NCBI GenBank assembly: GCA_025928335.1
Contig: JAICJQ010000030.1
Coordinates: 1 to 32,770, forward strand
Reading direction: 5' to 3'
Origin: Gemmatimonadaceae bacterium
GTDB lineage: Bacteria > Gemmatimonadota > Gemmatimonadetes > Gemmatimonadales > Gemmatimonadaceae
DNA: 32,770 nucleotides
The notes beneath the pieces were generated by a model. That model had not been told where the DNA came from. It made no database searches and saw nothing but the letters and a program-made list of their open reading frames with translations. Positions within the stretch are counted from its first letter, which is position 1; every line of letters starts with the position of its first letter. Made by a program: the position numbers and the translations under genes. This document shows, one piece after another, positions 1 to 32,770 of the stretch.

Positions 1-817
1 CGCCGAGGTAACCGCCGGGTGACCGGACCAACCCATTCGTGCGGTAGTAGTGATAGTACGAGGTGTTCGGCGAGACCGGCACGACGACTTCAAGTCCCTT
101 CACACCAGTCGTCGCGGCGGCGAGGGGCAACGTGCCTTCATAAGAAGTGCCGATCATTCCAACCTTTCCCGTCGACCAGCTCGTCGCCTTCACCTCTTCG
201 TTTCCCGTCTCGGTGGTGTAGCCCTTCGCGCGACCATTGAGCCAGTCGACGACGAACTTCATCGGCATTCGTTCCGGTGCGTCGCCCACGGTCGGACAGC
301 CCTGCGACCGCCCCGTCCCCGGCGCCTCCGAGTGGACGACGGCAAAACCCCGCGGCACCCACTCGTTGACCAACGCGTTAGAGATTCGTGAACGCGTCGG
401 CTGGTAGGGCGGATTGATCATGAGCCCGCGCGGCTGTGGCTGATCGTTCAATTCCTGCTGCACGTTCCAGTTCACCTGCCCGCGCGACGTTCCCGCGAAG
501 TACGGGCTCGAACCATACAACACGGGAACGCGAAGTCCTTCCGACTCGGTTTGCCGCGGCCGAGTGACGTCGACGTGGACGCGGTCCGGCTTGCCGTCAT
601 GGTCGCTGTCGAAGTTGGTCTCGACCCAGAGCTCCTGTCGAATCCATTGGGTCGAGTCCTGGAAGGCCGGGATGACCTGGGCCATACCGTTTGCGAAGAC
701 CGGCAGCGCTTTGGTCGTCGGTTGTGGCGCCTGCCCGCGCCCCGAGATGGACGTGGTGGCGAGCAGACAAACCGCGGCGGCGGCGAGCGCGGCCCGCGAG
801 AAGCGAAGATGCAGCAT
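1..817 (-). CDS. Secreted S15/CocE-type Xaa-Pro dipeptidyl-peptidase-like hydrolase, 5' part only
   Basis: The frame is open from an ATG at 817 to the window edge, so only about 272 N-terminal residues are visible. Residues 1 to about 29 form a signal peptide (basic start, Ala/Leu-rich core), so the enzyme is probably exported. The following sequence resembles the alpha/beta-hydrolase core of the S15/CocE family, including a segment with DSDHDGKPDRV. The nucleophile elbow reads GTSYEG with Ser225 in the expected G-x-S-Y-x-G context, followed by a YHYYR segment that I recognise from secreted bacterial S15 proteins. Known members cleave X-Pro dipeptides or ester/amide substrates. The catalytic Asp and His and the C-terminal jelly-roll domain lie outside the window. 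The start was chosen because the signal peptide begins directly there. The CARDB-like gene lies 71 nt upstream on the same strand, so co-transcription is possible. Confidence 0.82.
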   Translation of the reverse strand, partial: MLHLRFSRAALAAAAVCLLATTSISGRGQAPQPTTKALPVFANGMAQVIPAFQDSTQWIRQELWVETNFDSDHDGKPDRVHVDVTRPRQTESEGLRVPVLYGSSPYFAGTSRGQVNWNVQQELNDQPQPRGLMINPPYQPTRSRISNALVNEWVPRGFAVVHSEAPGTGRSQGCPTVGDAPERMPMKFVVDWLNGRAKGYTTETGNEEVKATSWSTGKVGMIGTSYEGTLPLAAATTGVKGLEVVVPVSPNTSYYHYYRTNGLVRSPGGYLG

Positions 818-888
818 GCGAAAGTTTGGGGAATCGAGGGGAGATTGGGAAGATACGCCTGCCCGACTCCCAGGCCTCCCTTATCAGC

Positions 889-1374
889 TCAGCGATGACA
901 CGACCAATCCGTCGCGTCGTCGACCCTCAGCTCGCGCTCGTTATTCGTCGCGTCGGCCTCGTCGATCGTTCGGTCCGAATTCGCTCGGACCACCAGCCGT
1001 GCCCCGAGGCCGCGAAGTCGCGCCGCGATCTCGATGTGCGGAAAGGTGAACGTCGTCACCGGGTTTGCCGGTTGGAGATTGGCGCTGCCCTCGGCGAACA
1101 GCGCTCCTTGCTTCGGACCGCCGGGTAGAACGAGAAGAAGCCGGAGCGACACCGGCTTCTGAACGGGGCTCCCCCGTTGGCCCACGGTTACGCGAATGTC
1201 GTTGTCGGCGCTCACACACAGCCGGGCCGGGACGCCGTCACGCATCGCGACCACTTTGGTGACTTCGATGTCCACCGGCGGCGTAGTCCCGCGGCGCGGC
1301 TCCGCCTGTGCCCCGGCAAATCGGCCGCCCGAGACCACAAACGTGAGAAGAAAGATCCCTGGCAAGCGTTTCAT
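889..1374 (-). CDS. Small secreted CARDB-like beta-sandwich protein
   Basis: This encodes 161 residues. Residues 1-23 look like a cleavable signal peptide ending in AGAQA. The remainder reads as one beta-sandwich domain, and the C-terminal part has the pattern NSDRTIDEADATNNERELRV, which is typical of CARDB-type domains (a turn of the form 'D-E-x-x-E/A-x-N-N'). Such domains serve as adhesion or spacer modules in exported proteins, and no catalytic motif is visible. The gene is divergent from the sigma factor at 1469 (94-bp gap) and sits upstream of the peptidase gene on the same strand. The product is probably periplasmic or surface-located. Its specific role is unknown. I see no strong Shine-Dalgarno sequence before the ATG at 1374. 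Confidence 0.65.
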   Translation of the reverse strand: MKRLPGIFLLTFVVSGGRFAGAQAEPRRGTTPPVDIEVTKVVAMRDGVPARLCVSADNDIRVTVGQRGSPVQKPVSLRLLLVLPGGPKQGALFAEGSANLQPANPVTTFTFPHIEIAARLRGLGARLVVRANSDRTIDEADATNNERELRVDDATDWSCHR

Positions 1375-1468
1375 AAGGTGGCCGTCCGGAGGCTAGAGCG
1401 GTACGCTTGACGGCATCGAAGGTCTGAACGCAGCGAGGGAGCGTGTTTTCTCACGCCCGACGGCATCG

Positions 1469-2068
1469 GTGACAATGTCGATTGGAAGGGTCACCTCGAA
1501 CCGCGACCCGTTTGCCGGCGCAAGCGAGATGTCGCCGACGGATCGATCGGCGGCGATCGAGCGAGTGCTCGCACGTTTTGGCGAAGTCGCCCGCCGGGCC
1601 GGCGCCGCGCACGGACTCCAGGGGCAGGACCTCGACGAAGTCCTTCAGGAAGTGCGGATTCGACTCTGGCGCGTGGACGCGTCAGCGTCCGGCAAGCTCG
1701 ATGCGCTCAAGTCGTCGTACGTCTATCGAGCCGCGCTTTCGGCGGCAATCGACCTGCTGAGGCGACGCCGAGCACGGCGTGAGGACTCGCTGGATGACGA
1801 CGGCGATCACGACGCTCCCGCAACGTTCGCCGCACCTGCGTCCGCCGACGCCGACACGCTCGCCTCCGACGCCGGCCGCGCCGTCGAGACGGCGCTCACC
1901 ATGGTGGTCCCGAGCCGTCGCGCCGTAGTCCGCATGTACCTCGCGGGATACGAGCGGCAAGAGATCGCCTCATTGCTCGGATGGAGCGAGGCGAAAACTC
2001 GCAACTTGCTCTATCGCGGCCTGGACGATCTGCGGCACCTGTTGACCGCCAAAGGAATTCACCCATGA
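1469..2068 (+). CDS. ECF-like RNA polymerase sigma-70 family factor
   Basis: This encodes 199 residues from a GTG at 1469; ATG at 1475 or 1529 are alternatives. Region 2 is visible at about residues 33-105: a 'DLDEVLQEVRIRLWR' segment (about 54-68), then YVYRAALSAAIDLLRRRR, typical of sigma region 2.3/2.4. An acidic/Ala-rich linker follows (106-140). Region 4 spans about 145-192, with a helix-turn-helix around QEIASLLGWSEAKTRNLLYR. It lacks region 1.1 and region 3, as ECF factors do. It would direct RNA polymerase to an alternative promoter set. The stop overlaps the start of the next gene by 4 nt (ATGA), so the pair is probably translationally coupled, as sigma and anti-sigma genes often are. 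I see no good ribosome binding site just upstream, which leaves the exact start open. Confidence 0.85.
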   Translation: MTMSIGRVTSNRDPFAGASEMSPTDRSAAIERVLARFGEVARRAGAAHGLQGQDLDEVLQEVRIRLWRVDASASGKLDALKSSYVYRAALSAAIDLLRRRRARREDSLDDDGDHDAPATFAAPASADADTLASDAGRAVETALTMVVPSRRAVVRMYLAGYERQEIASLLGWSEAKTRNLLYRGLDDLRHLLTAKGIHP

Positions 2069-2730
2069 TCACCGAAACCGGAGATGCGTCGCTGCGCCGT
2101 GCGTACGACGCGCTTTTGCGCGCTCGCGCTGCGGACGGACATTCATCCGGCGCCGCGGCGCCCGTATCCCTAAAAAGCATTCTCGCGCTCGTCGAAGGAA
2201 CCGGCAGTGAGAATGAACGCCTCGCAACGCTCGATGCGCTGATGGCCGACGAGCAGGGCCGTCGAGAATTCGAGCTGCTTCGCGCTCTCTCGGCAACTCA
2301 GCACAGCGCGCCGCAGACGATCCGCAGCTGGCGACTTACCGCGACCGTCGCGACGCTCGCCGCGGCGGCGCTATTGATCGTCGTGATCCCCACAGTCCGA
2401 CGACCGCAACGAGTCGAAACCCCAGAACCGGTCCGCGACGCGTCGCGAAACGCGGTGCTGCTCTCGCCGCCCACCGAAGCGACCGTCGAGCAAAGCCGCA
2501 CGTTCCGATGGCGTGCGGTTCCCGACGCGCGCATTTACTCCGTCGAGGTCCTCACCGCCGCCGGCGCGCCGGTGTTCACGACGCGCGTCGCCGACACGAC
2601 GCTGACGTTGCCGGCCGATGTTCGTCTCGCCCCGGGTGTCGAGCACCGATGGTGGATCGTCACGGAATTCTCCGACGGCACTCAGCTGCGTTCGCCGCTT
2701 CGCCGACTCTTCGTGCGCGAGACGAAATAG
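2065..2730 (+). CDS. Single-pass membrane protein, putative anti-sigma factor with periplasmic Fn3-like domain
   Basis: This encodes 221 residues from the ATG at 2065, which overlaps the sigma-factor stop. Residues 1-90 are a cytoplasmic helical segment with no cysteine, so the usual zinc-binding HxxxCxxC motif of zf-HC2 anti-sigma factors is absent. Residues 91-110 form one transmembrane helix (AATVATLAA... type), followed by basic residues. Residues about 130-218 form an Fn3-like beta-sandwich, with FRWRAVPDARIYSVEVL and a later HRWWIVTEF. Position, coupling and topology make an anti-sigma role likely, but this is inference. Its 3' end overlaps the convergent TPR-CHAT gene by 49 bp. The same Fn3-like pattern recurs at the C-terminus of the secreted protein at 7806-9068. 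Confidence 0.7.
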   Translation: MITETGDASLRRAYDALLRARAADGHSSGAAAPVSLKSILALVEGTGSENERLATLDALMADEQGRREFELLRALSATQHSAPQTIRSWRLTATVATLAAAALLIVVIPTVRRPQRVETPEPVRDASRNAVLLSPPTEATVEQSRTFRWRAVPDARIYSVEVLTAAGAPVFTTRVADTTLTLPADVRLAPGVEHRWWIVTEFSDGTQLRSPLRRLFVRETK

Positions 2731-5585
2731 GCGGGCGCGAATAGCACGAGCACCAGCGCCGCGCCGCCGCCCCACTCTTCGACCTGCTGCGAGGCGGCTC
2801 GCTGTACCTGGCGCGATGGACGGAGTGCCGTTCGCACTCGCTCGTCGCCCGTCAGCGTAAACGCGGCCCATACACTCGGCGACATGCCGTCGTCGTATGC
2901 GCGGCGCTTCGCGCGGTGCAATGCGTCGCCCACTGAGATCCCGGTGGCGAGCTGCTGATAGAAACGATCGACGAACGACGCGGCGCTGCGGTCGCCGATC
3001 TGCCAGAGGGTGGCGACGACGGCGCTCGCCCCGGCCTCGAGGAAGGGTTCCGTCAATCCTTGGAGACCCTCGCCCCCCAGCACGACACCGCCGCCGGAGT
3101 TGCACGCCGAGAGCACAACGAGATTCGCCGAGAGTCGCAGCCCTACCAACTCGTCGACGCTGACGCGGCCATCCTCGCCGCCGCCCGGTGCGAGCAGGAG
3201 CGCGCTACGCAGAAGCGACCACTCGTCCACCTGGGCGTGCGTCGCGAAATGCAGCACGCCGACGTCGGCGAGACTTCCGCGGCGTAATCGTGATTCGCGC
3301 GCCTTCGAACCGGTCAGCACTTCGGCTACAGGAGCGTAATGCGCGATTTGCGCCGCCTCGGCGGCGGCGGCGGGCAGCCGCGGCGGCATCGAATCGGCCG
3401 CGCCATCTCCGATCTCGGCTCGATCTCGCCGCAACGCAACTCCAACCGGATCGCCAAAAGCGAGGAGCCGCGGCAGCGGCTCTCGTGGCGGCCCCGCCCA
3501 GAGCGCGGCCGCGGCCGATGCTGACGGAGCGAGCGAGATCGCATAGCGGCTGACGAGTGGCTTGCCGTCGCTCGCCCGAAGGACATCGAAGGGGATGCGA
3601 TGCAGGGGCCCGTCGGGGACAAACACCAGATGGGTTACGCCGCCCGGCAACAGTGCCAATGCCGCGTTGACGAATGCATCCCCGAGGCGACGCGCGAGTT
3701 CGACCGGGTTCGTTCCCGAGGCAACCAGAGCCGCGAACCGCTCGAGCTCCAACATGTGATCGTCCACCGGCTCGGCCACAGCAGCGGCGAGCCGGTCCTT
3801 CGTCAGCACAAAGACGGTGGTCGGCTCGCCGCCTCGTCCGGTGACGAACGCGAGCACCGCCGTCGATTCGGGAAGCACACGCCGCACGTCCGCGTCGAGG
3901 ATCGCGGCGGCAGGCCAAGCCGCCGCCGCCTCGGGCGCGAATGCCGTCCGTTGGGCCATGCTCTCGAGCAGCACACGTGCTCGTCGCTGCTCCGACAACC
4001 GGAACGCGGCCGCGGTGCGTCCGCCTTTTGCGATCAGTTGAATGGTCGTCGCGAAGCCGAGGTCGCGATCCCAGTCGATTTTCCTCGACTGCACTGCCGC
4101 TGCTCGCAACTCGCGCTCCGGCAGCGACACGCGCCACCGATCGATCACGGCGCCTGCCTCGTTCAGCTCCTGCTCGGCGCGTCCGATCTCACCACGCCGG
4201 GCATACACCTCGGCAAGCCGCGTAAGAATATCCGCGTGCTCGGCGGGTGACGACGCGCCGACCAATTTGTCTCGCGCGCGAAGGTACTGCTCGGCTTGCG
4301 GAAGTCTGTTTGCTTGCAGGGCAAGGACGGCGCGTGCGTAGGTGTCCTCCTGCCGCCACTCGTTCATGTGCAACGTACGCGACAGGGCCAATGCGCTGTC
4401 CAGCTGACGTGACGCGTCGACGAGATCGCCCTCGAACAGCGCGACGAAGGCGAGCTTGCCGCGAGCGTGCACCCCGTTCGTCGGCGCGATCGCCGGTGCG
4501 TCGCGCGCGACTTGCTCGTACGCCGCCCTGGCCGCGCCGGTCGCGCGATTGAGCAGCGCGACATCTCCCTCGTGCATCCTCGCGTCGAGCGCGCCCCACC
4601 GGTCTCCGCTGCGCGCGAACAGTGCCGACGCGGTGCGCGCGTAGGCGCCGGACGCCGGCAGATCGCCGAAGGTGAGCGCGAGATCAGACAGACCGAGCGA
4701 CGCCCACGCCGCGGCAGCGACAGTTCCCGTCTGTCGCCCGAGCGTCAGCGCTTCGGTGAGCGCGGCACGCGCCGGCGCGAACTGGCCCACTGAATAAAGC
4801 ACATATCCTTGCCACTGCCGCGACACGGCGAGCGCGGAGAGATTGCGCGTCGCCCGCTGCAAGTCGGCGACTTCGCCGAAGGTCGCGAGGGCGCTGTCAA
4901 TCATCGTGCGTCGTTCATAGTCTTGCGCCAACGCGGCGAGACAAGCCGCCGCGCCGCGACGATTGCCCGCGTGAATCGCCGAATCGGCGGTCGGGCGCGC
5001 AAGCCGCGCGACGTCGGGATCGGCGCGGCGCACCCGCGCGACGAGCGCGTTGCACGCAATCCACGCGCGCAGCCAGTCGTCATCCCGCGGGACGGCGCGC
5101 ATCGCATTGTTATAGACGTGAAGTGCCGAATCGACGCTCACCGTCCTACTGACGACAATGCCGAGCGTGCCGAGCGCTGTCGCCGCACCGGCGGAAGGCG
5201 CTGAGCCCAGCGCGACGATCGCGCGTCGGAGAAACGGCTCCGCTTCGGCGAGGCGCGCTTCTTGGGCGCGCAGGGCACCGGCTCCGAGTAGGCCATATGC
5301 GAACGCGGCGTTGCGCGCGCTGTCGGCATGAAGAAGGATCGCGTACTCGCGCTCAGCATCGGCGTCGCGATAGGCGAGCCGGTCGACCGTGGCCAGTGCC
5401 AAGGTCCGACGCTCCGCCGCGATGTCGTTCTTGGGCCGCTCACCCTCCCATGCTGCGCGCTCCGCATCCGCGCGGCCCGCCTCCACGGCCGCCTGAATCC
5501 GCCGCACGAGCGCCTCGGCGCTGTCAGCAGACAGATGGGGCGATGGCCAGCCGGCGAAGAACACGACGAGGAGCGCAACGATCAT
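2682..5585 (-). CDS. Membrane-associated TPR-CHAT (caspase-like) protein
   Basis: This encodes 967 residues from the ATG at 5585; the frame stays open to 5792, but the extra N-terminus would overlap the divergent gene. Residues 1-14 form a short hydrophobic stretch (MIVALLVVFFAGW), a possible anchor or uncleaved signal. Residues about 25-600 are repeated helical pairs of TPR type (for example AEPFLRRAIVALG, RAALTEALTLGRQTG). The C-terminal CHAT domain covers about 640-930. It contains VFVPDGPLHRIPFDVL, the catalytic histidine in HFATHA (His783) and the catalytic cysteine in LSACNSG (Cys828), so the dyad is intact. A hydrophobic helix (about 940-958) follows the CHAT domain, with a basic tail. 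CHAT domains are caspase-related cysteine peptidases. The gene lies next to a sigma/anti-sigma pair, which suggests a regulatory proteolysis role. Confidence 0.87.
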   Translation of the reverse strand: MIVALLVVFFAGWPSPHLSADSAEALVRRIQAAVEAGRADAERAAWEGERPKNDIAAERRTLALATVDRLAYRDADAEREYAILLHADSARNAAFAYGLLGAGALRAQEARLAEAEPFLRRAIVALGSAPSAGAATALGTLGIVVSRTVSVDSALHVYNNAMRAVPRDDDWLRAWIACNALVARVRRADPDVARLARPTADSAIHAGNRRGAAACLAALAQDYERRTMIDSALATFGEVADLQRATRNLSALAVSRQWQGYVLYSVGQFAPARAALTEALTLGRQTGTVAAAAWASLGLSDLALTFGDLPASGAYARTASALFARSGDRWGALDARMHEGDVALLNRATGAARAAYEQVARDAPAIAPTNGVHARGKLAFVALFEGDLVDASRQLDSALALSRTLHMNEWRQEDTYARAVLALQANRLPQAEQYLRARDKLVGASSPAEHADILTRLAEVYARRGEIGRAEQELNEAGAVIDRWRVSLPERELRAAAVQSRKIDWDRDLGFATTIQLIAKGGRTAAAFRLSEQRRARVLLESMAQRTAFAPEAAAAWPAAAILDADVRRVLPESTAVLAFVTGRGGEPTTVFVLTKDRLAAAVAEPVDDHMLELERFAALVASGTNPVELARRLGDAFVNAALALLPGGVTHLVFVPDGPLHRIPFDVLRASDGKPLVSRYAISLAPSASAAAALWAGPPREPLPRLLAFGDPVGVALRRDRAEIGDGAADSMPPRLPAAAAEAAQIAHYAPVAEVLTGSKARESRLRRGSLADVGVLHFATHAQVDEWSLLRSALLLAPGGGEDGRVSVDELVGLRLSANLVVLSACNSGGGVVLGGEGLQGLTEPFLEAGASAVVATLWQIGDRSAASFVDRFYQQLATGISVGDALHRAKRRAYDDGMSPSVWAAFTLTGDERVRTALRPSRQVQRAASQQVEEWGGGAALVLVLFAPAYFVSRTKSRRSGERS

Positions 5586-5697
5586 GAGGCCCAACTCGCG
5601 GTGGTGAGCTTTCGAATCTACGAATCGCCTCGCGTTTGCCAAGAACGTCGGCAAAACGTTAGTGAGAACATGCGACGACCGAGTGCGTTCAAGAAAC

Positions 5698-7797
5698 GTG
5701 AGGAAGCGAGCATTGGCGCCCGTCCTCGCCGCCGCGCTCTCATCGCTGCGTCTCGACGCCCAGGCCGCGCCGGCCGAGACGCCGGCGGACACGCTGCGGA
5801 TTCAGGCGGAATGGAACGTCGCGCGGCTGCAACCACGCGACGGACAGCTCACGTTCACGATGAGTCGCTTGCCAAGCGCCGGCGACGGACAGCTCGTCGT
5901 GGTCGTGGGGCGATCGGATCTCTCGGCGCTGCTCGACGTCGCGGGCACGCGCGTCCGCTTGCCGCTGTACGGTCAGCGTTTGGACGCCGGAGAGAACGAG
6001 GTTCGAGCCTACCTTGCACGCACCGACGGGGCGTGGCTCGAGATTGGACGCTTCCCGCTGCGCCTTCTCGACCGCGCCGGATTCGAGTCGTTCGCGATGC
6101 GGCCCAAACTCGACCTGCAATCCAGTGGCCAGTTGCACGCACACGCGGCGTCCGGCGCTCCGCAAGCGACCGGCCGCGGCGACACGTATCAGGATCTCGC
6201 GCTCAACGGGGGTCTCGACGGAACGCTGAGCCGCGACGGCTGGAATTCGACGGTGCAAGGGCTTGTCGCGGGCGCCACGCGGGAGCAAGCGCGCCTCCGC
6301 GCCGCTCAGCTCGGACCGCGCGCGCCCGAGTTGGATCTCGCCTCGTACGCCATCCACCTCACGCGCCCGGGAGTTGGCTTTGATGTCGGTCACCTCTCGA
6401 TCGGCGACGACCGACTCCTCGTCAACCAGTTTCGCAGCCGTGGACTGTCGGCGAGCGTGACGCTGCCGCATGGTTTGCAACTGGGAGGGGCCGGCACCGC
6501 GGGATCGGAGATCGTCGGATGGGACGACCCCTTCGGCATCGCACGACCGTCGCACCGCCTGGTCCTCGGCACGATCGGCTTCGAGGCGCTTCCATCGCAT
6601 CCGGGAATGCTACGTCTTGCCCTCTCGACCCTCGACGGCTCGAGGCAGCCGACGCCGAGCTTTCAACAGGGCGCGGTGACCGATCGTGAGGAGAGCCGCG
6701 GCACCGGCGCACAGCTCATCGCCGGCGATCCGAGCGGTCACGCGCATCTCACCCTCGGGATCGCGCGCAGCCGTTTCACCAACCCGACCGACTCGGCGTT
6801 GAGCGGCGGTTCGACGTTGGTCGCTGTCCGACCGGAATCGCGCAGCGCGCGCTTCGGCGAGTTGCGCGTGGACGTGTTGCGCGGCGCGCAAATCGGCCCG
6901 GCACCGACGACGCTCGCCGTCACGGCCCGTCATCAGCGCGTCGATCCGCAATATCGGAGCATCGGCGCCGCGCTGCAGGCGGATCGCGACGAAGACGCCA
7001 TCGAAACGACCGGCTCGATCGACGCACTTCAGGTTCAGTATTCGCTCGGCCGGGCACACGACAATCTCGCTCGGATCTCATCGCTGCTCACGACCCGGAC
7101 GCGCACGCACTCGCTCAACGCGGCGCTTCCGATCGCCCAGCTCCTGCGTTCGTCACCCGGCGCCTGGTGGTGGCCGCAAGCGACCGCCACCTGGCTCGTC
7201 GTCGATCAGCGCGGCGACCGCGTTCCGCCCAACGGCGGCTTCCGGCTGGCTTCACAGGTCCCTAATCAGCATACCAGAAACCTTGCGACCGCGCTCGCGT
7301 GGCAGCGTGCGGCGGGCAGTCTTTCGCTGCACTTCAACCGGGCAGGCGTCGACAATCGGCCGTCTGATGGAACGCCGACCGACCTCGTCACCGATGTCGC
7401 CGGCGCGACGTTGGCCCTGACGATGTCGCCGGCGCTCACGCTGAGCACCGACCTGTCGAGCGAGACCGTCGATGATGTCGCGCGCGGTTTCCGCGCTCAT
7501 ACGCGTCGCATCGGCACCCAGGCCGATTGGCGTCCCGTTGGCCACACGACATTCACTGGAACACTGTCCCTCGCCGGCAACGAAGACCCCCCGGCGACGC
7601 GCCGTGCCCACAACGTCGACGTGCAGCTCGAGGCGTCACAGGGGTTCAACCTGTACGCCCGCCCGCGGGACGGGTCACAGGCGCGGATATTCGTGCGCTA
7701 TACGTTGAGCGACGCACAGCTCCGCCTCGGTCAGACCCTGCAACCGACGCTTCGACAATGGGCGATGAACGGCGGCTTCTCTCTCCGGCTCTTCTGA
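5698..7797 (+). CDS. Outer-membrane beta-barrel protein of unknown function
   Basis: This encodes 699 residues from a GTG at 5698, chosen because the signal peptide (MRKRALAPVLAAALSSLRLDAQA) begins exactly there. Upstream in-frame starts would add a charged leader. After a roughly 120-residue N-terminal beta-rich domain, the protein consists of alternating amphipathic strands with many Gly, Thr and aromatic residues. It ends in a strand with terminal Phe (FSLRLF), the usual recognition signature for beta-barrel assembly. Cysteines are absent. I do not recognise the specific family. It is divergent from the TPR-CHAT gene (112 bp between starts) and is followed after 8 nt by a secreted protein, with which it is probably co-transcribed. 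A transport or adhesin-secretion role is possible but not shown. Confidence 0.65.
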   Translation: MRKRALAPVLAAALSSLRLDAQAAPAETPADTLRIQAEWNVARLQPRDGQLTFTMSRLPSAGDGQLVVVVGRSDLSALLDVAGTRVRLPLYGQRLDAGENEVRAYLARTDGAWLEIGRFPLRLLDRAGFESFAMRPKLDLQSSGQLHAHAASGAPQATGRGDTYQDLALNGGLDGTLSRDGWNSTVQGLVAGATREQARLRAAQLGPRAPELDLASYAIHLTRPGVGFDVGHLSIGDDRLLVNQFRSRGLSASVTLPHGLQLGGAGTAGSEIVGWDDPFGIARPSHRLVLGTIGFEALPSHPGMLRLALSTLDGSRQPTPSFQQGAVTDREESRGTGAQLIAGDPSGHAHLTLGIARSRFTNPTDSALSGGSTLVAVRPESRSARFGELRVDVLRGAQIGPAPTTLAVTARHQRVDPQYRSIGAALQADRDEDAIETTGSIDALQVQYSLGRAHDNLARISSLLTTRTRTHSLNAALPIAQLLRSSPGAWWWPQATATWLVVDQRGDRVPPNGGFRLASQVPNQHTRNLATALAWQRAAGSLSLHFNRAGVDNRPSDGTPTDLVTDVAGATLALTMSPALTLSTDLSSETVDDVARGFRAHTRRIGTQADWRPVGHTTFTGTLSLAGNEDPPATRRAHNVDVQLEASQGFNLYARPRDGSQARIFVRYTLSDAQLRLGQTLQPTLRQWAMNGGFSLRLF

Positions 7798-7805
7798 GCT
7801 TTCTC

Positions 7806-9068
7806 ATGCGCCCAATGAACCGATCGCGTATTGCCGGATGCGGCGCCCTGCTGTTTGGCGCGCCGCTCGCCGCGCAGATCACGGTGAATCCGACGGGCGT
7901 GAATGTCGCGAGCCAGGGCGCGACGACGGTCTTTCTGACATTCGGCGGATTGTCGGCGGACCAGATCCCGGTCGAGGCATTTTGGTGCGGCGAGCTCGTC
8001 GACGCGCGGCCTGACATCGGCCTGCGCTGCGACCCATCGACCTTGTTCGGTCGCCTGCCGCTCCGCTTCGATCTGTCGCAGTCGAGCGGCACCGCTGGAT
8101 TCACCGACGTCATGTCGATTCCCCCGTCCGTTGCCCGGCGCGCCTGGCAGGCAGCGGCCGATGGCAAACCAGCGGCGTTCTTCTACGTGCGCCGCTTCGC
8201 GAATCGGCGCGGCGGGCCCGACGTCTTCGTCGCGGTAACTTGTCGTCTCACGGCCGGTGGCGCCGGGGTGCCGTTCGCGCTCACCGACGTCCGCCTCGCG
8301 TTCGACGCCGAGTTGCCCGTGATCGCGGTGGCGCAGGCGACTCCGGCGCCAGGACTTCATGCGGACATTACTTATACCGGGACCGGCCGGCTGCGCGGAC
8401 GTTGGGAAGTCGTGCGACCGGGCGAGGAGCCGCCGGGCGAGAAGGATCTTCTGCCGGAAGCATCGCTCCCGCTCGAGCAGAGAGGGACGCAGCATCGCTA
8501 TACGCCGCTGTCGCGTTTCAACGTGTTTCTCCCGCCGACCGGTCAGGTGCGAGTCCCGGGCCCGGATCCGGCGCTGCTGCCGCGGGACGTGGACGGCACG
8601 TACCTGGTGCTGATGCGCGTCGAAGCGGCCGACGATCATGACAGCGAGTCCGATCTTACTGCGGTTGGCGCAGGCATTGGCACGGTGTCGAGCGGCGCTG
8701 TCGCGGGCTTCGCTCTTCCGACGCTGCGGTATGTCGTTGGCAGCGGTGTCGACCCGCGCTCGGCGGAGGACGGCAATCGCCTGATGCTGCTCCGTCCGTC
8801 GGCCGGAACGTCATCGCCGGCAGCGCTTACGTTTGCATGGGCACCGGTACCGTTGGCGAATCGCTATCGCCTCGAGGTGCAGACCACCGACGGCGCGTCG
8901 CTCTTCGAGGCGCTCGTCCCGGGCACGGTCGCGCTCTACCGTCCACCACCGGTCTTCGTCGAACGTGCCGGCGCGTCGCCTCTCCGCTGGCGCGTGCGAG
9001 CCGAAGACCTGAGGGGTCGCGTACTCGCCGTCAGTGCGTGGCGCTTGCTTACGCTTGCGCCACCGTGA
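7806..9068 (+). CDS. Secreted protein with C-terminal Fn3-like domain
   Basis: This encodes 420 residues from the ATG at 7806 (a second ATG is at 7815). Residues 1 to about 24 are a signal peptide ending APLAAQ. The next part begins ITVNPTGVNVASQGATTVFL, an Ig-like or BACON-like strand pattern, followed by a domain with a Cys pair (about 61 and 76). The last 90 residues form an Fn3-like module: FAWAPVPLANRYRLEVQ, then a later LRWRVRAEDLRGR and WRLLTL. It closely parallels the C-terminal domain of the putative anti-sigma factor at 2065-2730. The protein follows the beta-barrel gene by 8 nt, so it is probably exported with or through that partner, or attached to it. No enzymatic motif is visible. 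It ends just before a bidirectional terminator. Confidence 0.65.
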   Translation: MRPMNRSRIAGCGALLFGAPLAAQITVNPTGVNVASQGATTVFLTFGGLSADQIPVEAFWCGELVDARPDIGLRCDPSTLFGRLPLRFDLSQSSGTAGFTDVMSIPPSVARRAWQAAADGKPAAFFYVRRFANRRGGPDVFVAVTCRLTAGGAGVPFALTDVRLAFDAELPVIAVAQATPAPGLHADITYTGTGRLRGRWEVVRPGEEPPGEKDLLPEASLPLEQRGTQHRYTPLSRFNVFLPPTGQVRVPGPDPALLPRDVDGTYLVLMRVEAADDHDSESDLTAVGAGIGTVSSGAVAGFALPTLRYVVGSGVDPRSAEDGNRLMLLRPSAGTSSPAALTFAWAPVPLANRYRLEVQTTDGASLFEALVPGTVALYRPPPVFVERAGASPLRWRVRAEDLRGRVLAVSAWRLLTLAPP

Positions 9069-9110
9069 CGGCGAACGCGGCCACCTGACCGCAACTCGAT
9101 GGACTTACAA

Positions 9111-9140
9111 AACGGCCCCGGAAGTGTCTCCGGGGCCGTT
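9111..9140. terminator. Bidirectional intrinsic terminator hairpin
   Basis: A perfect 12-bp stem (AACGGCCCCGGA at 9111-9122 with its complement at 9129-9140) encloses a 6-nt loop. Short T runs lie on both sides: TTT on the plus strand and TTTT on the minus strand. It sits between the convergent genes ending at 9068 and 9163, where a shared terminator is expected. Confidence 0.88.
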
Positions 9141-9162
9141 TCGATGAGCTGTCGCGTTCCGA

Positions 9163-10407
9163 TTACGGAGCGATGAGCGAGACCGTTACCTTCGTATATG
9201 TCGGACTCGTCGTGACCGCCGTGACCTGTGGGTTGGTGCGCGAATCGCCTACCCACGCCTCGAAGATGTGCGTGACCGGGGCCAGTCTGTTGACGCAACC
9301 GCCGTTGTTCACCGAACGCACGCGGATGATCGCTGACGTCTGCCCCCTCGGGAACACGAAGAATTGGAAGGGTGCGGCGGCGTTGTACGGTGCTTCGGCG
9401 ACCGCCTGCGTGAAACATGCGGCCGTCGTCATGCGCCACGTGATCACCTGATTCGCATTAGCCGGCGCTGAAAGCTTGATCGTGAAGTCGATCGGATTGC
9501 CGGCTGTTGTGCTCGACGGATTCGGCGAAGCCTGCGCGGCGAATCCCTGGCCGGGCGTCGGCACCACGACGAGGGTCAGTGTGTTCGAGCGTTGGGGATT
9601 GTTCGGATCGGTGATCGTGATCGTGCTCGTGCTCTGCGTCGTCACCGCCCGGATTTTTGCGACGTCGAAGGTGAACGCAAGCGCCGCGGTCCCCGTCGGC
9701 GGCTGCGCGACCGCCTGATTCTCCGTCAGGAACGCCGGGAGTCCGGATACGGTGTACTTCATCCCGGGAACGGGGAATGGAAAGTTGACCGAAACGGTGC
9801 TCGCCGGACGGACTTTTACGTTGAGAACGTTGCTCGTGCAGGTCGTCTGGTCCTGGCCTGCTCCCGGGGGCAGCTGGATGGTGAGTTTGAGGTCCTGATT
9901 CGACGGGGTGATCGAGCCGGTCTTCACGATGCAAGGAAGCTGGCTCGGGTCGAGCACGCCGTTCGTCGTCCACGTCGTGCTGATCGCCGGAATTGCCCGA
10001 AGCGCGATCTGCTGGGTCGACAGATCGCCAAGCGGCATCTTGAACGAGATAGTTGCATTGGCGTTGGCACCGAGCGTGATCGGCGAGTTCACGCGAACAA
10101 CAGCAGACCCGGTGTTCCCACAGCCGCGCGTCAAGTTCTCCGGACCGCTGTGTCGCGACACGACGGAAGCGCTGAAGCCGCCCGGACCCGTAAAGCTGAA
10201 GCCAGTGGTTGGATCGGCGAGATCCACCGAGTTCCCCCACACCTCGAACTGGATGTTGGGTCCCGCGAGCACTGTCAGCGTCTGCCCTGCCGTGATCACC
10301 TTCGCGCTGCACGATCCGGCGGCCGTCACGAACTCGATCCCCGCCTGCGCCGTCGCCATCGGGAGTGACGCGAGCGCCAGGGACATGACCGAAACTCTCT
10401 TGAGCAT
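9163..10407 (-). CDS. Secreted Ig-like repeat protein of unknown function
   Basis: This encodes 414 residues. The start at 10407 is fixed by a strong Shine-Dalgarno sequence (AGGAGG at 10415-10420, 7 nt upstream) and by the signal peptide that follows (LKRVSVMSLALASLPMATAQA). The mature protein is rich in Thr, Ser, Pro, Asn and Val, and has several beta-sandwich segments. Examples are an N-terminal part around TAGQTLTVLAGPNIQFEVWG and a later part around PNPSSTTAGNPIDFTIKLSA. Six or so scattered cysteines may pair in the periplasm. No catalytic motif is seen, so a surface or adhesin-like role is likely but unproven. It is divergent from the Ig-like gene at 10545 across a 137-bp region that holds an 18-bp palindrome. 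A bidirectional terminator follows it. Confidence 0.65.
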   Translation of the reverse strand: MLKRVSVMSLALASLPMATAQAGIEFVTAAGSCSAKVITAGQTLTVLAGPNIQFEVWGNSVDLADPTTGFSFTGPGGFSASVVSRHSGPENLTRGCGNTGSAVVRVNSPITLGANANATISFKMPLGDLSTQQIALRAIPAISTTWTTNGVLDPSQLPCIVKTGSITPSNQDLKLTIQLPPGAGQDQTTCTSNVLNVKVRPASTVSVNFPFPVPGMKYTVSGLPAFLTENQAVAQPPTGTAALAFTFDVAKIRAVTTQSTSTITITDPNNPQRSNTLTLVVVPTPGQGFAAQASPNPSSTTAGNPIDFTIKLSAPANANQVITWRMTTAACFTQAVAEAPYNAAAPFQFFVFPRGQTSAIIRVRSVNNGGCVNRLAPVTHIFEAWVGDSRTNPQVTAVTTSPTYTKVTVSLIAP

Positions 10408-10451
10408 GGTGTTTCCTCCTGTTGCGGCTCTAACGCGCGCACCATGCAATC

Positions 10452-10469
10452 CTTCTCACGCGTGAGAAG
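10452..10469. promoter_or_regulatory. 18-bp perfect palindrome between divergent secreted-protein genes
   Basis: CTTCTCACG is followed directly by its reverse complement CGTGAGAAG. The site lies 45 bp from the start at 10407 and 76 bp from the start at 10545, so one dimeric regulator could control both genes. An isolated half-site (TTCTCACGC) also occurs about 20 bp upstream of the sigma-factor gene at 1449-1456. The regulator is unknown. Confidence 0.5.
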
Positions 10470-10544
10470 AACGCGCGGTTCGTTTCGTTTTGTAGAACGG
10501 CGACCCAGCCATCGGACCGAAGTCCATCGCGCGGAGGACGGATC

Positions 10545-11273
10545 ATGTTCAGTAGCGGAAGTGATATGCGGCCCTATTGGAAGACGTGGATGCACACAAC
10601 GGCAGGACGTTTGCTCGTCGCAGCGCCGATCGCCGCGGTCGTCGGGATCGGCGCGCGGGACGTGGCCTCGTTCAAACTCTCCCCTACTTCCATAGCATCC
10701 GGCGGCACCTCGACGGGAACCGTTATCGTGAGCGGATTGTGTAAGAGCTGCGTCGCGCTCGTCTCGCTCACGAGCAGCACACCGTCCGTCGCCACCGTTC
10801 CGGGGACGGTGACGACTTCGAACGGCATCTCCGGTTCGAGTGCCACGTTCACAGCGCATGCGGTGAGCGGGGCCGCTGGCTGTTCGCTCATTACGGCAAA
10901 GGCTGGGACATCGACTCAGAGTGTCCTGCTCACCGTGCAGCCGGCCGCAGCATCGGGCCTTTCGCTCTCGCTCAAAACGCCGAGCACGGTCGGGGGTGGC
11001 GTCGACTCCGGCTTCGTATCACTGCCGCCAAGAAGCACAACGCTGAGTTCCAATCCGGTGGCGCAGTTGTCGACGAGCGATGTGAACATCGCCACGGTGC
11101 CGGCGAGCGTCACGCTCAAGCCCAACTTCATCGAAGGCGGCATCATCATCTACAAGGCCGCGTTCCCGATATCGACCAGGGATAGCGGCCGGAATACCTG
11201 TGCTGGTATCACCGCGACGTCGGGAACGTCGAAAGCACAGACACTACTTCAGCTCTTTACGGCGAGCGGTTGA
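10545..11273 (+). CDS. Secreted Ig-like (Big-type) protein
   Basis: This encodes 242 residues from the ATG at 10545, supported by GGAGG at 10533-10537 (7-nt spacing). The N-terminus has a hydrophobic signal or anchor segment (GRLLVAAPIAAVVGIGA, about residues 21-37). The rest is beta-rich, with LSPTSIASGGTSTGTVIVSG and later STPSVATVPGTVT and SDVNIATVPASVTL. These are typical of bacterial Ig-like (Big) folds in which substitutions and comparisons are listed as 'V-A-T-V-P'. Four cysteines are present, including a CKSC pair. No catalytic motif is seen. It is divergent from the secreted gene at 9163-10407 and upstream of the PadR gene on the same strand, which has its own promoter. A cell-surface role is likely; the exact function is unknown. 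Confidence 0.6.
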   Translation: MFSSGSDMRPYWKTWMHTTAGRLLVAAPIAAVVGIGARDVASFKLSPTSIASGGTSTGTVIVSGLCKSCVALVSLTSSTPSVATVPGTVTTSNGISGSSATFTAHAVSGAAGCSLITAKAGTSTQSVLLTVQPAAASGLSLSLKTPSTVGGGVDSGFVSLPPRSTTLSSNPVAQLSTSDVNIATVPASVTLKPNFIEGGIIIYKAAFPISTRDSGRNTCAGITATSGTSKAQTLLQLFTASG

Positions 11274-11320
11274 CGGAACGGACCGGGCTCGCGATCGCGA
11301 TCAACCACGCCACGCTCTCC

Positions 11321-11358
11321 TTGACATTCGACAGGAGATGACGCATATTCCTGTCGAA
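11321..11358 (+). promoter_or_regulatory. Promoter and putative autorepressor operator of the first PadR gene
   Basis: TTGACA (11321-11326) and CATATT (11344-11349) are separated by 17 bp, a good sigma-70-like promoter. A perfect 10-bp inverted repeat, TTCGACAGGA (11327-11336) and TCCTGTCGAA (11349-11358) with a 12-bp spacer, covers the spacer and the start of transcription. PadR repressors commonly bind their own promoters at such repeats. The assignment to this PadR protein is inference. Confidence 0.6.
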
Positions 11359-11378
11359 CGTCATGGAGAGAGCGCCAG

Positions 11379-11720
11379 GTGCACCCGAATGCCGACGTCC
11401 TGCAGGGAACGCTCGACCTACTGATCCTGAAAGCGGTCTCCCTCGAGTCGATGCATGGCTGGGGAATAAGCCAGCGCATCCAGCAGTTCTCGAGCGGCGT
11501 GCTCGAGGTCAATCAAGGCTCCCTCTACCCGGCGCTCCACCGCCTCGTCAAGCGCAAGTGGCTCGAGGCAAGCTGGGGGACCTCCGAGAACAACCGGCGC
11601 GCCCGATTCTACAAGTTGACCGCCCTCGGTCGCCGCCAACTCGCCAGCGAAACCGACACCTGGCGGCGCTTCAGCGCCGCCGTGGAAGCCGTGCTCGCGG
11701 TGACTGCCGCGGTGAATTAG
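11379..11720 (+). CDS. PadR family transcriptional regulator
   Basis: This encodes 113 residues from a GTG at 11379 with GGAG about 10 nt upstream. It has the full PadR N-terminal winged helix: LQGTLDLLILKAVSLE (helix 1), MHGWGISQRIQQ (helix 2), VNQGSLYPALHRLVKRKWLE (recognition helix) and a wing around NNRRARFYKLTALGRRQL. The C-terminal dimerisation helix is short, as in the Acidobacteria/Gemmatimonadota PadR group that precedes ADOP permeases. It lies 9 nt before the permease gene at 11730, with which it forms an operon. It is likely a ligand-responsive repressor of that operon, acting at the inverted repeat just upstream. The inducer is unknown. Confidence 0.9.
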   Translation: MHPNADVLQGTLDLLILKAVSLESMHGWGISQRIQQFSSGVLEVNQGSLYPALHRLVKRKWLEASWGTSENNRRARFYKLTALGRRQLASETDTWRRFSAAVEAVLAVTAAVN

Positions 11721-11729
11721 GAGGGACTC

Positions 11730-14354
11730 ATGGCGCGCCTGACGCGTGCGATTCGCTGGCTGCGCGGCCTACTCGGCCGCGTCTCGGACGATGAGATCGA
11801 CGAAGAGCTGCGCTTCCATCTCGCCATGGAAGCCGAGCTGCTCGAACGCGGCGGAATGACCCGTGATTTGGCCGTCGCCGAAGCGCGACGCCGCTTCGGC
11901 GGCGTCGTTCAACACACCGAAGAGCTCCGCGACGTGCGGGGAGGCAGAATCATGGAGAACTTGCTGCAGGACGTACGCTACGCGCTCCGACTGAGCCGCC
12001 GCTTCCCCGCCTTCACGGCAATCGTTCTGCTCACGCTCGGCATCTCCATCGGCGCCAACACGGCGATCTTCAGCGTGGTCAACGCGACGCTGCTCCGCCC
12101 CTTGCCATATCTCGACGACAGCCGCCTCGCCGTTCTCTTCTCACAGAATCCCGACAAGTCGCTCCCACGCTTCAGCGTCTCGTACGCGGATTTCCTCGAC
12201 TGGCGCGCGCAGACCCGCAGCTTCAGCGGCATGGCCGCGGGCACGGGCTCGTCGCTCACACTGATCGGCGACGGAGAGCCGCTTCGCCTCAATGGCCAGA
12301 GCGTGACCAGCGACTACTTCGACGTCCTCGGCGTACGTCCCGAGCGCGGACGACTGTTCGCCGCCGGTGACCCCGCGACCGAGAGCGCATCCGAGATCAT
12401 CCTGACGTACGATTTCTGGCAGCGACAACTCGCCGGCGATCCGAAGATCATCGGCCGGCGCCTGCGCACCGGAACCGGCGAGCGAACCGTGGTCGGCGTG
12501 TTGCCTCGCTCGTATGATCGCGACAACCCCGGCGTGGATGCCGTCACAGTTCTCGACCCCGCATCGATTCCCGGTGTCGAGAACCACGCTCAACACATGC
12601 TCGGGGTAATCGCCCGACTGAAGCCGGGTGTCACGCAAGCCGCGGCACAAGCGGACCTCTCAGCGGTAGCCGGCCGCCTCGCCGAGCGGTTCCCGGAAAT
12701 CGCGGGGTGGACCGTCAACGTATTCATGGCACGGGACGAGGCGACGCGTACGCTCCGCAGCCCGCTGCTCGTGCTGCTCGCCGCCGCCGGCCTGGTCCTC
12801 CTCATCGGCTGCATCAACGTCGTGAACCTGCTGCTCACGAGATCGACGCTCCGCGAACGCGAGGTCGCCTTGCGGCAGGCGCTCGGCGCGGCGCGGTCGC
12901 GACTGATCGGCCAACTGCTCGTCGAGAGCGGCGAGCTTGCCGTGGGCGGCGCACTCCTCGGCCTCGTCGTCGCTCACTTCGTTCTGAAGTTGATCGTGAG
13001 TCGCGCCCCCGCCGGATTGCTGCCGAGCGAGATCGCCCTCGACGCACGCGTGCTCCTGTTCACGCTGGTCCTCGCGGTCGCGACGACGCTCGTCGCCGGA
13101 CTCTGGCCGGCGGTCGCCGCGACGACGCCTCGCCTCGCCAAAGCGTTGCGCGACGGTGGTCGATCATCGTCTGGCGGCATTCGCGCGCTCCGGGCCAGGC
13201 GCATGCTCGTCGTCGCCGAGAGCTCGCTGGCCCTCGTGTTACTCGTCTGCGCCGGGCTCGTGATTCAGAGTTTGCGAAACATCTTGGCGGTCGATCTTGG
13301 ATTCGATCCGACGAGAGTGGTAACGATGCGCGTAAGTCTTCCCGGTCCGCGCTACAACGACACCACACAAGTGCAGTTCTTCCGCGATCTCCAATCGCGC
13401 CTCGAGGGCCGCGCCGGCATCGACGCTGTGGCGGCAGCCAACACGCCGCCGATCTCGGCGGGCGGCATCACGACAAACTTGAGGCTCATTGGCTCGGCGC
13501 GGGCCGACGGCGGCAAGGTCATGGGTCCGGCGACGGCAATCACACCAGGTTATTTCCGCGCGATGCGGATGCGCCTCCTGCGGGGGCGCGACGTGGCCTG
13601 GTCCGACGTGAAGCCCACAATTGTCGTGAGCCAGGCCGCGGCGAATGCATACTGGCCGGGCGAGTCGCCGATCGGGAGGCGCATCGGCTTCGGCCCACGC
13701 GACACGGTCGGATTCGAGGTCGTCGGCGTGGTGAACGACACCCGGGCTCGCGGGATCACGGTCGACACGCCGCTCATGATTTATCTCTCCTACGCAGGTG
13801 CCACTAACGTCGCGCGGACGATGTCGCTGGTCGTGCGGGGGCGCGGGGATGCCGCCTCCATCGTGGCAACGACGAGAGCGGCGATCCTCGAGATCGATCG
13901 CACCCTCCCCGTCTATAACGTCCGCCCCGTGACGCAGGTCATCGACGACTCGCTCGGACAGTCGCGGCTCAACACCACGCTGCTCACCATCTTCGCCATG
14001 GTTGCGCTCGCGCTTGCCGCTGTCGGCATCTACGGCGTGATCTCCTACTCGGTCACGATGCGCCAACAGGAGATCGGTGTACGCATGGCCTTGGGCGCCA
14101 GCTCGAACAATGTGCTGGCGCTCGTGCTGCGCGAAGGCGGGCTGCTCGCGACCACCGGCACTCTGGTCGGCCTCGGCGCCGCGTACTTCGCAACCGGATT
14201 GGTGCAGTCCTGGTTGTTCGGCATCGGTCGCGCCGATCCGACCACGATCGCCGGTACCGCGGCCGTGCTCGTCGCGATCGCGCTCCTCGCGAGCTACCTG
14301 CCCGCCAGGCGCGCCGCGCGCGTCGACCCCCTCGTCGCCATGCGCGGAGACTAG
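11730..14354 (+). CDS. ADOP-type (MacB/FtsX-like) orphan ABC permease
   Basis: This encodes 874 residues; the start has GGAGG a few bases upstream. Residues 1 to about 70 form the helical prefix found in PadR-linked ADOP proteins (DDEIDEELRFHLAMEAELLE, then AEARRRFGG). Two FtsX/MacB permease halves follow. The first has a TM at about 92-115 (GISIGANTAIFSVVNA), a large periplasmic MacB-like core and TMs from about 345 (GCINVVNLLLTRS). The second ends with TMs from about 751 (GIYGVISYSVTMRQQEIGVRMALGA... type motif) and the terminal ARRAARVDPLVAMR. The family (Acidobacterial duplicated orphan permease) resembles MacB/LolCE-type mechanotransmission permeases but lacks an adjacent ATPase gene, as here. 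The substrate is unknown. It forms an operon with the preceding PadR gene. Confidence 0.9.
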   Translation: MARLTRAIRWLRGLLGRVSDDEIDEELRFHLAMEAELLERGGMTRDLAVAEARRRFGGVVQHTEELRDVRGGRIMENLLQDVRYALRLSRRFPAFTAIVLLTLGISIGANTAIFSVVNATLLRPLPYLDDSRLAVLFSQNPDKSLPRFSVSYADFLDWRAQTRSFSGMAAGTGSSLTLIGDGEPLRLNGQSVTSDYFDVLGVRPERGRLFAAGDPATESASEIILTYDFWQRQLAGDPKIIGRRLRTGTGERTVVGVLPRSYDRDNPGVDAVTVLDPASIPGVENHAQHMLGVIARLKPGVTQAAAQADLSAVAGRLAERFPEIAGWTVNVFMARDEATRTLRSPLLVLLAAAGLVLLIGCINVVNLLLTRSTLREREVALRQALGAARSRLIGQLLVESGELAVGGALLGLVVAHFVLKLIVSRAPAGLLPSEIALDARVLLFTLVLAVATTLVAGLWPAVAATTPRLAKALRDGGRSSSGGIRALRARRMLVVAESSLALVLLVCAGLVIQSLRNILAVDLGFDPTRVVTMRVSLPGPRYNDTTQVQFFRDLQSRLEGRAGIDAVAAANTPPISAGGITTNLRLIGSARADGGKVMGPATAITPGYFRAMRMRLLRGRDVAWSDVKPTIVVSQAAANAYWPGESPIGRRIGFGPRDTVGFEVVGVVNDTRARGITVDTPLMIYLSYAGATNVARTMSLVVRGRGDAASIVATTRAAILEIDRTLPVYNVRPVTQVIDDSLGQSRLNTTLLTIFAMVALALAAVGIYGVISYSVTMRQQEIGVRMALGASSNNVLALVLREGGLLATTGTLVGLGAAYFATGLVQSWLFGIGRADPTTIAGTAAVLVAIALLASYLPARRAARVDPLVAMRGD

Positions 14355-14360
14355 GCCTCC

Positions 14361-14403
14361 TTGACAATCGGGCGCTTGGTGAAGACTCTTTATCGAAGGT
14401 CTT
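14361..14403 (+). promoter_or_regulatory. Candidate promoter/operator of the second PadR gene
   Basis: A TTGACA box lies at 14361-14366, just after the preceding stop codon, but the matching -10 is weak. AAGAC (14382-14386) and GTCTT (14399-14403) form a short inverted repeat, again with a 12-bp spacer, and TCTTTATC is directly repeated at 14387 and 14400. The layout resembles the site before the first PadR gene but is much weaker. Confidence 0.35.
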
Positions 14404-14416
14404 TATCCAGGCGGCC

Positions 14417-14761
14417 ATGGCCGACAGATCCCCGGTCACGAAAGGAACGCTCGACGTCATCGTCCTTCGCGCGCTGGCGTGGGGGCCGATGCACGGCTTC
14501 GAGATCGTCGAGTGGATCGATCGCACGACCAACGAGTCGCTCGACCTCACCGACGCGGCCGTGTATCAGGCGCTGTACCGCATGGAGCGTCGTGGGCTAC
14601 TCCGCGCCGAGTGGGGGACGACCGGCAACAACCGTCAGGCGCGCTACTATAAGCTGACCGCCGCCGGCTCGGCCCATCTCCGCGATGAGACGAAGCGCTG
14701 GGTCAACTACGCCAATACGGTGACGGACCTCCTCACCGCCCCAATCAAGCCGCAGCGGTAA
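14417..14761 (+). CDS. PadR family transcriptional regulator (second copy)
   Basis: This encodes 114 residues from the ATG at 14417. It has the same winged-helix plan as the upstream copy: KGTLDVIVLRALAWG, MHGFEIVEWI, LDLTDAAVYQALYRMERRG and a wing with GNNRQARYYKLTAAG. It differs clearly in the recognition helix (TDAAVYQALYRM against NQGSLYPALHRL), so it probably recognises different DNA. It ends 2 nt before the permease at 14764 and is almost certainly co-transcribed with it. As in this family generally, it should repress its own operon until an unknown signal is present. Confidence 0.9.
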   Translation: MADRSPVTKGTLDVIVLRALAWGPMHGFEIVEWIDRTTNESLDLTDAAVYQALYRMERRGLLRAEWGTTGNNRQARYYKLTAAGSAHLRDETKRWVNYANTVTDLLTAPIKPQR

Positions 14762-14763
14762 CG

Positions 14764-17487
14764 ATGTACCGCCGCGCCTTTCGCCTCCAGCTCCGTCGCC
14801 CGGACGCGGTGCAGTCGGAGGTCGATAACGAGATCGCGCTGCATCTCGAGCTGCGCATCGCCCAGCTCATGGAAACGGGACTGTCGCGCGGCGAAGCAGC
14901 TCGCATCGCTCAGGAGCGATTTGGGCCGATCGACGATGCGCGGGAGCTGCTCGGATCGCTCGCCACGACGAGGGAAACGCACATGGCACTCACCGAACGG
15001 GTCGACGCCCTGCGTCAGGATCTCGCCCATTCCATGCGGCAAATTCGCCGCTCTCCGGGCTTCGCCGCCGCCGTGATCGCGACGCTCGGCCTCGGCATCG
15101 GCGCCAACGCCACGATGTTCGGCGCGATCGATCAGCTCCTCTTGCGACCACCGGCACACGTCGCGGACCCTGCGCGCGTCGTCACTGCGTCGATGCTCCG
15201 CAAGACGAGCCCCGGGCCGCAGCTGGTGCTGTCGTTCGCGATCTACCACGACCTTCGCCAAACCCCGGCCGCTTTCGAGACCGTCGGTCTCTTTCGCGGC
15301 GCGAGCATGGACGTCGGTTCCGGCGTGGAAACGAAGTCGGTAAGCGCCGCCCTGGTGTCCGCCGACTTCTTCCGCGCGCTCGGCACTCGCCCGGCACTCG
15401 GACGCTTCTTCAGTGAGACAGAAGCCGGAGACGCGCCCGCCGAGCCGGTCGCGGTCGTCGGCTATGACTACTGGCAGCGAGAGCTCAACGGCGACGCAGG
15501 AGTCATCGGCCGTCAACTCGTTGTCGCGGGACGGCCACACCAGATTATTGGCGTCGCTCCGCGGGACTTTCGCGGCCTGGGCCTTTCGCCGATCGACATA
15601 TTCGCGCCGGTGACCGACGGCATGTCGGCGCAAGTCATCGCCGGCCTGATGCGCCAACGGCAGACGTTCGCCTACATCATCGTCGCGCGGCTCAAACCGG
15701 GTGTCTCGACGCGGAGCGCCGAGGAGGAGGCGACCGCCGCGGTGATCTCCGGGTACCGGCAAGGCGGCGCGACGGAGAAGCAGGTTGCGGCGATGTCGCC
15801 GCGTATCGCCCTCACATCCGCGCTTCCACGGGATGCTCGCCGCGGCCAACCCGAGTCACGCGTCTCGATATTGCTCGGCACCGTGTCGTTGTTCGTGCTG
15901 CTCCTCGCCTGCGCGAACGTCGTGAATCTGCAGCTCGCGCGAGCCGTGCGCCGGAGACGCGAAATCGCCGTGAGAGTGGCACTCGGTGTGAGCCGATCGC
16001 GCCTCATGCGCCAGCTCCTCCTCGACTCCGTCGTGCTCGCCGTCGCGGGTGGCGCGCTCGGCGTCCTCATCGCGCGCTTCGGCGGCGCGTTCGTCGCGCG
16101 AGCGCTGCTTGGCGCGTCCGTCGCGCAGATTCCGGCAACCGACCCTCGCATCCTGGCATTCACAGCATTCGCGACGATCGCAGCAGGCTTGGTCACGGGC
16201 CTGCTTCCCTCACGCGAAGTCCTGCGGTCCGATCTCGCCACTTCGCTCAAGGAAGGAGCAAAAGGATCCGCATCGCGTGAGACACGTCGTCTCCGATTCA
16301 CGCTCCTCGTCGCCCAATCCGCGCTGGCGACGGTTCTGCTCGTCGGCACAGGGATCTTCGTCCTCAGCCTGCGCCGAATCGAGGCCGTACCGCTCGGCTT
16401 CACGCCCGACCGCGCGGCGGTGGCACGCCCGAATTTCAGCGGCCGCCGCAGCGCCGAGTTGCCTGTGGACGACGCTACACGGCGCGCGCAGATCATCGCG
16501 CAATTCGAGCGTCTGCGTCAGGCGGCGCTCGAGACGCCTGGCGTGTCGCACGCGGCGCTCGCGCTCACGGCACCGTTCGAAGGAAGCTACGCCGTGGGCT
16601 TCCGCCTGCCCGGGCGCGACTCGGTGCCCGTCACACGTGACGGTGGACCGTACTACAACGCGGTGAGCGGCGATTACTTCGAGGCCATCGGCGCACGCAT
16701 CGTCCAGGGCCGCGCATTCACGGAGAGCGATCAGGCGGCCGGCTCGAGGGTCGCGATCGTCAACGAGACGGCCGCCCGACTCTGGTGGCCAGGCGAATCG
16801 GCGATCGGCAAATGCATCGAGCTTGACGACAACAGTCCGCGCTGCTCCGAAGTCGTGGGTGTCGTGCAAAACACGCATCGAGCGCAGATTGTCGAGGACG
16901 AGTTCGTCCAACTGATCGTCCCGCTGGCGCAGGCCGCGCCACTGGCCCCAGGGGTCGTGCTGTTCAGCGTCAACGGCAGTACCGAGCGAGTCGTGGCGGA
17001 GGCGCACCGGCGGATGCAGGCAGCGGAGCCGGGGTTCCCGTACATCAACGTGCGGCCCCTCGACGCGCTCGTGGCACCACGACTCCGATCGTGGCGCCTC
17101 GGCGCGACGATGTTCACGGTGTTCGGCGCGCTTGCGGTCGTGCTGGCGGCGATCGGGTTGTACAGCGTGCTGGCTTACGACGTCGCGGAACGGCGGCTCG
17201 AGCTCGGCGTGCGATCGGCGCTCGGTGCAGCGACCAATCAGTTGGCGCTCCTGGTCATTGGGCGGGGCGTGCGGGCGGTGGTCACTGGCGCGGCACTGGG
17301 TCTCGTGATTGCTGTCGCGCTTGGACCGAGGGTCACAGCCCTGCTCTTTCGGACGTCGCCGCGTGATCCCCTTGTCTTTGCGACAGTGGCGATGGTGCTG
17401 ATCGTCGTGGCGGTGGCGGCGACGCTCGTGCCGGCCGTTCGAGCGGCCCGCGTCGATCCGATGGAAGCGCTGCGCGGCGCGCCCTGA
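14764..17487 (+). CDS. ADOP-type orphan ABC permease (second copy)
   Basis: This encodes 907 residues and starts 2 nt after the PadR stop. Residues 1 to about 75 are the PadR-linked helical prefix (EVDNEIALHLELRIAQLMETG, RIAQERFG). Then come two FtsX/MacB halves: a first TM at about 100-120 (LGLGIGANATMFGAI), a periplasmic core, TMs from about 369 (ACANVVNLQLARA), and a second half ending with the IGLYSVLAYDVAERRLELG motif and the terminal RAARVDPMEALRG. It is diverged from the first ADOP protein but has the same architecture. No ATPase gene lies nearby. It meets the third ADOP gene tail to tail with a 37-bp gap. The exported or signalling substrate is unknown. Confidence 0.9.
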   Translation: MYRRAFRLQLRRPDAVQSEVDNEIALHLELRIAQLMETGLSRGEAARIAQERFGPIDDARELLGSLATTRETHMALTERVDALRQDLAHSMRQIRRSPGFAAAVIATLGLGIGANATMFGAIDQLLLRPPAHVADPARVVTASMLRKTSPGPQLVLSFAIYHDLRQTPAAFETVGLFRGASMDVGSGVETKSVSAALVSADFFRALGTRPALGRFFSETEAGDAPAEPVAVVGYDYWQRELNGDAGVIGRQLVVAGRPHQIIGVAPRDFRGLGLSPIDIFAPVTDGMSAQVIAGLMRQRQTFAYIIVARLKPGVSTRSAEEEATAAVISGYRQGGATEKQVAAMSPRIALTSALPRDARRGQPESRVSILLGTVSLFVLLLACANVVNLQLARAVRRRREIAVRVALGVSRSRLMRQLLLDSVVLAVAGGALGVLIARFGGAFVARALLGASVAQIPATDPRILAFTAFATIAAGLVTGLLPSREVLRSDLATSLKEGAKGSASRETRRLRFTLLVAQSALATVLLVGTGIFVLSLRRIEAVPLGFTPDRAAVARPNFSGRRSAELPVDDATRRAQIIAQFERLRQAALETPGVSHAALALTAPFEGSYAVGFRLPGRDSVPVTRDGGPYYNAVSGDYFEAIGARIVQGRAFTESDQAAGSRVAIVNETAARLWWPGESAIGKCIELDDNSPRCSEVVGVVQNTHRAQIVEDEFVQLIVPLAQAAPLAPGVVLFSVNGSTERVVAEAHRRMQAAEPGFPYINVRPLDALVAPRLRSWRLGATMFTVFGALAVVLAAIGLYSVLAYDVAERRLELGVRSALGAATNQLALLVIGRGVRAVVTGAALGLVIAVALGPRVTALLFRTSPRDPLVFATVAMVLIVVAVAATLVPAVRAARVDPMEALRGAP

Positions 17488-17524
17488 GCCTGTCGGGCGC
17501 ATCACGCGTCACCCCTCTAGGCCG

Positions 17525-19990
17525 TCAAGCCGATCGCAGCGCACCGAGCGGATCGACCCCACTCGCTCGACGCGCCGGTACCCACACCGCGACGAGGGCA
17601 ATGGCGGCGAGCAGGAGCGGCACGCCGAGGAAGACGAGCGGGTCTCGCGCCTCCACGCCGAATAATAGAGTACTCATGTAGCGCGACAGTCCGTACGCGG
17701 CAACCACGCCGAGCACTACCCCGATGATCGCGAGACGCATCCCCTGCACCACGACCATCCACTGCACCGTGGACGGCTGCGCCCCCAGCGCCATGCGAAC
17801 GCCGATCTCCCGCGTTCGCTGCTGAACCGCGTACGCCATCACGCCGTAGATGCCGATCGCGGCGAGAACGAGCGCCGCGAGGGCGAAGGTCGTCATGAGC
17901 AGCGTGTTGAACCGCTCGCGCGACGTCGAGCGCGACACGATCTGATCCATCGTGCGCACGTCGGCGGTCGGAAGGCCTGTCGCCTGGCGAATCTGTGCCT
18001 GAACGGCCTGGCTCACCTGCATCGGCGGAACGTGCGTGCGAACGACCCACGACATGGTGCCGATGCTCGCGTTCAGCTTCGTGACGGCGTCGGGGACTTG
18101 ACCCTGCGGCACGAACATCTTCGGCCCCGGATCCTGATTCAGCCCGTTGTCTCGACTATCGGCCACCACGCCGATGATTTCGCGGTCGGGCTCGGATGCG
18201 AACTCCTTCATGCCGCCGCGACCGATGGCGAGGTGCTGCCCGATCGGGGTTTCGTTCTTGAAGAACTCCTTCGCCATCGATTCGTTGATCACGACGACCG
18301 GCGTCGCGCCGGCATTGTCGAGGTATGTGAACGTCCGCCCCTGCAGCACCTTGATCTTGAAGACGTCGAAGTAATCGGGGGACAAGGTCGTCCAGGCTCC
18401 GCCACCATGGAACGGTCCGTTGTCGAGCGGCCGTCCGACGATTCTGAATCCCAATCCGAAGCCGCCTTGCAGCGGAAGACAGCATGCCGCGCTCGCTTGC
18501 TCGACGCCCGGCACCGTTTTGATCCGTTCGGTCGCGTCGCGAATCGCCTGATCGATCGAGGCCGAAGTCTGAAAGCGCGGACCGGTAAACGACGTCTGCA
18601 TCGTGAGCACATTGGTCGCGTCGAACCCGGGTTGCACCGAGCGAATGGCGAGCGACGTGCGAATGAGCAATGCCGACGCGATCACCAACGTCAACGCAAG
18701 TCCAACCTCGACCACCACCAGCACCGAGCGCACGCTCACGCCGCGCCCGCCACCGGACGCTCCGGTTCCGTCGCGGAGCGTTCCACTCAGGTTCTGCCGA
18801 GCGGCATGAAGGGCGGGCATGACACCGAACAACAAGCCCGTGCCGACTGAAACCGCGGCGGTGAAGGCGAGGAGGCGCCAGTCGACTTGAACGCCGGTCC
18901 CGCTTTGCCCGACGCGCGGCAAATTCGCGGTGTTGATGGAGAGCAGCCAGTGAATGCCGGCGAGCCCGAGTGCGAGACCGAGCGCGCCGCCGATCACGCC
19001 GATCAACACGCTTTCCGTCATCAACTGCCGGACGATGCGTCCCTGGTTGGCGCCCATTGCCGCGCGAATCGCCATCTCCCGCCGTCGCACCGTCGAGCGC
19101 ACGAGCAACAGGTTGGCAACGTTGGCGCATGAAATCAGCAAAACGCCGGCAACGGCGGCGAGCAGTATGAACATGAGGGTTCTTGCGTTGCGCACGAACA
19201 CCTTCTGCACCGGCTCGACGCTGAACGCTCCCTTCGGACCCAGCGCGTTCGGATACTTTTCCTTGAAGGCGGTGGCTGATTGGGCCAAGCGGGCTTGCGC
19301 CTGCGCGAGCGTCACGCCCGGCTTGATGCGAGCGGCCGAGCGGAAATAATGCGCCTGGTCGCCAGTATTGGGATCGATTTGAAACGCCGTCCACACGTCG
19401 GACGCGTCGAGGAATTCGGTGGGGTCGAACTCCTTGGCCAGCACTCCGATGACCCGGTACGGCTCGTCGCTCAACAGAATCGTCTTCCCAATGACGTTCG
19501 GGTCCGAGGCAAAGCGGCGTGTCCACCATCCGTACGAGAGAACGGCGACCTTGGGTCCATTGGGAAGGACCTCTTCGGTCGTGAAGGTGCGGCCGAAGAT
19601 CGTCCGCGCTCCCCACAGCCGGAAGAAATTCTCCGTAACATTGCCCGAGGTCAGTTGCTCGGGGCTGTCACCGGCGGTGTAGTTCACCGTGACGTTGCGG
19701 AACGCCGCCGGATCCTGAATGACGTCGGTCTGCTTCGACCAGAACACGAATTTCGTCGGCGAGGCCCCCGCGCCCGAACCTTGGGGCGACGTGTTCATGA
19801 AGAACACGATCCGGTCGGGATCGGGATAGGGGAACGGTTTGAGGAGGACCGTGTTGACGACCGAGAACACCGCCGTCGTCGCACCGATGCCCAGCGCGAG
19901 GGCGGCGAGCGCGGCGAAGCTGAAGGCTCGCTGGTGCCCGAGCACGCGCAGCGAGTACTTGAGATCCTGGACGAAGCGTTCCATGGCCAT
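17525..19990 (-). CDS. ADOP-type orphan ABC permease (third copy, no PadR partner)
   Basis: This encodes about 821 residues from the ATG at 19990; the ATG at 19984 is equally possible and no clear ribosome binding site decides. It begins directly with the permease unit (MERFVQDLKYSLRVLGHQ) and lacks the PadR-linked helical prefix of the other two copies. This fits the absence of a PadR gene beside it. It has two FtsX/MacB halves: LALGIGATTAVFSVVNTVLL at the first TM, SCANVANLLLVRSTVRRREM in the middle, and IYGVMAYAVQQRTREIGVRM near the end, finishing with ARRASGVDPLGALR. The family is an orphan permease without an encoded ATPase nearby. The substrate is unknown. It is convergent with the second ADOP gene. 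Confidence 0.88.
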   Translation of the reverse strand: MAMERFVQDLKYSLRVLGHQRAFSFAALAALALGIGATTAVFSVVNTVLLKPFPYPDPDRIVFFMNTSPQGSGAGASPTKFVFWSKQTDVIQDPAAFRNVTVNYTAGDSPEQLTSGNVTENFFRLWGARTIFGRTFTTEEVLPNGPKVAVLSYGWWTRRFASDPNVIGKTILLSDEPYRVIGVLAKEFDPTEFLDASDVWTAFQIDPNTGDQAHYFRSAARIKPGVTLAQAQARLAQSATAFKEKYPNALGPKGAFSVEPVQKVFVRNARTLMFILLAAVAGVLLISCANVANLLLVRSTVRRREMAIRAAMGANQGRIVRQLMTESVLIGVIGGALGLALGLAGIHWLLSINTANLPRVGQSGTGVQVDWRLLAFTAAVSVGTGLLFGVMPALHAARQNLSGTLRDGTGASGGGRGVSVRSVLVVVEVGLALTLVIASALLIRTSLAIRSVQPGFDATNVLTMQTSFTGPRFQTSASIDQAIRDATERIKTVPGVEQASAACCLPLQGGFGLGFRIVGRPLDNGPFHGGGAWTTLSPDYFDVFKIKVLQGRTFTYLDNAGATPVVVINESMAKEFFKNETPIGQHLAIGRGGMKEFASEPDREIIGVVADSRDNGLNQDPGPKMFVPQGQVPDAVTKLNASIGTMSWVVRTHVPPMQVSQAVQAQIRQATGLPTADVRTMDQIVSRSTSRERFNTLLMTTFALAALVLAAIGIYGVMAYAVQQRTREIGVRMALGAQPSTVQWMVVVQGMRLAIIGVVLGVVAAYGLSRYMSTLLFGVEARDPLVFLGVPLLLAAIALVAVWVPARRASGVDPLGALRSA

Positions 19991-20085
19991 CCCGTCGTGA
20001 AATAAGCTGTATGTGTGACACGGTAGCCGGGCGAATCGATGCAAGCAACGCCACAATCGTACAGAATTGGTCTCTCCTAAGAATG

Positions 20086-20169
20086 GATGCGCGACAACAG
20101 CAAATCGATGCGGGACAACAGCAAATGGATACGGGACAACAGACGGAGAGACGGGACAACGAACCGATA
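20086..20169. repeat. 21-nt direct tandem repeat, about 3.5 to 4 copies
   Basis: The unit GATGCGGGACAACAGCAAAT plus one base occurs at 20086-20106, 20107-20127 and 20128-20148 with few changes. A degenerate fourth unit continues to about 20169, all sharing the core CGGGACAAC. There are no spacers between units, so this is not a CRISPR array. Short open frames through it encode only repeated LLSRI or QQQ strings and are not considered genes. Confidence 0.85.
20119..20159 (+). repeat. Left arm of an imperfect inverted repeat flanking the GxxExxY remnant
   Basis: The arm begins CAGCAAATGGATACGGGACA and ends GAGACGGGACAA. It matches the reverse complement of 20516-20559 in 18 of the first 20 positions and then with small gaps. 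It overlaps the tandem array. Confidence 0.65.
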
Positions 20170-20254
20170 CCTTCGCGTTTTTCTTGGCGGTGGAATGACT
20201 TTTTCTGAAATCGATTGATGGTGGTTACTCCGTTGCGGCAACGAAGGTAGACCC

Positions 20255-20470
20255 ATGGGACGGCGACAAACGCAGGATCTCCTGCACGGCGAGCTCACGT
20301 CGTCGATCATCGGTGCGATGTACGAGGGGTTCCAGGAGCTCGGATACGGGTTTCGCGAGTACATCTACGCGTTGGCTCTCGAGCAGGTCTTAGTAGCCAA
20401 AGGCCACCGGGTCCGCCGCACGTCGGCCGTGAAGCAAGGGCGCATCGAGTCATTTTCGAGAATCGTCTGA
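20255..20470 (+). pseudogene. Truncated GxxExxY family gene
   Basis: The 71-residue frame starts at ATG 20255. The N-terminal half matches GxxExxY proteins, a PD-(D/E)XK nuclease-like family: LTSSIIGAMYEGFQELGYGF, then the signature GFREYIY and ALALEQVLVAKGHRV. Full-length members are about 120-130 residues and continue with a strand carrying the Asp/Glu-x-Lys catalytic residues. Here similarity stops near residue 55 and the frame ends after a non-matching tail (IESFSRIV). I found no continuation in other frames up to the multicopper oxidase gene. The catalytic half is therefore missing and the gene is probably dead. It lies between imperfect inverted repeats, suggesting a small inserted element. 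Confidence 0.65.
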
Positions 20471-20515
20471 AGACCAGCCGGCAACGGGGTGAGGGAAAGC
20501 AGTTTCTCCCGTAGA

Positions 20516-20559
20516 TTTCCCGTCTCGTCCTGTCTCTTTGTCCCGTGTCCATTTCCTGG
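20516..20559 (-). repeat. Right arm of the imperfect inverted repeat flanking the GxxExxY remnant
   Basis: On the minus strand this reads CAGGAAATGGACACGGGACA and then runs to GAGACGGGAAA, matching the left arm at 20119-20159. The two arms enclose about 440 bp with the truncated GxxExxY gene at the centre. Confidence 0.65.
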
Positions 20560-20657
20560 CCCGGCGCGACGAGGCCGAGCGCCAAGTGAGCGCCGACCTT
20601 GCCACCCTTCTTCCCACAACCACAGATTCACCCATCCCCCACCACTCGAGCACCCTG

Positions 20658-22547
20658 ATGCGTCTCCGCTCCGTGATGCTGCTGTCCGTGACGGTCTCGC
20701 TGTCGGACGCGAGCTTCATTTCTCGGCACGCGCCCCCGCCGGTGCTCGTTCCCAACGACAATACCAGGCCGGCCGGAAAGACGCGCGACGGCGTCACAAC
20801 GATCGAGCTCGACGCGGTGCCGGCAACATGGCATCTCCAGGGCGGCGCTTCGTCGATCAAGGTGACGGACGCTTTCGCCGAGCGCGGAAAGACCGCGACC
20901 ATGCCCGGCCCACTGGTCCGCGTCAACGCCGGCGCGACCGTCCATTTCAATGTTCGTAACAGACTCGCGCGCTCGCTCACGTTCTATGTGCCCACGTCGG
21001 CGGCGACAGAGGACTCCATCGTCGTCGCGCCCGGGGCAATTGGCGATCTAACGACGCGCACCACTCACGCCGGCAACTTCTTCTATCGAGCCACCGACGG
21101 ATCAGCGGTGAGCACCAAGCTCCACATGGCCGGCGCCCTCGCCGGTGCGTTCATCGTCGACACCGTGGGCGCCGCCGGTCGACCGCGCGACCGCGTGATG
21201 ATGATCATGATGACGCCGGACTCGGCGCTCACCCGTGCGGCGGAATTGGTGAATCCGATCACGGCCGGCCAGGGTGTCTTCGCCTTCACCATCAACGGAC
21301 GCTCATGGCCGAATACGGACCGCGTCTTCGCAACCGTCGGCGACACGCTTCACTGGCGCGTCATCAATGCATCGTGGGACGTGCATCCCATGCACCTCCA
21401 CGGTTTCTACTATACGGTCGATCATTTCGATGGAGTATTCGCCAAACGCGACGGCCAGACCACACCCGCCGGTCCGGTGGTCACCGAGCGGATGTCCAAT
21501 TTCTCCTCGATGTCGATCACGTGGGTCGCCGAGCGGCCCGGGAACTGGCTCTTTCACTGTCATTTCGCGGTCCATCTTCAGCCACCGACCTACAACCCGC
21601 ACGAGATCGCGGGTGATCACGCACTCACGGGGATGACCGGGCTGGTCGTGGGCATCCTCATCAAGCCGCGTGGTTCGTCGCAGACGGTCGCTCAGACATC
21701 CATCCGGAAACTTCGACTCATCGCGGTGCGCGACGCGGGGTTTCCCGACTCGGCGCCGTCGATGCGATTCGTCATCGACGAGCAGGGCAAACGCTCAGAG
21801 GCCGGTCCCCGCTTCAGCCCGGCGCTCAATCTCAATCAGAACGAGCCGGTGGCAATCACCGTCGTGAACAGGCTCACGGAACCGACGTCTGTCCATTGGC
21901 ACGGCATGGAGCTCGAGAGCTACAACGATGGCGTGAGCGGATGGAGTGGGACGCCGGCGCAATTGGCGCCCGCGATCGCCCCGGGCGATTCGTTCGTAGC
22001 GCGTTTCACGCCGCCGCGCGCCGGCACATTTATGTACCACTCTCATTTCGACGACACGCGGCAGCAGCCCGCTGGATTGGTCGGCCCGATGATCGTCCGC
22101 GGCTCGAATGAGCCGCCGCGTGAAGACGATCATGCGCTTGTCATCAACGGTACACCCGCGTCGATCCTTCGCGCCGGCCCGATCGCCGTGAACGGCCAAG
22201 TGAATCCCGATACGCTCGTCCTTCGGGCGGGGCATCCGCAGCGCCTCCGCTTCATTGGAATCACGCTGGTCAATCCCAACGCCACCGTCACGCTCACCGG
22301 GCGCAGCGACAGCTTGTTCCGCAACGCGCCCGACACGATGATCGTGGAATGGCGTCAGCTGGCGAAGGACGGCGCCAACGTGCCCGCGGCGGCCACCGTC
22401 CCGCGGCGCGCGCAACAGCTCGTCAGCATCGGCGAGACGTACGACTTCGAGTACACGCCGGCACGCCCTGGAAATCTTCGCATCGAGATTCGCGCTGCCG
22501 GGCCGGCGGGCGCTTTACTCGCGCGCGTGCCGGTCAAGGTGAAGTGA
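20658..22547 (+). CDS. Exported multicopper oxidase with permuted copper-motif order
   Basis: This encodes 629 residues from the ATG at 20658, chosen because a signal-like hydrophobic segment (RSVMLLSVTVSL) follows. Four cupredoxin-like units can be seen. Unit 1 (about 50-170) has the family shape (MPGPLVRVNAGATVHF) but no copper ligands. Unit 2 carries HPMHLHG (His243, 246, 248) and HCHFAVH (300-306), that is the type 1 copper and half of the trinuclear site, with a possible axial Met326 in LTGMTGLVVG after an insertion. Unit 3 carries HWHGMELESYNDG (413-415) and YHSHF (461-463), the other half. Unit 4 has no ligands. In classical laccases the HWHG and HSH motifs come first. Such enzymes oxidise phenols or metals using O2; the substrate here is unknown. 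Confidence 0.87.
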   Translation: MRLRSVMLLSVTVSLSDASFISRHAPPPVLVPNDNTRPAGKTRDGVTTIELDAVPATWHLQGGASSIKVTDAFAERGKTATMPGPLVRVNAGATVHFNVRNRLARSLTFYVPTSAATEDSIVVAPGAIGDLTTRTTHAGNFFYRATDGSAVSTKLHMAGALAGAFIVDTVGAAGRPRDRVMMIMMTPDSALTRAAELVNPITAGQGVFAFTINGRSWPNTDRVFATVGDTLHWRVINASWDVHPMHLHGFYYTVDHFDGVFAKRDGQTTPAGPVVTERMSNFSSMSITWVAERPGNWLFHCHFAVHLQPPTYNPHEIAGDHALTGMTGLVVGILIKPRGSSQTVAQTSIRKLRLIAVRDAGFPDSAPSMRFVIDEQGKRSEAGPRFSPALNLNQNEPVAITVVNRLTEPTSVHWHGMELESYNDGVSGWSGTPAQLAPAIAPGDSFVARFTPPRAGTFMYHSHFDDTRQQPAGLVGPMIVRGSNEPPREDDHALVINGTPASILRAGPIAVNGQVNPDTLVLRAGHPQRLRFIGITLVNPNATVTLTGRSDSLFRNAPDTMIVEWRQLAKDGANVPAAATVPRRAQQLVSIGETYDFEYTPARPGNLRIEIRAAGPAGALLARVPVKVK

Positions 22548-22550
22548 CGG

Positions 22551-23294
22551 TCAGTTCGACGTTCCGCGCCTACCATCCGGTAGTCCCGACTGGCCCTTTC
22601 CCGACCCCGACCGTTCGCGCGCCAAGCGGGCGTTCAGATCTCGACGACCGTTGGCCGCGACCTGTTTGCACGCATCACGGTTGACGAGGGCAGCCGCGTC
22701 GCCGGCATCTCTCCGGGCGATTCGCTCCCACATTTCCGACGCCGCCGGGTGCGGCGTGATCAGAATGTCACACGGAATGCTCTCGAGCACCGAGAAGCCG
22801 TGCTCGAAATCGGAGACGACGGTGGGATAGCGCGTCGGCTGCGTGAAGAGAAACGCGTCATCATCTCGAGCGGCGGCGTCGCTCGCGGCGACTTCCGCCC
22901 CCGTCGCGCGCCGCAATGGCTCGATGCCGCCGGCGTGATCGTAGTGGGTGTGTGAATTCAGGATCAGCTTCACGTCCTCGGGACGAAAGCCGAGGGCGCG
23001 AATGTTCGCGAGAATCCGCGGCGCGGATTCCGGAACGCCGCCGTCGATCAGGATGTGGCCTCGATCCCACGTGATGAGAATCGATCCGACCGCCGCCGTA
23101 CCGACCCAGTAAGTGTTGCCGTAGATCTTCCCGGGCGCGTGCGGTGCGTTGAACTCGGCGCACCTCCTGCACTCCGCGGCGCGCGCCATGGAGTCGGGAT
23201 TCTGCGCGGCGAGGGCGAGCGGACCAGCGAATGCGACGATCGCCGCTAGCGCATAGACGAGCGTCGATCCGCGGGAATCGGCCGCACCCCTCAT
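22551..23294 (-). CDS. B3-like metallo-beta-lactamase with internal deletion, probably inactive
   Basis: This encodes 247 residues with an N-terminal signal segment (about 11-30). The metallo-beta-lactamase core is clear: IYGNTYWVGTAAVGSILI, then GHILIDGG, and the zinc motif NSHTHYDHAGG (residues about 113-123). The end also matches subclass B3-type proteins: DFEHGFSVLESIPCDILITP followed by HP, giving the last zinc His. Between GAEVAASDAAARDDDAF and the RYPTVVSDFE segment, the usual 60-90 residues are absent, including the strand with the GHTPG motif that supplies the third Zn1 histidine. The frame is preserved. Family members are usually about 280-300 residues. It follows the TIR-like gene by 7 nt and is probably co-transcribed. 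It is likely a decaying or repurposed hydrolase. Confidence 0.75.
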   Translation of the reverse strand: MRGAADSRGSTLVYALAAIVAFAGPLALAAQNPDSMARAAECRRCAEFNAPHAPGKIYGNTYWVGTAAVGSILITWDRGHILIDGGVPESAPRILANIRALGFRPEDVKLILNSHTHYDHAGGIEPLRRATGAEVAASDAAARDDDAFLFTQPTRYPTVVSDFEHGFSVLESIPCDILITPHPAASEMWERIARRDAGDAAALVNRDACKQVAANGRRDLNARLARERSGSGKGQSGLPDGRRGTSN

Positions 23295-23301
23295 CTCTCT
23301 T

Positions 23302-24249
23302 CTATCGGATCACGGGCTCGGGCTGGCGTGCCGCCATCGACGCGCCCGCGAACCACTCTCCGACCAGATGCGCCGTCGACGACGCTCGGCCGTGCGGACC
23401 CTCGGCGCGCCAGCACCAGTGGTCCGCGTCCGCGGCCTCCGCGATGTAGACGCATTCGCGCACGGGATGCGCGGTCTTCAACGACGCAGCGCCGCGGCGG
23501 ACCGCGCCGACGATGCCACTCCATTCAATGACCATGAGTCTGCCGTCCGCGACCGAGCCGCTTCGCGCCGGCACCCATGAGAAGCTGACGCCAACGTCGT
23601 CGATGCGAGCGACGGTGCGGTTCGGTACCGCATGTAACTCGAGAACTCTATCGCCGCCTACTTCGTCATCCTCGACATGACGCTCGAGCTCCGTGACGAG
23701 GAGGTCGAGCTCTCGGCGTAAGGCGCCGTGCGCCCGCGTCTGACCGAGATACGGTACCGGTGGATCCGGCCAGCGCGAGACCGGGCCCGCGGGGGCCGAA
23801 GTCTCCGTCGGCGATGACACCACCTGTCCGCCCACATCGGAAATTGCGTCGAGCACGAAACCAGCGACACGATCGACACCGAGGGTGGCGAGATCGCACT
23901 GTCGCACCTGCGCCATCCACTCCGGGACGGGCTCTCCATCGAGCGACACCGCGACGACGGATCGAGGGTTTCGACCCGCTCGGTCACGAAGCACCTCGGC
24001 GTCGAGACCGGTGATCACATCGTGACCCCAGATCCGTTGCAGGAGGACGAGTGCTACTCGCGAGACATTTTCGTCGAGCGGTGACGCTGTGGTCCTCGAG
24101 GCGATCACTGGCGCGGCGGTCCACACCGGCGCCCGGCGCAATCGCGGCGCGAGCAGGCCGATAAGGTCGGTGACAAGCAACGTATCGTAGATGACCGCGG
24201 AGATGGCGAGATCGTTCTCGAATGACGGATTCTCCTTCATGTCATTCAT
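23302..24249 (-). CDS. TIR-like domain protein of unknown function
   Basis: This encodes 315 residues from the ATG at 24249, which overlaps the preceding stop by 4 nt (ATGA). The N-terminal half (about 12-150) reads like a TIR-type alpha/beta fold. It has DLAISAVIYDTLLVTDLIGL (first strand and helix) and VSRVALVLLQRIWG followed by a helix with DAEVLRDRA. A strand SVVAVSLDGEPVPEWM and a final helix ending ISDVGG complete it. This resembles bacterial TIR-like proteins in which WG...E...R is followed by a 'lD..pvP.W' strand. The C-terminal half (about 180-310) is a separate mixed domain, with VLELHAVPNR, MVIEWSG and a terminal SSTAHLVGEWFAG helix. The function is unknown; TIR domains often degrade NAD or make cyclic signals. 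The fold call is an inference from pattern. Confidence 0.4.
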   Translation of the reverse strand: MNDMKENPSFENDLAISAVIYDTLLVTDLIGLLAPRLRRAPVWTAAPVIASRTTASPLDENVSRVALVLLQRIWGHDVITGLDAEVLRDRAGRNPRSVVAVSLDGEPVPEWMAQVRQCDLATLGVDRVAGFVLDAISDVGGQVVSSPTETSAPAGPVSRWPDPPVPYLGQTRAHGALRRELDLLVTELERHVEDDEVGGDRVLELHAVPNRTVARIDDVGVSFSWVPARSGSVADGRLMVIEWSGIVGAVRRGAASLKTAHPVRECVYIAEAADADHWCWRAEGPHGRASSTAHLVGEWFAGASMAARQPEPVIR

Positions 24250-24488
24250 GCATGCTTCACGATGAGCTGTCGAGCCCGTGCCTCGTTGCTGAGCAGACCC
24301 CATCGATGCCAGGCGGTCACGAGCGTCGCCGGCCCCTGAAGCAATACGTATCTGGCGCCGGCGCGAGAGCGCTCGGCGGCGTCTCGTTCGCGGAAGTCGT
24401 GGTAGAGCTGCGCTTCCGCCTTGACCACTTCGTCGTCGCCCAGCGTCGCGATCCATCGTGCGTTGATGCGATCAGGAATCAACATCAT
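24246..24488 (-). CDS. Small protein of unknown function between infA and the TIR-like gene
   Basis: This encodes about 80 residues. The ATG at 24488 is preferred because GGAGG lies 5 nt upstream; a TTG at 24503 would overlap the infA stop and put the Shine-Dalgarno sequence inside the gene. The sequence is helix-rich and charged (DDEVVKAEAQLYHDF, ERDAAERSRAG), with a more hydrophobic C-terminal half (ARYVLLQGPATLVTAWHRWG). I do not recognise a family, and there is no signal peptide or membrane segment. It lies 11 nt after infA and overlaps the TIR-like gene by 4 nt, so translational coupling with the latter is likely. A partner role for the TIR-like protein is possible but unsupported by any motif. 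Confidence 0.6.
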   Translation of the reverse strand: MMLIPDRINARWIATLGDDEVVKAEAQLYHDFRERDAAERSRAGARYVLLQGPATLVTAWHRWGLLSNEARARQLIVKHA

Positions 24489-24499
24489 TGGTACCTCCA

Positions 24500-24718
24500 T
24501 CAAGTCTTGTGGCGGAACGTGATGCGGCCGCGATTGAGATCGTACGGTGACATCGCCACGGTCACATGATCGCCGGCGAGAATGCGAATGCGGAACTTGC
24601 GCATCTTCCCAGCGGCAGTCGCCAGCAGAACATGTCCGTTGGTCAGCGTGACGCGAAAGGTCGCGCTGGGCAGAACCTCCGCAACAACACCTTCGACTTC
24701 GATTGCTTCTTCTTTCAT
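24500..24718 (-). CDS. infA: Translation initiation factor IF-1
   Basis: This encodes 72 residues, the normal IF-1 length. It is recognisable throughout as an OB-fold: [55 protein letters not shown] and [10 protein letters not shown]-1 binds the 30S A site and helps IF-2 and IF-3 select the initiator tRNA. The start has AGGA about 6 nt upstream. Several usually conserved positions differ (HISGKMRK is TAAGKMRK here), and the gene lies outside a ribosomal-protein operon. It may therefore be a second, accessory infA copy like those known in some proteobacteria. It is preceded by rpsU (54-nt gap) and csp1 on the same strand. The context suggests a cold-response translation cluster. Confidence 0.93.
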
Positions 24719-24772
24719 CTAATTCCTTTAAAGGTGAGCGACGCGAAGCGCGGGCGATGATCCGGACGGGAA

Positions 24773-24973
24773 TCAGCCGCGTTTGCGGACCCGTGCGGCC
24801 TTGTCACGCGCACGCTGCGCGGCTTTCGACTTGCGCTGCCGAGCCTCGCTCGGCTTCACGTAGTGACGGCGCCGTCGCATCTCTTGCATCAATCCCGACT
24901 TCTGCACCTGGCGCTTGAAGGACTTGAGCGCCCATTCGATCCGATCGGTTTCGTTCAGTAGGATTTCCGGCAT
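24773..24973 (-). CDS. rpsU: 30S ribosomal protein S21
   Basis: This encodes 66 residues from the ATG at 24973, with AGGAAA just upstream. It matches S21 along its length: PEILLNETDRIEWALKSFKR, QVQKSGLMQEMRRRRHYVKP and SEARQRKSKAAQRARDKAA, with a basic C-terminal tail (RVRKRG). S21 sits on the 30S platform near the anti-Shine-Dalgarno end of 16S rRNA and influences initiation. It lies 142 nt downstream of csp1 and upstream of infA on the same strand. The gap to csp1 holds an 8-bp inverted repeat (CTTTCGCG at 25065 and CGCGAAAG at 25094) without a T run, so read-through from the csp1 promoter is plausible. Confidence 0.95.
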   Translation of the reverse strand: MPEILLNETDRIEWALKSFKRQVQKSGLMQEMRRRRHYVKPSEARQRKSKAAQRARDKAARVRKRG

Positions 24974-25115
24974 GTTTCCTCGTCGTGATCGTTCGGGGCG
25001 AGAGCGGAAACGAAGCGCGCCGTGCGACCGGGCCCGGAGGGCTCGATCGGACGGCGCCAAACCGCTTTCGCGGTCGACTGCTCGTGGTTCGGTCGCGAAA
25101 GTGCCGCGGGTCGCT

Positions 25116-25328
25116 TCAACGAGCCAACTTGGCCACGTTCTCGGCGGCTGGCCCTTTCGCGCCCTGCACAACGTCGAATTCGACGCGCTCGCCCTCGCTC
25201 AGCGTCTTGAAGCCTCCGCCCTGGATCGCCGAGTGATGGACAAAACAATCACCCTGTCCATTTTCGGGCGTGATGAAGCCAAAGCCCTTCGCATCATTGA
25301 ACCACTTGACCGTGCCAGTCGTACGCAT
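25116..25328 (-). CDS. csp: Cold-shock protein (CspA family), copy 1
   Basis: This encodes 70 residues from the ATG at 25328 with GGAG 7 nt upstream. It is a typical single cold-shock domain with both RNA-binding motifs: [11 protein letters not shown] (RNP1) and CFVHHSAI (RNP2), after GTVKWFNDA. CspA-type proteins bind single-stranded RNA and act as RNA chaperones that relax structure at low temperature. The gene is preceded by a well-formed promoter and a structured leader of about 160 nt that is shared with csp2. It is followed by rpsU and infA on the same strand. It differs from csp2 at about 10 of 70 residues, so the two are paralogues. Confidence 0.96.
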
Positions 25329-25490
25329 TGTCGAACTCCATATTGGTGTGTGCTGTGTTCGGAGTCCGGAGATGCCGCACTGACGGACACAACGTGCTTT
25401 CGCGACAGAACGCAAAAAGGGCCTGCTCGCAATTCGGCAGGCCCCAGAAACGCTCGGAACTTGTCCACGCGCTCGGCGCGTGTGTCGCTT
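25329..25490 (-). ncRNA. Structured csp1 leader RNA with terminator-like hairpin
   Basis: The predicted 5' UTR is about 160 nt. Hairpin 1 (25466-25482) is CACGCGC-CGA-GCGCGTG. It is followed by GGACAAGTTCCG, then hairpin 2 (25419-25444), GGGCCTGC and GCAGGCCC around a 10-nt loop, followed immediately by TTTTTGCG. Hairpin 2 has the form of an intrinsic terminator, so it may attenuate transcription of csp1 or end a short RNA. The same layout precedes csp2. Function is inference. Confidence 0.65.
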
Positions 25491-25496
25491 CAAAGA

Positions 25497-25525
25497 ATTA
25501 TAACGGAGTCAGCCTCGTTAGGCAA
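25497..25525 (-). promoter_or_regulatory. csp1 promoter
   Basis: On the minus strand TTGCCT (25520-25525) is followed after 17 bp by TATAAT (25497-25502), a near-consensus housekeeping promoter. Transcription would start near 25490. The csp2 promoter has the same spacing. Confidence 0.75.
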
Positions 25526-25602
25526 CCGCTCGCCACCTCGTCGCCGCGAAAGAGGGACCCATCGCGCGCAACCGGGCTGGTGCGCGTCGAGGCTCGGCGC
25601 CG

Positions 25603-25875
25603 TTACTCCTCGACCTTCTTGACGGGCCGGCGGTTGTTCCAGGGCGTATGGACCTCGCGCGGTCGCGCGCGGTCGGCGAGCAGCTGCTCGTAATACGCGA
25701 CAATTCGCGGGCGAAGATTCCGCGCCGTGTCACCCTTCTCGGCGCGAAACGCCGCGTACCGCTGCGATTCACCCGTCACGCTGATCCACCACCAGACCGT
25801 CGTCGGCGTCGCGGGCGAAGACGCGGCGCGGCAGGTAAACAGCCGCTCGCCCTCACGAAATTCTACGAAGTCCAT
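25603..25875 (-). CDS. Small conserved-looking protein of unknown function
   Basis: This encodes 90 residues from the ATG at 25875, with GAGG about 8 nt upstream. It has a compact beta-rich N-terminal half (VEFREGERLFTCRAAS, TTVWWWISVTGESQRY) and a helical C-terminal half (RNLRPRIVAYYEQLLADRA), ending in charged residues. There is no signal peptide or membrane helix, so it is probably cytoplasmic. I do not recognise a named family, though the sequence has normal composition and no overlap with its neighbours. It lies upstream of csp1 on the same strand. A stem-loop around its stop codon (25586-25614) lacks a T run, and csp1 has its own promoter. Function unknown. Confidence 0.65.
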   Translation of the reverse strand: MDFVEFREGERLFTCRAASSPATPTTVWWWISVTGESQRYAAFRAEKGDTARNLRPRIVAYYEQLLADRARPREVHTPWNNRRPVKKVEE

Positions 25876-26098
25876 GCGGTGATCCTCTGATTGGCGGATG
25901 ATGTGATGCTCGGCCGCAGCGCGAGAGGTCTGCAGCGTCCGAATACAAAGGCCGGGGAGCGCCGGACCCTTGGAGTTTCGCCGTGACGCGAGGGCGAGAT
26001 CGCGCCTCGTTCTGTGAATATAACCCCCGTACAACCATTGCGCCGGGGGCTCACGGCACGGAAGCTGGCAGCCGGCGCTCCGCGCAGTATCTTGCGCA

Positions 26099-26290
26099 AT
26101 GCCAAGAAAACCGAATTACAATTTCGAGAAGCGCCAGAAAGAACTCGCCCGCCAACAAAAGCGCGACGCCAAGCGCCAGGAAAAGCGCGATCGCAAGCAA
26201 GGCGAGCTATCTCCCGAACACGACGAGCCCCAGCCCCAGCCCGACTCCGACCCCAACGCGCCACCGGCGGAGCAGCGCGCGGAGCTCTGA
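26099..26290 (+). CDS. Small conserved basic protein (MPRKPNY type)
   Basis: This encodes 63 residues from the ATG at 26099. The N-terminus, PRKPNYNFEKRQKELARQQK, belongs to a small family found widely in bacteria as hypothetical proteins that begin 'M-x-R-K-P-N-Y-x-F-E-K/R-R'. A highly charged Lys/Arg/Glu helix follows (about 9-37), probably a coiled coil. The C-terminal tail is acidic and Pro-rich (EPQPQPDSDPNAPP), likely disordered. The protein is probably cytoplasmic; no function is known. It is convergent with the desaturase gene (11-bp gap) and stands alone on the plus strand. Only the N-terminal match gives confidence that it is a real gene. Confidence 0.7.
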   Translation: MPRKPNYNFEKRQKELARQQKRDAKRQEKRDRKQGELSPEHDEPQPQPDSDPNAPPAEQRAEL

Positions 26291-26301
26291 CCCATTACAC
26301 G

Positions 26302-27339
26302 TCAACCACCGGTCTGGGCGACGTCCCGAAAACGGATCATCCGACCGCGATCCTCGTCCCACAGCGTGAGTCGCAACGCGGCGGTTCCGGATCGCAGTGT
26401 CACGACCGGCGATCGGTGAAAGAGCGCGTTCTCGTCGTGGCAGGATTGCAGACGATAATTCGGGATCTTCGGCGCAACGTGATGGACGTGGTGCAAGCCG
26501 ATGCTCCCGGTAACCCACTGGAGTAGCGGCGACAGACGAAGGTGCGTGCTGCCACGCAGCGCAGCTTCTAGATAGTTCCAATCGTTGTGCGACACCCAGT
26601 AGGCGTCCTCGAACTGATGCTGCACGTAGAACAGCCAGACACCGGCTGACGCCGCCAGGTAGTATGGCAGCAGATAGGCGACGAGCACGGATTTCCAACC
26701 GACCGTCAGAATCGCCGCCGACAGCAGCCCGACAATGGCGAGATTCGTCGACCACACGCTCGCGATTTGGGCCGATCCCGTGGCCGCACTCCGGCCACGA
26801 AGCCGCTGATTCATCGCCAAATGGAAGGGTCCGCCCAGCAATAGCAGCATCGGATGCCTGATGATTCGGTATCCGAGCCGGCCGCCGCGCGACCGGGCGA
26901 GATACTCTCGAACGGTCAAGGTCGGCACATCACCGTGGCCGCGTCGGTCGAGGTCGCCAGACGATGCGTGGTGCAGCGCGTGATCCCGCCGCCACTGCAC
27001 GAATGGCGTGAGCGTCAGCACTCCCGTGGCGAATCCCACGATATCGTTGAGACGGCGCGACGCGAAGAATGATCCGTGCGCGCAATCGTGCATGAGAATG
27101 AACGTCCGAATGAGCAGTCCGGCCGTCGGAAGCGCCAAGGCGAGCGCGAGCGGCAGCGAGACGCTCAGCGCCGCATGCGCCCCCCACACGAGGAGCGCCA
27201 GCGGTACCAAGGTAGTTACGAGCTGTAACGACGCACGCCGCGCGTTCGGGCCGGTGTACGGCTCGACCGCGCGGCGCCAATCGGTTTCCGCCGCGGAAGC
27301 GTCGCGCGTCTGTTGTCGAGGACGCGCGGCTTCGTTCAA
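26302..27339 (-). CDS. Membrane fatty acid desaturase (DesA/omega-6 type)
   Basis: This encodes 345 residues. The three histidine boxes of membrane di-iron desaturases are present: HDCAHG (84-89), HALHH (120-124) and HHVHH (about 287-291). Four to six hydrophobic segments lie between them (for example about 38-58, 60-82, 205-225 and 228-248). The enzyme introduces double bonds into membrane acyl chains using O2 and an electron donor, which raises fluidity in the cold. No ATG is available near the N-terminus. The likely start is the TTG at 27339, which overlaps the csp2 stop codon (TTGA, 4 nt). Expression is thus probably coupled to csp2 translation and driven by the csp2 promoter and leader. 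Confidence 0.9.
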
Positions 27340-27548
27340 CGACCCAACTTTGTCACATTTTCAGCTGCGGGGCCCTTTTGTCCTTGGACCACGTCGAACT
27401 CGACCCGCTCACCTTCGGCCAGCGTCTTGAAACCGCCGCCCTGAATTGCCGAATGGTGGACGAACAGATCTTTCCCGCCATTCTCGGGCGTGATGAAGCC
27501 AAATCCCTTCGAGTCGTTGAACCACTTGACGGTACCCGTCGTACGCAT
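27336..27548 (-). CDS. csp: Cold-shock protein (CspA family), copy 2
   Basis: This encodes 70 residues from the ATG at 27548, with GGGAG 7 nt upstream. It is a single cold-shock domain with [11 protein letters not shown] (RNP1) and LFVHHSAI (RNP2). It is about 85% identical to csp1, with most changes near residues 13, 25-28, 43 and the C-terminus. It should be an RNA chaperone like CspA. Its stop codon overlaps the start of the fatty acid desaturase by 4 nt, a tight pairing that puts RNA and membrane cold responses on one transcript. The promoter and leader are homologous to those of csp1, so a local duplication of the gene with its control region is likely. Confidence 0.96.
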
Positions 27549-27676
27549 TGTCCCACTCCCTGATCGGATGCTGTGTTGGTGAAGCGGTGGCTTAACGCAA
27601 AAGAGGCCTGCTCGCAATTTCGGCAGGCCCCAAGTACGTCCGGAACTTGTCCACGCGCGCTACGCGTGTGTCGCTC
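27549..27676 (-). ncRNA. Structured csp2 leader RNA, homologous to the csp1 leader
   Basis: The leader is about 128 nt. Hairpin 1 (27652-27668) pairs CACGCG with CGCGTG; its loop differs from csp1 but the stem is kept. GGACAAGTTCCG follows unchanged. Hairpin 2 (27605-27629) is GGCCTGC and GCAGGCC around an 11-nt loop, followed by TCTTTTGCG. The region from hairpin 2 to the start codon is shorter than in csp1 and less conserved. An attenuator or RNA thermometer role is inference. Confidence 0.65.
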
Positions 27677-27682
27677 TCGTGC

Positions 27683-27711
27683 AGACTAACACACTCGGCC
27701 GCTCAGGGCAA
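27683..27711 (-). promoter_or_regulatory. csp2-desaturase promoter
   Basis: On the minus strand TTGCCC (27706-27711) and TAGTCT (27683-27688) are separated by 17 bp. They align with TTGCCT-17-TATAAT before csp1, and both are followed by the shared sequence GCGACACACGCG. The weaker -10 suggests lower basal output. Confidence 0.6.
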
Positions 27712-27799
27712 CGCGGGGACCGAAGATGCCCGGTTGGCCCGGGCGGCCGGGCTCCGCCTTTTGTGACATAGCCGGGGCGTAAGCCCAGAGGTACCTTCG

Positions 27800-28222
27800 A
27801 TGGAACCCATGGACATGCTCGCCACCGGAATCGTGATCGGCGCCGTCATTGCGCTGCTCATCGTCGCCGTGCTCACACCGAGGTTCGCGCGCCGCATGCG
27901 CACCGAGGGAGCGCTGCAGAGCCGAGCGATCGTGCGAGGCCAGATCTACGAGCAGCTCGTGCCCTACTTGCCGGGCTTTCGATTCAATCCGAAGGACGCC
28001 CAATTCCTCGGCCGTCCAGTCGACTTCGTCGTTTTCGACGGACTGGACGAGGGCGAGCTACGGCGGATCGTGTTCGTCGAGGTAAAGACCGGCGGCGCCA
28101 AGCTGACGACCCGCGAGCGGCTGGTGCGCAACGCGATACGCGAGGGGAACGTCGAGTGGGCCGAGATTCGCGCCGACGCGAGTCTCCAGCTTTCACCGCC
28201 CCGGACGACGACGAGAACCTGA
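27800..28222 (+). CDS. Membrane-anchored Holliday-junction-resolvase-related endonuclease
   Basis: This encodes 140 residues from the ATG at 27800. Residues 8-25 form one transmembrane helix (TGIVIGAVIALLIVAVL). The remainder matches the family of endonucleases related to archaeal Holliday junction resolvases: QIYEQLVPYLPGF, NPKDAQFLGRPVDFVVFDG and IVFVEVKTGGAKLTTRER. The PD-(D/E)XK catalytic set is visible as Asp75 and the Glu94-x-Lys96 of EVK. The usual form of this family also has an N-terminal hydrophobic helix. Its biological substrate is unknown. It reads away from the csp2 promoter and is 80 nt upstream of the kinase gene, possibly in the same operon. AGAGG lies about 10 nt upstream of the start. 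Confidence 0.82.
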   Translation: MEPMDMLATGIVIGAVIALLIVAVLTPRFARRMRTEGALQSRAIVRGQIYEQLVPYLPGFRFNPKDAQFLGRPVDFVVFDGLDEGELRRIVFVEVKTGGAKLTTRERLVRNAIREGNVEWAEIRADASLQLSPPRTTTRT

Positions 28223-28302
28223 CCGCATCCTTGGCAGCGATGTTCGCGACGACCATTTTGGCGGCGTCGGCGTTGCCTGAAAACGAGCTGGTGGCTCAAC
28301 GA

Positions 28303-30639
28303 ATGAACGGGCTCACACAACTGCACGCGGCGTTGTCGGGCCGCTACGAGGTCGAGCGCGAGGTCGGCGCGGGCGGGATGGCGATCGTTTATCTCGCCCG
28401 CGACCTTCGGCACGACCGCAAAGTCGCGCTCAAGGTCCTGCGCCCGGAGCTCTCGGCCATACTCGGCGGCGAACGCTTTCTCGCCGAGATCCGTACGACG
28501 GCCAATTTGCAGCATCCCCACATTCTCCCGCTTCACGACTCGGGCGAGGCGGACGGGATGGTGTACTACGTCATGCCGTTCGTCGAAGGCGAGTCGCTTC
28601 GCGACCGGTTGCGGCGGGAGAAACACTTGCCCGTCGAAGACGCGGTGCGCATCGCACGAGAGGTCGCGAGTGCACTCGACTACGCGCACCGGCATGGTGT
28701 GATTCACCGCGACATCAAGCCGGAAAACATCATGCTCCATGACGGCAGCCCGATGGTCATGGACTTTGGCATCGCGCTCGCGGCGTCGCGCTCCGAGGGC
28801 GGCGCTCGGCTGACGGAAACGGGGCTGTCGCTCGGCACGCCGCAATACATGGCGCCGGAACAAGCGATGGGCGAGCGCGATATCAGCAGCCGAGCCGACA
28901 TCTACGCACTCGGCTGCGTGCTGTATGAGAGCCTCGTCGGTGAGGCTCCGTTTCTCGGACCGACACCGCAGGCGATCATTGCGCGCCTCCTGACAGAGCC
29001 ACCGCGCGGGCTGACGGCGCAACGAAACACTATTCCGCAGCACGTCGAAGCGGCGACGTTGCGCGCGCTGCAAAAGCTTCCCGCCGACCGATTCACCACG
29101 GCGGCGCAGTTTGCGGACGCTCTCGCCGGTCCAACGGTCGGCGCGACAGCCGCCGCGCCGGCGGTGAGTGTCGCTTCCCAGCGCACGCGTTCATTCAATT
29201 GGGTTCCGCTCAGCGTCACGCTTGCCGCGTCGGTGGCGCTGACGAGCCTCGTTTGGTGGCGTATCGAAGCGGCGCATCGTGTGTCGCCGGCTGTCGCCCG
29301 ATTCGCCTTCAGCATACCAGAGGACCAGAGACCGGCGAGCGGCCTGGCCCACTCGCTTGCCGTGTCGCCGGATGGTTCACAGATCGTGTACGTGGCGAGC
29401 AATCGGCTCTATCGGCGGTCGCTCGCTTCGCTCGACGTTCAACCGATTTCCGGCTCGGATGCGGGCGGGATCTCCAATCCCGTGTTTTCGCCTGACGGAC
29501 AATCGGTCGCGTACTACTCGAACGGTGATGGAGCTATCCGACGTATCGCGACCATGGGTGGAGTTCCCACTGTTGTCGCCACCACCTTCGCCTCCGGCTT
29601 TTTCGGAGGAATGAGCTGGTCAGGAGACTTCATTGTCTATGCGGCTCCTGGGACGATTATCCGCGTCCCAGCCTCCGGCGGCCGCATGGATACCATCGCC
29701 GTGCTCAAGGCCACCGAGACCGCCGAGGGGCCGCAGCTGCTCTCCGACGGCAAGACGGTGCTGTACACGCTCGCGGCAACAGGGGAGCCCGATCGGTGGG
29801 AGAAAGCACAACTCATCGCGCAGAAGATCCACTCGAGCGACCGGAAGGTTCTGCTGCAACCGGCAACCGATGCGTGGTACGTGCCCACCGGTCACATCGT
29901 GTACGGTATCGGCGGGTCGCTGTTTGCCGTCCCATTCGATGCAAAAAATCTCGAGGTGAAGGGTGGCCCCACTCCCGCTGTCGAGGGGGTGCTGCGCGAC
30001 GCCGCCGGTGCCACGGGAGTCCTGCATTTCGCGTTTTCCGCCAGCGGTTCGCTGGCCTACATCCCAGGGCCCTCCACCGGGCCGCTGACCACTCGACGAG
30101 ACGTCGCACTCACCGATCGACAGGGCAACGTACAGCGATTCAACTTGCCGGCCGGTTTCTACGATTATCCTCGCGTGTCCCCCGACGGCAAGCGAATCGT
30201 CATGGGCGGCAGCGAAGGGAAAGACGCGGCGATTTGGATATATGATCTCGACGGCAAGAGTGCGATCCGGCGCCTGACGCTCAGTGGAAAGGATCGTTTT
30301 CCCATATGGTCGGCTGACGGACTCTGGATCGCCTTTCAGTCGGATCGTGACGGTCCGTCGTCGATCTACCGACAACGCGCCGACGGAAGCGGGACGGTCG
30401 AGCGGCTGACCACGGCTGACGCGGGTACGTCGCATGTTCCAGAGTCCTGGTCGCCGCGCGACGACGGCTTCCTCTATAGCGTGGTGAAAGGACTCGACGT
30501 CAGCCTCTGGTGGTACTCGCTCGCGGACAAGAAAGCAACGCCGTTCGGCGACGTGAAAAACGCCAAGGGCTCGATGACCAACGCCAGTTTTTCACCCGAC
30601 GGGCGTTGGGTGGCATACACCTCGGACGCGGAACTCTAG
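28303..30639 (+). CDS. Ser/Thr protein kinase with TolB/WD40-like propeller, prematurely ended
   Basis: This encodes 778 residues from the ATG at 28303; earlier in-frame starts overlap the nuclease gene or lack signals. The N-terminal kinase domain (about 14-270) is complete: GAGGMAIVY loop, catalytic Lys44 in VALKVL, HRDIKPEN (Asp137), DFG (Asp154) and YMAPEQ. A transmembrane helix follows at about 298-320. The extracytoplasmic part is a beta-propeller with repeated 'SPDG..I.Y' blades (VSPDGSQIVYV, FSPDGQSVAYY, VSPDGKRIVMG, FSPDGRWVAYT). The architecture is that of bacterial receptor kinases. An in-frame TAG at 30637 ends the protein in a blade. The same frame, with one more stop (TAA at 30649), encodes a well-conserved remainder to 31029. 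The N-terminal kinase may still function. Confidence 0.87.
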   Translation: MNGLTQLHAALSGRYEVEREVGAGGMAIVYLARDLRHDRKVALKVLRPELSAILGGERFLAEIRTTANLQHPHILPLHDSGEADGMVYYVMPFVEGESLRDRLRREKHLPVEDAVRIAREVASALDYAHRHGVIHRDIKPENIMLHDGSPMVMDFGIALAASRSEGGARLTETGLSLGTPQYMAPEQAMGERDISSRADIYALGCVLYESLVGEAPFLGPTPQAIIARLLTEPPRGLTAQRNTIPQHVEAATLRALQKLPADRFTTAAQFADALAGPTVGATAAAPAVSVASQRTRSFNWVPLSVTLAASVALTSLVWWRIEAAHRVSPAVARFAFSIPEDQRPASGLAHSLAVSPDGSQIVYVASNRLYRRSLASLDVQPISGSDAGGISNPVFSPDGQSVAYYSNGDGAIRRIATMGGVPTVVATTFASGFFGGMSWSGDFIVYAAPGTIIRVPASGGRMDTIAVLKATETAEGPQLLSDGKTVLYTLAATGEPDRWEKAQLIAQKIHSSDRKVLLQPATDAWYVPTGHIVYGIGGSLFAVPFDAKNLEVKGGPTPAVEGVLRDAAGATGVLHFAFSASGSLAYIPGPSTGPLTTRRDVALTDRQGNVQRFNLPAGFYDYPRVSPDGKRIVMGGSEGKDAAIWIYDLDGKSAIRRLTLSGKDRFPIWSADGLWIAFQSDRDGPSSIYRQRADGSGTVERLTTADAGTSHVPESWSPRDDGFLYSVVKGLDVSLWWYSLADKKATPFGDVKNAKGSMTNASFSPDGRWVAYTSDAEL

Positions 30640-31029
30640 AACGAAGTGTAAGTACAGCCCATTCCTGCAACCGGGGCCAATTACCAGGTCTCTCAAGCGG
30701 GTGAGAACGGCCACCATCCGCAGTGGTCGCGCGACGGGAAGGAGCTCTTCTACATTCCGCAGGTTGGCGCGTTCGCGGCGCGCAGTATTTCAACGCAGTC
30801 TGGATTCTCCTTCGGCAACCCGGTTCCAGTCCCTCGAGTATTCCCGGTTGCGGCTCCGGTGACGCCGAGGACATTTGACATCATGCCGGATGGGAAGATC
30901 CTGAGCGTGGTCGCGATCAGCCCACAGGGCGGCGACCAGAAGCTGGCCGTTCAGCTCGCGAACCCGCGTCAGGTGAACGTCGTGCTCAATTGGTTCGAGG
31001 AGTTGAAGCGCCGCGCACCGGCTCGTTGA
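30640..31029 (+). pseudogene. C-terminal remnant of the kinase-propeller gene, in the same frame
   Basis: Reading on in the kinase frame gives NEV, a stop (TAA at 30649-30651), and then about 125 residues without interruption to TGA at 31027-31029. These include VQPIPATGANYQVSQAG, GHHPQWSRDGKELFYIP and FDIMPDGKILSVV, ending with LNWFEELKRR. These are the last propeller blades and C-terminal strand normally present in this kinase family. The stops at 30637 and 30649 replace positions where a sense codon (Lys/Gln/Arg and Tyr) is expected, without any insertion or deletion. The piece has no start codon or ribosome binding site of its own, so it is untranslated unless the stops are read through or are sequence errors. 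Confidence 0.8.
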
Positions 31030-31040
31030 CCCGAGGACGG

Positions 31041-31901
31041 CTACCCGCCGCAGTGCTTATTCAAGAACTGGAAAACGTCACTGGCCCAGACCGCGCTGCC
31101 GAAATAGCCGAACGTGTGCCCGTCCGATTCGGACTTCCCAAACGGAGGATAGATCTTGAGCGCGAATTCCTTCCCGGCGGCGCGCATCGTGTCGGCGAGA
31201 ACACGGCTCGGCGATAAGTCGTAGTCGTTCGCGGCCTGAAAAAAGAACATCGGAGCGCGCGCGTTTCGAACGCTGCGCTCCATCGTTGTTTGCAGCAGCG
31301 GCGCGTCGGCCCAGCTCTGGGCGCCGCCCGCAGAGTTGATTGCCGCGCAGTAGGAGCCGCGCTCGGCCCCGAACACCGTGAGAATGCCGCCGAAGGAATT
31401 CCCCGCCACGGCGATCCGATTTGGTTGAACGAACTTCTGCTTTCTCAACCACGCCGCGGCGGCCAGCTGGTCATCGAGGTGGTCGGTCTCCAGTAAGTGA
31501 ATCATGGTCTCGGCTCCGGCCGCGAGGCCGCCGACCTTCGTCGCCGCGGAAATTTGATCGCCGATGTACTTCCCCGCGGACGCGCTGAGACCTTGTCCGC
31601 GCCGATACGGCCCGAAGAACACCCATCCGTGTTGCGCGAAGACCGGACCGAGACTGTCGAAGGCCATCTTGCTCAGCATGCCGGCCGCACTTCCGTGGTT
31701 GTACACGACGGCCGGGAACGGTCCGGGGCCGTCCGGAAGGTACAGCACGCCGTGCAGCTCGAGCGTCCCGCTCGGGAAGATGACGACTCTGCTCCGCACC
31801 GGCGAGTTCCGCGAAGGTACCGCGACGCGAGGCATCCCGATGCCGAATGAGGATTCGCCCGCTAATAAAGGAAGTAGGATGAGAAATCGTGTCAGTCGCA
31901 T
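31041..31901 (-). CDS. Secreted dienelactone-hydrolase-like alpha/beta hydrolase
   Basis: This encodes 286 residues from the ATG at 31901, chosen for the signal peptide that follows (RLTRFLILLPLLAGESSFG). The alpha/beta-hydrolase core is complete: AVVYNHGSAAG (oxyanion region), the nucleophile elbow GNSFGG (Ser169), the acid in ANDYDLSPS and the catalytic histidine in SDGHTFGY (His262). It belongs to the dienelactone hydrolase / prolyl oligopeptidase-related group of esterases and peptidases; its exact substrate cannot be told. It is exported and probably periplasmic. It lies 31 nt downstream of the epimerase gene on the same strand, so the two may be co-transcribed. It is convergent with the kinase remnant (11-bp gap). 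Confidence 0.82.
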   Translation of the reverse strand: MRLTRFLILLPLLAGESSFGIGMPRVAVPSRNSPVRSRVVIFPSGTLELHGVLYLPDGPGPFPAVVYNHGSAAGMLSKMAFDSLGPVFAQHGWVFFGPYRRGQGLSASAGKYIGDQISAATKVGGLAAGAETMIHLLETDHLDDQLAAAAWLRKQKFVQPNRIAVAGNSFGGILTVFGAERGSYCAAINSAGGAQSWADAPLLQTTMERSVRNARAPMFFFQAANDYDLSPSRVLADTMRAAGKEFALKIYPPFGKSESDGHTFGYFGSAVWASDVFQFLNKHCGG

Positions 31902-31932
31902 TGGTCGAATCACCGGTGAAGACTCGCGGCGC

Positions 31933-32770
31933 TCAGCCGCGTGAGGCGCGCCAAGCCACCAGCACGTCGCGCTCGCGATCGGGCGGCAGTCCCGCGCTTT
32001 TGAGCATGCGCGTTCGCGCGTCAGCCGACGACGCGTTGAACCAATCGAGCGCGTCTTTCGCCGTCTTCCCGACCGGCCTGAAGGTGAGACCGGCCGCCCG
32101 CGCCCGGGCATTCGATACCTGCGTGCCCGCGTAATCGGGATCGGAGCGCGGAATCCACGTCGGCATGTCACCCCACGGCGTGACCTTTTGGGCGGTGAGG
32201 AAATCCGTCGGTACCCAGACGACACGAGTGTCGGCTGGAGCCGGCACCGCGGTGCGGATCTGCTCGAGTTGCTCGGACATCGTCATTGGCGCGGCTGGTC
32301 CCGCTGCATTGAACGTTCCGATCGTTCCCTGTTCGACGACACGAATCGTCCACTCGGCCAGGTCACGAGCGTCGATGACTTGCACCTGGTCCTTCCCGTC
32401 ACCCGGTGCGAGGATGTCGCCACCCTTCGCGATTCGATAGGGCCAGTAGGTAAATCGGAAGGAATCGTCACCGGGCCCTGCGATAAGGGTTGGCCGAATG
32501 ATGGTCGTTCCATTCCCGAACCACTTCACTGCCTCGCGCTCGCAGGCGACCTTCATTGGACCGTACAAGCCTTCGATGTCCTTCATGAGATCCTGCTGTG
32601 TTACGGCGAGCGGGTCGCCCTTCGTATACTCCAGGAGCGGCGACCTTTCGTTCAGTGCTCGCTGACCTTTGGTGTCGTAGGCCGAGATGCTCGAGGTGAA
32701 GACGTATTGCTTGGTGTGGCCTTTGAGGACCTCTCCGGCGTCCTTCACCCAGAAAGGCAATGATGATGGA
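31933..32770 (-). CDS. NAD-dependent epimerase/dehydratase (extended SDR), 5' end missing
   Basis: The frame enters from the window edge, so the N-terminal Rossmann GxxGxxG segment is not visible; about 279 residues are. The extended-SDR pattern is present: KQYVFTSSISAYD (active-site Ser region), YGPMKVACE (catalytic Tyr and Lys of YxxxK), TTIIRPTLIAGPGDD and FRFTYWPYRIAKGGDI. Later come VIDARDLAEWTIRVVE and GTFNAAGPAAPMTM. These enzymes act on nucleotide sugars or related alcohols with NAD(P). The substrate cannot be named. The C-terminal domain is complete (ending WRASRG). It precedes the hydrolase gene on the same strand. Confidence 0.85.
   Translation of the reverse strand, partial: PSSLPFWVKDAGEVLKGHTKQYVFTSSISAYDTKGQRALNERSPLLEYTKGDPLAVTQQDLMKDIEGLYGPMKVACEREAVKWFGNGTTIIRPTLIAGPGDDSFRFTYWPYRIAKGGDILAPGDGKDQVQVIDARDLAEWTIRVVEQGTIGTFNAAGPAAPMTMSEQLEQIRTAVPAPADTRVVWVPTDFLTAQKVTPWGDMPTWIPRSDPDYAGTQVSNARARAAGLTFRPVGKTAKDALDWFNASSADARTRMLKSAGLPPDRERDVLVAWRASRG

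Follow-up and report, generated by a model that had tools for sequence, protein, structure and literature searches.

In this class of bacteria, genes for ECF sigma factors lie next to genes for TPR-CHAT proteins beyond what chance would produce. We read the cassette in the window (the whole stretch of 32,770 nucleotides analysed here) as a split envelope-signal switch of the DdvS-DdvA type, a moderately probable reading in which the CHAT protein is the candidate periplasmic site-1 protease. The original prediction had described an ECF-like sigma gene, an overlapping gene for an anti-sigma-like membrane protein and an abutting TPR-CHAT gene, and had proposed a craspase-like proteolytic switch without CRISPR. 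Its observations were partly confirmed and its interpretation is partly supported. The features are listed in Table 1.

Table 1. Features of the cassette and its surroundings (nucleotide positions in the window; residues where stated).
Feature	Position	Strand	Remarks
161-aa protein, signal-peptide-like start, CARDB-like by eye	889-1374	-	Divergent from sigma; no Pfam match
Fifth match to promoter pattern, doubtful as promoter	1343-1370	-	Same place in L094
Predicted sigma promoter AACG-N17-TTCTCAC of sigma/anti-sigma pair	1427-1454	+	Also upstream of sigma in L094
ECF sigma factor gene	1469-2068	+	Sigma70_r4_2 E 3.5e-7; TIGR02937 (NCBIfam sigma70-ECF) E 1e-15
Membrane anti-sigma gene (by homology)	2065-2730	+	ATG 2065; overlaps sigma stop by 4 nt
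Anti-sigma, degenerate zinc-anti-sigma helical domain	residues 1-80		From alignment to relatives retaining the zinc ligands
Anti-sigma, predicted membrane helix	residues ~92-106		Low confidence
Anti-sigma, stalk	residues 107-137		Low confidence
Anti-sigma, FN3-like domain	residues ~138-217		
TPR-CHAT gene, 967 aa	2682-5585	-	Pfam CHAT (PF12770) E 1.7e-64; His783/Cys828 dyad
711-aa ORF, possibly envelope protein by eye	5662-7797	+	Divergent from CHAT; nothing above Pfam cut-off
Predicted sigma promoter AACG-N17-TTCTCAC of CHAT	5662-5689	-	~77 nt before CHAT ATG; also before CHAT in L094
Protein with C-terminal FN3-like part resembling that of the anti-sigma	7785-9068	+	29% identity to anti-sigma residues 69-205, E 1.8e-5
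Protein with signal-peptide-like start, Ig-like by eye, predicted target	9163-10449	-	Nothing above Pfam cut-off
Predicted promoter of 10545-11273	10432-10459	+	Overlaps divergent twin (TTCTCACGCGTGAGAA)
Predicted promoter of 9163-10449	10462-10489	-	
Repeat protein, bacterial Ig-like by eye, predicted target	10545-11273	+	No Pfam match

Genes and domains of the cassette

The assignment of an ECF-like sigma gene held in both profile libraries, with Sigma70_r4_2 above the Pfam cut-off and region 2 under it. The listed GTG start is probably too early: alignments to close homologues mostly begin at about residue 22-26 of the listed ORF and the predicted -10 element ends at 1454, so an ATG near 1529 (ORF residue 21) is favoured. 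The 4-nt overlap of the sigma and membrane-protein genes was also found as described.

The anti-sigma-like character of the membrane protein was borne out by its family. The zinc anti-sigma signature was present in 9 of 14 aligned members, with the ligands lost in the window protein, and among ten relatives tested zf-HC2 exceeded the Pfam cut-off in L119 only. By homology the protein is a relative of zinc anti-sigmas and an anti-sigma, and its pairing with the sigma factor is assigned on the same basis. Its AF2 model (mean pLDDT 74.5, pTM 0.42) matched best to the Fn3-like structure 3mpc in Foldseek (E 9.3e-4), and a search of the PDB with the anti-sigma profile returned FN3-like and unrelated chains only and no known anti-sigma. 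A FecI-FecR system would share the ECF sigma factor, the single-pass regulator and the local targets, but the membrane protein has no FecR domain in Pfam or NCBIfam and its ancestry appears to be of the zinc-anti-sigma type; a FecR-type regulator was rejected.

The CHAT protein has the intact dyad ascribed to it, with His783 in LHFATHA and Cys828 in LSACNSG. It does adjoin the membrane protein, but the original prediction had left out that its gene is on the minus strand, convergent with the sigma/anti-sigma pair, and that the two 3' ends overlap by 49 nt (2682-2730). The three genes therefore cannot form one operon here, and a single operon was rejected. The AF2 model of CHAT (pLDDT 87.9, pTM 0.83) gave DdvA as the top solved-structure match in Foldseek (8rw5, E 5.9e-16), and also matched the Csx29 complex (8eey chain B, E 6e-15). 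PDB searches with the CHAT sequence alone found nothing, while the CHAT profile retrieved 8rot and otherwise mainly TPR proteins. The titles of 8rw5 and 8rot name DdvA as a transmembrane anti-sigma; DdvS-DdvA is a system of Myxococcus xanthus. As a precedent, craspase thus gives way to the closer DdvA.

Judged from its hydrophobic ends, the window CHAT is predicted to carry an N-terminal export signal and a C-terminal membrane segment with a basic tail, and it is probably located outside the cytoplasm. Export was scored as an 11-residue stretch of mean hydropathy at least 2.2. Of 61 complete CHAT ORFs, 28 had such a stretch within the first 45 residues, compared with 25% of 600 other gene calls; among 62 sigma ORFs there was none. 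Within the first 110 residues it occurred in 37 of the 61, a figure that stands without a background comparison. The C-terminal membrane segment was scored in just 5 of the 61.

PMC10028731 describes the type III-E craspase module (Csx29, Csx30, CASP-sigma) as a TPR-CHAT protease, a sigma inhibitor and an ECF-like sigma factor, with Csx29 cutting the inhibitor. The window has the same parts and logic, and its TPR-CHAT fold resembles Csx29. Craspase, however, is RNA-guided through Cas7-11, while the window CHAT looks exported, with a C-terminal membrane segment, and its partner is a membrane protein with a predicted FN3-like ectodomain. Cas7-11 was not found among the window proteins scanned (part of the ORFs), a search of the window for CRISPR-type direct repeats, with the settings chosen, was negative, and PADLOC on 13 window proteins matched kinases, permease-like proteins and others without revealing a CRISPR or CBASS set. 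A cytosolic switch of the craspase kind, as first proposed, is very improbable on this evidence.

Recurrence and variation across the class

The recurrent co-location that the original prediction anticipated was found. We detected at least 73 CHAT genes in 198 genomes of the class, scoring up to four candidates per genome. A sigma gene lay within 1.6 kb in 38 of the 73 (28 upstream on the same strand and 10 convergent), with distances measured from ORF to ORF and ORF starts that may be too long. Another 19, including the close relatives L096, L102 and L113, had no recognised sigma gene despite 1.6 kb of sequence on both sides, and 16 were near contig ends; the sigma and anti-sigma profiles were grown from the window proteins and distant homologues may escape them.

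Sigma matches numbered 36 in the 194.3 kb adjoining CHAT versus 3 in the 288.5 kb farther out in the same loci, a density 17.8 times higher beside CHAT. A recognised anti-sigma homologue was present at 30 of the 38 loci with a nearby sigma gene, and the anti-sigma and CHAT genes overlapped by 4 nt in L119, L125, L131 and L132. Sigma and CHAT sequences also covaried across 34 of these 38 loci (Mantel r 0.61, reached in 0 of 2000 permutations). The source genome is 79% complete and both its CHAT genes adjoin a sigma gene; at the second locus (L140) the intervening 309-aa protein was not recognised as an anti-sigma. That the window genes are neighbours by chance would fit their convergence and the restriction of the overlap to 3' ends, but recurrence, covariation and a shared predicted promoter make this exceedingly improbable. 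No literature on the cassette was found in searches of open-licence PMC papers.

The CHAT gene follows the form of the anti-sigma. Among loci of the sigma clade, a convergent CHAT accompanied 7 of 9 anti-sigmas of the membrane plus FN3 form (window included) and 0 of 5 soluble anti-sigmas of ~80 aa, in a tally that leaves aside L109 and L111 (no anti-sigma found) and L105 (contig end). The two membrane plus FN3 anti-sigmas without an adjoining CHAT were L095 and L103. One soluble sigma/anti-sigma pair (L099) lies upstream of a CHAT gene in divergent orientation. In L116 an anti-sigma, an FN3-like domain and TPR-CHAT are naturally fused in one polypeptide. Genes following CHAT in some operons encode Ig-like, RCC1 or propeller proteins.

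The catalytic residues varied as well. The alignment of ten close CHAT proteins (A3) had the His in 10 of 10 and the Cys in 9 of 10. In the wider set, the His was lost and the Cys kept in 15 of 73, with 11 of these among the 28 same-strand cassettes, and cutting is therefore not universal across cassettes. Together with the active site of DdvA, which is said to be incomplete, these losses would suit a CHAT that works as a non-cutting periplasmic sensor or scaffold, binding the anti-sigma and altering its stability. This is unlikely for the window, as the His was kept in 10 of 10 convergent cases and the Cys in nearly all close relatives.

Predicted promoters and targets

Predicted promoters of the form AACG-N17-TTCTCAC, which we take to resemble the sigma-E type, precede the sigma/anti-sigma pair, CHAT and two genes for secreted proteins. 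The match at 1343-1370 falls within the first codons of 889-1374 and is therefore doubtful. L094 has a homologue of that gene in the corresponding position (E 1.7e-29), and there an orthologue of 7785-9068 also adjoins CHAT. The palindrome TTCTCACGCGTGAGAA was rejected as an operator, since with its upstream AACG blocks it is better read as two overlapping divergent promoters.

Across the genome, AACG-N16-18-TTCTCAC matched 14 times, 5 of them in the window, and the reversed control matched 3 times. In 375 kb the pattern gave 17 matches versus 0 for the reversed pattern, the pattern having been drawn from these same loci. Eight of the 17 were before sigma or CHAT genes on the right strand, 2 before the secreted genes of the window, 2 in coding starts and 5 elsewhere. 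Upstream of CHAT the motif occurred in the window and L094 only, two of the 7 convergent cassettes whose anti-sigma was recognised, and the sigma cassettes of G110, G158 and G178 lacked it. A wide regulon was rejected, because no clear gene start lay behind the genome's three other AACG-N17-TTCTCAC matches (on C62, C129 and C220).

Since CHAT has its own predicted sigma-type promoter, it is a predicted target, and the sigma factor is predicted to drive its own protease gene here. CHAT might then be an output, an exported peptidase under sigma control that processes neighbouring surface proteins, with the anti-sigma relieved in another way, for example by a signal that binds the FN3-like domain, together with general proteases. 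Its predicted promoter, the convergent gene order, the 19 CHAT genes without a nearby sigma gene, and the Ig-like, RCC1 or propeller nature of the predicted targets and of some genes after CHAT all fit such a role. However, CHAT goes with the membrane plus FN3 anti-sigma and not with the soluble form, and the L116 fusion and DdvA link CHAT to the anti-sigma itself. We consider the output role somewhat unlikely.

Proposed switch and its relatives

In the split switch that we favour, the membrane protein would use its N-terminal domain, of the zinc-anti-sigma type, to hold the ECF sigma factor in the cytoplasm, as homology suggests. The FN3-like domain and the separate TPR-CHAT protein are both predicted to lie outside the inner membrane, with CHAT tethered through its C-terminal segment. 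A signal sensed by the TPR/CHAT or FN3-like domains would activate CHAT. As CHAT is probably outside the cytoplasm, it would cut the flexible periplasmic stalk of the anti-sigma and not a cytosolic partner as craspase does. A site-2 protease of the RseP kind would then release the sigma factor; the genome has an M50 gene, which carries little weight because M50 proteases were present in 14 of 14 control genomes. The freed sigma factor would turn on its own gene pair, CHAT and the two neighbouring secreted proteins through the predicted promoters.

DdvS-DdvA resembles this arrangement in that an ECF sigma gene adjoins a membrane anti-sigma gene (paired by homology in the window) and in the TPR-CHAT fold, for which DdvA was the best structural match. 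DdvA reportedly joins a cytoplasmic zinc helical bundle to a TPR-CHAT on the periplasmic side, and CHAT-type cleavage with RseP acting next is said to have been proposed. In contrast, CHAT is a separate convergent gene in the window; in the relative L116 it shares a polypeptide with the anti-sigma. The window anti-sigma carries an FN3-like domain in place of CHAT, and its CHAT partner keeps the His as well as the Cys, while the DdvA site is reportedly incomplete. DdvS is active once DdvA is inactivated (PMC4374960), and it controls a defence island of cyclic-oligonucleotide and type III-B CRISPR systems (PMC12288465). The predicted targets in the window are instead sigma, CHAT and secreted proteins, and no CBASS/CRISPR defence island showed up among the 13 proteins run through PADLOC or in the direct-repeat search. 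The RseA/DegS/RseP system of sigma-E likewise has a membrane anti-sigma, and it shares the proposed order of cuts, the first in the periplasm and the second within the membrane. The DegS family consists of PDZ-trypsin proteases, whereas the first-cut candidate in the window is a caspase-fold CHAT.

More broadly, we tentatively raise the possibility that periplasmic TPR-CHAT site-1 proteases that are free of CRISPR are widespread, act in trans on zinc-type anti-sigmas and free ECF sigma factors. On this view DdvA would have arisen from such a system by fusion, and craspase would be a relative with the same protease/anti-sigma/sigma logic that is RNA-guided and works in the cytosol. The window and L094 belong to a lineage in which the switch would be self-amplifying, because the sigma factor is predicted to drive the protease gene too. 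Having its intact dyad on a protein of its own, the split form would make trans cleavage directly testable, which is hard with the fused DdvA, and the promoter motif offers a ready reporter and names the likely outputs. If this is right, the control of anti-sigmas by caspase-fold proteases would be common and envelope-facing, and not a CRISPR oddity.

Recurrence of the sigma, anti-sigma and CHAT genes

The window comes from a draft genome (4.52 Mb, 79% complete), in which it forms contig 92. The sigma, overlapping membrane protein and TPR-CHAT genes of the original prediction are all genuine. The CHAT gene is convergent to the other two, with 3' ends overlapping by 49 nt, and the true sigma start is likely near window position 1529, which is 60 nt further 3' than the listed GTG. 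The closest named relatives of the window CHAT were from Gemmatimonadaceae and other Gemmatimonadota.

Features of the window and of related loci (L-numbers)
Feature	Location	Strand	Comment
Sigma factor	window 1469-2068	+	genuine gene
Membrane protein	window 2065-2730	+	genuine gene; 4-nt overlap with sigma
TPR-CHAT	window 2682-5585	-	genuine gene
Predicted secreted protein	window 9163-10449	-	Ig-like by eye
Predicted secreted protein	window 10545-11273	+	Ig-like by eye
Large protein	window 28156-30639		strongly matched by PADLOC PD-T4-6 kinase models (best E 1.1e-90), which probably reflects a general Ser/Thr kinase domain
CHAT, L094	G148:C2:1370863-1373759		closest CHAT relative; reading split over two frames near residue 830
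Fusion ORF	L116:5220-9500	-	zinc-finger-like anti-sigma, hydrophobic segment, FN3-like domain, TPR, CHAT
Soluble zinc-type anti-sigma	L104:7849-8112		~80 residues; 3' of close sigma relative
Soluble zinc-type anti-sigma	L107:8374-8592		as L104
Soluble zinc-type anti-sigma	L108:1818-2066		as L104
Soluble zinc-type anti-sigma	L110:9262-9501		as L104
Caspase-like gene (by eye)	L155:2721-3569	-	two genes away from sigma gene convergent with CHAT

A CHAT search of 198 genomes of the class, scoring at most four candidates per genome, gave matches at E<=1e-10 in 44. Regions were fetched for all 79 listed places (the window itself standing for one) and yielded 73 CHAT genes, after fragments were merged, one place with no CHAT domain on its contig was dropped and one extra gene was added from a fetched region. 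A sigma gene lay within 1.6 kb in 38 of the 73, upstream on the same strand in 28 and convergent in 10; 19 had 1.6 kb on both sides and no sigma beside them, and 16 were near contig ends. Sigma density was 36 in 194.3 kb near CHAT versus 3 in 288.5 kb in the far zone. An anti-sigma homologue was recognised in 23 of the 28 same-strand loci (fused in L116) and 7 of the 10 convergent loci, so that in 30 of 38 the families co-locate, as the original prediction had proposed to check. Among convergent loci, L155 and L176 carry a different protein between, and L164 no called gene. The anti-sigma and CHAT genes overlap by 4 nt in L119, L125, L131 and L132.

The second CHAT gene of the window genome (L140) is also 3' of a sigma gene, separated by a 309-aa protein not recognised as an anti-sigma. 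Distances between sigmas and between CHATs, compared over 34 of 38 loci, were correlated (r 0.61, 0/2000 permutations), a value that still includes genome kinship; even so, the window cassette is closer to one from another genus (0.30, 0.33) than to the second cassette in its own genome (0.81, 0.66). A wider survey, by patterns around the CHAT dyad, showed a sigma match within 4 kb in 19 of 79 named loci, the best of 555. Among these 79, the order sigma, membrane protein, CHAT was read in Myxococcus, Acidobacteria, a deltaproteobacterium, Calditrichaeota and Krumholzibacteriota, and cyanobacteria-named loci had zero sigma matches.

The membrane protein and the CHAT protein

The window membrane protein on its own had no match in Pfam or NCBIfam models. 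We aligned it with 13 relatives, each encoded 3' of a related sigma gene, and read the signature by eye. In the domain matching its first 80 residues, 9 of the 14 proteins carry a zinc anti-sigma signature, ordered C or H-P..E, DHVM-x-C-x2-C and an EFELLRA-like motif; the ligands are partly or wholly lost in the window protein, L094, L098, L101 and the first L099 protein. By homology the window protein is thus an anti-sigma, bearing out the earlier assignment. Ten proteins were tested for zf-HC2: the L119 homologue scored above the Pfam cut-off and three more below it. Five relatives consist of this domain alone and are soluble proteins of ~80 residues; a Pfam scan of those in L104 and L110 gave nothing above cut-off. 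L099 (G156:C376) has one CHAT gene flanked by two sigma/anti pairs, one anti membrane-bound and the other soluble (82 aa). The model of the window membrane protein has four helices in the N-terminal domain, a low-confidence membrane helix, a stalk (107-137) with pLDDT <50 and an FN3-like domain.

The AF2 model of the window CHAT (pLDDT 87.9, pTM 0.83) best matched DdvA, a transmembrane anti-sigma (8rw5; E 5.9e-16, TMq 0.46, rmsd 18), followed by separase and a Csx29 complex, a ranking not to be over-read because the rmsd is large and the E-values are close. Its N-terminus (MIVALLVVFFAGWPSPHLSA) and its C-terminal membrane segment followed by RTKSRRSGERS give good support to its predicted export. 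For the family, predicted export has moderate support, relatives having signal-peptide-like starts or lipoprotein-type cysteines (by eye). By mechanical scoring, 28/61 CHAT proteins had a hydrophobic stretch within their 45 N-terminal residues, versus 0/62 sigmas and 25% in a set of 600 other gene calls, the CHAT figure being depressed by over-long ORF starts. Among the 61 complete CHAT ORFs, 37 had such a stretch in the first 110 residues and five a C-terminal membrane segment.

A candidate promoter motif

Among 7-mers present in at least five of 32 regions upstream of clade sigma and CHAT genes, GTGAGAA was the most enriched (9 regions versus 0.99 expected, either strand; 3/9 opposite to the gene). 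In the surrounding sequence, ACG with A, T or C before it recurs at a constant distance of 17 nt. Of nine TTCTCAC sites in the window, five have AACG at 17 nt and one at 12, with none at further gaps within 8-29. Genome-wide, AACG-N16-18-TTCTCAC gave 14 matches, five in the window (reversed control, 3). A looser pattern, derived from the same 375 kb of clade loci in which it was counted, gave 17 versus 0 reversed: eight before sigma or CHAT genes on the right strand, two before the window's secreted genes, two in coding starts and five elsewhere. Among the CHAT genes in these loci, those of the window and L094 alone have it upstream. WACG-N17-TTCTCAS gave 55 matches in ten genomes versus 22 in the control; 13 were at sigma loci (five in G000, three in G148, one each in G156, G174, G090, G106 and G069, the last on the opposite strand), and zero at those of G110, G158 and G178.

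From this co-location and conservation we infer that the motif belongs to the window sigma, whose predicted regulon is probably its own gene, CHAT and the two secreted proteins. In L114, L115, L117, L127 and L131, proteins with Big_5 or Big_2, RCC1 or beta-propeller repeats lie downstream of CHAT on the same strand; they resemble the Ig-like predicted targets in kind.

Relation to DdvS-DdvA

The window system would work in the manner of DdvS-DdvA, the ECF sigma and anti-sigma of Myxococcus xanthus. CHAT in the same chain as the anti-sigma is one defining feature of that pair, whereas the window CHAT is separate, so we regard the window system as a variant and not a member. The L116 fusion is DdvA-like, occurs in the window's class, and physically links CHAT with an anti-sigma ectodomain. 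DdvS is described as controlling a defence island (PMC12288465); defence families among 13 scanned window proteins, and direct repeats, revealed no such island.

The genes, their homologies and recurrence and the motif are observations; topology and regulon are predictions. In the proposed switch, CHAT would cut the stalk of the anti-sigma, and the next step would fall to a site-2 protease. In 15/73 CHAT relatives (L131, L117, L116, L128, L114, L135, L122, L115, L127, L119, L125, L126, L158, L167 and L177) the catalytic His has given way to Tyr, Ala, Ser, Phe or Gln, with Cys kept. Because the His is lost in 11 of the 28 same-strand cassettes versus 0 of the 10 convergent ones, cutting may be real in the window clade, and CHAT may act by binding only in other cassettes.
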